In this document: positions 1-47,665 of the stretch, one piece after another
Position numbering within the stretch: position 1 is the first letter of the stretch
How the letters are laid out: every line of letters starts with the position of its first letter
Origin: Caldifarciminota bacterium
Lineage (GTDB): Bacteria > Hydrothermota > Hydrothermia > LBFQ01
Direction of reading: 5' to 3'
DNA length: 47,665 nucleotides
Assembly: GCA_027002825.1 (NCBI GenBank)
Contig: JALWZG010000072.1
Location: 1-47,665, forward strand
Made by a program: the position numbers and the translations under genes
The notes under the pieces: model-generated
Databases searched by the model: none
What the model was told of the DNA's origin: nothing
The model's input: only the letters and a program-made list of their open reading frames with translations

Positions 1-14
1 CGGAACTACCGGGT

Positions 15-20
15 ATTATA
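15..20 (-). promoter_or_regulatory. -10 box for a gene leaving the window to the left
   Basis: Read on the minus strand this is TATAAT preceded by CCT, and TTTTCCC lies a few bases further upstream. This matches the compact promoter seen before most first genes in the window. Fourteen bases remain to the window edge without a start codon in them, so the gene it drives should begin just outside. The box is partly palindromic, so a weaker plus-strand TATTAT at 14-19 is also possible. Confidence 0.5.
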
Positions 21-24
21 AGGG

Positions 25-177
25 CGGGAAAACGAAGGTGTATGTTCGTAAACCTCCAATCCTGCGCGAAAGCCGGGGGGTTTGCGAAGTGGGTGTGAAT
101 GCCTGTGGCCATTAGAGAAACGGCCATCAAGTTTACCTGAACGACCGTTCAAACACTCCGCACAAAGCGGGATTTTT
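25..177 (+). ncRNA. Possible structured small RNA or leader upstream of rpsO
   Basis: No convincing protein is coded here, but the plus strand can fold into a series of hairpins. Positions 45-57 pair with 76-88 (13 bp, two G-U), enclosing a smaller stem capped by a GAAA tetraloop at 68-71. TGGCC near 106 pairs with GGCCA near 122. TGAAC at 138-142 pairs with GTTCA at 147-151. A short GC hairpin followed by a T run ends it at 157-177. Segment 45-57 can alternatively pair with 179-191, and 161-169 with 194-202, both past the putative terminator, so a switch is conceivable. I do not recognise SRP RNA, RNase P, tmRNA, 6S or a known riboswitch. The 5' end is a guess from a weak -10 at 14-19. Confidence 0.35.
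157..177 (+). terminator. Short intrinsic-terminator-like hairpin with T tract
   Basis: CCGC (158-161) and GCGG (167-170) form a short stem with loop ACAAA, extended by one U-G pair. It is followed by GATTTTT. The stem is short for a thermophile. Alternative pairings CTCCG 156-160 with CGGAG 178-182, and 161-169 with 194-202, would break it, as in an attenuator. Confidence 0.35.
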
Positions 178-222
178 CGGAGGTTTGCGAAGTCGCTTTG
201 TGATGCAAAGTAGTTTATATTG

Positions 223-228
223 TAGAAT
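223..228 (+). promoter_or_regulatory. Possible second, upstream -10 box for rpsO
   Basis: TAGAAT, about 65 nt before the rpsO start, would give a transcript with a leader. TACAAT on the minus strand overlaps it (219-224). It lacks the C-rich spacer typical of other promoters here, so it is only a candidate. Confidence 0.2.
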
Positions 229-255
229 AAATCTCCCATCCCATCCTTGTATCCG

Positions 256-285
256 TTGAACCTCTGTGGATTTCCCCAGTATAAT
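256..285 (+). promoter_or_regulatory. rpsO promoter, leaderless type
   Basis: The -10 box TATAAT (280-285) ends 8 nt before the ATG at 294, so transcription should start at or next to the start codon. A -35-like TTGAAC sits at 256-261 with an 18-nt spacer. TTTCCCCAG directly precedes the -10 and is shared with the atpI promoter at 16886-16891. Confidence 0.7.
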
Positions 286-293
286 TCCCGGCT

Positions 294-566
294 ATGGTGT
301 TCAGACCGGAGAAAGAGAAGATCGCAAAGGAGTTTATGAGGCATGAGAAGGACAGCGGCTCTCCAGAGGTGCAAATAGCCCTGCTCACGCATAGGATAAA
401 GCATCTGACGGAACATGTCAAACGCCACAGAAAGGACGTTCACACCCGCTACGGCCTGCTGAAGCTGGTTGAAAAGCGGAAAAAGTTGATGAAATACCTG
501 AAACGCACCGATTACAGGAAGTACGTTAAGGTCATAAAAACCCTTGGACTGCGTGATGTGAAGTGA
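294..566 (+). CDS. rpsO: 30S ribosomal protein S15
   Basis: This is S15, the primary 16S rRNA-binding protein of the small-subunit platform, which binds the central domain of 16S rRNA. The 90-aa length fits the usual 89. Family hallmarks are visible: the GSPEVQIALLTHRI segment (about 22-35), the HRKDVHTRYGLLKLVEKR segment with the rRNA-contacting His/Asp/Arg residues, and the YLKRTDY stretch. The start at 294 is supported by the -10 box ending 8 nt upstream, so the mRNA is probably leaderless and S15 could not use the leader-based translational control known in E. coli. The gene is directly followed by pnp, the conserved rpsO-pnp arrangement of many bacteria. Confidence 0.97.
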   Translation: MVFRPEKEKIAKEFMRHEKDSGSPEVQIALLTHRIKHLTEHVKRHRKDVHTRYGLLKLVEKRKKLMKYLKRTDYRKYVKVIKTLGLRDVK

Positions 567-568
567 TT

Positions 569-2713
569 ATGAAGAAGAGGTACGATTTAAACTTCAACGG
601 CAGAACCCTCACGATAGAACCCGCCGACAGATGGTTGAAACAGGCGGCAGGTTCCGCCCTTGTGCGGATGGGCGATACGGTTGTCCTCGCGGCCGCCACC
701 TACAAAAAGGCGGATCCAAAAAACAAGCGGGATTTTCTACCCCTTCTGGTTGAGTACAGGGAGGAATCCTTTGCGGCCGGAAAGATACCCGGAGGGTTTT
801 TCAGACGTGAGGGAAAACCGCGCGAGAAGGAGATCGTCTACGGCAGGGCCATTGACCGTTCCCTCAGGCCGCTCTTTCCCAAAGGCATGACCGACGACGT
901 GGAGTTGGCCGTAATGCTTATATCTTACGATATGGAATACGAGGGCAACTTTCTTGGAGCGATAGCCTCGTCTCTTGCCCTAACCCTCTCGGAGATACCC
1001 TTCAACGGACCGATAGGTACGGTCAGGCTGACCAGAATCAACGGGGAATTCGTAATCTTCCCCACAAACGAAGAGGTTGAAAAAGGGGATTTTGACCTGT
1101 TGGTTTCGGGAACTCCCGGTGGAAAGTTCCACATGATAGAGCTCGGTGGGAAGGAGGTGCCGGAAGACATCCTGATAGAGGCCCTGAAGTTCGCCCGTGA
1201 ACCCATAGAGATCATAGCCAACGTACAGGAGGAGCTGAGGGAATCCCTGGGTAAAGAGAAGTTTGAACCGACGCTCCTGCGCTATCCCGAAGGGTTAAAG
1301 GAGGAGGTTGAGGGGATTGTCAAGGACAAAATCCTTGATGCCATGCTCTCAGGGACAAAAGGTGAGAGAAACGAAGCCCTTGACAGACTCAGAGAGGAGG
1401 TAATAGAGGCACTCTCCGAGAAGTATCCGGACAGCGAAGTTGAGATAGGAGACATACTTTACAACCTTGAAAGGGAGACCCTCCGGAAATACGTGCTTGA
1501 GAACAACAAACGCATAGACGGAAGGGCGCTTGACGAAATACGACCGCTCTTTGCCGAAATCGGAATGCTGCCAAGGGTTCACGGATCGGCCGTGTTCGGT
1601 AGAGGTGAAACAATAGCGCTTGTGTCCACCACCCTCGGCACCCACGAGGACATGCAGATGATGACAGAACTGGACGTTGAAGAGTTCAAAAGGTTCATCC
1701 TCCATTACAACTTTCCACCCTTCTCCGTGGGCGAAGTAAGACCCATGAGGGGACCTGGACGCAGGGAAATAGGCCACGGAAACCTGGCGGAAAAGGCCCT
1801 TGAACCGCTCATCCCCGACGAGGAAACCTTTCCCTACACCATAAGGGTGGTCTCGGACATACTCTCCTCCAACGGCTCCACGTCCATGGCCAGCGTATGC
1901 GGTGGATCCCTCTCCCTGATGGACGCCGGTGTACCGATAAGGGAACACGTTGCCGGTATCTCCATAGGTTTGATAACGACGGAAGACAAAAAGGACTACC
2001 GTTTACTTACGGATATACAGGGCATGGAGGACTTCTTCGGCGACATGGACTTCAAGGTTGCCGGGACATCCAAAGGGATAACGGCCATACAGCTGGACCT
2101 GAAAATTGACGGGTTGACCCTTGATATGATCTCCGACGCCCTTCAACGGGCAAAAGCCGCCCGCGAGAAAATACTTGAGTTCATGAACAACGTTATATCA
2201 AGACCGAGGGAAAAGGTTTCTGCCCACGCACCCAAAGTTATGACCCTGAAGGTTGACCCTTCAAAGGTGGGTGAGATCATAGGTCCGGGGGGAAGGGTCA
2301 TACGCTCCATCATAGGTCAGACGGAGACCAAGATAGACATAGACGACGAGAGCGGCATGATCTTCATCTACGGTAAAACCTACGAAAACGTTGAAAGGGC
2401 CAAGGAGCTCATACAGGAGATAACGGCCGATCTGGAGATAGGCAAAACCTACATAGGTGAGGTTTACAGGATAGAGCCTTACGGCGTCTTCGTAAGGATA
2501 GGCAAAAAGGAGGCCCTACTCCACATATCCGAATTCGATTTCCGCCGAATAACACCGGAGGAGTTGAGGAGATCCGTAAAGATAGGAGACAAACTCCTTG
2601 TAAAGGTGATAGACGTGGACGAGCTGGGAAGGGTAAAGGTCTCCCGCAAACAGGCGATGCGGGGGGTTTCCAAGCTTTCAAGGGGTCCAAAAACCGGTGG
2701 AAGCGGAAGGTGA
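569..2713 (+). CDS. pnp: Polyribonucleotide nucleotidyltransferase (PNPase)
   Basis: PNPase degrades RNA 3'-to-5' phosphorolytically and is a core enzyme of mRNA turnover. The full architecture is present in 714 aa: RNase PH domain 1 (about 10-140), an all-alpha linker, RNase PH domain 2 (about 320-550) with the active-site stretch GMEDFFGDMDFKVAG, a KH domain with the GxxG loop in EIIGPGGRVI, and a C-terminal S1 domain (GEVYRIEPYGVFVRIG). ATG 569 lies 2 nt after the rpsO stop. An in-frame GTG at 563 overlapping that stop as GTGA is an alternative. No clear Shine-Dalgarno is seen for either, so translation is probably coupled to rpsO. The last codons overlap the next gene by 4 nt. Confidence 0.96.
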   Translation: MKKRYDLNFNGRTLTIEPADRWLKQAAGSALVRMGDTVVLAAATYKKADPKNKRDFLPLLVEYREESFAAGKIPGGFFRREGKPREKEIVYGRAIDRSLRPLFPKGMTDDVELAVMLISYDMEYEGNFLGAIASSLALTLSEIPFNGPIGTVRLTRINGEFVIFPTNEEVEKGDFDLLVSGTPGGKFHMIELGGKEVPEDILIEALKFAREPIEIIANVQEELRESLGKEKFEPTLLRYPEGLKEEVEGIVKDKILDAMLSGTKGERNEALDRLREEVIEALSEKYPDSEVEIGDILYNLERETLRKYVLENNKRIDGRALDEIRPLFAEIGMLPRVHGSAVFGRGETIALVSTTLGTHEDMQMMTELDVEEFKRFILHYNFPPFSVGEVRPMRGPGRREIGHGNLAEKALEPLIPDEETFPYTIRVVSDILSSNGSTSMASVCGGSLSLMDAGVPIREHVAGISIGLITTEDKKDYRLLTDIQGMEDFFGDMDFKVAGTSKGITAIQLDLKIDGLTLDMISDALQRAKAAREKILEFMNNVISRPREKVSAHAPKVMTLKVDPSKVGEIIGPGGRVIRSIIGQTETKIDIDDESGMIFIYGKTYENVERAKELIQEITADLEIGKTYIGEVYRIEPYGVFVRIGKKEALLHISEFDFRRITPEELRRSVKIGDKLLVKVIDVDELGRVKVSRKQAMRGVSKLSRGPKTGGSGR

Positions 2714-3108
2714 TACCGTTCATCCTGCAGTTGGACACCCTAAAAGGGGATACGGTTGACACCCTTGTCAGAAAGGACACCTTCCTCCTCTCCCCCGCAC
2801 AGGCCGCCCTGCGTTCCGCCATCATTCCCGGCTGGGGGCAGTTCTACACGGGAAACGCCGCCAAAGGTATGTGCCTCGGCCTTTTAACCTTAGCCGCCAC
2901 ATCCTACACCCTTTACAGGTATTACGTAATGCGCGAGGAGGAATCCTACTCCTACTCCGCAACCACAGACTTCCTCGCGGCGCTCATCTTGAACATCGCC
3001 GTTTGGGGTTATACCATCGCGGACGCCTTTACGGACGCATATCTCTACGGGTTTGAGACCTTTCGGGACACGCTAAAAGCGGATTTAACACCGAAAAAGG
3101 GGGATTAG
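2710..3108 (+). CDS. DUF5683-like small membrane protein
   Basis: A 132-aa protein with the DUF5683 signature, ALRSAIIPGWGQFYTGNAAKG at about 33-53 (a Pro-Gly-Trp-Gly-Gln turn). Two hydrophobic segments follow (about 54-70 and 89-105). DUF5683 proteins are envelope proteins of unknown function common in the FCB group. It starts with GTG overlapping the pnp stop (GTGA), so it is translated as the third gene of rpsO-pnp. The N-terminus MIPFILQLD is one of several very short, uncharged hydrophobic leaders in this window. Function is not known, and the family call rests on motif resemblance. Confidence 0.75.
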   Translation: MIPFILQLDTLKGDTVDTLVRKDTFLLSPAQAALRSAIIPGWGQFYTGNAAKGMCLGLLTLAATSYTLYRYYVMREEESYSYSATTDFLAALILNIAVWGYTIADAFTDAYLYGFETFRDTLKADLTPKKGD

Positions 3109-4964
3109 GCCATCTCCTGCAACCTGTACAGCTGGTAATACTTACCCCCCTTTCTCAGCAGTTCCTCGTGGCTACCCTCCTCAACGACCCTACCGTCTTC
3201 AAGGACGAGTATGCGATCGGCCACCCGTGCTGTGGCCAACCTGTGGGCGACTATCACCATCGTCTTGTCCCTGAACTTCTCCAACAAAAGCCTTTGGATC
3301 TTTGACTCCGTAATGGCGTCTATGTTGCTCGTAGCCTCATCGAATACGATTATAGGCCTGTTGAAGGCCAGGGCCCTGGCTATGGCCACCAGCTGTTTCT
3401 CCCCCGCGGATAGCTCCGAGTGGCTTTTACCCAACACATCCCCCAAACCCATATCCCTGAGGACATCCTCAAAGGGTAGGTCGTACCCAAAGGTTATGTT
3501 CATCGCCATGCTGTCCGCAAACACGGTCAAATCCTGAAGGACCGGAGAAAACAACTCCCTGAGGGCGAGCACGTCCCACTCCCTCGTATCAACTCCGAAC
3601 ACCTCAACCTTACCGTGGGTTGGTAGATAAAAGCCCATCATCAGGTTTAAAACCGTAGTCTTACCGGCCCCCGTCCTGCCGACCAGCGCCACCTTCTCCC
3701 CAACCCTTACGTCAAAGGAGAGACCCTTAAGGGCAAGCCTTTTACCATCATAGGAGTAAACGACATCTTGAAACCTTATGGCGATACCATCGCTTGGGGA
3801 AAGCGCCTTCCTATCACCCGTAGGTTCGGGAGACGTCTTGAGAAACGCCTTCACCTTTTCGTATCCCGCGATTGAGGACTGGACGGTCTGAACCCTCTGT
3901 GAGAACTCCTCCACGGGCCTGAACAGTATGTCCACGTAGCTCAAAAACGCGACGAGGCTCCCAAAGGTTATCTCACCCTCAAGTATCCCGCCTGCGGAGT
4001 ACCATATGACCGTGGCGACGGCCACGTACCTTATAAAACTTATGGCGGGTCGGAAAATCCCGGCTATATAGACCACCCCCATGTAAGCCCTGTAGAGGTA
4101 ATCGTTGACCTCCCTGAACCTATCAAGCATGGACCTATGCGCCCCGAGGTTCTGAACGGTTTTCAGTCCCCATATACTCTCCTGAACGAAGGCGTTTATG
4201 CGCGCTATCCCCGTGCGCACCTTTCTCCAGGCCTTCGCGAAAAGCCCTGCAAACGCATAGGACACACCCAGAATCACGGGCATCAGGAGTAGAACTATCA
4301 GGGTCAGCTTAACGCTTATGGCCAGCATCAGGACAAGGGCGGCCGCGAACATGAGGACGTTCTGAAAGACGTTCAGAAAGCCGCCTTTAAAGGTTTCCAC
4401 CACGGCGTTTATGTCGTTTGTAAGCCGTGTTATCACCACACCAAGGGGTGTTCTGTCGTAAAATACCATGGGAAGCCTTAAGGCGTGCCTGAACGTCCTA
4501 ACCCGGAGATCGTTCGCCACCCTTTCCCCGACCCAACTGCTCAGAAACACAAACCCAAAGTTGAAAAAGAACCTCAGCGTGAGCAGGAGGAGGAAGAGCA
4601 GGAACATATCCCTTACCGCCCTGAGGTCCTCTTCCCTCAACTTCAGGATCTCCTCCTTGGGCATCCTGAAAACCTCTTCCGCCCTCATGAAACCCCTTGG
4701 GGTCTTAAAGTACCTCTCCGGTAGCACCCTTTTTTCCAAATCCCACTTGGACAGCCGTGTTATGTCCAACATCTCACCCGTTTCCCTGTCCTGGGCGTAC
4801 TTGGGGAGTATGTGGTGGTCTATGGTATGCCTTACAACCTGAGGTATGGTCACCTCAACGACCGCCGAACCCACGAGAAACGCGAAGGCGACGGAGAACG
4901 GAAGCCAGTAAGGTTTGGCCAGGGCGAAGAGCTCCTTCAGGGCGAGAAAGTAATCCCTACCCAC
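3105..4964 (-). CDS. ABC exporter, fused membrane and ATPase domains
   Basis: A 619-aa half-transporter of the ABC exporter type (MsbA/Sav1866-like), expected to work as a dimer in the inner membrane. The N-terminal domain has about six membrane helices (1-340). The nucleotide-binding domain carries Walker A GRTGAGKTT (429-437), a Q-loop near 477, signature SAGEKQ (519-524), Walker B IIVFDEATS (538-546) and H-loop His574. Between TM1 and TM2 is a charged insert of about 70 residues (46-117), longer than in MsbA. The substrate cannot be deduced; lipid or drug export are the usual roles. The start is GTG, chosen because TAGAAT ends 9 nt upstream. Its last codons overlap the convergent DUF5683 gene by 4 nt. 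Confidence 0.9.
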   Translation of the reverse strand: MGRDYFLALKELFALAKPYWLPFSVAFAFLVGSAVVEVTIPQVVRHTIDHHILPKYAQDRETGEMLDITRLSKWDLEKRVLPERYFKTPRGFMRAEEVFRMPKEEILKLREEDLRAVRDMFLLFLLLLTLRFFFNFGFVFLSSWVGERVANDLRVRTFRHALRLPMVFYDRTPLGVVITRLTNDINAVVETFKGGFLNVFQNVLMFAAALVLMLAISVKLTLIVLLLMPVILGVSYAFAGLFAKAWRKVRTGIARINAFVQESIWGLKTVQNLGAHRSMLDRFREVNDYLYRAYMGVVYIAGIFRPAISFIRYVAVATVIWYSAGGILEGEITFGSLVAFLSYVDILFRPVEEFSQRVQTVQSSIAGYEKVKAFLKTSPEPTGDRKALSPSDGIAIRFQDVVYSYDGKRLALKGLSFDVRVGEKVALVGRTGAGKTTVLNLMMGFYLPTHGKVEVFGVDTREWDVLALRELFSPVLQDLTVFADSMAMNITFGYDLPFEDVLRDMGLGDVLGKSHSELSAGEKQLVAIARALAFNRPIIVFDEATSNIDAITESKIQRLLLEKFRDKTMVIVAHRLATARVADRILVLEDGRVVEEGSHEELLRKGGKYYQLYRLQEMA

Positions 4965-4973
4965 GGCCTTAGG

Positions 4974-4979
4974 ATTCTA
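4974..4979 (-). promoter_or_regulatory. Leaderless -10 box of the ABC exporter
   Basis: TAGAAT on the minus strand, 9 nt before the GTG start at 4964. It lies 2 nt past the stop codon of the gene upstream, so the exporter can be transcribed separately from the queC operon. Confidence 0.6.
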
Positions 4980-4981
4980 CC

Positions 4982-5272
4982 TCAGAAAAACCTCCCCGGT
5001 GCTATCTCCTCGTCAAGCCAGGGGAACTTTCTCCGGTAAGCCGCCACGAATTTGGGGTAGAGTATGCCTCCGAGGATACCCTTTATAAACTCCTTTACGT
5101 CCTCCTCATCGGCCTTTCCTCTGTACACATCGTCTACGATTTCGGCCACCCTGTAGGCTCCCGGCGGAAGGGATGCGGAGTCGTACCCACCCATCCTGTA
5201 ATCAAGAAACTCCTCCAAAACGGTGTATACCGCCAGGATTATGGCCTCCACGTACTCCCTCTCCCTCCCCAT
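4982..5272 (-). CDS. Small hypothetical protein
   Basis: A 96-aa soluble protein with no recognised family. It is acidic and helical, with a segment beginning EYVEAIILAVYTVLEEFLDY (about 5-24) and a Lys/Arg-rich tail. The start is ATG 5272, just after the stop of the upstream gene (TGATATG on the minus strand). A longer reading frame from 5335 would overlap that gene by 60 nt and adds only Ser/Arg-rich sequence, so I rejected it. It is the last gene of the queC-ptsN-zinc ribbon unit before the separately promoted ABC exporter. Confidence 0.7.
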   Translation of the reverse strand: MGREREYVEAIILAVYTVLEEFLDYRMGGYDSASLPPGAYRVAEIVDDVYRGKADEEDVKEFIKGILGGILYPKFVAAYRRKFPWLDEEIAPGRFF

Positions 5273-5273
5273 A

Positions 5274-5642
5274 TCACCTGTCCCAGAACTTCCTGAAGGT
5301 GAAGAAACCCGAAAGGAGACCGAACGAGAACACAAGGGGAACCAAAAGCCACTTCCCCGTAAGTCTGTACATCCAAAAGGCCCCCGCGGTGTACACGGAT
5401 AGGTACATACCCCCGTTCAAAACGGCCATGTAAAGCGGGAGGTTTAAACCCCTTAACCTACCCTTGAGCGTCCTGTAAAAGTAGGAGTTTATCCTATCCA
5501 ACGCGTAATCGGAGGCGGCCAGGAGGAAAGCGACCAACAGGGCGTAAGGGGAACACACCTCGCCGAAGTGAAAACCTCTGGAGAGGAGGACGAAAACCAA
5601 CCCTCCAACGGAATAAACTGTGGCAAACAGCAGGGAGTACAC
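5274..5642 (-). CDS. Small integral membrane protein, unknown function
   Basis: A 122-aa protein with about four predicted membrane helices (roughly 3-20, 30-46, 70-88, 97-115) separated by a basic loop (YFYRTLKGRLRG, about 55-66). I do not recognise a family. It starts with GTG immediately after the TAG stop of the zinc-ribbon gene (no gap) and its stop is followed 1 nt later by the next ATG, so translation along this unit looks coupled. Confidence 0.75.
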   Translation of the reverse strand: MYSLLFATVYSVGGLVFVLLSRGFHFGEVCSPYALLVAFLLAASDYALDRINSYFYRTLKGRLRGLNLPLYMAVLNGGMYLSVYTAGAFWMYRLTGKWLLVPLVFSFGLLSGFFTFRKFWDR

Positions 5643-5996
5643 CTACTCCAACCAGATCAGTATTATTGAGCAGTTGGGACAGGTTATGATCTTCTCGTCC
5701 GTGGGGATTATGGAGGCGGGTAGGGCCGCGAAGCAGTTGGTACACATGCGGTTCACCACACGGGTGATACCCCTTCCGTACTTCCTGCGGAGCATCTCGT
5801 ACCTCTGGTACATCATCGGGTTGGCCTTGCGGAGCTCCTGGGCTATCTCCTTTCTCTTCCTCTTCAGCTCTTCTACCTTATCCGGGGAGACCTGAAGGCC
5901 CGTCTTCTCGGTGTACTGGGGGTCCTCAACCTGCTGGATGAGGAGGTCCAAATCCTGCAGAAAGTAGAGCTTCTTGAGGAATTCCTTATTACTCAT
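5643..5996 (-). CDS. C4-type zinc-ribbon coiled-coil protein
   Basis: A 117-aa protein with an N-terminal coiled coil (about 1-75, heptads rich in Leu/Lys/Glu) and a C-terminal zinc ribbon formed by two Cys pairs, CTNC near 85 and CPNC near 106. This resembles the C4 zinc-ribbon family (PF02591), whose members are usually about 230 aa, so this is a short version. Family members have been linked to nucleic-acid binding, but a role here is not established. The ATG overlaps the end of ptsN by 8 nt (ATGAGTAA). Confidence 0.8.
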   Translation of the reverse strand: MSNKEFLKKLYFLQDLDLLIQQVEDPQYTEKTGLQVSPDKVEELKRKRKEIAQELRKANPMMYQRYEMLRRKYGRGITRVVNRMCTNCFAALPASIIPTDEKIITCPNCSIILIWLE

Positions 5997-6444
5997 GGTC
6001 GTGGGAAAGTATGTAATCCACCACCTCTTTAGGAGAGGAGAAATCGGTCTTTATCTCCCCCTCGCCGACTATGGACCTTGACACCCTTGCTATAGAGCCG
6101 AGAGCGGAGAGGTACTTCATAGAGGGGTCGTTGGGGGTGGCTATGAGCATAAAGAAGAGGTGGACGGGCTTGCCGTCAAGGGCCTCAAAATCCACACCCT
6201 TCTTGGAGATCCCCACGACGAGCGTGATGTTGTCCACGACTATGCTGCGGGAGTGAGGTATGGCTATACCTTTACCTATGCCCGTTGAGCCGAGGATTTC
6301 GCGCTGCATGAGGGATTTGAATAGGATCTCCTTCTTGTCGTCGGGCAGGTCCAGAACGTCTATGAGCTCCTTTAGAGCCTCCTCCTTCGTCTCCGCCTTC
6401 ATGTCAAGGATGATCCTGTCCTCCCTTAAGAGTTCCTTGAGCAT
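5989..6444 (-). CDS. ptsN: PTS EIIA domain protein, fructose/nitrogen type
   Basis: A stand-alone EIIA domain of the mannitol/fructose-Ntr class (PF00359), 151 aa. The phosphorylatable histidine is His64 in GIAIPHSR. Such domains accept phosphate from HPr and either feed sugar uptake or, as PtsN, act as regulators. No EIIB/EIIC transporter is nearby, which favours a regulatory role. An HPr-kinase-like protein is coded at 32510, but no HPr is seen. The start is well supported: GGAGG (6451-6455 on the plus map) lies 6 nt before ATG, inside the 3' end of queC, and the two genes overlap by 41 nt. The symbol is by analogy. Confidence 0.85.
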   Translation of the reverse strand: MLKELLREDRIILDMKAETKEEALKELIDVLDLPDDKKEILFKSLMQREILGSTGIGKGIAIPHSRSIVVDNITLVVGISKKGVDFEALDGKPVHLFFMLIATPNDPSMKYLSALGSIARVSRSIVGEGEIKTDFSSPKEVVDYILSHDHE

Positions 6445-7153
6445 CTTTTACCTCCTTTTTTTCCCTGTTTAACCTGAGAATCAGGGGATCCTCAACCCCC
6501 ACCTCGGCGAAGGCCTCGGCCCTTTGGACACACGTGGGACACTCCCCACACGGCCAACCGTCCTTAGGTGAATAGCAGGACCACGTCCACTCGTAAGGCA
6601 CCCCCAGGCTCAGACCAAGTCTTATTATATCGGCCTTCCTGAGGGATATGAGGGGTGTGTGGACCCGCACCCTTTTCTTTCCCTCAAAGGCGAGGGCGGA
6701 GCCGGAGTTCAAAAGGGATTCAAGGGCCGAAGCCCATTCCGGGCGTGTATCGGGATAGTTGGGGACGTCCTCCGAATGCACCCCCAGGACGAGATCCCCT
6801 ATACCGTTTGCGTCCATGTATGCCCCCGCCACCACACCGAAAAGCGAGTTCCTCATGGGTACGTATGTGGATATAACCCCCCTATCCGGATAAGGGCCTT
6901 TGGGGACCTCCAAACTCCTGTTCGTCAGGGCCGATCTCCCCAAGCCGGCAAGGAAGTCCAACCTCAGTATAACGTGTTTCTCCACACCGGCCAAAGAGGC
7001 CAGCTTTTTGGCGTACTCCAGTTCAAGGGAGTGCCTCTGTCCGTAATCAAAGGTCATGGCGTGTACGGTGCGAAAACGCCTCTTCGCCCACCACAAAGCG
7101 GTGGAGGAGTCAATCCCCCCCGAGAGGAGGACCAAACACTTATCACCCTCCAT
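6404..7153 (-). CDS. queC: 7-cyano-7-deazaguanine synthase QueC
   Basis: QueC makes preQ0 from 7-carboxy-7-deazaguanine, ammonia and ATP in queuosine synthesis. The 249-aa protein has the PP-loop SGGIDSST (11-18) at the N-terminus, the family motif TYVPMRNSLF, and the zinc site made by Cys residues in WSCYSP and CGECPTC near the C-terminus. No other queuosine genes lie in the window. A -10 box TACAAT is 17 nt upstream, giving only a short leader with no room for a preQ1 riboswitch. The last 41 nt overlap ptsN, so the C-terminal tail of roughly 13 residues is coded by sequence that also holds the ptsN ribosome site. Confidence 0.95.
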   Translation of the reverse strand: MEGDKCLVLLSGGIDSSTALWWAKRRFRTVHAMTFDYGQRHSLELEYAKKLASLAGVEKHVILRLDFLAGLGRSALTNRSLEVPKGPYPDRGVISTYVPMRNSLFGVVAGAYMDANGIGDLVLGVHSEDVPNYPDTRPEWASALESLLNSGSALAFEGKKRVRVHTPLISLRKADIIRLGLSLGVPYEWTWSCYSPKDGWPCGECPTCVQRAEAFAEVGVEDPLILRLNREKKEVKDAQGTLKGGQDHP

Positions 7154-7170
7154 ATCCGACGAGAGCGGAT

Positions 7171-7176
7171 ATTGTA
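7171..7176 (-). promoter_or_regulatory. -10 box of the queC operon
   Basis: TACAAT on the minus strand, preceded by GTTTACACCCT, which fits the window's compact promoter. It ends 17 nt before the ATG at 7153, the longest spacing seen, so a leader of about 10 nt is likely. Confidence 0.55.
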
Positions 7177-7217
7177 AGGGTGTAAACGGTGAATTGCTCC
7201 GGGGGACGTTTGTGCCT

Positions 7218-7223
7218 TAAAAT
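7218..7223 (+). promoter_or_regulatory. Leaderless -10 box of the PBP4-like gene
   Basis: TAAAAT in CCTTAAAAT, 9 nt before the ATG at 7233. The TAA at 7218-7220 is also an in-frame stop for the downstream gene, so the protein cannot start further upstream. Confidence 0.65.
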
Positions 7224-7232
7224 ACCCACCGG

Positions 7233-8387
7233 ATGCTTTTCGTCCTCACATATGTGTCCGAGGTGTGGTTGGAAAGGGGGAGGTGTGAACCCGTCAGGAT
7301 GCGCAACGCCGAGGAGTACGTCGTTCCCGCCTCAACGTTGAAGTCCCTCTGGGCCATACTCCTCCTAAACGAGTTGGGGGAGGACTACCGCATCCCAACA
7401 CTTGTGGCCACAAAGGGAAACGTCGTGATCCTCAGGTTCAACGGTGATCCTTACTTCAAACTCAGGAGGTTGGACTCGGTTTTGCTGGAGAGGTTTAAAG
7501 GGATAAGGGGTAAGACCGTATACGTCCTCCTCTCCTTTCCCCGCTGGGGGGAGAGGTACGGTTATGGTTGGGCGTGGGATGACATAAAGTTCAGACTCGT
7601 CTCACCCATAACCCCCATATCCATAAACGGCGGAAGGCTTTACGAGGACAGCACCCTGAACATAGTAGTGGTGGAGGGTCTGGAGGAGGAGATAATAACG
7701 GATACGGCCCTGCTGATACCGAGAAACGGTTGGAGGTACTCCGATCCGCTCTCCGTGATCGGGTACGTGGTGAGGCGGGCGGGGGAGAGGAGCGGTAAGA
7801 GGGTGGTCTTTGAGTACAGGGAGGAAAACCGCATAAACCTCTCAGGCTTTTCAACCGACACATTTTACAGCCCCCCACTCCGCCGTATGCTCAAGGGAAT
7901 ACTCGCCTACAGCTCCAACTTCCACATGGACATGTTGGTGGCCCATTACTCCGGCGGTCTGATAAACTCGGGTAAGGCGTTCAGGAGGTTTATGGGTAAT
8001 CTCGGAATGGACACACTCGCCTACGTGTTTGACGGTTCAGGTCTCTCGCGGTACAACCTGATAAGGGCGGTGGACGCCACCTACATGCTGTGCGCCGCGT
8101 CAAGGGGGAAGGACAGCACGGTCAGGTACATATTCCCGTATCCGGGAGAGGGAACGCTGAGGAGGAGGCTCCTGGAGATGAGAGACATGGTCTACGCCAA
8201 AACGGGAACGCTTTTCGGTGTTTCCTCCCTGCTCGGGTTTTACGAGGGGTGCAACGGGAATTACGTGTTCGGCATATACATGCAAAACTCCCCGATCGTC
8301 AGGAAATCCAGGGATTTCATAGACTCCCTTGTGGTGTGGACGAGTGGGGGTAGGGAGTGCAACCGAGCCGAGGAGGTCAGAAGATGA
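7233..8387 (+). CDS. dacB: D-alanyl-D-alanine carboxypeptidase, PBP4/S13 family
   Basis: A serine DD-peptidase of family S13 that trims or opens peptidoglycan cross-links in the periplasm. All three active-site motifs are present: SxxK as S34-T-L-K37, SxN as S227-S-N229, and KTG at 323-325. The family motif DGSGLSRYN is at 267-275 and GWAWDD at about 112-117. At 384 aa it is shorter than PBP4 (about 450-480), mainly before the SxxK serine. There is no ordinary signal peptide: the protein starts MLFVLTYVSEVWLERG, and an in-frame stop lies 12 nt upstream. The divergence from queC and the overlap (ATGA) with the DUF3108 gene suggest a two-gene envelope unit. The symbol is by family. Confidence 0.85.
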   Translation: MLFVLTYVSEVWLERGRCEPVRMRNAEEYVVPASTLKSLWAILLLNELGEDYRIPTLVATKGNVVILRFNGDPYFKLRRLDSVLLERFKGIRGKTVYVLLSFPRWGERYGYGWAWDDIKFRLVSPITPISINGGRLYEDSTLNIVVVEGLEEEIITDTALLIPRNGWRYSDPLSVIGYVVRRAGERSGKRVVFEYREENRINLSGFSTDTFYSPPLRRMLKGILAYSSNFHMDMLVAHYSGGLINSGKAFRRFMGNLGMDTLAYVFDGSGLSRYNLIRAVDATYMLCAASRGKDSTVRYIFPYPGEGTLRRRLLEMRDMVYAKTGTLFGVSSLLGFYEGCNGNYVFGIYMQNSPIVRKSRDFIDSLVVWTSGGRECNRAEEVRR

Positions 8388-9043
8388 TAGCTCTCATCCC
8401 GTCCTTTTTGGACACACCGGAAACCCTTGTGTTTGAGGCCAAATTCGGACCCTTTAAAGCCGGAAGGCTTTACCTCATAAGCGAGGGAAAGGTGTTCTGG
8501 AACGGGAGGGAGGCTTACAGGTTCACACTGATAGCCCACGGCGGAGTTCCGTTCTTCAGGATAAGGGACACACTCATAAGCGTCGTGGATCTAAACCTAC
8601 GCTCACTCTTCTACAAAAAGCTTCAACACGAGGGGAACTACCACAACTGGGGATGGATAGCGTACGATCAGGAAAACGGTGTGGCCCAATACCACACAGG
8701 TGAAAGGGTTGGGATACCGAAGGGCAGTTTGGACCCTCTCGCCCTCGTTTACGTGGCCAGAACACTTGACTTTGACGCCAAGGAGGAGTACTCCTTCCCC
8801 TATCACGTGGACTTCATAACCGAAACGGTGCGCGTGAGGCTGGTGGGGAGGGAAAAGGTCAAGACGAAGTTCGGGTGGCACGACTGTTGGGTGGTAAAGC
8901 CGATAATGAGATCCGGGAAGAACGTCTTCGGCGGTAAGGGTGGGATGAGGATATGGATTGACAGGAAAACCCGCCTACCCGTAAAGGTTGAGGCCAGGAT
9001 GGTCTTCGGTAAGGCGACGGGTGTGTTGGTTGACCGTCAGTAA
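8384..9043 (+). CDS. DUF3108-like envelope protein
   Basis: A 219-aa protein of mainly beta strands resembling DUF3108 proteins: an N-terminal strand pattern, then a segment like KVKTKFGWHDCWVVKPIM followed by RIWIDRKTRLPVKVEARM near the C-terminus, where the family motif W-x-D-x-x-x-x-P-V lies. DUF3108 proteins are periplasmic and of unknown function. The start is ATG 8384, overlapping the carboxypeptidase stop as ATGA; an upstream ATG at 8357 would overlap more and is less likely. The leader MIALIPSFLD is another very short uncharged hydrophobic N-terminus. The stop overlaps the convergent gene by 7 nt, leaving no room for a terminator. Confidence 0.75.
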   Translation: MIALIPSFLDTPETLVFEAKFGPFKAGRLYLISEGKVFWNGREAYRFTLIAHGGVPFFRIRDTLISVVDLNLRSLFYKKLQHEGNYHNWGWIAYDQENGVAQYHTGERVGIPKGSLDPLALVYVARTLDFDAKEEYSFPYHVDFITETVRVRLVGREKVKTKFGWHDCWVVKPIMRSGKNVFGGKGGMRIWIDRKTRLPVKVEARMVFGKATGVLVDRQ

Positions 9044-11826
9044 TCCCAACCGAACGATACGACCCATCTGCCCCTCCCGATCTCCCTGAAGTCCGTGGGC
9101 CAGGCGTAGTCAAGTCGCACGGGGAAATAACCCAAGGTGAACCTCAACCCCACACCGAAGTCCGCGCCCAGATCCCACAACCTCCCGTCCTTTATGGGTT
9201 GGAATTTCCTCAGGGGTATGTCCTCATCAAACCAGGCGTTTCCCACGTCAAGGAAGAAGAGGGATCTCACACCCCTTATCTCAAAGGGTAAAAAGCCGAA
9301 CTTCAGTCTGTCCAGAAATGGAAACCTCAGCTCCGACGTGAAGAGGACGAGGTTGTTCCCTATAAGGGCGGTTATGAATTTTCCTTCCTCATCGTATCCG
9401 AAGTAGTACAGGTCGTACGCCCGCAAGCCGTAAGGTCCGCCCGCAGGAAAGGCCTGTTTGTGGTGGCCGACGCTTCTCGCCAAGACCAGCCTGTTGGCCC
9501 AAACACTCCTGAAGGTTACCCTCTTGAAGAACATCGCCTCAAGCAGGACTGTTTTGAAGTCCACCTGTGAGAAGGGCAGGCTCGTGGACGTTATCAGTCT
9601 CCACCTCAGGCCATCCGTCGATCCGAACACGGTCAACAGGACGTCGTCGTACACGAGGCTGCCGGTTATGTCATATCCCTTGGGATAAACGAAGGACGGG
9701 TAAACGCACAGGAGGGTACCTCCGCAGTAGGGGTAGTAGTAGTTGAGGGAATCCTGATGGAACCTTATCCACGTGTTGTAATGGGCGGAGAAATACGCCT
9801 CCCCCCTGAAATACCTGTTGAAGGGGTACTGCATACCCGCCACGCCGGACAACCTTTTCTCAAACACGAAGTAAGGCTTCAGGTACTTGAAATCCCACAG
9901 CTGGGATATACCGAACACCTTGTCTATGCGCCCCTTAAAGTTGTACCACGCGAGCACGAACTCGGAGTTTTCTATGTTTTGGGATTGCCCCAAAATCTGA
10001 AAGAATATCCAGTTATCTCCGGGGATGTCGGAGAAGAGCATGTAAAACGCCCCAACCGTCCCGTAAAAGCTGGAGTACCCCAAGCTCCCCATGGCGAAGT
10101 CTAGACCGAGAGTGAAACCAAGGGGTCGGCGGACGGCCTCCGCCGTCAGGTTGCTGTCCGGGAGTTCATAACCCTCCTCCCCTTCAAGGAAGACCAAGCC
10201 CTTGGGTGTCATGGGATAGGGTGATAGGAAGACGTCCCATCCACCCTCCCACATCATGGAGAAGACCAACCTTTCCCCCTTGGCCACATCGGGGTGGGAT
10301 ATCTCCGTAAAGTAATCGCTCAACATGTAAACGCTGTCCCCCCTCAGGAGGAAGAGGTTCACGGCGCCCATGTGATCCGTCAGGAAGGCTATGTCCTCTC
10401 CCCACCGGATGGGGGATCTCAGGATCCTCCTGCTACCCCACACCTTTTCCACCTCTCCCGTCCTCAGGTCCATCTTGAAGATGGAGTAAGCCCCGATCCG
10501 ACCCCTCTCGTTTCTGTCGCTCACGAAGAGGAGGGTGTTGTCATCGTACCAGTAGGGATCATCCTCGCTCCACCCGTCGTCCGTTATGCGCACGAACGTG
10601 TCCCTCTCCATATCGTAAACGTATAGGTCAGTTATACCGTCCTTGTACCCCACAAACACCACCCTCCTGCCGTCAGGTGATACCCTTGCCCCATGGGCTC
10701 CGTCCAGAAACCCCAGCTCCACCTTCTTCACCCTCCTGAACCTCCTCAGGTCCCATACGTGGAGTATGTCGGAGTACGTCCCCTGGGACACGAGTATCAA
10801 CCTGTTGTCGGCCGTTATGTCAAGGGAGGGTTTCAGGACGTGCAGGTTCTCAAAATCGGGGGATCTGCCCGCCGTCAGGACCTTTCTGATCCTCCTCGTT
10901 CCGAGATCCACCACGTAAACCCCTATCCTTCCCCCCTTGTCCGATATGAAGGCTATCTTTGAGCCGTCCGGCGATATGGCGGTACCGAGGTTGAGGAAGG
11001 ATTTGTCCCTCCTCCTGCTCGTGATCTTCTTCACGTCATCGGGAAAGTTGAACGTTCCCATGGCCTTCAGGACCCGCTCCTTTATGTACATCGCGAACTC
11101 CTCATCTATTTCCGGGAGGTTCTTGTGGGTTATCCTCTCAAGGGCAACCCGGACGTTCCCGGATATGCCAAACCTTATGAAGTCCCTTACGGCTTCCTCA
11201 CCGTATACGTCCTTTACGTAGTTGAAAAAGGCCTCGCCGTATCTGTAGACGATGTACCCCCCGTAGTAATCCATCTCCTCCAAGGGGATCAGGTTTAGGT
11301 TCACCACCAGGTCCCTCATGTAGGCCTCTGTGCGCACACTCCAGCCCTGTGAGAGGAACTCCGCCATGCCTTCAACGAACCAAAGGGGTGGGGATGAGTA
11401 GAGGAGGGAGGAAAAACCGCGGGAGTAGGAGTACTGAAAGGCGTGGACGAGTTCATGCCTCAGTACATGTCTGAACTCCGCGTAAGAACCCGCGAAAGGC
11501 ACAACGATACGCCTCTTGAAACCCTCGGTGAACCCCCCCACACCTTCGGGCACAAGGTAGGGGGAGACGTTCGTCATCTGAAAGTCCTTGGGTGAGACGT
11601 ATATGAGAACCGGTATCTTCTCCCCCTCCCCCAGGGCGCCGGGGAAGTACTTCTCAAACTCCCTGTAAGCCTCCTCCAGAACACCCAAGGCGAAGAGGGC
11701 GAGCCTTTCACCACCCTGATAGTAGTAAACCTTGAAATGCCTCCCGTCCAGATAACCCCACCTCAGCTCCTTGTGGTCAACCTTGTTGTAGCCATAAGAC
11801 CACTGGGATACGAGGAGGAGAAGCAT
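9037..11826 (-). CDS. Outer-membrane protein: Peptidase_MA, PD40 propeller and beta barrel
   Basis: A 929-aa three-part protein. Part 1 (about 25-260) is a gluzincin-type Peptidase_MA domain with zinc motif HELVH (124-128) and a further Glu in FVEGMAEF (152). Part 2 (about 270-560) has TolB-like PD40 propeller blades, seen as repeats such as ISPDGSKIAFISD and VSPDGRRVVFVG. Part 3 (about 570-929) is aromatic-rich and strand-alternating like the BamA/D15 surface antigen barrel, ending in a terminal aromatic (SFGWDY), the usual signal for the BAM machine. It is probably an outer-membrane or surface metalloprotease; the substrate is unknown. The leader MLLLLVSQWS is very short. The ATG overlaps the atpD stop by 1 nt (TAATG), so it is co-translated with a V-ATPase subunit, an odd pairing. 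Confidence 0.85.
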   Translation of the reverse strand: MLLLLVSQWSYGYNKVDHKELRWGYLDGRHFKVYYYQGGERLALFALGVLEEAYREFEKYFPGALGEGEKIPVLIYVSPKDFQMTNVSPYLVPEGVGGFTEGFKRRIVVPFAGSYAEFRHVLRHELVHAFQYSYSRGFSSLLYSSPPLWFVEGMAEFLSQGWSVRTEAYMRDLVVNLNLIPLEEMDYYGGYIVYRYGEAFFNYVKDVYGEEAVRDFIRFGISGNVRVALERITHKNLPEIDEEFAMYIKERVLKAMGTFNFPDDVKKITSRRRDKSFLNLGTAISPDGSKIAFISDKGGRIGVYVVDLGTRRIRKVLTAGRSPDFENLHVLKPSLDITADNRLILVSQGTYSDILHVWDLRRFRRVKKVELGFLDGAHGARVSPDGRRVVFVGYKDGITDLYVYDMERDTFVRITDDGWSEDDPYWYDDNTLLFVSDRNERGRIGAYSIFKMDLRTGEVEKVWGSRRILRSPIRWGEDIAFLTDHMGAVNLFLLRGDSVYMLSDYFTEISHPDVAKGERLVFSMMWEGGWDVFLSPYPMTPKGLVFLEGEEGYELPDSNLTAEAVRRPLGFTLGLDFAMGSLGYSSFYGTVGAFYMLFSDIPGDNWIFFQILGQSQNIENSEFVLAWYNFKGRIDKVFGISQLWDFKYLKPYFVFEKRLSGVAGMQYPFNRYFRGEAYFSAHYNTWIRFHQDSLNYYYPYCGGTLLCVYPSFVYPKGYDITGSLVYDDVLLTVFGSTDGLRWRLITSTSLPFSQVDFKTVLLEAMFFKRVTFRSVWANRLVLARSVGHHKQAFPAGGPYGLRAYDLYYFGYDEEGKFITALIGNNLVLFTSELRFPFLDRLKFGFLPFEIRGVRSLFFLDVGNAWFDEDIPLRKFQPIKDGRLWDLGADFGVGLRFTLGYFPVRLDYAWPTDFREIGRGRWVVSFGWDY

Positions 11827-12455
11827 TAAAACCTCTTCTCCTTCTTGGCCTTAAGGCGTTTTAGGCGGAACTTGTCCTCCCTCTCCCTGTCCTCAAGGAC
11901 CTGCCTTATGAACTTCATCTCAGCCTGAAGCTGGGGTATGACCCTCTGCTCCAGTGTGTTTACCCGTCTTGATGTCTTCTTTATCTCCTGGCCCACCTTC
12001 TTCATCTTCGCCTCAAGGGGGACCAGATCAAAGATCTTGCTCAAGAGCCTCTCATAGGCCATCGCCGTAAGGTCAATACGGGCGCTCACACTCAGAAGGG
12101 TGTATCCCCTCTCAGAGCTCCTCCTGACCACGTTCCTTACCACAAGCTTGGGTATCCTAACACCCCACACCTTCTCCTCCTCCCTCTCAACCTCCAACCT
12201 CCCTCTGCTGGAGAGGGCGGCGGACCTGACGGCCTCCGGGCCGTCCTTTCCTAGGGCCAAAGCCAGGAACGAGACGGCCTCCCTCGCCGTTCTGTCAAGA
12301 TCCCTGTGAGCCTGGACAAGGGGCTTCAGCATCTTCTGGAACTCCTTCATAAGGGCGTCGCGCTTCTTCCTGAGCAGGTCAGCGCCCTGTTTGGCGATCT
12401 TAACCTGTCGTTTTCTTATCAGTAGGTTCATCCTCGTCGGGCTTACCCTCTGCAT
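11826..12455 (-). CDS. atpD: V/A-type ATP synthase subunit D
   Basis: Subunit D is the central rotor shaft of the V/A-type ATPase, linking the A3B3 head to the membrane ring. The 209-aa length fits the family and the N-terminus is typical (SPTRMNLLIRKRQVKIAKQG, about 5-24). Two long coiled-coil helices at each end flank a short beta-hairpin-like middle with RVVR-like basic sequence. It is separated from the I-K-E genes at 14.1-16.9 kb by four genes, and subunits A, B, C and F are absent from the window. TAGAAT ends 7 nt before the ATG, so the mRNA is probably leaderless. It shares the promoter region with a divergent pterin dehydratase gene. Confidence 0.94.
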   Translation of the reverse strand: MQRVSPTRMNLLIRKRQVKIAKQGADLLRKKRDALMKEFQKMLKPLVQAHRDLDRTAREAVSFLALALGKDGPEAVRSAALSSRGRLEVEREEEKVWGVRIPKLVVRNVVRRSSERGYTLLSVSARIDLTAMAYERLLSKIFDLVPLEAKMKKVGQEIKKTSRRVNTLEQRVIPQLQAEMKFIRQVLEDREREDKFRLKRLKAKKEKRF

Positions 12456-12462
12456 AGAGAAT

Positions 12463-12468
12463 ATTCTA
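12463..12468 (-). promoter_or_regulatory. Leaderless -10 box of atpD
   Basis: TAGAAT on the minus strand, ending 7 nt before the ATG at 12455. It is back to back with the plus-strand box at 12493-12498; the two divergent starts are only 51 bp apart. Confidence 0.65.
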
Positions 12469-12492
12469 AACCCGACGGCAACCTTTCCACCT

Positions 12493-12498
12493 TAGAAT
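12493..12498 (+). promoter_or_regulatory. Leaderless -10 box of the pterin dehydratase gene
   Basis: TAGAAT directly preceded by TTTCCACCT, the best match to the window's promoter consensus. It ends 8 nt before the GTG at 12507. Confidence 0.65.
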
Positions 12499-12506
12499 CC
12501 GAAACC

Positions 12507-12770
12507 GTGAAGGGGAAGCTGGAAAGGCTGAAAGCGATGGGTTGGAGGGTGGAGGGCGCATCCCTCGTAAAGGTGTTTGAGTTCCGGGACTTCACCGAGG
12601 CGTTTGCCTTCGTCTCAAGGGTAGCCCTGCTCTCCGAGAGGGAGGGACACCATCCCGACATATGCGTGTCCTACAACAGGGTCCGTCTCAGCCTTACCAC
12701 CCATGATGCGGGTGGGATGACGGAGAGGGATTTGGAAATGGCAGGGAAAATAGAGGAGGTGATACCATGA
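12507..12770 (+). CDS. Pterin-4a-carbinolamine dehydratase
   Basis: An 87-aa protein of the PCD/DCoH family (PF01329), which dehydrates 4a-hydroxytetrahydropterins. The family core is clear: WRVEGASLVKVFEFRDFTEA (about 12-31), then the active-site motif HHPD near 49-52, then VRLSLTTHDAGGMTERD. No aromatic amino acid hydroxylase is nearby. In many bacteria PCD-like proteins are linked to molybdopterin or other pterin metabolism; a molybdenum cofactor operon does occur at 42-46 kb. The start is GTG, with the -10 box 8 nt upstream. The stop overlaps the DoxX start as ATGA. Confidence 0.9.
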   Translation: MKGKLERLKAMGWRVEGASLVKVFEFRDFTEAFAFVSRVALLSEREGHHPDICVSYNRVRLSLTTHDAGGMTERDLEMAGKIEEVIP

Positions 12771-13159
12771 AAAAGTACGATTTGGCCTTGCTTTTCTTGA
12801 GGGTCAGCATCTCAGCCATGATGCTTGTACACGGTATATCAAAGCTGAAAAACCCCCAATCCTACGTGAACTTCATAGAGGCGAACTTCGGCTTAAAGGC
12901 CCTGAGCATGCCCTTGGCCTTTGCATCCATAGCGGCGGAAACCGTCTTCCCCCTCTTCGTGATGTTGGGTATCCTCGTCAGGGTTTCCGCGTTCGTGTCC
13001 GCCGTGAACATGATGGTGGCCGTCGTGTGGTTCCACATACTGATAAAGGGAGACCCCTTCTTCTCCTGGGAAAAGGCGGCGCTTTACGCCATCGTCTTCC
13101 TCTACCTCACGGCCGTCGGAGGGGGAAGGTACAGCATACTCAAGGTGGCGCGTCCATGA
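12767..13159 (+). CDS. DoxX family membrane protein
   Basis: A 130-aa protein with four membrane helices and the DoxX pattern (PF07681): LLFLRVSISAMMLVHGISKL in helix 1 with Gly and Lys at its end, then a Glu in IAAETVFPLFVMLG (helix 2). DoxX relatives are associated with quinone-linked or thiol redox chemistry, but the exact role is unknown. It is translationally coupled to the pterin dehydratase. The stop codon is 1 nt from the stop of the convergent MoxR gene. Confidence 0.88.
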   Translation: MKKYDLALLFLRVSISAMMLVHGISKLKNPQSYVNFIEANFGLKALSMPLAFASIAAETVFPLFVMLGILVRVSAFVSAVNMMVAVVWFHILIKGDPFFSWEKAALYAIVFLYLTAVGGGRYSILKVARP

Positions 13160-13160
13160 G

Positions 13161-14111
13161 CTAGCGGCCGACCTTCACCCCCTTCAACACCTCCGAGAGG
13201 ACGTTCTTTACGCTAACGCCTTCGGCTTCCGCCCTGAAGTGCAATATAACGCGGTGTTTCAAGACCTCGTAGAAGAGGTCCCTGACCTCTTCCGTCGTGG
13301 GTACGGCCTTGTCCCTGAGGTAGGCCAAGGACCTCGCCGCCCATACCAGGAACTGGGAGGCCCTGGGACCTGCGCCGTACCTGACGTACTCCCTGACGAT
13401 AGGGGGGGCCAAAGCGTCGGACGGCCGGGTGCTGCGCACCAGCTTGACGGCGTACTCCACAACGTGATCCGGAACGGGGAGGTTTGAGGCCTCCTCCTGC
13501 ATTCTCAGTATGTCCTCCCTCCCCATGACCACGGACAGGTTCTCAAGGGCGGAGAAACCCTCCAAAAGGGCTATCTTCACCTCGTCTTCATAGGAGGGAT
13601 AGGTGAGGTCTATTTCAAGGAGAAACCTGTCGAGTTGGGCCTCGGGCAGGGGATACGTCCCCTCCTGCTCTATGGGGTTTTGGGTTGCCAGGACGAAAAA
13701 GGGCTTGGGAACACCGTACGTCTTTCCACCGTAGGAAACCTTTCTCTCCTGCATCACCTCAAGAAGGGCGGCCTGTGTCTTGGGTGGCGCCCTGTTTATC
13801 TCATCGGCCAAAACGACGTTGGCAAATACGGGTCCCTTTACAAACGTGAACCCATCCCCACGGAAGATCTCCGTTCCCGTTATATCCGAGGGCATGAGGT
13901 CGGGTGTGAACTGTATCCTGCTGAAGGACAGGTCAAGGGCCCTGGCCAAAGCCCTAACCACCAGGGTCTTGGCCAAACCCGGCACCCCGACCAACAGGAC
14001 GTGGCCGTTGGTGGTCAGGGCCACGAGGAGCCTCTCCACCACACCCTCAAACCCCACAACGACCTTGGAGAGCTCCCTCTGGAGATCCCTTAGCTCAGCC
14101 CTCAACTCCAC
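13161..14111 (-). CDS. MoxR family AAA+ ATPase
   Basis: A 316-aa AAA+ chaperone of the MoxR type (AAA_3 plus lid). It has Walker A GVPGLAKT (about 38-45), Walker B ADEINRAPPKTQAALLEVMQ, and the sensor region ATQNPIEQEGTYPLPEAQLD. MoxR proteins usually act with DUF58 and von Willebrand A proteins coded next to them; none is here. Instead it overlaps the V-ATPase subunit E gene by 17 nt at a GTG start, and so is the last gene of the I-K-E unit. A role in assembling the ATPase or in metal loading is only a guess. A TTG at about 14105 is an alternative start. Confidence 0.9.
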   Translation of the reverse strand: MELRAELRDLQRELSKVVVGFEGVVERLLVALTTNGHVLLVGVPGLAKTLVVRALARALDLSFSRIQFTPDLMPSDITGTEIFRGDGFTFVKGPVFANVVLADEINRAPPKTQAALLEVMQERKVSYGGKTYGVPKPFFVLATQNPIEQEGTYPLPEAQLDRFLLEIDLTYPSYEDEVKIALLEGFSALENLSVVMGREDILRMQEEASNLPVPDHVVEYAVKLVRSTRPSDALAPPIVREYVRYGAGPRASQFLVWAARSLAYLRDKAVPTTEEVRDLFYEVLKHRVILHFRAEAEGVSVKNVLSEVLKGVKVGR

Positions 14112-14730
14112 CCACCTCTTTTCGGAACTCCTCTAAGAGCATCTGATAGGCCCTCTCCAGTCTGACCATCAGGTCGTTGTTCAGGATGAAGTTCCTCTCC
14201 GCGTCCCGGATCACAACCCCTGCCCACACCCTCTCGTCCCCGACCACCTCCCACTCCTCCACGTTTACGTTCCACATTCCGGGGGCCTTTGGCGGCTTCA
14301 TAACCCACTCCTGGGGGAGCTCCGCGAGTATGTCTCTCACCAGTTCCACATCCCTGGGGTTAACGTATATGGTGGCCCTTCCGGTGATGTGGTTCAGGGT
14401 TTCCTCTATGAGTCTCTTGAGCAGATCGGCGTACCTCTCCCTGTTTTCCACGACCTCCTTTAGGGATTTCACGGCCTCCTCCCTGGCCTCGTTGAGCAGG
14501 GACATCTGTGTGCCTAAAACCCTTTCCTTTGCCTGTGTGTAGTAGCGGGAGAGGTGGGAGTGAAGGCTCTGGGTGTAGGCGTTGCGGGCGACGGGCCGAT
14601 ACTCGGAAAGCACCTCCGCCGCCTCAACCTCCGCCCTCCTGAGTATGCGGGAGGCCCGCTCCTCCGCCTCCCTCAGTATCTCCGCCGCCCGGTTGCGGAC
14701 CTCCCTCTCTACGAGTGCTTTCAGCTCCAC
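14095..14730 (-). CDS. atpE: V/A-type ATP synthase subunit E
   Basis: Subunit E forms the peripheral stator stalks of the V/A-ATPase. The 211-aa protein has the expected N-terminal coiled coil rich in Arg/Glu/Ala (about 1-75, e.g. NRAAEILREAEERASRILRR) and a C-terminal globular domain with GVVIRDAERNFILNNDL near 171-187, the segment conserved in subunit E. The start is GTG, 2 nt after the subunit K stop. Together with atpI and atpK it forms the membrane and stalk half of the enzyme. Confidence 0.88.
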   Translation of the reverse strand: MELKALVEREVRNRAAEILREAEERASRILRRAEVEAAEVLSEYRPVARNAYTQSLHSHLSRYYTQAKERVLGTQMSLLNEAREEAVKSLKEVVENRERYADLLKRLIEETLNHITGRATIYVNPRDVELVRDILAELPQEWVMKPPKAPGMWNVNVEEWEVVGDERVWAGVVIRDAERNFILNNDLMVRLERAYQMLLEEFRKEVGGVEG

Positions 14731-14732
14731 GT

Positions 14733-15032
14733 TTAGAAAATGAGGATCAGGAAGGCTATGACGAAGCCGAGTATCACGATCGTCTCCGGGAGGGCGAGGA
14801 GTATGAGGATGGGAACCTGGAGGGTTTTGTCCTCGGCCAAAGCACCGGCACCCGCGGAACCGATCTTGGCCTGGGCGTATCCCGTGGCAAGAGCCGACAG
14901 ACCCATGGCGAGTCCGGAGCCTATGTACACAGCCCAGCTTTTGCCAGCGCCGGCCTCCGCCGCCATTAGAAAGCCGAAGCTAACCATTAACATAAAGGTT
15001 ATGCCGAAGAAGGTTGCAAGTATCCTTCTCAT
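14733..15032 (-). CDS. atpK: V/A-type ATP synthase subunit K (membrane ring)
   Basis: The ion-carrying ring subunit, 99 aa. A signal-like N-terminal helix (about 1-25) is followed by two membrane helices. The carboxylate is Glu83 in LALPETIVILG, with Thr84 beside it and Gln54 in the first helix (GYAQAKIG). Gln plus Glu-Ser/Thr is the ligand set of sodium-binding rings, but proton-driven rings can carry it too, so ion type is open. GGAGG lies 6 nt before the ATG, which overlaps the atpI stop as ATGA. Confidence 0.92.
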   Translation of the reverse strand: MRRILATFFGITFMLMVSFGFLMAAEAGAGKSWAVYIGSGLAMGLSALATGYAQAKIGSAGAGALAEDKTLQVPILILLALPETIVILGFVIAFLILIF

Positions 15033-16876
15033 GCTTCACCTCCTTTTCTTATCGGTTTGAAAATCCTGCTCGCCGGCAGGAAAAACTTCGTAAAGGATTC
15101 AACGAACTGCAAACGCACACCCTGAATGGTCGGATCCACTATCCCAAGCGTAAAGGCCAAGAGGTGGAAAGCCACCACCACGGTTATGGCGAAGAGGGGT
15201 ATGGGGATTATGTGGGCGAAGTGGTTGGCTATCTCCGCCAGAATGGCGGAGGCCAGACCCACCGCGGCCAGACGGGCGTAGGAGAGGACGTTTCCAAAGG
15301 CCGAGAAGATCTCTATCAGGCCGATCAAACCCTTTATGATCCCCCCCGTCATCCACTCCGCTACGAACACCAACAGCACTCCGATAACGGCGAACAGACC
15401 ACCGGTGATAGCGAGAGGTCCGGAGAGGTGTGAGACCCCTTCAAGCCAGGGCCTCTCTATACCCATGAAGGAGAGACCGAGCGGTAGGAGGAACAGTATC
15501 CCGAGGACGGCGAAGAACCTGCCCAACTCAAAAAGGGAGTGTTCAAGGTGTTTCAAAACCCAGTTGTTCCAGACACCTATGAGCATGCTGATGAGGATCT
15601 GGAAGAAGCCGAAACCTATGGCTATGAGGAGGAGGTCCATCCCGTGATGGGTCCTGTGGAACAGGGGTTCTATGAGTCCCACCTTTATACCCCAGTCCCC
15701 GAATATCTCGCCGAACAGGAGTCCGAAGAAGAGGGCCATTGCCGAGTTTATGAAGTAGACCATGGAGATGTTGTGGGCCGCCGATCCCGGCCGGGTTATG
15801 CGGGCGAGTGTCCAGAACAGGAACATACCCACCAAACCGTACCCGGCATCCCCGAGCATGAACCCGTAGTATATGGGGAAGAAGACGGCTATGATAATGG
15901 TGGGGTCAAACGTCCCGTAGACGGGGGGAACGTAAATGTCAAGCAGACTCTGAAACCACGAAAGGGGAGGGGAGTTCTTAAGGGCTACGGGAACGTTCTC
16001 GTACTCCTCTTCACTTGGACTCCCGTGGCGCACCACGGCGTTTGGATCCACCTTTCTGAGGCTCTCCTTGAACTCCTGCAACCTCTCCCTCGGTATCCAC
16101 CCCTTCAGGAACACCAGAAACCCACTGGTCGCAAGGTTTTTCTCCTTGAGCCTGAACAGGTCAAAGATGTACCTCGCCAGGAACTTCTGAGCGCCCAAGA
16201 ACCTCTCGTACCTATCCCTCAGCTGGGAGAGCGTCTCCCTTAACCCCTCCAACCTCCTCGGAATTCTCACGGAGACGGCCTCCCTGACCTCGGATAGATT
16301 TGAATATCCCTTCGGCGGTTTCACCAGGATAAACCCCTCACCCTCAAGCGTGGACTCCAAACGCTCCCTTTCACCCTCCGGAACTTCAACCGTTATCACG
16401 AACTTCTCCCCGACTATCCTCTCCGAGTAGGAGTACCCCTCCCTCTGGAGTATTCTGCTCAGGAGGGCCTTCGCACCCAGCTCGTTCCTGTTCAAGACCA
16501 CCCCTACCTCTCCACCCTTCAGCACCTCGCTCAGCTCCAGATAATCGCGCAACCTCTTCATCTCCTCTTCAAGGGACGTTATCTCCCTTTGCACCTGCAG
16601 GATTTCGTTCCTAACCCTGAGGACACCCTCGTGATCCATCTCACCCTCAGAGGGGAACTCCTTAATCTCCCCCACATAGGATTCAACCTCCCCTATGAGG
16701 CCCAGGATCCTCCTCGCCTTTCTCCTCTCCTCCTCTTCCTCCTCCGTCAGATCGAACCTATGCTCGCCCGTGTACTCCTCGGGGTGCAGGAAACCCCATT
16801 CCATAAGCGTGTCCAACAGGTGCCTCCACTTCCTCTTTGGCACGGCCACTTCCACCTTCAGCATCGGAACGTGCAT
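15029..16876 (-). CDS. atpI: V/A-type ATP synthase subunit I
   Basis: Subunit I (eukaryotic a) is the membrane stator that forms the ion half-channels against the K ring. The 615-aa protein has a soluble coiled-coil N-terminal half (about 1-310) and a C-terminal half with about seven membrane helices. The conserved helix SYARLAAVGLASA contains the essential Arg. It begins the I-K-E-MoxR unit. TATAAT ends 9 nt before the ATG, so the mRNA is probably leaderless; a second in-frame ATG 12 nt later is an alternative start. Confidence 0.93.
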   Translation of the reverse strand: MHVPMLKVEVAVPKRKWRHLLDTLMEWGFLHPEEYTGEHRFDLTEEEEEERRKARRILGLIGEVESYVGEIKEFPSEGEMDHEGVLRVRNEILQVQREITSLEEEMKRLRDYLELSEVLKGGEVGVVLNRNELGAKALLSRILQREGYSYSERIVGEKFVITVEVPEGERERLESTLEGEGFILVKPPKGYSNLSEVREAVSVRIPRRLEGLRETLSQLRDRYERFLGAQKFLARYIFDLFRLKEKNLATSGFLVFLKGWIPRERLQEFKESLRKVDPNAVVRHGSPSEEEYENVPVALKNSPPLSWFQSLLDIYVPPVYGTFDPTIIIAVFFPIYYGFMLGDAGYGLVGMFLFWTLARITRPGSAAHNISMVYFINSAMALFFGLLFGEIFGDWGIKVGLIEPLFHRTHHGMDLLLIAIGFGFFQILISMLIGVWNNWVLKHLEHSLFELGRFFAVLGILFLLPLGLSFMGIERPWLEGVSHLSGPLAITGGLFAVIGVLLVFVAEWMTGGIIKGLIGLIEIFSAFGNVLSYARLAAVGLASAILAEIANHFAHIIPIPLFAITVVVAFHLLAFTLGIVDPTIQGVRLQFVESFTKFFLPASRIFKPIRKGGEA

Positions 16877-16885
16877 GAAGCGGGT

Positions 16886-16891
16886 ATTATA
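16886..16891 (-). promoter_or_regulatory. Leaderless -10 box of the V-ATPase I-K-E unit
   Basis: TATAAT on the minus strand preceded by TTTTCCCCAG, nearly identical to the rpsO promoter. It ends 9 nt before the atpI ATG at 16876. Confidence 0.7.
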
Positions 16892-16912
16892 CTGGGGAAA
16901 ACACGCGGCCGT

Positions 16913-18580
16913 TCACTTCACATAGGTCTGGACGTGATGCCCGTATATGTTCAGTTCCGCCACTAGCTCCCCGAAATCCTCAAAGCCCTTGGAGTTTTGG
17001 ATCTCCTGGGCGGAGACCACCGTGGTTATCCTCCTTCCTCCGTAATCCGAAGAGAACACCCTGTAGGGTTCCTCCTCGGACTTGACCGCTCCTTCTAGAA
17101 ACATCTCAACCGATGAGAAGGTGTGGGTGATGAGTGGTGAGAGCTCCTCCGCGCTCTTCAGTATCCTCCACTCGTCCTTTATAGAGTAGAAGATCGTGTG
17201 TATGATCTTCCGGGGGACGTGTTCCCCTACCATCTCGTAGAGTTTGGAGAGCTTCTCGTAGTTTGTCTTTCGCAGGGTCTCGTCAAAGTCCCTAACCTTT
17301 CCGTAAAGGCGTTCAATCGCCCTCTTTATCCTGTCATGCACCTGAAGGTGGTTTTCCGAGCTGAAGGTGATCCTCATGAGGTACGCACCCTCCAAAGATG
17401 CGGGTTTAACATCCACCGACGCGATGATACCCTCTCCCCTCAAGAGGTTTTTGACCTTCTCCCGCATCTCCCCCGGGGGTATTCCCATAGAGGGCCCAAC
17501 CACGGAGGTTTTGAAAATATCGCCTCCGACGTAAAGCGTGAGCAGTTGCGGTACACCCGATGTGCGGTACTCCCTGATCAGCCTTTCGTTCACCATCCTG
17601 CCTATTATCTCGTCGCCGGGGGCCACCGCGGGGGAGGGCTTCCTTCCGAGGAGTTTCTTTATCTGATCCGTGAGGAGGATGGCGGTTATCCTTGTGGGAC
17701 GTGCGATCTCCACCCTTACAACCGATATGCTTCCCGGCAGTATGAACTCCTTTCTGTAGGATTCAACTATCTCGTTCTCATGAAGGACCTGCAGGACCTT
17801 GCTCAGGTCCACGTGTTCGGATCTACCGACAACGGTGAAACCTCCCATCTCCACGTCCCGCTTTTCCTCAGGTCCCACCTTGAACTCGTGGTAATACACG
17901 TATATCTTTCCTGGGTTTTTCAAAGCCTTCTCGGACAACCTGACCTGGTTGATCACTATGTCGGCCAGGGTTTTGCTGTCCCTCTCGGAGAGGTAGGCTA
18001 TGGTGCGGGATCTTATGAACTTTATGAGTTCCCCGTCCTCCCCCAGTATCTTCTCCATCTCCTCGTCCGAGAGCTCACCCCTGCTGTGCCTCTCCTCTAT
18101 CTCCTTCACCACCCTCTGGAATATCTTGAGTTTGCCCTGCTCCTCCCCCAGAATAGTCCTTATCTCCAGACCGCCCTTTGCCACCACCCTAAGCAGGGAT
18201 ATCATCTCGTCCCTGTCCCTCATCAGCCTGTCCAGCTCCACTTCGTCTATGTCCGCTATCTTCATGATGACAACGGAGTGGGGGGTTTCGGGTACTTGTG
18301 TGCCGAAGACGAGGGAGAGGTTGTACCCCTTTTCGTGGATCACGGCCAGGGAGGCATCGGACAACCCCGGCCAATCCTTCGCGACCACTATAAAGTAGTA
18401 CTCACCGTTATCCTCAACAACCCTGGCCTGTGGGGCTCCTCTGTCCTCAAGGTCAAGGATCATATCATAGCACTCCCGAACTATCCGCTCGGAAAACCTG
18501 ACGCTCAGAACCTTAGGCAGGACGCCTTTCAGCTCCTCCCTCAGGGAAGGGTAAAGTTGAGCAGATCCTTTTGCAACCAT
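16913..18580 (-). CDS. Unrecognised 555-aa soluble protein
   Basis: I do not recognise this protein. It is long, charged and apparently soluble, with no signal peptide or membrane segment. An early stretch (about 60-100: YYFIVVAKDWPGLSDASLAV followed by an HEKGYN turn) has the shape of an ACT-type ligand-binding domain, and a middle helical, acidic stretch (about 140-200) follows. The C-terminal third has further alternating strand and helix pattern. The resemblance to ACT domains is weak. The start is uncertain: ATG 18580 overlaps the lipoprotein gene by 40 nt, and a CTG that overlaps its stop as CTGA (18542-18544) would avoid the overlap. It lies between a lipoprotein and the V-ATPase unit. 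Confidence 0.75.
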   Translation of the reverse strand: MVAKGSAQLYPSLREELKGVLPKVLSVRFSERIVRECYDMILDLEDRGAPQARVVEDNGEYYFIVVAKDWPGLSDASLAVIHEKGYNLSLVFGTQVPETPHSVVIMKIADIDEVELDRLMRDRDEMISLLRVVAKGGLEIRTILGEEQGKLKIFQRVVKEIEERHSRGELSDEEMEKILGEDGELIKFIRSRTIAYLSERDSKTLADIVINQVRLSEKALKNPGKIYVYYHEFKVGPEEKRDVEMGGFTVVGRSEHVDLSKVLQVLHENEIVESYRKEFILPGSISVVRVEIARPTRITAILLTDQIKKLLGRKPSPAVAPGDEIIGRMVNERLIREYRTSGVPQLLTLYVGGDIFKTSVVGPSMGIPPGEMREKVKNLLRGEGIIASVDVKPASLEGAYLMRITFSSENHLQVHDRIKRAIERLYGKVRDFDETLRKTNYEKLSKLYEMVGEHVPRKIIHTIFYSIKDEWRILKSAEELSPLITHTFSSVEMFLEGAVKSEEEPYRVFSSDYGGRRITTVVSAQEIQNSKGFEDFGELVAELNIYGHHVQTYVK

Positions 18581-19332
18581 TTTGTCATGGTCGTATCTTT
18601 TGGATCCCTCTCTATGCGCTTCACCACACCCGTGTAGGGTGTCCACCAGTAATGGGAGCTGAGGTAAACGCTCCCCGCGCCGCCCACAAGCTCAAGGACT
18701 ATGGTGTAAACGACCTCCTGAGAGCATACCGGTTGGGAGTTGACCTCCAGTGTGGTCGTATCCTTTACGACGGCTATGAGCCTGTACCTTATGGTGTCGG
18801 CCGCCGTATCCCCTATGTAGTCCGCCGGTGGTAGTGTGTCCCAATCCGTACTCACGCTATCACCGCTCTTCAGGGGATACCAGGCGAAGGGGGCCTCTAT
18901 CCTCAGCAGGACGGTATCCGTGATCAGCTTTATGGTCCTGTTTATCCTCATGTAAAGGGTGTCGTTCTGTAGGAAGACGTAAACCGTGTCCTCCTGACCG
19001 TCGTAAGGACCACCGGAGTAGTAGGTCACCCACGTGCTGTCGTCAACCATCCTGACGTCCTCGGACCACGTGTTCCCCGTGGGAGAGGTTATGCTGTCCT
19101 TGGACGTGTCCCGACCCGTCCCCTCTATCACGTTGTAGGTCCAGAGGGCGTTTACGACAAGGGGAAAATACCCCGCACGTCCCGTATCCGGACACGATAT
19201 GACGGAGACCGTGCTGTCCGAATCCGTAGCGGATGTGCAGAGGGGGGATTCGGGGTAATCGCTACAGAAATCCTTGTCGCACCCCAAAAGGGCGCTTACG
19301 GCCAAAAAACCCAAAAGAAGACGTTTTAACAT
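18541..19332 (-). CDS. Predicted lipoprotein, unknown function
   Basis: A 263-aa protein with a standard lipoprotein signal: basic n-region MLKR, a hydrophobic core and lipobox SALLGC with lipidated Cys18. The mature part is rich in Asp, Thr and Ser and in beta-strand pattern, with few Lys, like surface proteins of unknown function in FCB bacteria. A segment YFPLVVNALWTYNV (about 55-68) resembles the start of a lipoprotein domain often seen near such signals. It is the only clear classical lipoprotein in the window. TATAAT ends 9 nt upstream of the ATG. Confidence 0.85.
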   Translation of the reverse strand: MLKRLLLGFLAVSALLGCDKDFCSDYPESPLCTSATDSDSTVSVISCPDTGRAGYFPLVVNALWTYNVIEGTGRDTSKDSITSPTGNTWSEDVRMVDDSTWVTYYSGGPYDGQEDTVYVFLQNDTLYMRINRTIKLITDTVLLRIEAPFAWYPLKSGDSVSTDWDTLPPADYIGDTAADTIRYRLIAVVKDTTTLEVNSQPVCSQEVVYTIVLELVGGAGSVYLSSHYWWTPYTGVVKRIERDPKDTTMTKWLQKDLLNFTLP

Positions 19333-19341
19333 CCAACGTTT

Positions 19342-19347
19342 ATTATA
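19342..19347 (-). promoter_or_regulatory. Leaderless -10 box of the lipoprotein gene, overlapping the cca stop
   Basis: TATAAT on the minus strand, 9 nt before the ATG at 19332. The TAA at 19343-19345 inside this box is the stop codon of cca. Confidence 0.65.
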
Positions 19348-20734
19348 AGGGGGATTCCTCTCCCCTTTTGTACCTCTCGACCAGGTCCTTCAGGACCTCA
19401 AGTGCTTCCTCCCGTGTTCTCACCTTACCCTCCGCCCTCAACTCCTCTATCTCGTTCAAGATCCTCTTGTAAACCGGACCGGGTGGTAGTCCCATGGCCT
19501 TGATATCGTGGCCGGTCACCAACCTCGGAGGTCTGTTGGCCTCCGCCTCAAGGTCCCTCAGCAACCTCTCCAACTTCCTCGCCAGTCTCAGCTGACCCGC
19601 AACCCCTTCCGCCCTCAGGGGTGTGGCAAGGGCGTCGGCGTAGGCCAGCAGTATGATGGGAAAGGCCCATTCCCCCGTCCTCCTGTGAAACCTGAAAAGC
19701 GCCCTCCTGGTCACGTCCGGTGTGGCGAGGAGATGGGGGTGCATATGCTCCGCTATGATCAGGGCGACGGTGTCCGTGAGGTCCTTGCTCATCCTGAGCC
19801 TGCGACCTATTCTCCTGAAGATCTTTGAACCTATGTAATCATGGCCGTGGAAGGAGATCTCGCCGTTTTCGTCCATTCTGTACGTGGCCGGCTTTCCGAC
19901 ATCGTGGAACATGGTTCCGAGGACGAGGGCAAACCTCCCCTCCGCCCTCTTCAGGACGTCCAACCTGTGAAGGTAATACGTGAAAGGTCCGTCCTCCAGG
20001 GTGTTCAGGGCGACGTTCAACCTCCTCAAGGCCAAAAGGGTGTGCGACCAAACGTCCGTTTCAAGGCCTTTAAGGGGCCTCCTCAGATCCTCAAGCTCCG
20101 GAAATATGTAAAAGAGGAGGTGCGTCTCCGCCATGGCGGAAACGGCCCCGTAGAAGTTCTCCGAGGAGAGTATGAGCCGCAGCTCGTAGACTATACGCTC
20201 AGGGGATACCCCATCTATCAGGCTGCTGTTCTCCCTTACGGCGAAGAGGGTGCGATGCTCCACCTTGAAGTTGAGGGTTGAGGCGAACCTGAAGACCCTG
20301 AGCATCCTGAGGGGGTCCTCTTTCAAATTCCTCTCGGATGTCATCCGGACAACCCCACCTTTTATGTCCTCAACACCGCAGAAGGGGTCTATGATCCTCC
20401 AGTCGGACAGGGAGACGGCTATGGAGTTGATGGTCAGGTCCCTCTTCATGAGGTCGTCGTATATGCTCCCGTCTATGCGTGTAAAGTCTATCTGCTCTCC
20501 GTCTATTACGACCCTGTATATCCCGAACTCCTCACCAAGGGGTACAAACACCCCCCCCATGTGTCGGGCCATAAGGCGGGCGACTTCCTCGGGTTGCCAG
20601 ACGGCGAAGTCCCAATCCTTTGGGACCTTTCCCATGAGGAGATCCCTTACACTTCCACCCACCAAAAACGCGTCGGCCGGAACCCACTGAAACCACGGTT
20701 TTGAGGAGAGGAGACCCTTTATCACCTCAACCAT
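19343..20734 (-). CDS. cca: CCA tRNA nucleotidyltransferase with HD domain
   Basis: A 463-aa class II nucleotidyltransferase that adds or repairs the 3' CCA of tRNAs. The catalytic head has the GG-x-VRD motif in LVGGSVRDLLMG and the metal-binding Asp pair in KDWDFAVW (about 40-46), then RRDLTINSIA. A C-terminal HD-type phosphohydrolase domain (FHDVGKPATY, later AEHMHPHL) follows. It matters here because neither tRNA in this window encodes CCA. The ATG overlaps the FG-GAP gene by 13 nt. Confidence 0.92.
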   Translation of the reverse strand: MVEVIKGLLSSKPWFQWVPADAFLVGGSVRDLLMGKVPKDWDFAVWQPEEVARLMARHMGGVFVPLGEEFGIYRVVIDGEQIDFTRIDGSIYDDLMKRDLTINSIAVSLSDWRIIDPFCGVEDIKGGVVRMTSERNLKEDPLRMLRVFRFASTLNFKVEHRTLFAVRENSSLIDGVSPERIVYELRLILSSENFYGAVSAMAETHLLFYIFPELEDLRRPLKGLETDVWSHTLLALRRLNVALNTLEDGPFTYYLHRLDVLKRAEGRFALVLGTMFHDVGKPATYRMDENGEISFHGHDYIGSKIFRRIGRRLRMSKDLTDTVALIIAEHMHPHLLATPDVTRRALFRFHRRTGEWAFPIILLAYADALATPLRAEGVAGQLRLARKLERLLRDLEAEANRPPRLVTGHDIKAMGLPPGPVYKRILNEIEELRAEGKVRTREEALEVLKDLVERYKRGEESPL

Positions 20735-21960
20735 ATGAACCTTTCGCTGTAAAAGATGCCGTTTATCCTGACACGGACGAAGTACACCCCTCTGTGGGCG
20801 ACCTTTCCGTCCGAGGTCCTACCATCCCAGAAAACCTTAAAGGCCCCCCTACGGAAACCCGAATACACCGTCCTCACAACCTTGCCCGTGAAGTTGAGGA
20901 TCTCCACTTCAACCCTTGAAGGCCGGTCCAGCTTGACGTATATCTCAACCCCGTCCCCCCTGTAGGAGACGGATATGGGTTTTTCGCTCAGTATGTACCC
21001 GGCGAGGTCGTACCCGTCCGTCCCGGATATCTGGAGCGTGAACTCCCTTCCGCCGTAGATCACCGTGTAGCTTCCCTCCTTCACGGGGAACACACCTTCA
21101 ACCGTGGAATTCATAAGGTTTAACGCGGTGACGTACACCGAGGACGAACCCGATTTCAGGATGTAGGGGGAGGAGAACTTTATAAACGGTCGGTTTATGG
21201 GGAAAAGGTTCAGGTTTCTGCGGCCGTAGACGGCGAAAAGCGAGTTGTTGAAGGCGGCAAGTCCCACCGCCCTGCTCTCCCCGTGGGCTACGCCGTTTAT
21301 GTAAAGCACCTCGTTGGCGATCTTGAGCTCCACGTCGGCCACGACCGTCCTCGGATAATACGAGGATTTGAAATCAACGTGCGGTTTCCCACCCCCGAAG
21401 CTTATAGCGCCGTACTCCGTATAAACCCTTTCATCCCCGCATACGACGAAGGATGAACCGAAAGATAAGGTGTCCACGGCTTCGGGTGATATGATGAGGG
21501 TTGAAACGTCGGATACGGCCAGAAGCCTCTCCTCTCCCCCTACACCGCATACGGTCAGGTCGCGCGCGCCCTCCAAGACGAGGGAGAGATTCCCATCCCT
21601 CAGGACAAACATGCCCTCGCGGGAGAGGAGGTAGATCCCACCGTTAAAGGCGTAGGCTTTGGAGTAGTCTCCGGTTATCTCCTTCTGTTCAACCTCCCAC
21701 GTATGAACGTTGAAAACGACCACGGGGGAAACCAGGTCCTCAAGCGTCAGCAGAAGGTGGCCTTCGGAATGGGTTGATATGTGAAGGACGGGCGCTTTGA
21801 CCGACTTAACCTCTTCCGGTCGGGACCCCTTACCCATGCGATAAAGTCCTTTGGAGGTTCCGAGGAATATCTCGCTTTCCCCGTCCCCGTTCGCGTCCAC
21901 GGAGGCTATGGCGTTTATTTCACCTATCTCCCAACTTGAGAGGATGAAAAACGCGAGCAT
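20722..21960 (-). CDS. Secreted FG-GAP-like protein with FlgD-like C-terminal module
   Basis: A 412-aa protein. Near the N-terminus is one FG-GAP/VCBS-like calcium loop (ASVDANGDGESEIFLG, about 19-34). The middle consists of beta-propeller-like strands. The C-terminal 75 residues form a FlgD-like Ig module (VEVEILNFTGKVVRTVYSG, WDGRTSDGKVAHRGVYFVRV) ending FIWLR, as in type IX-like sorting domains. The protein is probably surface-exposed or secreted. The leader is the short MLAFFILSSWE. ATG follows the TPR gene stop by 1 nt (TGAAATG). It is cotranscribed with the TPR protein and cca. Confidence 0.75.
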   Translation of the reverse strand: MLAFFILSSWEIGEINAIASVDANGDGESEIFLGTSKGLYRMGKGSRPEEVKSVKAPVLHISTHSEGHLLLTLEDLVSPVVVFNVHTWEVEQKEITGDYSKAYAFNGGIYLLSREGMFVLRDGNLSLVLEGARDLTVCGVGGEERLLAVSDVSTLIISPEAVDTLSFGSSFVVCGDERVYTEYGAISFGGGKPHVDFKSSYYPRTVVADVELKIANEVLYINGVAHGESRAVGLAAFNNSLFAVYGRRNLNLFPINRPFIKFSSPYILKSGSSSVYVTALNLMNSTVEGVFPVKEGSYTVIYGGREFTLQISGTDGYDLAGYILSEKPISVSYRGDGVEIYVKLDRPSRVEVEILNFTGKVVRTVYSGFRRGAFKVFWDGRTSDGKVAHRGVYFVRVRINGIFYSERFIWLR

Positions 21961-21961
21961 T

Positions 21962-23719
21962 TCACTTCAGCTGTTGGACGAACTGCTCCATCTGGCTCGC
22001 CTCTTTGCCCTTACCCGCCGCCCTGTACAGCTTGGCGGCGTTCTGGAAGGCGGTTATGGCGTTGGCCTTGGCGGTCTCGTCCCCGGCCTCGTACTTCTTG
22101 TAGTAGGAGAAGCCGAGGAACTTGTAGGCGTCGGCGAGCTTGTCGGATCTGGTATAGGTCTGGACGAACCGTGTGAGGTAGGTGATGGCGTTGTCGTAGT
22201 CCTTCTTGGCGAAGTGGGCCAGGGCGAGGAGGTAGAGGGCGTTCTCGGCGTCCTCACCGTTGGGGTACTTCTGGACGTACTCCGAGAAGTGCTGTATGGC
22301 CTTGTCGTACTCCTTCATCTGGTAGGCGATGTAGCCGGCGTTGAAGGTGGCCTTGGGGGTGTACTGGCTGTTGGGGAAGAGCCTGACGAACTCCTCAAAG
22401 AGCTTAAGGGCCTTGGGGTAGGCCCCCTGTTTGTAGGCGGCGAGGGCCTTGTTGAAGACGGCCTCCGCCCCCACCTCGGATTTCACGTACTGGGCCACCT
22501 CCGGCTTTTCCGCTATGAGGGCCTGGAGGAGTTTCTTCACCTTCTCGGCGTCCTTGTGGCCGGGGTACTCCCGTAGGAACTGGTCCCAAACTTCGGCCGC
22601 CCTCCTGTAGTCCTTCAGCCTGTAATACACCTTACCGAGGAGTTCAAGGACGGCCGGCCTGTCCTCACCCTCAGGGTACCTCTTCAGGTAGTACTCCAGC
22701 TTTTCCTTTGCCTTCTCGTAGCTGCCGGCCTGATAGAGGAGCTGGCCGAGGTAGGCGACCAACTTGGCGGATCTGGGGTCGTCGGGGAAGAACTGGATGA
22801 ACCTCTCAAACCTCTGCTGGGCCTTGGTCATCTGGCCGCTCTCGTAGGCCTTCATACCGGGTTTGTAGAAGAGGATCTCACCCACGAGGGGGTTGCTGAC
22901 CTTCACGTTGGGCGCGAGGGCTATGTTGTCTCCGTACTTCTTCTCAACATATGCGAGGGAGGCGAGAATGGTGTCCTTCAAAAAGGGATAGCCCGCCAGG
23001 GCCTTCTCGTACTGCTGGATAGCCTTGGGATAATCCCCGTACTCGGCGTACCACTCGGCGAGTATGATCTCAAACCTCGGTTTCCGTGGGTGTCCCCTCT
23101 CTATGAGCTTTTTCAGCTCCGTTATGGCCTTGAAGAGCTCTCCCTTCTTCCTGTAGGCGAAAACCTTTAGCACGGCAGCCTCGTTCGCCTTTTTGGTGTT
23201 GGGAAACTTCTTCTGCAGGAGATCCACGTAGCGCACAACCTTATCGTAGGAGCCGTTCATGTAGGCGGAGAGGGCGGCAAAGTAAAGGGCGTCCCTGTAC
23301 ACGTCCTCGTATTCCGGGTAGCGGGTTAAGGCGCTGAAGTACCTCTGGGCCTTCAGGTACTTGCCCTTGTTGTAGTACGCGATCCCCAAACCCATGTATA
23401 CGGGTATTATGAAGGGTTTTCTGCCACCGCTCAGTATCTCGGCCTTTTTCAAGGTGTCTATGGCCTCGCTGTACCTTCCGAGATGGATCAGGGTCCATCC
23501 GTTCCCGATGAAGCCGGCCAACCGCTTCCCCATCGCCTCCGTGTTGTTTATGAGGTCCTCGTACATTCCCTTCGCCCTCTCGTAGTTTCCGGAGTAGTAC
23601 AGCCTTTCGGCCTGTGCGACGAGCGATCCGTACTTGCTGGCAAAGAGATCGGGCAGGGGCTTTTTGTATCCTGTTATCTTGGTAGGTATGAGCGACGACA
23701 CCAAAAAGATGCTCAACAT
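21962..23719 (-). CDS. TPR-repeat envelope protein
   Basis: A 585-aa protein made almost entirely of tetratricopeptide repeats (about 34 residues each, with motifs such as YDKAIQHFSEYVQKYP and YRRAAEVWDQFLREYPG), similar to BamD/YbgF-like periplasmic scaffolds. TPRs bind other proteins; the partner is not evident. The start is ATG 23719, chosen because TAGAAT ends 10 nt upstream and because the longer frame from 23797 runs back into mtaB with unrelated sequence. From this start the leader is MLSIFLVSSL, short and without Lys/Arg. Repeats near the C-terminus are more alike in sequence than those at the start, suggesting recent repeat gain. Confidence 0.88.
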   Translation of the reverse strand: MLSIFLVSSLIPTKITGYKKPLPDLFASKYGSLVAQAERLYYSGNYERAKGMYEDLINNTEAMGKRLAGFIGNGWTLIHLGRYSEAIDTLKKAEILSGGRKPFIIPVYMGLGIAYYNKGKYLKAQRYFSALTRYPEYEDVYRDALYFAALSAYMNGSYDKVVRYVDLLQKKFPNTKKANEAAVLKVFAYRKKGELFKAITELKKLIERGHPRKPRFEIILAEWYAEYGDYPKAIQQYEKALAGYPFLKDTILASLAYVEKKYGDNIALAPNVKVSNPLVGEILFYKPGMKAYESGQMTKAQQRFERFIQFFPDDPRSAKLVAYLGQLLYQAGSYEKAKEKLEYYLKRYPEGEDRPAVLELLGKVYYRLKDYRRAAEVWDQFLREYPGHKDAEKVKKLLQALIAEKPEVAQYVKSEVGAEAVFNKALAAYKQGAYPKALKLFEEFVRLFPNSQYTPKATFNAGYIAYQMKEYDKAIQHFSEYVQKYPNGEDAENALYLLALAHFAKKDYDNAITYLTRFVQTYTRSDKLADAYKFLGFSYYKKYEAGDETAKANAITAFQNAAKLYRAAGKGKEASQMEQFVQQLK

Positions 23720-23729
23720 ACCACTTTCA

Positions 23730-23735
23730 ATTCTA
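23730..23735 (-). promoter_or_regulatory. Leaderless -10 box of the TPR gene, overlapping the mtaB stop
   Basis: TAGAAT on the minus strand, preceded by GTTTCACCCT and ending 10 nt before ATG 23719. The TAG (23733-23735) is the stop codon of mtaB. Confidence 0.65.
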
Positions 23736-24959
23736 AGGGTGAAACACCCCTGAACTTCCAAAGGTTTCGCTCCGCGCCATGAGAACTCCGGTTCCACGAT
23801 CCTCCGTTATACGCACGGGTAGTACTTCGCCAAGGAGGGAAGGCTCACCCTCAAACATCACCTTCAGGTAGTTCTCGGTCGTGCCGTAAAGCATATTTCC
23901 TTCATGTTTCTCCACATAGGCGTTGAGAACCCTTCCCAGAAATCTCGTGCGATACTCCTTTCTCTTCCGGCCTATTAGCGATTGTATGCGGCGCATCCTC
24001 TCCTTCCTGACCCCGGCGGGAACTTCCTTGAAGGCGTAGGCCTCGGTTCCGGGACGTGGGGAGTACTCAAAGGCGTGGACGTAGGCGAAGGGATACCTCT
24101 CTATGAGGTCCAGCGTATCCTCAAAGTCCTCGTCGCTCTCGCCGGGAAACCCCACGATCACGTCCGTCCCCACGGCGGCATCCGGAAGGTGGGAGTAGAT
24201 CAGACGGAGTTTCCTCTCGTAAAACTCACGGGTGTAGGGTCTCTTCATGAGCCTCAGGACCCTGTCGCTTCCGCTCTGAACGGAGACGTGCAGGTGAGGA
24301 CATACGTTTTCCCTCTCGGCCATCAGCCGCAGGAGCTTTTCGGTTATGTGAACGGGGGAGATGGAGGATAGCCTAAACCTGATGTGCGGAAATTCGTATG
24401 TCAAAACGTCAAGGAGATCCACCAGGTCCATGCCCCACTCCTTCCCCCAATCCCCTATCTGTATCCCCGTGAGGGTTATCTCCTTGGTGATCCTTGAGAG
24501 GTTGCGGGCCTCATCAACTATCCTTTGCAGGGGAAAGCTGCGGGATCTACCCCTGGCGACCTTTATTATGCAGTAGGTGCAGGCGAAATCGCACCCCTCC
24601 TGAACCTTCAGGATTCCCCTCGCCCTTGAAAACGTATTTATAAGCGTCCTTTCGTTTATACCCAGGAATCTCAGGACCTCCTCAACGGATCCGGAGAACG
24701 TGGCCTCATCGTAAGGGTTTACCTTTGCGGCACATCCCGTGTATAAGACCTCTTTACCCCTGCGAAGGTGTCTTCTGACCTCTCTTCTGCTCTCCCTCTC
24801 CGCCTTGTGGGTGACGGCGCAGGAGTTCACGACCACAAGGTCGGCCTCTTCGGGGTCGTCAACAACCACAAACCCGCCACGCACCAGATGGCTCTTCAGA
24901 AGCTCGCTATCGTACTGGTTGCTCCTGCAACCGAAGGTCTTTACGAAAACCCTCCTCAA
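23733..24959 (-). CDS. mtaB: tRNA t6A37 methylthiotransferase MtaB
   Basis: A radical SAM methylthiotransferase of the MiaB/MtaB family (408 aa) that converts t6A to ms2t6A at position 37 of tRNAs. The N-terminal cluster cysteines are C11, C47 and C76. The radical SAM CxxxCxxC motif is C123-C127-C130 (CDFACTYC). A TRAM-like C-terminal domain (about 345-400) completes the family architecture. The choice of MtaB over MiaB rests on the N-terminal pattern VKTFGCRSNQYDSE. The start is TTG, selected because TACAAT lies 6 nt upstream and no ATG is available; an in-frame alternative is not obvious. Confidence 0.93.
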   Translation of the reverse strand: MRRVFVKTFGCRSNQYDSELLKSHLVRGGFVVVDDPEEADLVVVNSCAVTHKAERESRREVRRHLRRGKEVLYTGCAAKVNPYDEATFSGSVEEVLRFLGINERTLINTFSRARGILKVQEGCDFACTYCIIKVARGRSRSFPLQRIVDEARNLSRITKEITLTGIQIGDWGKEWGMDLVDLLDVLTYEFPHIRFRLSSISPVHITEKLLRLMAERENVCPHLHVSVQSGSDRVLRLMKRPYTREFYERKLRLIYSHLPDAAVGTDVIVGFPGESDEDFEDTLDLIERYPFAYVHAFEYSPRPGTEAYAFKEVPAGVRKERMRRIQSLIGRKRKEYRTRFLGRVLNAYVEKHEGNMLYGTTENYLKVMFEGEPSLLGEVLPVRITEDRGTGVLMARSETFGSSGVFHP

Positions 24960-24965
24960 GTTTCA

Positions 24966-24971
24966 ATTGTA
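24966..24971 (-). promoter_or_regulatory. Leaderless -10 box of mtaB
   Basis: TACAAT on the minus strand, preceded by TAAAACCGCCT. It ends 6 nt before the TTG start at 24959 in a gap of only 32 bp between genes. Confidence 0.6.
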
Positions 24972-24991
24972 AGGCGGTTTTACGCCCGGCT

Positions 24992-26698
24992 TTACCTCAC
25001 CAGAACCCTTACAAACCTGCCTCCGACCCTCACGAAGTATATCCCTTTCCCCATACGGGCAACCCTCCTCCCGGACGGATCGTAGATCTCCTCCCATCCC
25101 ACTTTGATGTCTCTGGCCTCATAGACCCGGAGCCCATCCCCCTCTCCGAGGGGAAGGGGCAGGGGATAGTTGTGGGAGAATTCAGACGTGTTTCCGGAGT
25201 TATCCCTGCTCAGGGCCGTCAGGTAAAGGCCGCCGCTGGACCAGTCGGGGCCTGTGCTGTCAACCTTGACGTTGAGGGTGAAGGTCTGGGCCAACACGGG
25301 CACGGCGGATATGAAGGCTCCACCCTCCCCGTGGCCGTGAGTTTCACCGAGGCAGTTCTGGTTATCGCGGGTTGAGACCACGTATATCTCAACGGAATCC
25401 GCTCCCGTGTACGCCCTTCCCCACACGAGCAGGAAGGTATCTCCCGCGGATACGAGCACATCGGCCGAGTCTATGTAGGGGTAGTCTATCAGGCCGTTGG
25501 GATAACCCGTTGTGAAGGCGTTGTCGTTGCACGTCACCCCATCGCCGGCCGATCCCGACGCCCCTGAGGGGTCAAGATCTATGGCGAGGCCTCCGTTGTT
25601 GGAGAAGTAATTGCGCGATACGAGGACCATTTTGGAATTCCCTCCCTTCCTTCCGACACCCACACCCGGGCCGGGCAGGTGCCATCCGTTATCGTAAATC
25701 CTGTTGTGCGTTATATAAACGCCGGCGGAGCCTCCGTCAACGAAGATCCCTTTCGTTCCGTTGTTGTAGATGGTGTTCTCGGTTATGGTTATGTTCTCGG
25801 CGTTGTACCTGACCTCTACACCTGCACCGAAAACCCTTTTATCGGTTGCCGTGGGATGATCCGAGGAGTGTATCAGGTTGTGTCTGAGGGTGACGTTGTT
25901 GAAGTAGACGTTTAGATTGTCCCCCTTGTTGAAGTTCCAAGCGCTGGCGAAGACCTCCGAGGAGTCAAGGACCCAACCAGAGGAGGAATTCGCTGATGTG
26001 CTTCCGAACTTCACACCGTGGGCGCCGCAGAATCCGACGTAGAGTCTCGTGAGCTTTCCGGAGGTGTTTTGATCCACAAAGACGCAGTCGGAACGGGTTG
26101 AGTCCACGGGCTCGCTCCCGTCCGCAGGAATACCCACGAAGAGGTTTTCCAGACGCACGTTATGGTTTCCGGGTCTGACCCTTATAACCTGACTTCCCGA
26201 ACTCCCACCTCCGTTGAAGAAGGCCATACCCCTGATCTGGACGTCGGAGGAGTTTATCTCAAGGAGGCCGAAGGTGTTGGATTTCCCGTTGAGGTCTATC
26301 TCTATCTCCGGACAGGGGAAGTATCCGAGGGTGGCCCCAAGGGTTCCCACGCTTCTGCTCTCGGAGTTCATGACGCCCGTCCAACCGGCGGAGTCGGGGG
26401 CGGCCCTGTAAGAGGGATGGCAGAGGTTGGTGTTGCCCCGGTTGAGGGTCTGACTCCACCCGTCTATTAAGAGGGGGTCGGTGATGGTCGGGAGCTTTGA
26501 GGAGAGGGTTATCCTCCACCAGCAGTTCCCCGAGGAGCATACGTGTCCGGGATCGGATGGGGGTATGTTGAAGACCACGGTGTCCTTACCGGGATGGGAG
26601 TTGGCCTGATTTATGGCCCATCGGAGGGTGCCCACGGCACCGTTGTCCGCCGTCTTATCCACAACATAGGTATGGGACAGGATAAAAATCGCCATCAT
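24992..26698 (-). CDS. Secreted parallel beta-helix protein with type IX-like C-terminal domain
   Basis: A 568-aa protein. The region about 135-400 shows short strands with Asn/Gly turns (for example NITITENTIYNNGTKGIFVD, GVYITHNRIYDNG), the pattern of right-handed parallel beta-helix proteins (Pectate lyase/DUF1565-like). A C-terminal stretch (about 535-568: EIYDPSGRRVARMGKGIYFV then RVLVR) resembles a type IX sorting domain. Several Cys pairs (CSSGNC) hint at disulphides. Probably exported to the surface; substrate unknown. The leader MMAIFILSHTY is short and uncharged. TAGAAT ends 13 nt before ATG 26698; ATG 26695 is an alternative. Confidence 0.8.
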   Translation of the reverse strand: MMAIFILSHTYVVDKTADNGAVGTLRWAINQANSHPGKDTVVFNIPPSDPGHVCSSGNCWWRITLSSKLPTITDPLLIDGWSQTLNRGNTNLCHPSYRAAPDSAGWTGVMNSESRSVGTLGATLGYFPCPEIEIDLNGKSNTFGLLEINSSDVQIRGMAFFNGGGSSGSQVIRVRPGNHNVRLENLFVGIPADGSEPVDSTRSDCVFVDQNTSGKLTRLYVGFCGAHGVKFGSTSANSSSGWVLDSSEVFASAWNFNKGDNLNVYFNNVTLRHNLIHSSDHPTATDKRVFGAGVEVRYNAENITITENTIYNNGTKGIFVDGGSAGVYITHNRIYDNGWHLPGPGVGVGRKGGNSKMVLVSRNYFSNNGGLAIDLDPSGASGSAGDGVTCNDNAFTTGYPNGLIDYPYIDSADVLVSAGDTFLLVWGRAYTGADSVEIYVVSTRDNQNCLGETHGHGEGGAFISAVPVLAQTFTLNVKVDSTGPDWSSGGLYLTALSRDNSGNTSEFSHNYPLPLPLGEGDGLRVYEARDIKVGWEEIYDPSGRRVARMGKGIYFVRVGGRFVRVLVR

Positions 26699-26711
26699 CT
26701 CTACCGGTGGT

Positions 26712-26717
26712 ATTCTA
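26712..26717 (-). promoter_or_regulatory. -10 box of the beta-helix gene
   Basis: TAGAAT on the minus strand preceded by AGAATCCCCCT, ending 13 nt before ATG 26698. Back to back with the plus-strand SDR promoter. Confidence 0.55.
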
Positions 26718-26732
26718 AGGGGGATTCTCCCG

Positions 26733-26738
26733 TAGGAT
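26733..26738 (+). promoter_or_regulatory. Possible leaderless -10 box of the SDR gene
   Basis: TAGGAT ends 9 nt before ATG 26748. It deviates from TANAAT at one base, so it is less certain than the others. Confidence 0.4.
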
Positions 26739-26747
26739 AAAAGGGTT

Positions 26748-27485
26748 ATGAAGTTGGAAGGAAAGGTGGTGCTTTTAACCGGTGCGACGGGGGGTATAGG
26801 TTGGGAGATCCTGAGGCTTTTGGTTAAGGAGAGGGCAAAGGTCGTGGCCGTGGGTAGGGATGAGGGTAGGTTGAGGGAGATTTCCGAGATTTTCCCTACG
26901 GTTAAACCCGTTCAGGCCGATCTCCGGGACGAAAGACAGAGGGCCGAAATCGTATCCATGGCGGTGGAGGGGGTCGGTGGTGTTGACGTCCTCATAAACA
27001 ACGCCGGGTACGGTATGTACGGTGATTTCAGGGGTATGGGCCTGGAGGATATGAAGGCCCTCTTTGAGGTCAACTTCTGGTCGGCGGTGGATCTTACAAG
27101 GAAGGTTTTACCCTTTATGGGGGAGGGAGGGGTGATAGCAAACGTCGTGAGTATGATAGCCTTCGTCCCCCTTAAGTACTGGGCGGTGTACGCCGCCAGC
27201 AAGTCGGCCATGAGGTCTTTCTTCATGGCGATAAGGGAGGAGGTCAGGGGTGAGGGCATAAGGGTGATAAACGTATACCCTCCCGTTGTGAACACCCCGT
27301 TCTTTGACAAGGCTAAGGGTGTTCCACCCACAAGGAGAAAGGGTGTTCCACCGGAGAGGGTGGCGAAGGTGCTGATAGACGCCATAAAGAAGGGGAGGCA
27401 GGAGGTGTTTCTGTCTTTCTGGGACGCCCTCCTGGCCCATCTCGGTTTCCTTTTGGGGCCGCTTAGCGTCCGACTCATAACGTGA
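26748..27485 (+). CDS. Short-chain dehydrogenase/reductase
   Basis: A 245-aa classical SDR. The NAD(P)-binding motif TGATGGIG is at 11-18, NNAG at about 84-87, and the catalytic set is Ser135, Tyr148 and Lys152 (YAASK). Basic residues after the second strand (VGRDEGR) suggest NADP rather than NAD. The C-terminus is hydrophobic, as in membrane-associated short-chain reductases acting on lipids. The substrate cannot be assigned. Near the C-terminus a 14-nt sequence is repeated 24 nt apart, giving KGVPPTRR followed by KGVPPER. No partner gene follows. Confidence 0.92.
   Translation: MKLEGKVVLLTGATGGIGWEILRLLVKERAKVVAVGRDEGRLREISEIFPTVKPVQADLRDERQRAEIVSMAVEGVGGVDVLINNAGYGMYGDFRGMGLEDMKALFEVNFWSAVDLTRKVLPFMGEGGVIANVVSMIAFVPLKYWAVYAASKSAMRSFFMAIREEVRGEGIRVINVYPPVVNTPFFDKAKGVPPTRRKGVPPERVAKVLIDAIKKGRQEVFLSFWDALLAHLGFLLGPLSVRLIT
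27315..27352 (+). repeat. Short in-frame direct repeat in the SDR gene
   Basis: The 14-mer AAGGGTGTTCCACC occurs at 27315-27328 and 27339-27352, 24 nt apart, so it encodes KGVPP twice, eight residues apart. It looks like a small tandem duplication in the substrate-loop region. Confidence 0.8.
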
Positions 27486-27528
27486 TCTTCCCCTCCTGAG
27501 GGTGGGTGAGGACGATAGGGCTTGAGGG

Positions 27529-29097
27529 TTAACGTGTGGAGGTCTTTTCCTCCGCTATGTCCAGGTTCCTGACCCTTTCCCTTGGGATCCTCGCCCTGCT
27601 CACCTGGGCGCAACCGAGAAACATGTAGTCCATGTCCCACTCCCTGTGGGCATCCGTTCCGAGGATCACCTTCCCCCTGTAGCCGCCCTCCAGAAGGGCG
27701 TAGGCGTCAAGGTCCACCCTTTTGGGGTTGGCGTTTATCTCAAGGGCTTTCCCCGTCTCCTCTGCCATTCTCATCACCTTTTCAAGGTTCACGCGGTAGG
27801 AGGGTCTTTTCTTCAGGACCCTCCCCGTGGGATGTCCTATGGCGTCCACAAAAGGGTTTTCCAAGGCCTTAAGTATCCTGGCCGTGATGTCCTCATCCTC
27901 TCCCCAAGAATGAACGGACGCTATGACGAGGTCAAAAACCTTTAAAACCTCGTCCGGGTAGTCAAGCGAGCCGTCGGGGAGTATGTCCACCTCCGTAGCG
28001 AACAGTATGCGCACGTAAGGGTACTTCTCGCGCAGCTTGAGTATCTCGTAGAACTTCCTCTCAAGCCTCACGAGGTTCAGGCCACCGGCTTTTGAGGACG
28101 GGGAGTGATCCGCGAGGGCGATGGCGGTGTATCCCCTCTTTATGGCCGCCTGAACGGCCTCTTCCGCCGTCATGCTCCCGTCGGAGTAGGTGGTGTGAAC
28201 GTGCATGTCCCCCGGAACGTTCTCCGGGAGGAGTGGAGGGGGAAGCTCTCCCCTTGCGGCGAGGGCGATCTCACCACCGTCAAACCTCTGATAGGGGTGT
28301 ACGTAGGGTAGGCCGGCCCTCGCGTATATATCCTCCTCGCTCTCCCCCTTTATATCCACCAGTTCGCCAAGGGCTCGCACGTGGGCCTCCGGCCCCGTGG
28401 CGTACAGGAGAACACTGCCCAGGTCATCCGGCGTGTATATGTGGACGTGTATGGGTATCCTCTCGTCCGCCCACATCCACCAGCCGTCCCTGTACCTTCC
28501 CGATATGGCCAGCCTGAAGGCATCCTCTTCCGAGAGGAGGAAATCAAAGCGGGATACGATAGGCTCTCCCCTCCTGTACTCACCGGCGGCTATGGCCGAG
28601 GGGTACTCCTTCAGGAAGGCCTTGACCACAAGTCTCGCCTCGGGAAACGTGAAGAGTTCCCTTTGCAACAGGTAGAACTTTACACTCCCGTACACCCTTT
28701 CCGGACTTTTGAACACATCGCCCGCTTTACCGCTTTCAAGGAACTTGAGGAGGTCGTCATAGGTTTTTATGCCGAGTCTGAAGAGGTGTTGGGCCGTGCT
28801 TACGCCTATACCCCTGACGTTTATAAAATCGGGTGTATCTCCGAACTCCGACAGGGCCTCCTCGTACTCCCGCAACCTACCCGTTTCCAGAAACTCCTTT
28901 ATTTTCAAGAGGAAGGACCTGTCCACGTTGAGGAGTTCTTCCAGCTCCCCGTACAGCTCCGATACGTCCTCCGGGAGGCCGAGAAGTACCTTTGAAAGGT
29001 GCTTGTAGACGCTGCACCTCCTCTTCGGATTTCCACGCAGCAGACACGTCGTGTAGAGGTAGGAGAAGATCTTGGAGAGCCTGTAGTTGTTCTCCAA
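27529..29097 (-). CDS. polX: PolX-like protein with degenerate polymerase site and intact PHP domain
   Basis: A 522-aa member of the bacterial PolX architecture: an N-terminal helix-hairpin-helix region (about 30-140, NVRGIGVSTAQHLFRLGI), a family X polymerase core (about 150-260) and a C-terminal PHP phosphoesterase (about 295-500). In PolX the core has GDxD; here the aligned stretch is RRGEPIVSRFDFLL, so the first catalytic Asp is Arg183 and only Asp185 remains. The third Asp (VDLRVV in the family) is replaced in IHVHIYTP. The PHP metal residues look complete (DMHVHTTYSDG, ALADHS, ATEVDI, ASVHS, GTDAH). It is therefore probably a nuclease or phosphatase without polymerase activity. The start TTG follows the STAS gene stop by 2 nt. 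Confidence 0.88.
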   Translation of the reverse strand: MENNYRLSKIFSYLYTTCLLRGNPKRRCSVYKHLSKVLLGLPEDVSELYGELEELLNVDRSFLLKIKEFLETGRLREYEEALSEFGDTPDFINVRGIGVSTAQHLFRLGIKTYDDLLKFLESGKAGDVFKSPERVYGSVKFYLLQRELFTFPEARLVVKAFLKEYPSAIAAGEYRRGEPIVSRFDFLLSEEDAFRLAISGRYRDGWWMWADERIPIHVHIYTPDDLGSVLLYATGPEAHVRALGELVDIKGESEEDIYARAGLPYVHPYQRFDGGEIALAARGELPPPLLPENVPGDMHVHTTYSDGSMTAEEAVQAAIKRGYTAIALADHSPSSKAGGLNLVRLERKFYEILKLREKYPYVRILFATEVDILPDGSLDYPDEVLKVFDLVIASVHSWGEDEDITARILKALENPFVDAIGHPTGRVLKKRPSYRVNLEKVMRMAEETGKALEINANPKRVDLDAYALLEGGYRGKVILGTDAHREWDMDYMFLGCAQVSRARIPRERVRNLDIAEEKTSTR

Positions 29098-29099
29098 CT

Positions 29100-29459
29100 C
29101 TACCCTTCCCCCTTCAGGGACTTGATGGCCTCGTAGACGTCGGAGTAGGTCTTGAACACCTTGTCAAAGGCCATGATCTTGTAAATCTTGAGGGTTTTGT
29201 CCTTCAGGCCACAGGTTATGATGTCCCCGCCTATCTCCCGCGCGTGCTTCAGGACGGTTATCAGGGCGCCCCATATGGCCGAGGATATGTACGTGGCCTC
29301 CGAGAAGTCTATCACGAAATACCTGACCCCGTCGGCCAGCTTGTCGTCAAAGAAGACGATAAGAGGCTCTCTCATCGCCGTGTCCAGCTCGCCTATGAAC
29401 CTGACTATACCTATGTCCCCGTCTCTGCGGAATTTGACCACTTCCCCTATGTTGCGCAT
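29100..29459 (-). CDS. STAS domain protein (anti-sigma factor antagonist type)
   Basis: A 119-aa STAS protein like SpoIIAA/RsbV. It shows the core strand VRYFVIDFSEATYISS with Ser59/Ser60 at the position phosphorylated by the partner anti-sigma kinase, followed by the helix AIWGALITVLKHAREIGG. No anti-sigma kinase, phosphatase or sigma factor is coded in the window. It starts the unit that continues into the PolX-like gene. TAGAAT ends 6 nt before the ATG. Confidence 0.9.
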   Translation of the reverse strand: MRNIGEVVKFRRDGDIGIVRFIGELDTAMREPLIVFFDDKLADGVRYFVIDFSEATYISSAIWGALITVLKHAREIGGDIITCGLKDKTLKIYKIMAFDKVFKTYSDVYEAIKSLKGEG

Positions 29460-29465
29460 AACAGT

Positions 29466-29471
29466 ATTCTA
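29466..29471 (-). promoter_or_regulatory. Leaderless -10 box of the STAS gene
   Basis: TAGAAT on the minus strand in GTTTAGAAT, ending 6 nt before ATG 29459. The divergent plus-strand box at 29494-29499 is only 22 bp away. Confidence 0.6.
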
Positions 29472-29493
29472 AACCCGACATTCAAATCCGGGG

Positions 29494-29499
29494 TAGAAT
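29494..29499 (+). promoter_or_regulatory. Leaderless -10 box of the TldE-like gene, decides its start
   Basis: TAGAAT overlaps an in-frame ATG at 29498, which therefore cannot be in the transcript. The next in-frame ATG, 29507, lies 7 nt downstream and is the likely start. Confidence 0.6.
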
Positions 29500-29506
29500 G
29501 CCTTCT

Positions 29507-30865
29507 ATGTTAAAACAGCTCCTCTACGATCTCGCCGAAGGGGTTTTGAGGATCTCCAACGCCGAACAGACGGTGGTGTTGGTCAAAGGTGAGAGGTCAA
29601 GGCTTGTAAGGTTTGCCAATTCACGTGTGCATCAGAACACAGAGGTCAGAAACGTCTCCATCAGCGTTCACGTCCGGTTTGGAAACAGGGCCGCCACGGC
29701 CGAGAGCAACGCCATAAACTCCCCGGAGGACATAGCAAGCCTTGTGAGGAAGGCCGAAGAGATGGCCAAAATCTCACCGGAAAATCCGGAGCTCTTGGAG
29801 GTGCCCAAATCCGGAAAACTGGAAACCTCACCCGACACGTTTGACGAACTGACGGCCGAGGCGGATCCGTCCCACCTCATAGATATGGCCACCCGCCTGA
29901 TAAAGGGAACCCCCAAGCCCTTTGAGGCTTTCGGGACGATCTCCGGCGGAGCGGACGAGATGGTAGTCCTGACCTCGGAGGGGTTTGAGGGGTACAGGGG
30001 TGTGACGGCGGCGCACGTCAAGTACAACCCCATACACGACCTTACACACGGTTATCTCGTCCAGAAATCCGGTCACACGTTCAGGGACTTTGACGTTGAG
30101 CTTATACTCCAGCGCGCTCAGGACAGGCTTTCCTTCGTTTTAAACCCGGCCGAACCCCAACCGGGCAAATGGACGGTCATCCTTGAACCCCTTGCCGTCG
30201 CCGAGCTTTTGGGTTTCCTCAACTGGATGGGCCTCTCGGCCAGGTCGGTTCTGGACGGAATATCACCCCTTGGCGAAAAGCTGGGAAAGGGGATCTTTTC
30301 GGAAAGGTTTACACTTTACGACGATCCCCTCAACCCCAGGGGGTACCCCTTCCCGTTTGACGCGGAGGGGAGGAAGAAGGGGCTTACAACCGTGGTTGAA
30401 AGGGGTGTCCTTAAAAACCTCGCCCATGACAGCATCACGGCCAAGAGGCTGGGTACAAAGTCCAACGCCTGCGCCACTACGCTTCAGGCGAGCAGGCCCA
30501 TGTTCCTCAACCTCAGGCTGAAGGAAGGTGATGAGGGGTACGGGGAGATCTTGAACGGGAGTGAGAGGGCGTTACTCGTGACGAGGTTCTGGTACACCAA
30601 CATCGTAAACCCAAGGGACCTGAGCATCACGGGTATGACGAGGGATGGACTGTTTTTGGTTGAGGACGGTAGGATAGTGGGGAGTGTCAAGAACATGCGT
30701 TTCAACGTAAGCCTGTTTGACGTCTTCTCCAACGTCGTTTCCGTCTCCAAGGAAAGCGAACCTGTTGGGGATTCCACCTGGTACGGCCCTTTCATCGCCA
30801 TAGGTGCGATCGTTCCCACGCTCAAAGTGGAAGGGTTCAACTTTTCATCGTCAACCCTGTTCTGA
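29507..30865 (+). CDS. TldE/PmbA-like metallopeptidase-family protein
   Basis: A 452-aa member of the TldD/PmbA family (PF01523 and C-terminal domain PF19289). TldD-TldE heterodimers cleave peptides, and in some systems process modified peptides such as microcin B17. The zinc motif HExxxH of the catalytic TldD subunit is not seen, so this is the TldE/PmbA type; no TldD is coded in the window. Recognisable stretches are SNAINSPEDIASLVRKAEEM (about 63-82) and FWYTNIVNPRDLSITGMTRD (about 365-384). The start is fixed at 29507 by its -10 box. It is followed, with a 1-nt stop/start overlap (TGATG), by the repeat protein, so the two are coexpressed. Confidence 0.88.
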   Translation: MLKQLLYDLAEGVLRISNAEQTVVLVKGERSRLVRFANSRVHQNTEVRNVSISVHVRFGNRAATAESNAINSPEDIASLVRKAEEMAKISPENPELLEVPKSGKLETSPDTFDELTAEADPSHLIDMATRLIKGTPKPFEAFGTISGGADEMVVLTSEGFEGYRGVTAAHVKYNPIHDLTHGYLVQKSGHTFRDFDVELILQRAQDRLSFVLNPAEPQPGKWTVILEPLAVAELLGFLNWMGLSARSVLDGISPLGEKLGKGIFSERFTLYDDPLNPRGYPFPFDAEGRKKGLTTVVERGVLKNLAHDSITAKRLGTKSNACATTLQASRPMFLNLRLKEGDEGYGEILNGSERALLVTRFWYTNIVNPRDLSITGMTRDGLFLVEDGRIVGSVKNMRFNVSLFDVFSNVVSVSKESEPVGDSTWYGPFIAIGAIVPTLKVEGFNFSSSTLF

Positions 30866-32502
30866 TGTGGTTCTTCCCCTTTTTGGACAGTCTCTTGGCC
30901 TACGGGGGACTCTCAAGGGTTGACCTCACCTTTGAAAAGGATCTGTCAACCCGAACGCTCTTCAAACCCCAACCCGTTCTCCGCTACCTATCCGATCCCC
31001 TCTCCCTGATGGTTTGGGCATCGGACGGTGGAAAGTACGTCACCGTTAAACCCGAAAGCCTACCCGCGACCTTTTGGCCCGTCAGGTACAGAAAGGTCAG
31101 AATGCGCACCCGCTTTACCGTAAGGGACAGCACGATCAAGAGGATCGTTGAGACCCTCTACTGTGTGGATTACTTTGAGGGTAGGGCTTTTCTGAGGGTT
31201 GGCAGGAGGAGGGATACGTTGAGGGAGAGGTTGAAGCGAGCCTGGGACCCGAGCGCACCGGACGGTGATTCGTTGACGTTTGCGGAGGTGCGTCTCGCCG
31301 TGGACTCCGTCGATTACAACCTCCTCCTCAACGCCTTCGGCTGCCTCTTAAACCTGGACACCTCACTCGTCCCCCGAATGGAGGGGGATTTTCAGTACGA
31401 GTACATAACGGGCTTTGGAAAGGTAGCCGTCGGGGGAACTGGAAGCAACACCTACAGGGGAAGGTACGCGGCCATTTACGACTTCGGAGGGGATGACTCC
31501 TACTTCCTCGAGAGCTCCCCCACGCTGATAGTGGACCTCGGGGGGAACGATAGGTATTGGGGGGAGTTCGCGTCGGGCATCGTGGGTGTTTCCGCCCTTT
31601 ACGACCTCGCCGGGAACGATGTGTACGAGTGTGATGGCGTTTGCGCCGGTGTGGGTCTCATGGGGTTCGGTCTACTTTACGATAGGAGTGGGGACGATTA
31701 CTACTCCGCCGGCTACCACTCCCTCGGCGCCGGCACCTTTGGAGGGGGCTATCTTATGGACAGGGAGGGGAACGATGTGTACAAAGGTGTAATATACGGC
31801 CAGGGGTTTGCCGGGACATACGGAGTGGGTATTCTTTCGGACTCTTCCGGGAACGACGTGTACGCCCTCGGATACGGCCCAATACACGCCCCCCTGTTCA
31901 AAACCCAGCACCAGTCCTTGGGGCAGGGCTTTTCCATAGGCTGGAGGGACAGGTTCGGAGGAGGTGTGGGGGTCCTGGCGGACGGTTCCGGAAACGACCA
32001 TTACCTCGCAGGCACGTACGCCCAAGGCGTCTCCTATTGGTACGCCCTGGGTTTGCTTTACGATGGGGGCGGAGATGACAGGTACATATGCGCTGAGTAC
32101 TGTCAGGGGGCCGGGATACACGTTTCCGTGGGGGCGTTGGTGGATAAATCGGGTGATGACCTCTACTACGCCATGTTCGGTCCGAGCATAGGTGAGGGAC
32201 ACGACTTCTCGGTCGGCTTCTTTTACGATTCAACGGGGAACGATACGTACTACACCAGCGGTGGTTTCGGGGTCGGGCTTACCAACTCCGTCGGAATATT
32301 CGTGGACGGCGGAGGGAAGGACAACTACTCGGCTCGTGAGAAGGAGATCTCCTTCGGAGGGGCGAACGAGAAGCGGGAGATGGGAGGTATAGGTGTGTTT
32401 CTGGACCTCGGAGGTGAAAGGGACACCTACCCCATGCTCTTCCACACGAAAAACGGACACCTATGGGTCAGACCCAAATGGGGACTCGGATGGGACAGGT
32501 AG
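30865..32502 (+). CDS. Repeat protein with 11 DxxGxDxY units
   Basis: A 545-aa protein of unknown function. The N-terminal part (about 1-200) is not recognised. From about 206 to 488 there are 11 copies of D-x-x-G-x-D-x-Y, at 206, 224, 247, 273, 299, 326, 373, 400, 427, 455 and 481. Most are 26-28 residues apart, separated by Gly-rich stretches such as GQGFAGTYGVGILSD. The Asp/Gly/Asn content resembles calcium-binding beta-roll repeats, but the period is three times the nine residues of RTX. A beta-solenoid is likely by inference. The leader MWFFPFLDSLLA is short. The gene sits between the TldE-like and HPr-kinase-like genes. Confidence 0.85.
   Translation: MWFFPFLDSLLAYGGLSRVDLTFEKDLSTRTLFKPQPVLRYLSDPLSLMVWASDGGKYVTVKPESLPATFWPVRYRKVRMRTRFTVRDSTIKRIVETLYCVDYFEGRAFLRVGRRRDTLRERLKRAWDPSAPDGDSLTFAEVRLAVDSVDYNLLLNAFGCLLNLDTSLVPRMEGDFQYEYITGFGKVAVGGTGSNTYRGRYAAIYDFGGDDSYFLESSPTLIVDLGGNDRYWGEFASGIVGVSALYDLAGNDVYECDGVCAGVGLMGFGLLYDRSGDDYYSAGYHSLGAGTFGGGYLMDREGNDVYKGVIYGQGFAGTYGVGILSDSSGNDVYALGYGPIHAPLFKTQHQSLGQGFSIGWRDRFGGGVGVLADGSGNDHYLAGTYAQGVSYWYALGLLYDGGGDDRYICAEYCQGAGIHVSVGALVDKSGDDLYYAMFGPSIGEGHDFSVGFFYDSTGNDTYYTSGGFGVGLTNSVGIFVDGGGKDNYSAREKEISFGGANEKREMGGIGVFLDLGGERDTYPMLFHTKNGHLWVRPKWGLGWDR
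31480..32328 (+). repeat. DxxGxDxY repeat array within the coding sequence
   Basis: This is the coding stretch of the 11 repeat units (residues 206-488). Unit spacings are 18, 23, 26, 26, 27, 47, 27, 27, 28 and 26 residues; the 47-residue gap holds an insertion (ALGYGPIHAPLFKTQHQS). Each unit has an acidic turn followed by an aromatic, then a Gly-rich segment with alternating hydrophobics. Confidence 0.85.
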
Positions 32503-32509
32503 GGATGCC

Positions 32510-33229
32510 TTGCGGTTGAACATAGGCATATACGATTCCGAGATCTCTTTGCGTTTTCCCAGGGGCCTGGCGGGCGTTTTGGAGGTGGTGGCGGAGATAA
32601 ACAGGTATTACACGTCAAGCGGGAGGAGGAGCATGTGCGCCTTTCCATCGGATAGGAACGAGTTCTTTCCCACACGGGGTGTGTTCCACGTGAGACCGGA
32701 TGACAGGTGGAAGACGGCGGCCTTTTTCGGTAGGGTTCTGAGAAACTTTTACGGTCCCAAAACCGTGAGGTTTGCGCTCTTCCACGCCAGTGCCGTATCC
32801 GACGGAGGGGGTGCCATAGTCTTTCTCGGCCATCACGCCTGGGGGAAGACCACACTTCTCAGGGGTTTCCTAAGTGCGGGCTACTCGTACCTATCCGACG
32901 ATATGGTGGCCGTGAACCTCAAAAGCGGATTGCTCCACCCAACCCTCCCCGTAGACCACAGGGTGAGGTTTGGGAGTGTGTCCCCCCCCGTACCTCTGAA
33001 CACCGTGTTCTTGATCAGGTATTCACCGCAGAGGGATGAGTCGGAGATCCGTGAAATCCCCCCCCATAAGGCCTTCCTCTCGGCCATGGAAAACCTCCTG
33101 AACCCGACCTCCGTGGGGGAGGATTCCCTGAAGACGCTTTTGCGGGTTTTCTCAGGAGCATCCTCCTACCGCACCTTCCACAGGGACTGGAGGGACGTTT
33201 TGAGGTTTCAGTCCCTCAGGTCCTCATAG
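32510..33229 (+). CDS. HPr-kinase-like P-loop protein
   Basis: A 239-aa protein with an HPr-kinase-like (serine kinase of the HprK type) C-terminal half: FALFHASAV, a nonstandard P-loop GHHAWGKTT, then SYLSDDMVAVN, matching the lalHasa-GxxGxGKST-LsDD pattern of HprK relatives. Such kinases act on HPr, and related ones are found in lasso-peptide and other peptide-modification clusters. The P-loop HHAWGKTT differs from GxSGxGKS and may change activity. No start ATG fits: TTG 32510, 7 nt after the repeat gene stop, is my choice, with TTG 32516 next. The reading frame extends back to 32393 inside the repeat gene, but that part is its shadow. Stop overlaps the convergent AMMECR1 gene by 22 nt. Confidence 0.75.
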   Translation: MRLNIGIYDSEISLRFPRGLAGVLEVVAEINRYYTSSGRRSMCAFPSDRNEFFPTRGVFHVRPDDRWKTAAFFGRVLRNFYGPKTVRFALFHASAVSDGGGAIVFLGHHAWGKTTLLRGFLSAGYSYLSDDMVAVNLKSGLLHPTLPVDHRVRFGSVSPPVPLNTVFLIRYSPQRDESEIREIPPHKAFLSAMENLLNPTSVGEDSLKTLLRVFSGASSYRTFHRDWRDVLRFQSLRSS

Positions 33230-33780
33230 GTGAACTTTTCAACCCCGTAATGTTTCAGGGTGGTTTTCGGATCCTCATAGACCGAGGGTGGGAGGCCGGC
33301 CTTGTAAGCAAGTTCGCTTAAAAACCTCACCGGATCCGGGATTTTCTCCCATACCTGTGGAAGGAAGGTGGCCCTTCCGTGAGGATGTTCCAGTATCAGT
33401 CCCATTCCGGGTTTCACCTTTTCCAACAGATCCCCAAAATCCCTGTAGTGTAAGACTTCGGGTTCGGAGAGGACGCTGACCTCAAGGGTTGTGTGGGGCC
33501 ACTCCTCAACGCTCAGAGGTGGAAATCTCGGATCCCTGAAGGCGGCGGCAAGGGCGTTGTAATGTACGTCCAGGACAAGGGGGCGATAGGCCTCAACGCT
33601 ACCTATACATCCGCGCAGCCTCCCGCCTTTCGTCAAGGTCACAAAGCTCGCACCCTTTTCCAGAAGGGTGGGGGGAAGTCCATCCGTCTCAGGGGGTGAT
33701 ACATCCCCTCGGAACGCCCTTGATACGGCCGAATGCGCCACATCCAACAGGATACGTTTTTCCCTCCTGCTCAGGCCCAT
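33208..33780 (-). CDS. AMMECR1 domain protein
   Basis: A 190-aa AMMECR1 family protein (PF01871), also called AmmeMemoRadiSam protein A. The family signature LRGCIGSVEAYRPL (about 55-68) and the segment DVHYNALAAAFRDPRFPPLS (about 71-90) are clear, as is LEHPHGRATFLPQVWE near 130-145. Its biochemical role is not settled. The usual partners, MEMO and a dedicated radical SAM protein, are not coded beside it; the radical SAM protein at 35855 is of another type. TAAAAT ends 9 nt before the ATG. The gene overlaps the HPr-kinase-like gene end-to-end by 22 nt. Confidence 0.93.
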   Translation of the reverse strand: MGLSRREKRILLDVAHSAVSRAFRGDVSPPETDGLPPTLLEKGASFVTLTKGGRLRGCIGSVEAYRPLVLDVHYNALAAAFRDPRFPPLSVEEWPHTTLEVSVLSEPEVLHYRDFGDLLEKVKPGMGLILEHPHGRATFLPQVWEKIPDPVRFLSELAYKAGLPPSVYEDPKTTLKHYGVEKFTYEDLRD

Positions 33781-33789
33781 GAACGTATT

Positions 33790-33795
33790 ATTTTA
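33790..33795 (-). promoter_or_regulatory. Leaderless -10 box of the AMMECR1 gene
   Basis: TAAAAT on the minus strand, ending 9 nt before ATG 33780; TTTTTGGGCGTCCG lies upstream. Confidence 0.55.
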
Positions 33796-33824
33796 CGGAC
33801 GCCCAAAAACACATCTCCTCCTCT

Positions 33825-33830
33825 TAAAAT
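33825..33830 (+). promoter_or_regulatory. Leaderless -10 box of the UPF1-like helicase gene
   Basis: TAAAAT in CTCTTAAAAT, 6 nt before ATG 33837. The pyrimidine-rich TCTCCTCCTC precedes it. Confidence 0.6.
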
Positions 33831-33836
33831 CCCCGG

Positions 33837-35840
33837 ATGCGGTTTAGGGACTACGGAGAGTACCACGACCACTTCCGTCGCCTCATCCTGCTTGAGAGGG
33901 AGGCGGAGATCGAGTTCCACAGGAGGGAAATAAGGAGACTGCCCGGCTGGAAGAGGGAGAAGCTCGGCAGGGCCATTCTGAACCTCAGGGGGAAACTCGT
34001 GGGCAGAGGACTGGGGGGAACCTATCTGGTCAAGTACGTCCGTCAGGGGGGACTGCCCCAGACGGAGATAAAGGTGGGAGACCTCGTAATAGCGAGCAGG
34101 GGAAAACCGAAAGGGAACGAGGTACAGGGGACCGTAGTTGAGAAGACCCGTTTCTCCTTAACCGTGGCCTACGACAGGTACCCGCCCGACTACGCCCTCG
34201 GCAGGGGGGTCAGGGTAGACCTCTTCGCCAACGACGTAACCTTTCAGAGGATGTTGGACGCCCTCAAGGCCCTCAGGGGGCATCCTGACCTCCTCAACCT
34301 CCTCCTCGGAAGGGCAAAACCGGAGATAACTGAAACGGAGGTGGAGTTTAAAAACACCTCCCTGAACGGGAGCCAGAGGACGGCCGTTAAAAAGGCCATC
34401 GGCTCAAAGCCCGTTTTTCTCGTCCATGGCCCTCCGGGTACGGGGAAGACTACGACCGTAGTTGAGGCCATATACCAGTACGTCGCAAGGGGTAAGAAGG
34501 TGCTCGCCACGGCCGACTCCAACGTGGCCACGGACAACATGGTTGAGAGGCTCGCCGCCTACGGCATAAACGTGGTAAGGGTGGGAAACCCCTCCCGCAT
34601 AACCAAGGCCGTCGTGGAACATTCCCTTGACTATCTCCTCCAGTACGACGAGGACTACAAGAGAGCCTTGAAGATATACGAGGAGGTGGACAGACTCCGG
34701 CAGGAGCAGAAGGACTACCTCGCCCCGACACCGAGGTGGAGGAGGGGGCTCTCCGACGAACAGATACTGAGGCACGCAGAGACGGGAACACCGGTCCGGG
34801 GAGTCCACCCCAACGCCATAAGGAAGATGGCCGCCTGGATCAAACTCCAGAAACGGATAAACCACCTGATGGAGACGGCCAGAAAGTACGAGGCCATAGC
34901 CGTGGAGCGGATCCTGAGAAACGCCGACGTGGTATGCTCAACCAACTCCTCCGCCGGGAGCGAGGTCCTCGCCCACTTCAGGTTTGACATCGTCTTCATA
35001 GACGAGGCCACCCAATCCACAGAACCTTCCTGTCTTATACCCATGGTGAAGGGTAGCGCCTGGATAATGGCAGGGGACCACAAACAGCTTCCCCCCACGA
35101 TACTGAGCGAGGAGGCGGCAAGGCACCTGCAGATAACCCTGTTTGAGAGGCTCTTGAAGGTGTACGGGGAGGGTATAAAGGAGATGCTCCGGGTCCAGTA
35201 CAGGATGAACAGGGTAATAATGGACTTCCCCAACAGGATGTTCTACGAAGGGAAGCTCATAGCCCACGAGAGCGTCGCGGATCATACTTTGAGGGACCTG
35301 GGAGTTGTGCCGGAGGTCCTGAAGGGTCTCCCCCAACCCCTGCCCTTCGTCCTTGACCCCGACAGGCCCGTTATCTTCGCCGACACCCTCGGCAGGTCCC
35401 CTGAGAGGCAGAGGAGGGGGTCAACCTCCTACTACAACGAGGGGGAGGCGGATTTCGTCTTAAAGGTGGTGAAGGCCCTGCTTGACCTGAAGGTGCGGCC
35501 TGAGGATATAGGCGTTATATCCCCTTACGACGATCAGGTTGACCTGATAAGGGGCCTGCTCAACGGGAACGGGATACCGGAGGAGGTTGAAGTCAAGACC
35601 GTAGACGGTTTTCAGGGGAGGGAGAAGGAGGTTATAGTGGTCTCCTTCGTGAGGTCAAACGACAGGGGGGAGATGGGTTTTCTGAGCGACGTCAGGCGGT
35701 TGAACGTGGCCATAACGAGGCCGAAGAGGAAACTCATAACCGTTGGGGACTCCTTGACGCTAAGGGTGCATCCGGTCTACAAGGGGTTTATCAACTACAG
35801 CCTAAAGGCTGGGGGGTACGTTCGGCTTTTCCATCCTTAA
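33837..35840 (+). CDS. Superfamily 1 helicase, UPF1/IGHMBP2-like
   Basis: A 667-aa SF1B helicase of the UPF1/SMUBP-2 type that would translocate on single-stranded RNA or DNA using ATP. An N-terminal domain (about 1-170) with a beta-barrel-like stretch precedes motif I GPPGTGKTT (198-206). Then come motif II IDEATQ with the DEAT box, motif III AGDHKQLPPT, motif IV region QYRMN, motif V VDGFQGREKEVIVVSFVRSN and motif VI LNVAITRPKRKL. Bacterial homologues are sporadic and function is largely unknown. It may be linked to the next gene, which starts 14 nt after its stop. The stop TAA (35838-35840) lies inside the -10 box of that gene. Confidence 0.92.
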   Translation: MRFRDYGEYHDHFRRLILLEREAEIEFHRREIRRLPGWKREKLGRAILNLRGKLVGRGLGGTYLVKYVRQGGLPQTEIKVGDLVIASRGKPKGNEVQGTVVEKTRFSLTVAYDRYPPDYALGRGVRVDLFANDVTFQRMLDALKALRGHPDLLNLLLGRAKPEITETEVEFKNTSLNGSQRTAVKKAIGSKPVFLVHGPPGTGKTTTVVEAIYQYVARGKKVLATADSNVATDNMVERLAAYGINVVRVGNPSRITKAVVEHSLDYLLQYDEDYKRALKIYEEVDRLRQEQKDYLAPTPRWRRGLSDEQILRHAETGTPVRGVHPNAIRKMAAWIKLQKRINHLMETARKYEAIAVERILRNADVVCSTNSSAGSEVLAHFRFDIVFIDEATQSTEPSCLIPMVKGSAWIMAGDHKQLPPTILSEEAARHLQITLFERLLKVYGEGIKEMLRVQYRMNRVIMDFPNRMFYEGKLIAHESVADHTLRDLGVVPEVLKGLPQPLPFVLDPDRPVIFADTLGRSPERQRRGSTSYYNEGEADFVLKVVKALLDLKVRPEDIGVISPYDDQVDLIRGLLNGNGIPEEVEVKTVDGFQGREKEVIVVSFVRSNDRGEMGFLSDVRRLNVAITRPKRKLITVGDSLTLRVHPVYKGFINYSLKAGGYVRLFHP

Positions 35841-35843
35841 AAT
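35838..35843 (+). promoter_or_regulatory. Leaderless -10 box of the radical SAM gene, overlapping the helicase stop
   Basis: TAAAAT, preceded by TTTTCCATCCT. It ends 11 nt before ATG 35855. The helicase stop codon TAA forms the first three bases of the box. Confidence 0.6.
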
Positions 35844-35854
35844 CCGCACCGGTT

Positions 35855-37270
35855 ATGGTTAAGCTGTTTATCTTTGACAAACTGCGACCGCTGATGGGGG
35901 AGACGAACTCCTCCTCCGTCCACGTCCTCGTCCTTGGGCGGGAGACCTCCGAAGACTTCAAGGACTACGTCTCCATCCTAAAGGACTACGCCAAAGACGG
36001 CAAACTCGGACACGTACCCGGCCACAAACCGTGGCCGAACGAGGCGATAAGGGGTCTGGAACTTTGGAACTACATAATAGCCGCACTTTACGATTTTAGG
36101 AGGGACGATATTGCGAAGCGGTTGTCCGAGGTCCTGGGGGTGGAGGTGGTCCCGGACATAGGCTTTGAGGCCCTAAACCCCCTCCTCACGACCTATACCC
36201 TTGATAACGATAGCAGCTCTTTAGAGAACCTCTACTCTCCCCTGCGGAAGGTCAGAACTCCGGGGCAGCTCAACAAGCTCCTCAACGGGGTCCTCGTCGT
36301 CACCGCCGACTGGTTCTTTGAGCCGAGGGACTGGGAGGTGCTAAGGGAGGTCTTCAAGCCGGGTATGATATACGAAAACGGCAACAGGATAGTCCTCCTG
36401 TACCCGGAGACGGGCAAGAAGATACGCCTGAAGACGGACTTTGAGGAGTACAGGCCGGAGTTTCCGGAGTCCATAGACCTGAACATCTCCTACAGGTGCG
36501 ATGTCGGATGTCCCTACTGCTACATATCCGCCACACCGGAGGGGGAGGAGTGGAGGTTTGATCGGAAACTTTTGGACCAGATTTTCGGCTTTACCGGTGC
36601 GGATATTTTTGACCTGTGGCGGGAAAACGATAGCGTTGGCCTTGACTACCACCCTTTCATTGAGGTGGCCATAAACGTCAACAACCTCTTTGACTTTGGA
36701 AACCTCAAGGACCTCGTTGAAGACTTCAAGGTCAGCTCCTTCATCCCGAACCTTACCCTCCACTACACAACCGCCCTTAAACATCCGGAGGTCATTACGG
36801 ACCTACCCGCCCAGTGGGTGGGCGTCAGCGTTATGTCAGCCGAGCAGATAGACCACGTGCGCTCCCTCTTCCCCGAAGGGAGGATAGTCTTCCACATAAT
36901 AAACGGCGTATTCAGGGGCGTAGAGAAGGTCAAAGGCGAGAACGTCCTCATCCTCGGATACAAGAGGATGGGCAGGGGGGTGGGGTACAGGCCCCGGCTC
37001 TGGGAGTGGGACGTCGTAGAGACCCTGATGGAGAACGGGAACAACGTAGCCTTTGACGACCTCGCCGTTGAGCAACTGAAGGCCAAGGAGCATATAAGCG
37101 ACGATTACTTTGACCTCGTCCATATGGGGATGGACCGCCGGCACGCGATGTTCATAGACCTGGTGAGGGGGGAGTTCGCCCACACCTCAACCTCCGAGAG
37201 GCGGTTCAAGATTGAGGGGAGGAGCCTGAAGGAGATGTGGGACTTTTTAAATGGTCCCGGGAGGACTTGA
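35855..37270 (+). CDS. Radical SAM protein of the type found in phages
   Basis: A 471-aa radical SAM enzyme with the CxxxCxxC cluster motif C215-C219-C222 (CDVGCPYCYISATPEG). An N-terminal domain of about 200 residues of no recognised family precedes it. Downstream, VFHIINGV and VLILGYKRMGRG resemble a family of radical SAM proteins carried by phages and other mobile elements; the resemblance is from memory of the motifs and not a search. The substrate is unknown. The gene has its own promoter and follows the helicase by 14 nt. Its last 19 nt overlap tRNA-Ile on the other strand, and the TGA stop lies in the complement of the tRNA T arm. Confidence 0.8.
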   Translation: MVKLFIFDKLRPLMGETNSSSVHVLVLGRETSEDFKDYVSILKDYAKDGKLGHVPGHKPWPNEAIRGLELWNYIIAALYDFRRDDIAKRLSEVLGVEVVPDIGFEALNPLLTTYTLDNDSSSLENLYSPLRKVRTPGQLNKLLNGVLVVTADWFFEPRDWEVLREVFKPGMIYENGNRIVLLYPETGKKIRLKTDFEEYRPEFPESIDLNISYRCDVGCPYCYISATPEGEEWRFDRKLLDQIFGFTGADIFDLWRENDSVGLDYHPFIEVAINVNNLFDFGNLKDLVEDFKVSSFIPNLTLHYTTALKHPEVITDLPAQWVGVSVMSAEQIDHVRSLFPEGRIVFHIINGVFRGVEKVKGENVLILGYKRMGRGVGYRPRLWEWDVVETLMENGNNVAFDDLAVEQLKAKEHISDDYFDLVHMGMDRRHAMFIDLVRGEFAHTSTSERRFKIEGRSLKEMWDFLNGPGRT

Positions 37271-37325
37271 ACCTCCGACCTCGCGGTTATCAGCCGCGCG
37301 CTCTGACCACCTGAGCTACGGGACC
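37252..37325 (-). tRNA. tRNA-Ile (GAT anticodon)
   Basis: A 74-nt cloverleaf: acceptor GGTCCCG pairs with CGGGACC, D arm with GCTC, anticodon stem CGCGG/CCGCG with loop CTGATAA (GAT), T arm GGAGG-TTCAAGT-CCTCC, and discriminator A. No CCA is encoded; the next base is T, so cca is needed. It lies 6 nt after tRNA-Phe and is probably cotranscribed with it. Its 3' end overlaps the end of the radical SAM gene. Confidence 0.95.
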
Positions 37326-37331
37326 CCGTAG

Positions 37332-37404
37332 TGGCCGGGGAGGGAGTCGAACCCCCGACACAGGGATTTTCAGTCCCCTGCTCTACCGCCTGAGCTACCC
37401 GGCC
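37332..37404 (-). tRNA. tRNA-Phe (GAA anticodon)
   Basis: A 73-nt cloverleaf: acceptor GGCCGGG pairs with CCCGGCC, anticodon stem GGGGA/TCCCT with loop CTGAAAA (GAA), T arm with one G-T pair, and discriminator A. No CCA is encoded. TATAAT ends only 9 nt before the mature 5' end, leaving a leader of about 0-4 nt. Confidence 0.95.
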
Positions 37405-37413
37405 GAGGTTGAT

Positions 37414-37419
37414 ATTATA
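37414..37419 (-). promoter_or_regulatory. Promoter of tRNA-Phe and tRNA-Ile
   Basis: TATAAT on the minus strand in CTTTATAAT, ending 9 nt before the tRNA-Phe 5' end. It lies in the 39-bp gap after asnB. Confidence 0.65.
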
Positions 37420-37443
37420 AAGCGGAAGGGTGGACGTATGGGA

Positions 37444-39294
37444 TCACAGTCCGAACACCTTTTCTATCAACGCCACGTTCATAACCCTCCATTTCAGTAT
37501 GTGGTTTAGGCCGTCCTTCACACCGAGCTCGGCGAGCACCTTGGAGTTTGCCGTGTACCTTTTGAAAAGACCGTCATCCAAGAGGTATTCCTGAGGAAAG
37601 GGGAAACCGAGCTTGTCCCTACGCCACACTATTTTTGGTGGGAGTACGCCTTCAAAGGCCTTTCGGGCGATGAACTTCGTGTATCCACCCCTTATCTTGT
37701 AGTCCGAGGGAAGGGAGAGAAGGAACTCTACCAGCCTGTAATCCAAATACGGACTCCTCACCTCAAGCGAAAAGGCGGAGGAGTTCTTGTCCGCATACCG
37801 CAGTAGGGTTGATATGTTGTCCCTTATATCCTGAACGAGTTTTTCCCGCAGGTCAAACACCCTCTCCCGGGTTTGGGAAGGGGGAGGTACGTAATCCGGA
37901 GGTTTCCTGAAGATCTGGGATGAGCGCAATTTGAAAAGGAACTCAGGTCCCAAAACGTTCAAAACCATCCTCGCAAAGGTTAGGGGATAGTTCAGGTTGC
38001 TCCTCCGGAACTTCAACATCTCCCCTATCGCCCTCCCCACATCCATTTTCCTCAACCTCTCCAAGATGTATACGGGGACGTACCGCAGGTACCCGGCAAG
38101 GGTTTCATCCCCTCCCTGACCGTCCAAAAGGACTATCACGCCGTAATTTCTCGGTAAGGTGTAGACCATGAACTGGGCAAAGGGGCTGAGCGTTCCGACG
38201 GGTTCTTCCTGGTGGTAGACGAACCTTTCCAAATTGTTTTCCAAAATCCCCTTATCGGACTCGGTGTAAACCCATTTGACCCCCGTTGCCCTGACCGCCT
38301 CCTCTATGAACTCCCTCTCGTCGTACTCGGGGAACCTCGGATGGACGGCGGAAAAGGCGTAGTAGCTGAAGTTGGGATGGTTGGATTTGGATGCGAAGAA
38401 CACGATGGAGGACGAGTCCAAACCACCGCTCAGAGACGTTCCGGTCTTCACATCGCTCCTCAACCTCAAGCCTATGGACTCGGTGAAGAGGTGCAGGAAC
38501 CTCTCCTTCGCCTCGTTGAACGGTATCCTCCTCTCCGGAACGTTCAGCGAATAGTAGCGCTCTATCCTCATATCACCCGTCTCCAAGTTGTACACCGCGT
38601 AGTGTGAAGGGAGGAGTCGCTTGATCCCTTTGAAAAGGGTGTTCTCGTTCATGTCGGATTCCGAGTACACGAGAAACCTGATGACCTCATCCGTGTCAAA
38701 CGAGCGACCCGAAAGGGAGGTGTGGAGAAGGGCCTTTATCTCGGAGGAGAACACCAACTTCCTTCCGGTGTGGATGTAGTAAAGGGGCTTCTTTCCAAAT
38801 CTGTCCCGTGAGAGGAGGAGTTTCCTCTCCCTCCTGTCGTAAAGGGCAAAGGCCCACATCCCGTTCAGCCTTCTCAGGGCGTCCGGACCCCACCTGTGGA
38901 GGGCCTTCAGCAGGACCTCCGTATCGGAGTCGCCCCAAAAGGTATAACCCTCACCTTCCAGCTCCTTTCTCACCTCAAGGTAGTTGTAAATCTCCCCGTT
39001 GAAGACCAGGAGCAGACCCTCAAACTCCATGGGTTGATGCCCCTTTGGGGAGAGGTCTATTATCCTCAGCCGCCTGGAGAGGAGGAGGAGGTCCCCCCTG
39101 TCCATGACGTCCGATACGTGGGGGAGGTGGGATAGCTCCTCTACGGTGTCATCCCCTCTCGCGTGGAAGACCTCGGAGGTTTGGGTGTTTATCACCACCC
39201 ATCCCTCATCGTCCGGTCCCCTGTGTCTTAGGAGCCGGGAAACCCGGCGCGGGTCGTAATCAACCCTCCCCGAGGAGCCGAATATCCCACACAT
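37444..39294 (-). CDS. asnB: Asparagine synthase (glutamine-hydrolysing)
   Basis: A 616-aa AsnB-type amidotransferase. The N-terminal glutaminase starts MCGIFGSSG, so Cys2 is the nucleophile, and contains RHRGPDDEG and FNGEIYNY. The C-terminal synthetase domain has the ATP pyrophosphatase loop SLSGGLDSSS. It makes asparagine from aspartate and glutamine, or amidates another substrate; some homologues act in polysaccharide, lasso peptide or other special pathways, and sequence alone does not decide. The ATG overlaps the stop of the upstream gene by 1 nt (TGATG). Immediately downstream is the tRNA pair on the same strand. Confidence 0.92.
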   Translation of the reverse strand: MCGIFGSSGRVDYDPRRVSRLLRHRGPDDEGWVVINTQTSEVFHARGDDTVEELSHLPHVSDVMDRGDLLLLSRRLRIIDLSPKGHQPMEFEGLLLVFNGEIYNYLEVRKELEGEGYTFWGDSDTEVLLKALHRWGPDALRRLNGMWAFALYDRRERKLLLSRDRFGKKPLYYIHTGRKLVFSSEIKALLHTSLSGRSFDTDEVIRFLVYSESDMNENTLFKGIKRLLPSHYAVYNLETGDMRIERYYSLNVPERRIPFNEAKERFLHLFTESIGLRLRSDVKTGTSLSGGLDSSSIVFFASKSNHPNFSYYAFSAVHPRFPEYDEREFIEEAVRATGVKWVYTESDKGILENNLERFVYHQEEPVGTLSPFAQFMVYTLPRNYGVIVLLDGQGGDETLAGYLRYVPVYILERLRKMDVGRAIGEMLKFRRSNLNYPLTFARMVLNVLGPEFLFKLRSSQIFRKPPDYVPPPSQTRERVFDLREKLVQDIRDNISTLLRYADKNSSAFSLEVRSPYLDYRLVEFLLSLPSDYKIRGGYTKFIARKAFEGVLPPKIVWRRDKLGFPFPQEYLLDDGLFKRYTANSKVLAELGVKDGLNHILKWRVMNVALIEKVFGL

Positions 39295-39659
39295 CAGATG
39301 GGATATCCCAAAGCCCTGAGGGTTTCCTTACCCTCTTCGGTCATCCTGTCTATGCTCCAAGGTGGGTCAAACGTCAGTTCAACCTTCACGTCCGTGAAGC
39401 CGAGGGCGTAAAGCCTGTCCTCAACCATCACCCTCAGGGGTTCGGCGACGGGACATCCCGGAGCGGTCACCGTCATCAAAACGTAAACGCTCCTCTTCTC
39501 CGGATCTATTTCAAGGGCGTATATGAGACCCAGGTCCCATATGTTGACGGGTATTTCCGGGTCGTAAACGTCCTTTAAAACGTTTATAACCGCCTCTTTG
39601 CTCAGGTTGGGGTTTCTACCTACCTCTGCCTTCTGCTGCTCTCTCCTGTTCTCCTGCAT
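39294..39659 (-). CDS. SufT/MIP18 family iron-sulfur assembly protein
   Basis: A 121-aa MIP18/DUF59 protein, related to SufT and eukaryotic CIA2, involved in iron-sulfur protein maturation. The core DVYDPEIPVNIWDLGLIYAL (about 31-50) and the Cys in MTVTAPGCPVAEP are typical. The start is ATG 39659: a TTG at 39665 would lie only 3 nt after the -10 box, while ATG is 9 nt after it. It is cotranscribed with asnB, a pairing I cannot explain. No suf or isc genes are in the window. Confidence 0.9.
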   Translation of the reverse strand: MQENRREQQKAEVGRNPNLSKEAVINVLKDVYDPEIPVNIWDLGLIYALEIDPEKRSVYVLMTVTAPGCPVAEPLRVMVEDRLYALGFTDVKVELTFDPPWSIDRMTEEGKETLRALGYPI

Positions 39660-39668
39660 GTTCAACCT

Positions 39669-39674
39669 ATTCTA
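39669..39674 (-). promoter_or_regulatory. Leaderless -10 box of the SufT-asnB unit, decides the start
   Basis: TAGAAT on the minus strand, directly preceded by TTTCCACCT and ending 9 nt before ATG 39659. Confidence 0.65.
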
Positions 39675-39675
39675 A

Positions 39676-39724
39676 GGTGGAAATCCGACCCAAAAGGTAA
39701 GGATTTGGAAAGAGGCTTTCCACC
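39676..39724. promoter_or_regulatory. Inverted repeat between the SufT and butyrate kinase promoters
   Basis: GGTGGAAA at 39676-39683 and TTTCCACC at 39717-39724 form an 8-bp inverted repeat spanning the divergent intergenic region. Each arm sits directly upstream of a -10 box, so both promoters carry the same TTTCCACC element. It could be a basal promoter part or a symmetric operator. Confidence 0.5.
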
Positions 39725-39725
39725 G

Positions 39726-39731
39726 TAAAAT
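39726..39731 (+). promoter_or_regulatory. Leaderless -10 box of butyrate kinase
   Basis: TAAAAT preceded by TTTCCACCG. It ends only 5 nt before the GTG at 39737, the closest spacing in the window. Confidence 0.6.
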
Positions 39732-39736
39732 CCCCC

Positions 39737-40795
39737 GTGTTCAGGATACTGGTCATAAACACCGGGTCCTCCTCCACAAAGGTTGCGCTTTACAACTCGG
39801 AGGAGGAGGTGTGGAAGGAGGTGGTGCGTCACACCTACGATGAGCTGAAGGACTTAAGGGACACGAAATCCCATCTGGACTTCCGTGAGGAGGTGGTGGA
39901 GGGTGTTTTAAGGAGGAGGGGAGTGGATGGGGTGGACGCGATAGCGGCCATCGGAGGGTTGTTGAAACCGCTTGAGAGCGGGGTTTATGAGATCGATACC
40001 GAAATGGTTTTGGACCTCTACGAGGGTAAAAGGGGGTTCCACGCCTCAAACCTTGCCGGGATCATCGCACACAAGCTCGCCCAGAGGTACGGCGTCAAGG
40101 CCTACACGGTTGACCCCATAAGCGTTGATGAGATGGGGAGGTTGGCGAGGTATTCGGGGCATCCGCTCCTGCCGCGCTACAGCCTATCCCACGCCTTGAA
40201 CACCAAGGCCGTGGCGAGGAGATGGTCAAGGGAGAACGGAAAGAGGTACGAGGAGGTGAATTTGATAGTCGTACACATGGGAAGTGGGATAACCGTTTCC
40301 GCCCACGAGAGGGGTAGAATGGTGGACCTCACAAACTCCATGGAGGAGGGGCCGTTCTCCGTTGAGAGGACGGGAAGTTTACCCGTTATGAGTCTCGCCC
40401 GGATGTGTTTCTCCGGGGAACACACCTTTGATGAGGTGGAAAGGATGATATTCGGGGAGGGTGGTGTTTACGCCTATTTGGGTGAGAAGGACTTCCGGAA
40501 AGTTATGGAGCGGGTTAGGGGTGGTGATGGAAGGGCCAAAGAGGTGGTGGATGCTATGCTCTACCAAATAGCAAAGGAGACGGGGGGTATGGCGGCCGTC
40601 CTCTCCGGAGATGTGGATGCCGTAATAATAACGGGGGGGATGGCCTACGAGGATTACGTGGTCGATGGACTGAGACGCCGTCTATCCTTCATAGCGCCCG
40701 TACACGTCTACCCCGGTGAGGACGAGATGGAAGCCCTCGCCTCAGGTGTGCTGAGGGTTTTAAGGGGGGAGGAGGATGCCAAGAGATACGGATAG
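39737..40795 (+). CDS. buk: Butyrate kinase / branched-chain acid kinase
   Basis: A 352-aa acetokinase-family (ASKHA) enzyme that interconverts butyryl-phosphate and butyrate with ADP/ATP. It shows the N-terminal phosphate loop NTGSSSTKVA (8-17) and the motifs NLIVVHMGSGITVSAH and DVDAVIITGGMAYE near the nucleotide site. Length fits butyrate kinase rather than acetate kinase (about 400). No phosphotransbutyrylase follows, so the acyl substrate could be isobutyrate or another branched acid. The start is GTG with the -10 box 5 nt upstream. It overlaps the next gene by 20 nt. Confidence 0.9.
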   Translation: MFRILVINTGSSSTKVALYNSEEEVWKEVVRHTYDELKDLRDTKSHLDFREEVVEGVLRRRGVDGVDAIAAIGGLLKPLESGVYEIDTEMVLDLYEGKRGFHASNLAGIIAHKLAQRYGVKAYTVDPISVDEMGRLARYSGHPLLPRYSLSHALNTKAVARRWSRENGKRYEEVNLIVVHMGSGITVSAHERGRMVDLTNSMEEGPFSVERTGSLPVMSLARMCFSGEHTFDEVERMIFGEGGVYAYLGEKDFRKVMERVRGGDGRAKEVVDAMLYQIAKETGGMAAVLSGDVDAVIITGGMAYEDYVVDGLRRRLSFIAPVHVYPGEDEMEALASGVLRVLRGEEDAKRYG

Positions 40796-41459
40796 CCCCC
40801 CTCTGCTGTTGAGGGTCTCATCCCTGGGGGTTGAGATCGGGCGCAGACGGGTCTTGGAGGGTGTGAGTTTTGAGGTCAGGCGGGGTGAGATAGTCTCCAT
40901 ACTGGGGCCGAACGGTGCCGGAAAGACCACCTTACTGAAGGCCATAGCAGGTCTGATACCCCACACGGGTGAGGTGGAAGTCTGGGGAAGGGTGGCCTAC
41001 CTACCCCAGGAAAAAACCTTTAACACCTTTATACCTTTTACGGTTGGTGATGTGGCGTATCTCGGTGTGAAGGACAGGGATGCGGTCAGGGAGATCCTGA
41101 GGAAACTATCGGTTGAGGACGAGAACCAAACCTTTCACACACTTTCAGGAGGACAGAAGCAAAAGGTTCTGATCGCCCGTTTTCTCGGAACGGGGGCGGA
41201 CATCTTCCTCCTTGATGAGCCTTTTACAGGCCTGGACAAGGTTTCCTCCTTGGAGTTTGAGAGGGTTTTGAAGATGCTGAAGGAAAGGGGTAAAGGGATA
41301 GTTCTGGTAAGCCACGATGTGGGCCACACCCTCTCCCTCTCGGACAGGGTTCTGTGCCTGAACAGGAAGGTCTTCTACCACGGAAAACCCAAGTACGATC
41401 CGAAGATATTCGCCCAAACCTACGGCATAAGCGTAGTCCCCATGTGGCACGACCACTAA
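40776..41459 (+). CDS. ABC transporter ATPase, zinc/manganese uptake type
   Basis: A 227-aa ATP-binding subunit of the metal-chelate type (ZnuC/MntB-like): Walker A GPNGAGKTT (about 43-51), Q-loop YLPQEK, signature LSGGQKQ, Walker B IFLLDEPFTGLD and H-loop SHD. The His-rich end (MWHDH) fits a metal system but is not proof. No permease or binding protein gene is nearby, so the partners must be elsewhere. It starts inside the butyrate kinase gene. Its stop overlaps the convergent TauE gene stop (4 nt). Confidence 0.87.
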   Translation: MPRDTDSPPLLLRVSSLGVEIGRRRVLEGVSFEVRRGEIVSILGPNGAGKTTLLKAIAGLIPHTGEVEVWGRVAYLPQEKTFNTFIPFTVGDVAYLGVKDRDAVREILRKLSVEDENQTFHTLSGGQKQKVLIARFLGTGADIFLLDEPFTGLDKVSSLEFERVLKMLKERGKGIVLVSHDVGHTLSLSDRVLCLNRKVFYHGKPKYDPKIFAQTYGISVVPMWHDH

Positions 41460-42172
41460 CCGAAAAGGAGTTTAAGACCGGCCACCAGTAGGACAAAACC
41501 CAGGAGTGTCCTTACAGCCTTTTTGCCGAGGTGGTTCGCCGCCCAAAATGACCCCACAAACCCCCCTATCAGGACGACCAGGGCGCTGACGGCAACGGCG
41601 AGAACGTCCAAGGATGTGTACCTCAGGCGGGCCGCGAGTCCGCTGGCCGAGTTCACGAGTATGAAAAAGGCGGACATGGAAGCGGTTTCCTTTGGGCCGT
41701 ACCCGAGGAACAGAAGGACGGGACTCAGGAATATTCCCCCTCCTATCCCTATCGCCCCCGCCACCACACCCAGGGAAAACCCCACCGCGGCCGATATGAG
41801 CGTCCTCCTAAAGGTCCCCACGTCTTTCAGGGAGGCGAGGGGTTTGAAGTTTGAGAACATCCTCAGACCGGCCAACAGCACGAACACACCCGTTATGGAC
41901 CTGACGGTATTGCCCGAGAGGTTGAGGGATCCTCCGATATAGGCCGCGGGGACCGAGACGGCGACGAAGGGGAGTATTTGGTGGAGGGAAAAGTGCTTTC
42001 TGTAGTTGAAAAAGGCCGAAGCGGATACGATGAGGTTGAGGGTTAGGGCCATGGTTGCAGCCTTTTGCGCCTCAACACCCAAGAGGTGGAACACGGCGAG
42101 GTATCCACTTCCCCCACCGTGTCCAACCGAGGAGTAGAGAAGGGCGATGAAAAAGAGGGCGGCGTGGAGCAT
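41456..42172 (-). CDS. TauE/SafE family membrane anion exporter
   Basis: A 238-aa membrane protein with about eight helices and two TauE/SafE halves, marked by the Gly-rich motifs VGHGGGSGYL (about 16-25) and GAIGIGGGIFLSP. Family members export sulfite, sulfoacetate or related anions. It is the last gene of the molybdenum cofactor unit; an anion such as molybdate or sulfite is possible. The start is ATG 42172 overlapping the MOSC stop by 1 nt (TGATG); GTG 42175 is the alternative. Confidence 0.88.
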   Translation of the reverse strand: MLHAALFFIALLYSSVGHGGGSGYLAVFHLLGVEAQKAATMALTLNLIVSASAFFNYRKHFSLHQILPFVAVSVPAAYIGGSLNLSGNTVRSITGVFVLLAGLRMFSNFKPLASLKDVGTFRRTLISAAVGFSLGVVAGAIGIGGGIFLSPVLLFLGYGPKETASMSAFFILVNSASGLAARLRYTSLDVLAVAVSALVVLIGGFVGSFWAANHLGKKAVRTLLGFVLLVAGLKLLFG

Positions 42173-42627
42173 CACGGGGTGGGAGCCAGGGCCTTTATAA
42201 CCTCCACCTCATCGCCCACCCTGACCTTTCCCCCCTTTATAACCCTTGCGAAGACCCCCTCCTTCGGCATCACACAATCACCCACGATACGGTATATGGC
42301 GCATCCCGTGTGGCACTCCTTTCCCCTTTGGGTTATCTCAAGGAGTACCTCCCCCACCTTAAGCACATCTCCCACGCAAAGCTCCGGTACCCTTACGAAG
42401 CGGGTGGTCAGGTTTTCGGCGAACGCTCCGGGACGGAGCGAGGGGATCCTTTCCCTCATCTTGTCTATGCTCTCAACGGCGAGGATGCTCACCTGCCTGT
42501 GCCACTTTCCGGCGTGGGCGTCCCCCTCTATACCCCAATCCCTGATGAAGATCGCCTCCGGGACGTTCCTTTTCGGAAGACCCCGGCGTGTGCTTATGGA
42601 TATCGCTATGACCTTTCCCTTTTCCAT
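42172..42627 (-). CDS. MOSC domain protein
   Basis: A 151-aa MOSC domain protein (PF03473), the fold that carries a Cys persulfide for sulfuration of molybdenum cofactor enzymes. It has VEAIFI-like start, DAHAGKWHRQVSIL (about 35-48), and the conserved Cys in KECHTGCAIYR (about 100-110). GGAGG (42634-42638 on the plus map) is 6 nt before the ATG. It lies between moeA and TauE in the molybdenum unit. Confidence 0.92.
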   Translation of the reverse strand: MEKGKVIAISISTRRGLPKRNVPEAIFIRDWGIEGDAHAGKWHRQVSILAVESIDKMRERIPSLRPGAFAENLTTRFVRVPELCVGDVLKVGEVLLEITQRGKECHTGCAIYRIVGDCVMPKEGVFARVIKGGKVRVGDEVEVIKALAPTP

Positions 42628-42640
42628 GTTTCACCTCCTT

Positions 42641-43858
42641 TTACTCAAACAGGTCAAACCACCTCAGGGGTATAACCTTTACGTCCTGACAATGCTCAAA
42701 GTAGCCCCTGTCCTCCGGCAGGATTATTAGGGCGTTGGCGTCCTTCAGGCTCGTGAGCATATGGGAGGCCCTCTTCTGGATAGGTCTCACTATTGGGAGG
42801 TATTTCCGGTCCTCCGTGTAAAAGAGATGTCCCCTTACGAACTCCAAGCGTTTTCCCTTCTTGTTCAGGGTTTTGGAGAGGAGGGCGTACACGAAGTCCT
42901 CAAGTATGCTCCTCTTGACCCCCATCATCTTTCTGACGGCCGTCTTGACGTATATGTAAAGGCAAACACTCGCCGACACCGGATTTCCCGGCAGGCCGAA
43001 TATGAGTTTCCTACCCTTTATGCCGAAGAACAGGGGCTTTCCCGGTTTTTGGGCGACCTTCCAGAACACCTCCCTTATCCCCAAATCCTCGGCAACCGAA
43101 GTTATCAGGTCGTACCTGCCGACGGAAACCCCTCCCGACGTTATGACGATGTGGGCGACCTCCAAAGCCTCTGATACGGCCTCCTTGAGTGCTTCTCTGT
43201 CATCCTCCACCCTTTTGGAGTACACCACCTCCAGACCCCACGCCCTGAGTGCCGCCGTGATCTGGTACATGTTTGAGTCTATCACCTTTCCCGGAGGAGG
43301 TGAGGGGGTGGGGCCCACAAGCTCGCTCCCCGTGGTGATAACCGCCATTTTGGGTTTTTTGTAAACCCTGACCTTCTCACGTCCGAGGGCGGCGAGGAGA
43401 CCGACAACCGGGGGGGTTATGAAATCCCCGACCTTCAGCACCCTCTGTCCCTCCTTCACCTCTTCCCCTTTCCTCCTTATGTTTTCACCGTCCTTTATAA
43501 CCTTACTGCTCCTCAACCTCCCCCCGATCTCCTGCGTGTACTCCTGGGGTATTACGGCGTACGTTCCGGGGGGGACGGGTGCACCTGTGTATATACGTAT
43601 GGCCTCACCCGGCATTATGGGGGATTCCACGGGGTGATCCCCCGCTTTTATCTCGCCCTCAAGCAGGGTGAACTCGTACCCGTGCGATCCCACCGCGTAA
43701 CCGTCCATGGCGGCCTGATCGTACATGGGGAGGGGGAAGGGTGAAGGGATGTTCTCGGCGAGGACATGGCCCAAGGCCTCCTCCAACGGCAGTTTTTGGG
43801 TTCCCAAAACCCTTGTGCGTTTTATTATCCTGTCAAGGGCCTCCTTCACCCTCAGCAT
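42641..43858 (-). CDS. moeA: Molybdopterin molybdenumtransferase MoeA
   Basis: MoeA inserts molybdate into adenylylated molybdopterin, the last step of cofactor synthesis. The 405-aa protein has the family domains: the N-terminal segment LPMYDQAAMDGYAVG (about 44-58), the MPT-binding core TTGSELVGPTPSPPPGKVID with SGGVSVGRYD, and a C-terminal beta barrel. The start is ATG 43858: GGAGG at 43864-43868 on the plus map gives 5-nt spacing, whereas the earlier GTG overlaps that GGAGG. The gene overlaps the end of the MoaC-MoaB fusion by 26 nt. Confidence 0.93.
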   Translation of the reverse strand: MLRVKEALDRIIKRTRVLGTQKLPLEEALGHVLAENIPSPFPLPMYDQAAMDGYAVGSHGYEFTLLEGEIKAGDHPVESPIMPGEAIRIYTGAPVPPGTYAVIPQEYTQEIGGRLRSSKVIKDGENIRRKGEEVKEGQRVLKVGDFITPPVVGLLAALGREKVRVYKKPKMAVITTGSELVGPTPSPPPGKVIDSNMYQITAALRAWGLEVVYSKRVEDDREALKEAVSEALEVAHIVITSGGVSVGRYDLITSVAEDLGIREVFWKVAQKPGKPLFFGIKGRKLIFGLPGNPVSASVCLYIYVKTAVRKMMGVKRSILEDFVYALLSKTLNKKGKRLEFVRGHLFYTEDRKYLPIVRPIQKRASHMLTSLKDANALIILPEDRGYFEHCQDVKVIPLRWFDLFE

Positions 43859-44762
43859 GGCCACCTCCCCCTATCCTCATAACCTTGAAGGCGTGGTTTA
43901 TGTAAGGGAAAAGGGCGTTGAGTGCGTCCCTGACGCCACCCCTCGATCCCGGAAGGTTCACGATAAGGGTTTTACCCGATATGCCGGCAACCCCTCTGGA
44001 TAGAAAGGCGTAGGGTGTCCTCTCGCTTCCGTACATCCTTATGAACTCCGAGAGACCCGGAGCCTCCCTCTCTACGACCCTCCTTGTGGCCTCCGGGGTG
44101 TGATCCCTACGGCTGAACCCCGTACCTCCGGTGGTGATGACGAGGTCATAACCCTCGTCCACCGCCCTTCTCAGCTCCTCCTCTATCCTTTCCGGCTCAT
44201 CGGGTAGGACGGTGTACTCCCCCACCTCTATACCCTCCCGCTTCAGCCTCTCCACGATCATCCTGCCGCTCCTGTCCTCCTTCTTTCCTGAGAACACACT
44301 GTCGGATATGACGAAGACGGCCGCCCTCACACCGTCTGCGCGGGATCTGAACTCACCCCTTCCCCCCCTCTTTTCGAGCAGCCTTATACCTCTGATCTCA
44401 AGGGTTTCGGATACGGGTTTGAGCATATCGTAGACGGTCAGGGCAGCCACGGAGACGGCGGTTAGGGCCTCCATTTCAACTCCTGTCCTGTAAATGCTCT
44501 TAACCTCCGAGGTTATACGCAGGACGTTCCCCTCCAACCTGAAGGACACGTCGCAGTGTAAGATGGGGAGGTTATGACAGAGTGGGATGATATCGGACGT
44601 CCTCTTCGCGGCCGTTATACCGGCGACCCTGGCCACCTCAAACACGTCCCCCTTCGGTGTCCTGCCCCCTTTTAAGAGCTCAAGGGCATTCCCGTCCACA
44701 AGGACTTCGGCTTCCGCCTTTGCGTATCTCAAGGTGTTCACCTTTTCACTGACATCTACCAC
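43833..44762 (-). CDS. moaC: MoaC-MoaB fusion protein
   Basis: A 309-aa fusion of two enzymes of cofactor synthesis. Residues about 1-140 are MoaC (cyclic pyranopterin monophosphate synthase) with the motif KRTSDIIPLCHNLPI and MEALTAVSVAALTVYDM. Residues about 145-305 are the MoaB/MogA domain, which adenylylates molybdopterin, with TTGGTGFSRRDHTPEA and NLPGSRGGVRDAL. Such fusions are known but uncommon, and here replace two separate genes. GGAGG (44769-44773 on the plus map) lies 6 nt before the GTG start, and moaA stops 2 nt upstream of it. Confidence 0.92.
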   Translation of the reverse strand: MVDVSEKVNTLRYAKAEAEVLVDGNALELLKGGRTPKGDVFEVARVAGITAAKRTSDIIPLCHNLPILHCDVSFRLEGNVLRITSEVKSIYRTGVEMEALTAVSVAALTVYDMLKPVSETLEIRGIRLLEKRGGRGEFRSRADGVRAAVFVISDSVFSGKKEDRSGRMIVERLKREGIEVGEYTVLPDEPERIEEELRRAVDEGYDLVITTGGTGFSRRDHTPEATRRVVEREAPGLSEFIRMYGSERTPYAFLSRGVAGISGKTLIVNLPGSRGGVRDALNALFPYINHAFKVMRIGGGGHAEGEGGP

Positions 44763-44764
44763 GG

Positions 44765-45736
44765 TTAACCTCCTATTGCCACCATCCTCCTGTTCCTTTC
44801 GGCGTTCCTTACCGTGTTCTCCGCACCCTTGGGCTTGAAAAACACCGCCCTTTTGATCGCTTCCCTTATCTCATCGTCGTCCGCCCCATCCCTCAGCATC
44901 CGCCTGAGGTTCACCTCCACGGGTGAAAGGAGGCACAGCTTCAGACAGCCGTCCGCCGTAAGTCTCAGGCGGTTGCACGTATCACAGAAAGGTTGGGTCA
45001 GTGAGCCTATGAAACCCACCAAACCCTTGAAACCCGGTATGGTGTAATCCCGTGAGACCTCGGAGAATCCCCTGACGGGCTTGAGGGGGTAAAACCTCCC
45101 GATCACCTCCTTCATCTCCCCTACGGGGACCACCTTATCCGCACCCCAGCCGTTTCCGGGGAAGGGCATGAACTCTATGAACCTCACCGCAACCCTTCTA
45201 TCCCTGGCGAATTCAACAAAGTTCAGGAGCTCGTCCTCGTTGAATCCCCTTATCACGACGGTGTTGATCTTGACAAGGGGAAAGTCCATTTCCAACGCCG
45301 TGTTTATGGCGTCCAGCACCCTGTAAAAGTCGCGCCGGGAGCCACCCGTGATCCGGGCGTACCTCTTCGGGGAGAGTGTGTCAAGGCTGACGTTCAGGTG
45401 GTGCAACCTTCCCCTCAAACCTGGTAAGAAGTCTCGCAGCATCACACCGTTTGTCGTCAGGTTGAGTTTGACGGGTAGGCGGGATATCCCGTTGAAAACG
45501 TCCCAAAAGTCCCTCCGCATCAGGGGTTCTCCACCGGTCAGCCTCACCTTCTCCACGCCAAGGCTCACGAACACCCGCACAAGCCTTTTCACCTCCTCCG
45601 CCGTCAGCAGGTTTTCCCTCCGTATGAACCCCACGGGGCATCCGGGGGGCATACAGTAGGAACACCGGAGGTTGCACCTGTCGGTCAGGGAGACCCTCAA
45701 ATAGTTCAGGCGGCGCCCGAAGGAATCCCTTAACAT
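44765..45736 (-). CDS. moaA: GTP 3',8-cyclase MoaA
   Basis: A 323-aa radical SAM enzyme that makes 3',8-cyclo-dihydro-GTP, the first step of molybdenum cofactor synthesis. It has both clusters: N-terminal C21-C25-C28 (CNLRCSYC) and the C-terminal set in CDTCNRLRLTADGCLKLC. The substrate segment LTGGEPLMRRD is present. The last residues (VAIGG) carry the conserved C-terminal GG. It is the first gene of the unit moaA, moaCB, moeA, MOSC, TauE. TAAAAT ends 9 nt before the ATG, and a perfect palindrome lies at 45774-45790, near its -35 position. Confidence 0.95.
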   Translation of the reverse strand: MLRDSFGRRLNYLRVSLTDRCNLRCSYCMPPGCPVGFIRRENLLTAEEVKRLVRVFVSLGVEKVRLTGGEPLMRRDFWDVFNGISRLPVKLNLTTNGVMLRDFLPGLRGRLHHLNVSLDTLSPKRYARITGGSRRDFYRVLDAINTALEMDFPLVKINTVVIRGFNEDELLNFVEFARDRRVAVRFIEFMPFPGNGWGADKVVPVGEMKEVIGRFYPLKPVRGFSEVSRDYTIPGFKGLVGFIGSLTQPFCDTCNRLRLTADGCLKLCLLSPVEVNLRRMLRDGADDDEIREAIKRAVFFKPKGAENTVRNAERNRRMVAIGG

Positions 45737-45745
45737 GAGGGAAAT

Positions 45746-45751
45746 ATTTTA
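45746..45751 (-). promoter_or_regulatory. Leaderless -10 box of the molybdenum cofactor operon
   Basis: TAAAAT on the minus strand in CTTTAAAAT, 9 nt before ATG 45736. The upstream sequence lacks the C-rich element of other promoters. Confidence 0.6.
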
Positions 45752-45773
45752 AAGTTCCGGTTCCGTATTCCTT

Positions 45774-45790
45774 TTGCAAAACGTTTGCAA
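45774..45790. promoter_or_regulatory. Perfect palindrome, possible operator upstream of moaA
   Basis: TTGCAAA (45774-45780), ACG, TTTGCAA (45784-45790) form a perfect 7+3+7 inverted repeat. It lies 22 nt upstream of the moaA -10 box, about where a -35 and activator or repressor site would be, and 54 nt upstream of the divergent gene's -10. A regulator is not identified. Confidence 0.5.
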
Positions 45791-45811
45791 CAAGGTTCCG
45801 GGTTCTTTCCA

Positions 45812-45828
45812 CTCCGCAGGCCGTGGAG
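45812..45828. other. Short hairpin between the divergent genes
   Basis: CTCCGC (45812-45817), AGGCC, GTGGAG (45823-45828) form a 6-bp stem with one G-U pair. It is upstream of both promoters' transcripts, so its role, if any, would be as DNA. Confidence 0.3.
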
Positions 45829-45844
45829 CATCCCGAAGCCTCCG

Positions 45845-45850
45845 TATAAT
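45845..45850 (+). promoter_or_regulatory. Leaderless -10 box of the class V aminotransferase
   Basis: TATAAT in CCGTATAAT, ending 12 nt before ATG 45863. It selects this ATG over the longer frame beginning at 45785, which would lie upstream of the transcript. Confidence 0.6.
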
Positions 45851-45862
45851 AGCAGTTTCACC

Positions 45863-46948
45863 ATGAACAGGAGGGTCAAGCTTTTCCTTCCGGGGCCCAC
45901 GGAGGTCCTTGATGAGGTCCTTGAAAAGCAGGCGCTACCCCTTATAGGACACAGGTCAAGCGAGTTCTCCTCCCTCTACGAGGGGATCGTGGGCAAGCTC
46001 AAAATGCTGTTCGGCACGGACTACCACGCCTTCGTCTTCACATCCTCCGCCACGGGTGTTCTGGAGGGCTTTATAAGGAACTTCGTAAAGAGGAGGGTTC
46101 TCATCCCCGTAAACGGCTCTTTTTCCAAGAGGTGGGTTGAGGCGGCCGAGCTGAACGGAAAGGAGGTAAAGGCGCTGGAAATTGAATGGGGAAGGGCTAT
46201 AAGACCGGAGATGGTGGCGCAGGAGTTGAGATCCTCCCATTACGACGCGGTCATGGTGGTCCACAACGAGTCCTCAACCGGTCTTACCAATCCCCTCAAG
46301 GAGATAGCGGAGGCCGTCAGGGAGGTTTCACCCGATACGCTCATCCTTGTTGACGCCGTCAGCGGAATGCTCGGTGTCCCGTTGGAGCTTGAGGCCTGGG
46401 GAATAGACGCCGTAGCCGCGAGCGTCCAGAAGGCCTTTGCCCTACCTCCGGGTTTGACCGTGGCCTACGTGAGCGATAGGGCGATGGAGTTTTCAAAAGG
46501 TGTTGAGAACAGGGGGATGTACTTCAACTTTGAGAAAATGCTGGATTACTACAACAGAAAGCGTCAAACCCCTTTCACACCCAACATATCCCTCATGTTT
46601 GCCCTGGACCACCAGCTCAACAGGATCCTGGAAGAGGGGCTTGAGAACAGGTACAGGAGGCATCGTGAGATGGCATCCCTTGTTCAGACGTGGGCGCTTG
46701 AGAGGTTTGACATGTTCCCGGAGGAGGGGTATTGGTCCCCGACCATATCCTGTATTTCCAACACAAGGGGACTGCCCGTCGGTGAGTTCATACAGGCCCT
46801 GAAGGAGAGGGGGTACGCCATAGTAAACGGCTACGGTCCCCTAAGGGGGAAGACCTTCCGCGTGGGACACATGGGGGACCTGACACCGGACGACGTAAAA
46901 GGCTTAATAGATGCCATGGACGAGGTAATAAAGGAGAGGGGATGGTAA
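45863..46948 (+). CDS. Class V aminotransferase, serine-pyruvate/alanine-glyoxylate type
   Basis: A 361-aa PLP enzyme of fold type I, class [21 protein letters not shown] (about 7-26) is the family opening, [20 protein letters not shown] the substrate-binding motif, and the PLP lysine is in [19 protein letters not shown]. Relatives act as serine-pyruvate, alanine-glyoxylate or phosphoserine aminotransferases; in bacteria without a standard SerC they often supply serine. It overlaps the start of lpxD by 7 nt, so they form an operon. Confidence 0.9.
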
Positions 46949-47665
46949 AGGCACAGGAAATAGCGCGCATAGTCGGCGGAGAGGTTGAGGGTGACGGGGA
47001 CTTCGTTTTCAAGAGCATAAAGGAGTCCTCGGAGGCCACATCTGAAGATCTGACCGTCTGGGACGGCAAATCGCCCATATCCCCCCGCGTCGGTGTCGTA
47101 ATATCACAGGAGCGTCCGGATGTTGAGTTCAGGGCCTTTGTAAAGGTGAGGGATTATCGGGAGGCCTTGGCGAAACTCCTCAAGAGGTTTGAGCCCGAAC
47201 ACCCCTTCAAAGGTATAAGTCCGGCCGCCTTTGTGGAGGAGGGTGCGAACGTCAGTCCGGACGCGAACGTGGCCCCCTTCGCCTACATCTCGGCCGGAAG
47301 CACGGTGGAGAGCGGGGTGTTCGTATACCCCTTCGCTTACGTGGGACCGGACAGCCGCATAGGTGAAGGCACGGTCGTGTACCCGTTTGTGTTCATAGGG
47401 AGAGGGGTTGAGATAGGGAGGAGGTGTTTGCTCCATCCGGGGGCGGTAATAGGGGCGGAGGGCTTTGGATTTGTGCCGAAGGGTTCTGAATGGGTCCGCA
47501 TACCCCAGATCGGAAGGGTCAGGATAGGTGATGACGTAAGGATAGGGGCGAACACCACGGTTGACAGGGCGACCTTTTCGGAAACCGTCATAGGGAAGGG
47601 GAGCAAGATAGACAACCTCGTCCAGATAGCCCACAACGTTCGCATAGGGGATTACACGGTTATAG
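46942..47665 (+). CDS. lpxD: UDP-3-O-acylglucosamine N-acyltransferase LpxD (partial)
   Basis: The first 241 residues of LpxD, which adds the N-linked acyl chain in lipid A synthesis; the gene runs off the right edge. It shows an N-terminal uridine-binding domain (about 1-95), then left-handed beta-helix hexapeptides (for example [14 protein letters not shown]). The catalytic His is in [10 protein letters not shown] at the end of the window. This is direct evidence for lipid A and so for an outer membrane. ATG overlaps the aminotransferase stop by 7 nt. Confidence 0.93.

Follow-up and report, generated by a model that had tools for sequence, protein, structure and literature searches.

The locus lies in a window of 47,665 nucleotides, i.e. 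the whole stretch of DNA that was analyzed, from a Caldifarciminota bacterium (GenBank assembly GCA_027002825.1, contig JALWZG010000072.1). The genome is a 1.7-Mb draft, 85.75% complete, and Candidatus Caldipriscus sp. T1.2 (WOR-3/Caldipriscota), from a lineage known from hot springs, is its closest named relative. Two genes, a small STAS-domain gene and a gene of the PolX family, follow each other on the minus strand:

29100..29459, minus strand: SpoIIAA/RsbV-like STAS-domain protein of 119 aa (Pfam STAS 2.1e-14), first gene of the pair
29103..29114, minus strand: AAGGGGGAAGGG, probable ribosome-binding site of the polX gene, predicted inside the STAS frame
27529..29097, minus strand: polX gene, noncanonical by sequence (ncPolX), 522 aa, with a TTG start 2 nt past the STAS stop
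28618..29097, minus strand: 8-kDa and thumb part (residues 1-160), HhH2 retained
28363..28617, minus strand: degenerate palm and shortened fingers (residues 161-245), from length comparison with the phylum's canonical PolX
28549..28551, minus strand: codon of R183, aligned to catalytic Asp 1 of canonical PolX
28543..28545, minus strand: codon of D185, aligned to catalytic Asp 2 (retained)
28447..28449, minus strand: codon of H217, at catalytic Asp 3 of canonical PolX, within IPIHVHIYTP
27559..28230, minus strand: PHP domain (residues about 290-513) with the HHHEHHEDH ligands and DNA-path residues

Elsewhere in the window, the list of open reading frames includes a 545-aa repeat protein (30865-32502) with many DxxGxDxY-like motifs such as DFGGDDSYF and DLGGNDRYW.

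Among solved structures, the best full-length match of the 522-aa protein is PolX of T. thermophilus (3b0y; phmmer 1.9e-59, residues 4-512). Pfam recognizes the PHP domain (6.3e-13), part of the Pol-beta thumb family and, weakly, HhH_8 and the fingers; the palm domain was not detected in this search. The AlphaFold model, built from 37 sequences, has a mean pLDDT of 94.7 and a TM of 0.86 to T. thermophilus PolX 3au6, and a viral structure library returned ordinary PolX/PHP matches only. The protein is probably thermostable.

In alignments with 3b0y and relatives, the catalytic triad, which is D-D-D in Thermus PolX, reads R183-D185-H217: the Thermus segments VGDLDF and QVDLRVV align to VSRFDF and IPIHVHI. 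The original prediction, made from the letters of the window, had assigned Arg183 to the first catalytic Asp, seen the third one lost in IHVHIYTP, and named Asp185 as the sole remaining acid; comparison with characterized PolX proteins bears out all three assignments. Displacement of the aspartates by an indel was considered and rejected, as no acid occupies site 1 or site 3. Flanking sequence fixes the position of both motifs: GxxRR precedes the first, and the RIP-x-x-HIY strand holds the second. The palm indels fall between them, bringing no Asp into register. Acids 1 and 3 are lost in all eight orthologs, with R/V/M/I/A at site 1 and H/R/K at site 3, and site 2 is always D or E (RDH in the window; VER, MDR, VER, VER, IEK, IER and AEK in the others). 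The acid kept at position 2 makes some metal binding by the palm possible.

The polymerase site had been called ruined on the strength of the triad loss; this holds, but the damage is wider. From GxxRR to the third site, the palm spans 48 residues versus 59-63 in the phylum's canonical PolX, and the fingers 33 versus 50. The canonical dNTP motif YFTGSKxHN (YFTGSKQHN) has become YATGPEAHV, with GS changed to GP, K to E and N to V; hence nothing is left of the GS cis-peptide pair, of the basic contact or of the Asn. Across the family, the position of the base-contacting Asn holds V/I/L. Furthermore, the thumb has lost HhH3 (GFGP) by deletion in 8/8 orthologs, and HhH1 is degenerate in the window copy, which has an intact HhH2.

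Noncanonical PolX proteins were described in 2022 (Prostova et al.) and account for about a quarter of prokaryotic PolX (PMC9226535). Because the substituted triad, the short palm, the altered dNTP motif and the short fingers, which are the four published sequence characters of this class (PMC9226535), are all present, the window protein is, by its sequence, an ncPolX. The acidic triad that canonical template-dependent PolX requires is absent, and we infer that polymerase activity has been lost. As ncPolX is a recognized class, a dead polymerase with a live PHP domain is not new in itself. The Deinococcus members (D. radiodurans, 2w9m, triad AEE; D. gobiensis, triad ARE) have no polymerase activity and a strong Mn-dependent 3'-5' exonuclease (PMC9226535). 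They have in common with the window protein the substituted triad, the shortened palm, the altered dNTP site, the intact HHHEHHEDH PHP site and the five-domain layout; their fingers comprise 49 residues versus 33, and the family here differs in its STAS gene partner and in that no Ku was found in its genomes. In Bacteroidota and relatives (loci L164-L175, L181, L093, L116), the triad variants include RER, GDR, LEK and KEQ; most of these proteins have fingers of 33-37 residues, like the 33 of the window protein, and palms mostly of 52-60 residues versus 48, which is also the length in L116. Unlike in the window, the stretches read around these loci show no STAS gene close by. Canonical PolX (T. 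thermophilus 3b0y/3au6; the paralog of the window's genome, G000:C74:9350-11017) is a full-length homolog with the same PHP site, but has the DDD triad, full palm and fingers, YFTGSKxHN and three HhH motifs. The PolX-like PHP proteins of Actinobacteria (PMC12926913) are likewise PolX-derived PHP nucleases without polymerase function; in these, the polymerase region is wholly absent, whereas the window protein keeps the palm fold.

The PHP domain was said to retain all its metal-binding motifs, and indeed the nine ligands (H299, H301, H331, E369, H396, H422, E453, D482 and H484) are present; the set HHHEHHEDH is invariant in the eight orthologs. The domain also contains the DNA-path residues R426, R431, N455, R460, R501 and W398. 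On a map based on ligand spacing, the first five correspond to Arg469, Arg474, Asn498, Arg503 and Lys545 of the electropositive path in B. subtilis PolX, which the nuclease of that enzyme needs (PMC6616362). Furthermore, the domain clusters with other PolX PHP domains. These features suggest that the protein acts as a DNA nuclease through PHP. The proposal that it is a nuclease or phosphatase only thus stands in part: the nuclease fits Deinococcus biochemistry (PMC9226535), while AP-endonuclease, 3'-phosphodiesterase and a possible lyase are further candidates, so that the restriction to these two activities stays a prediction.

Three other readings of the protein compete with this one. It might still polymerize with a rearranged site, a neighboring acid replacing the lost Asp: D185 (or Glu) is retained in 8/8, the third site has acids close by (D211/E212 and D224/D225), and an earlier study ascribed polymerase activity to D. 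radiodurans ncPolX (discussed in PMC9226535). That activity was, however, not reproduced (PMC9226535), and the always basic third site, the replaced GS pair, the lost dNTP and base contacts and the shortened palm and fingers make this reading highly improbable. Somewhat less remote, though still unlikely, is a PHP domain acting on a substrate other than DNA (RNA, or a small molecule as a phosphatase), with the polymerase remnant as a scaffold. PHP domains do include histidinol phosphatase and other enzymes of small substrates (ncbifam matches), and the weakening of HhH1 and loss of HhH3 would agree with it, but the grouping with PolX PHP domains, the retained DNA-path residues and the intact HhH2 argue for DNA. 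Least credible of all is a decaying, functionless duplicate. Such a gene would explain the fast evolution, with 1.9 changes per column on the long branch that precedes the clade, and the several deletions; yet the gene is kept in all eight genomes of the family and the PHP ligands are invariant. In the close pair G002/G005, dN/dS is 0.068 overall, 0.055 for PHP and 0.056 for palm and fingers, the latter a rough value because the region is short; more distant members were set aside owing to saturated synonymous sites. The ratio indicates strong purifying selection in every domain, the degenerate palm included, so that ncPolX is not decaying, and together with the retention in 8/8 genomes it led us to reject a pseudogene. 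The 8-kDa/thumb part changes fastest and the PHP domain slowest. The preferred reading is an ncPolX with a probably active PHP nuclease.

The phyletic distribution of this clade is narrow. It is present in 8/8 genomes of one Caldipriscus-like WOR-3 family (f1, G000-G007, of which G000 is the window's own) and absent from the other 139 of the 147 phylum genomes searched (match better than 1e-90); the sister family f2 (G008-G011) contains canonical DDD PolX only. Intact canonical PolX accompanies ncPolX beyond doubt in four genomes (the window's own, G001, G002 and G005) and, less certainly, in G003; the G004 copy is a mere fragment at the end of a contig, and G006 and G007 (57% complete) yielded none. 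Coexistence of both types in one genome has been reported before (PMC9226535).

The origin of the clade is less clear from the trees. It sits on its long branch among canonical PolX in a tree of 104 rows, in a starred set with the phylum's PolX in one of 69 rows, and, weakly supported, next to rows of the phylum and a small number of other canonical ones when PHP alone is used. In these topologies, the family falls outside the main Bacteroidota/Deinococcus ncPolX cluster. The AU test rejects neither a union with this cluster (p 0.33) nor one with the family's own canonical PolX (p 0.24); between horizontal gain and duplication of the own PolX, the trees lean strongly to neither. The canonical copy of the window's genome (L002:1492-3193, contig C74) is 92.4-92.6% DNA-identical to those of G002/G005 (L041/L042), and this identity spans exactly the gene, with unrelated flanks; the other loci compared are about 70-76% identical. 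This looks like a recent transfer or relocation, or else a misbinned contig.

Substituted triads also occur elsewhere among PolX proteins. NDD/NSD triads with full-length palm and fingers are found in Dadabacteria (L060, L064, L077, L079, L087), and DDQ triads, likewise with full-length palm and fingers, in Chloroflexota (L085, L089, L090, L092, L095, L097, L111, L112, L115, L118, L120, L122); both look like separate, younger losses. A Bacillota protein (L073) with an RDH triad falls outside the main ncPolX cluster.

The STAS gene was regarded as an unusual neighbor, and this proved correct: it lies directly upstream of ncPolX in 7/8 family genomes, with a gap of 0-3 nt in all seven, and the pair spans two genera. 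Within 9-15 kb around the pair, none of the other window neighbors is shared at this place in the other genomes; hence STAS and ncPolX have been kept together against a scrambled background. The second gene of the pair begins with TTG or GTG immediately after the STAS stop, which suggests translational coupling. A STAS profile, which recovers all polX-type STAS with the polX-linked rows held out, finds none near about 130 other PolX loci (1.5-4 kb flanks; some duplicates, and the ncPolX locus of G007, included), and our literature search found no report that joins PolX with a STAS domain. This pairing is the only new part of the finding, and it is real and conserved. In the exceptional genome, G007, the polX-type STAS gene adjoins another STAS gene (L195:4345-5263), hinting that the partner of polX came from a tandem STAS array. 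A butyrate-kinase-like gene (buk) precedes the pair in G002, G004 and G005 (L033:8068-9138, L034:8235-9305, L035:3182-4252), so that the unit is not always repair-like; the window has such a gene at 39701-40792, about 10 kb from the pair and on the other strand.

Whether the STAS neighbor matters for an otherwise ordinary ncPolX, or is a mere co-transcribed bystander, is evenly balanced in our judgment. Unrelated genes are often paired in bacterial operons, the two genes are apart in G007, and buk joins the pair in three genomes; in one bacterial family, the adjacency could be inherited co-transcription without interaction. Against a bystander speak the constant spacing in two genera amid scrambled surroundings and the start codons that point to coupled translation.

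The candidate phospho-Ser of the window STAS lies within YISSAIWGAL, and all eight polX-type STAS proteins, that of G007 included, have a Ser in this column, which, from the DSSG motif, is that of SpoIIAA Ser58. The residues that follow are off the usual pattern (ISSAIWG versus VSSSGWG). As in an RsbV/SpoIIAA antagonist, a STAS fold is combined with a phosphorylatable Ser. The window's genome also contains a tandem STAS pair at another locus and, on contig C88, an RsbW-like kinase gene (G000:C88:37318-37695) directly beside that of a SpoIIE-type phosphatase with HAMP and a Cache-like sensor (L193:2771-4795), which would together make up a complete partner-switch pair. This neighborhood makes partner-switch control of a repair exonuclease plausible. 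The RsbV/SpoIIAA-RsbW-SpoIIE switch offers the parallel of a phosphorylatable Ser column and of adjacent kinase and phosphatase genes in the genome; the window locus differs in having no sigma or anti-sigma gene, the next gene being a nuclease. The suggested link to stress signalling, which draws on the gene pairing and the presence of kinase and phosphatase genes, is speculative, and so is any physical or regulatory link between STAS and PolX. A more specific version, in which kinase and phosphatase signals set the phosphorylation of STAS, and STAS binds the degenerate palm and fingers of the polymerase-dead exonuclease, controls or recruits it and switches 3'-end trimming on or off under stress, we regard as unlikely; the family does retain RRGEP, TGPxxH and RIPxxxHIY as remnant motifs of that surface.

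Taken together, we consider it likely that the gene encodes an ncPolX that has lost synthesis and works as a PHP 3'-end nuclease beside normal PolX, in a unit with a STAS protein that is a probable partner-switch component. The PHP domain would act as a metal(Mn)-dependent 3'-5' exonuclease on DNA 3' ends and probably also as an AP-endonuclease and 3'-phosphatase; the HhH-containing 8-kDa/thumb part and the remnant palm would serve DNA binding and structural support. Presumably translated as the second gene behind STAS, ncPolX would complement the normal PolX of the same species. The STAS protein, most likely a partner-switch component on which the RsbW-like kinase and the SpoIIE-type phosphatase act, would be made together with the nuclease and perhaps control or recruit it. 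A role in DNA repair is likely, and the trimming, at high temperature, of AP sites and damaged 3' ends would fit better than end joining. A link to NHEJ, which has been proposed for other ncPolX, was rejected here, since no Ku gene was found in 13 genomes of the lineage. The Endo IV-type family is present in all 13. Exo_endo_phos (PF03372) has no match in the f1 genomes G000-G007 and one in each f2 genome (G008-G011); as it is also missing in another member of the class, it is uninformative about AP-endonuclease compensation.

These results extend ncPolX to WOR-3 (Caldipriscota), possibly by a separate loss of the polymerase. They bear on the puzzle of why a protein that uses only its nuclease should retain a polymerase fold: a compact, heavily reduced ncPolX, with coexisting canonical PolX and a fixed signalling-type partner, makes the role of the palm remnant testable, and the pairing does the same for partner-switch control of such repair nucleases.
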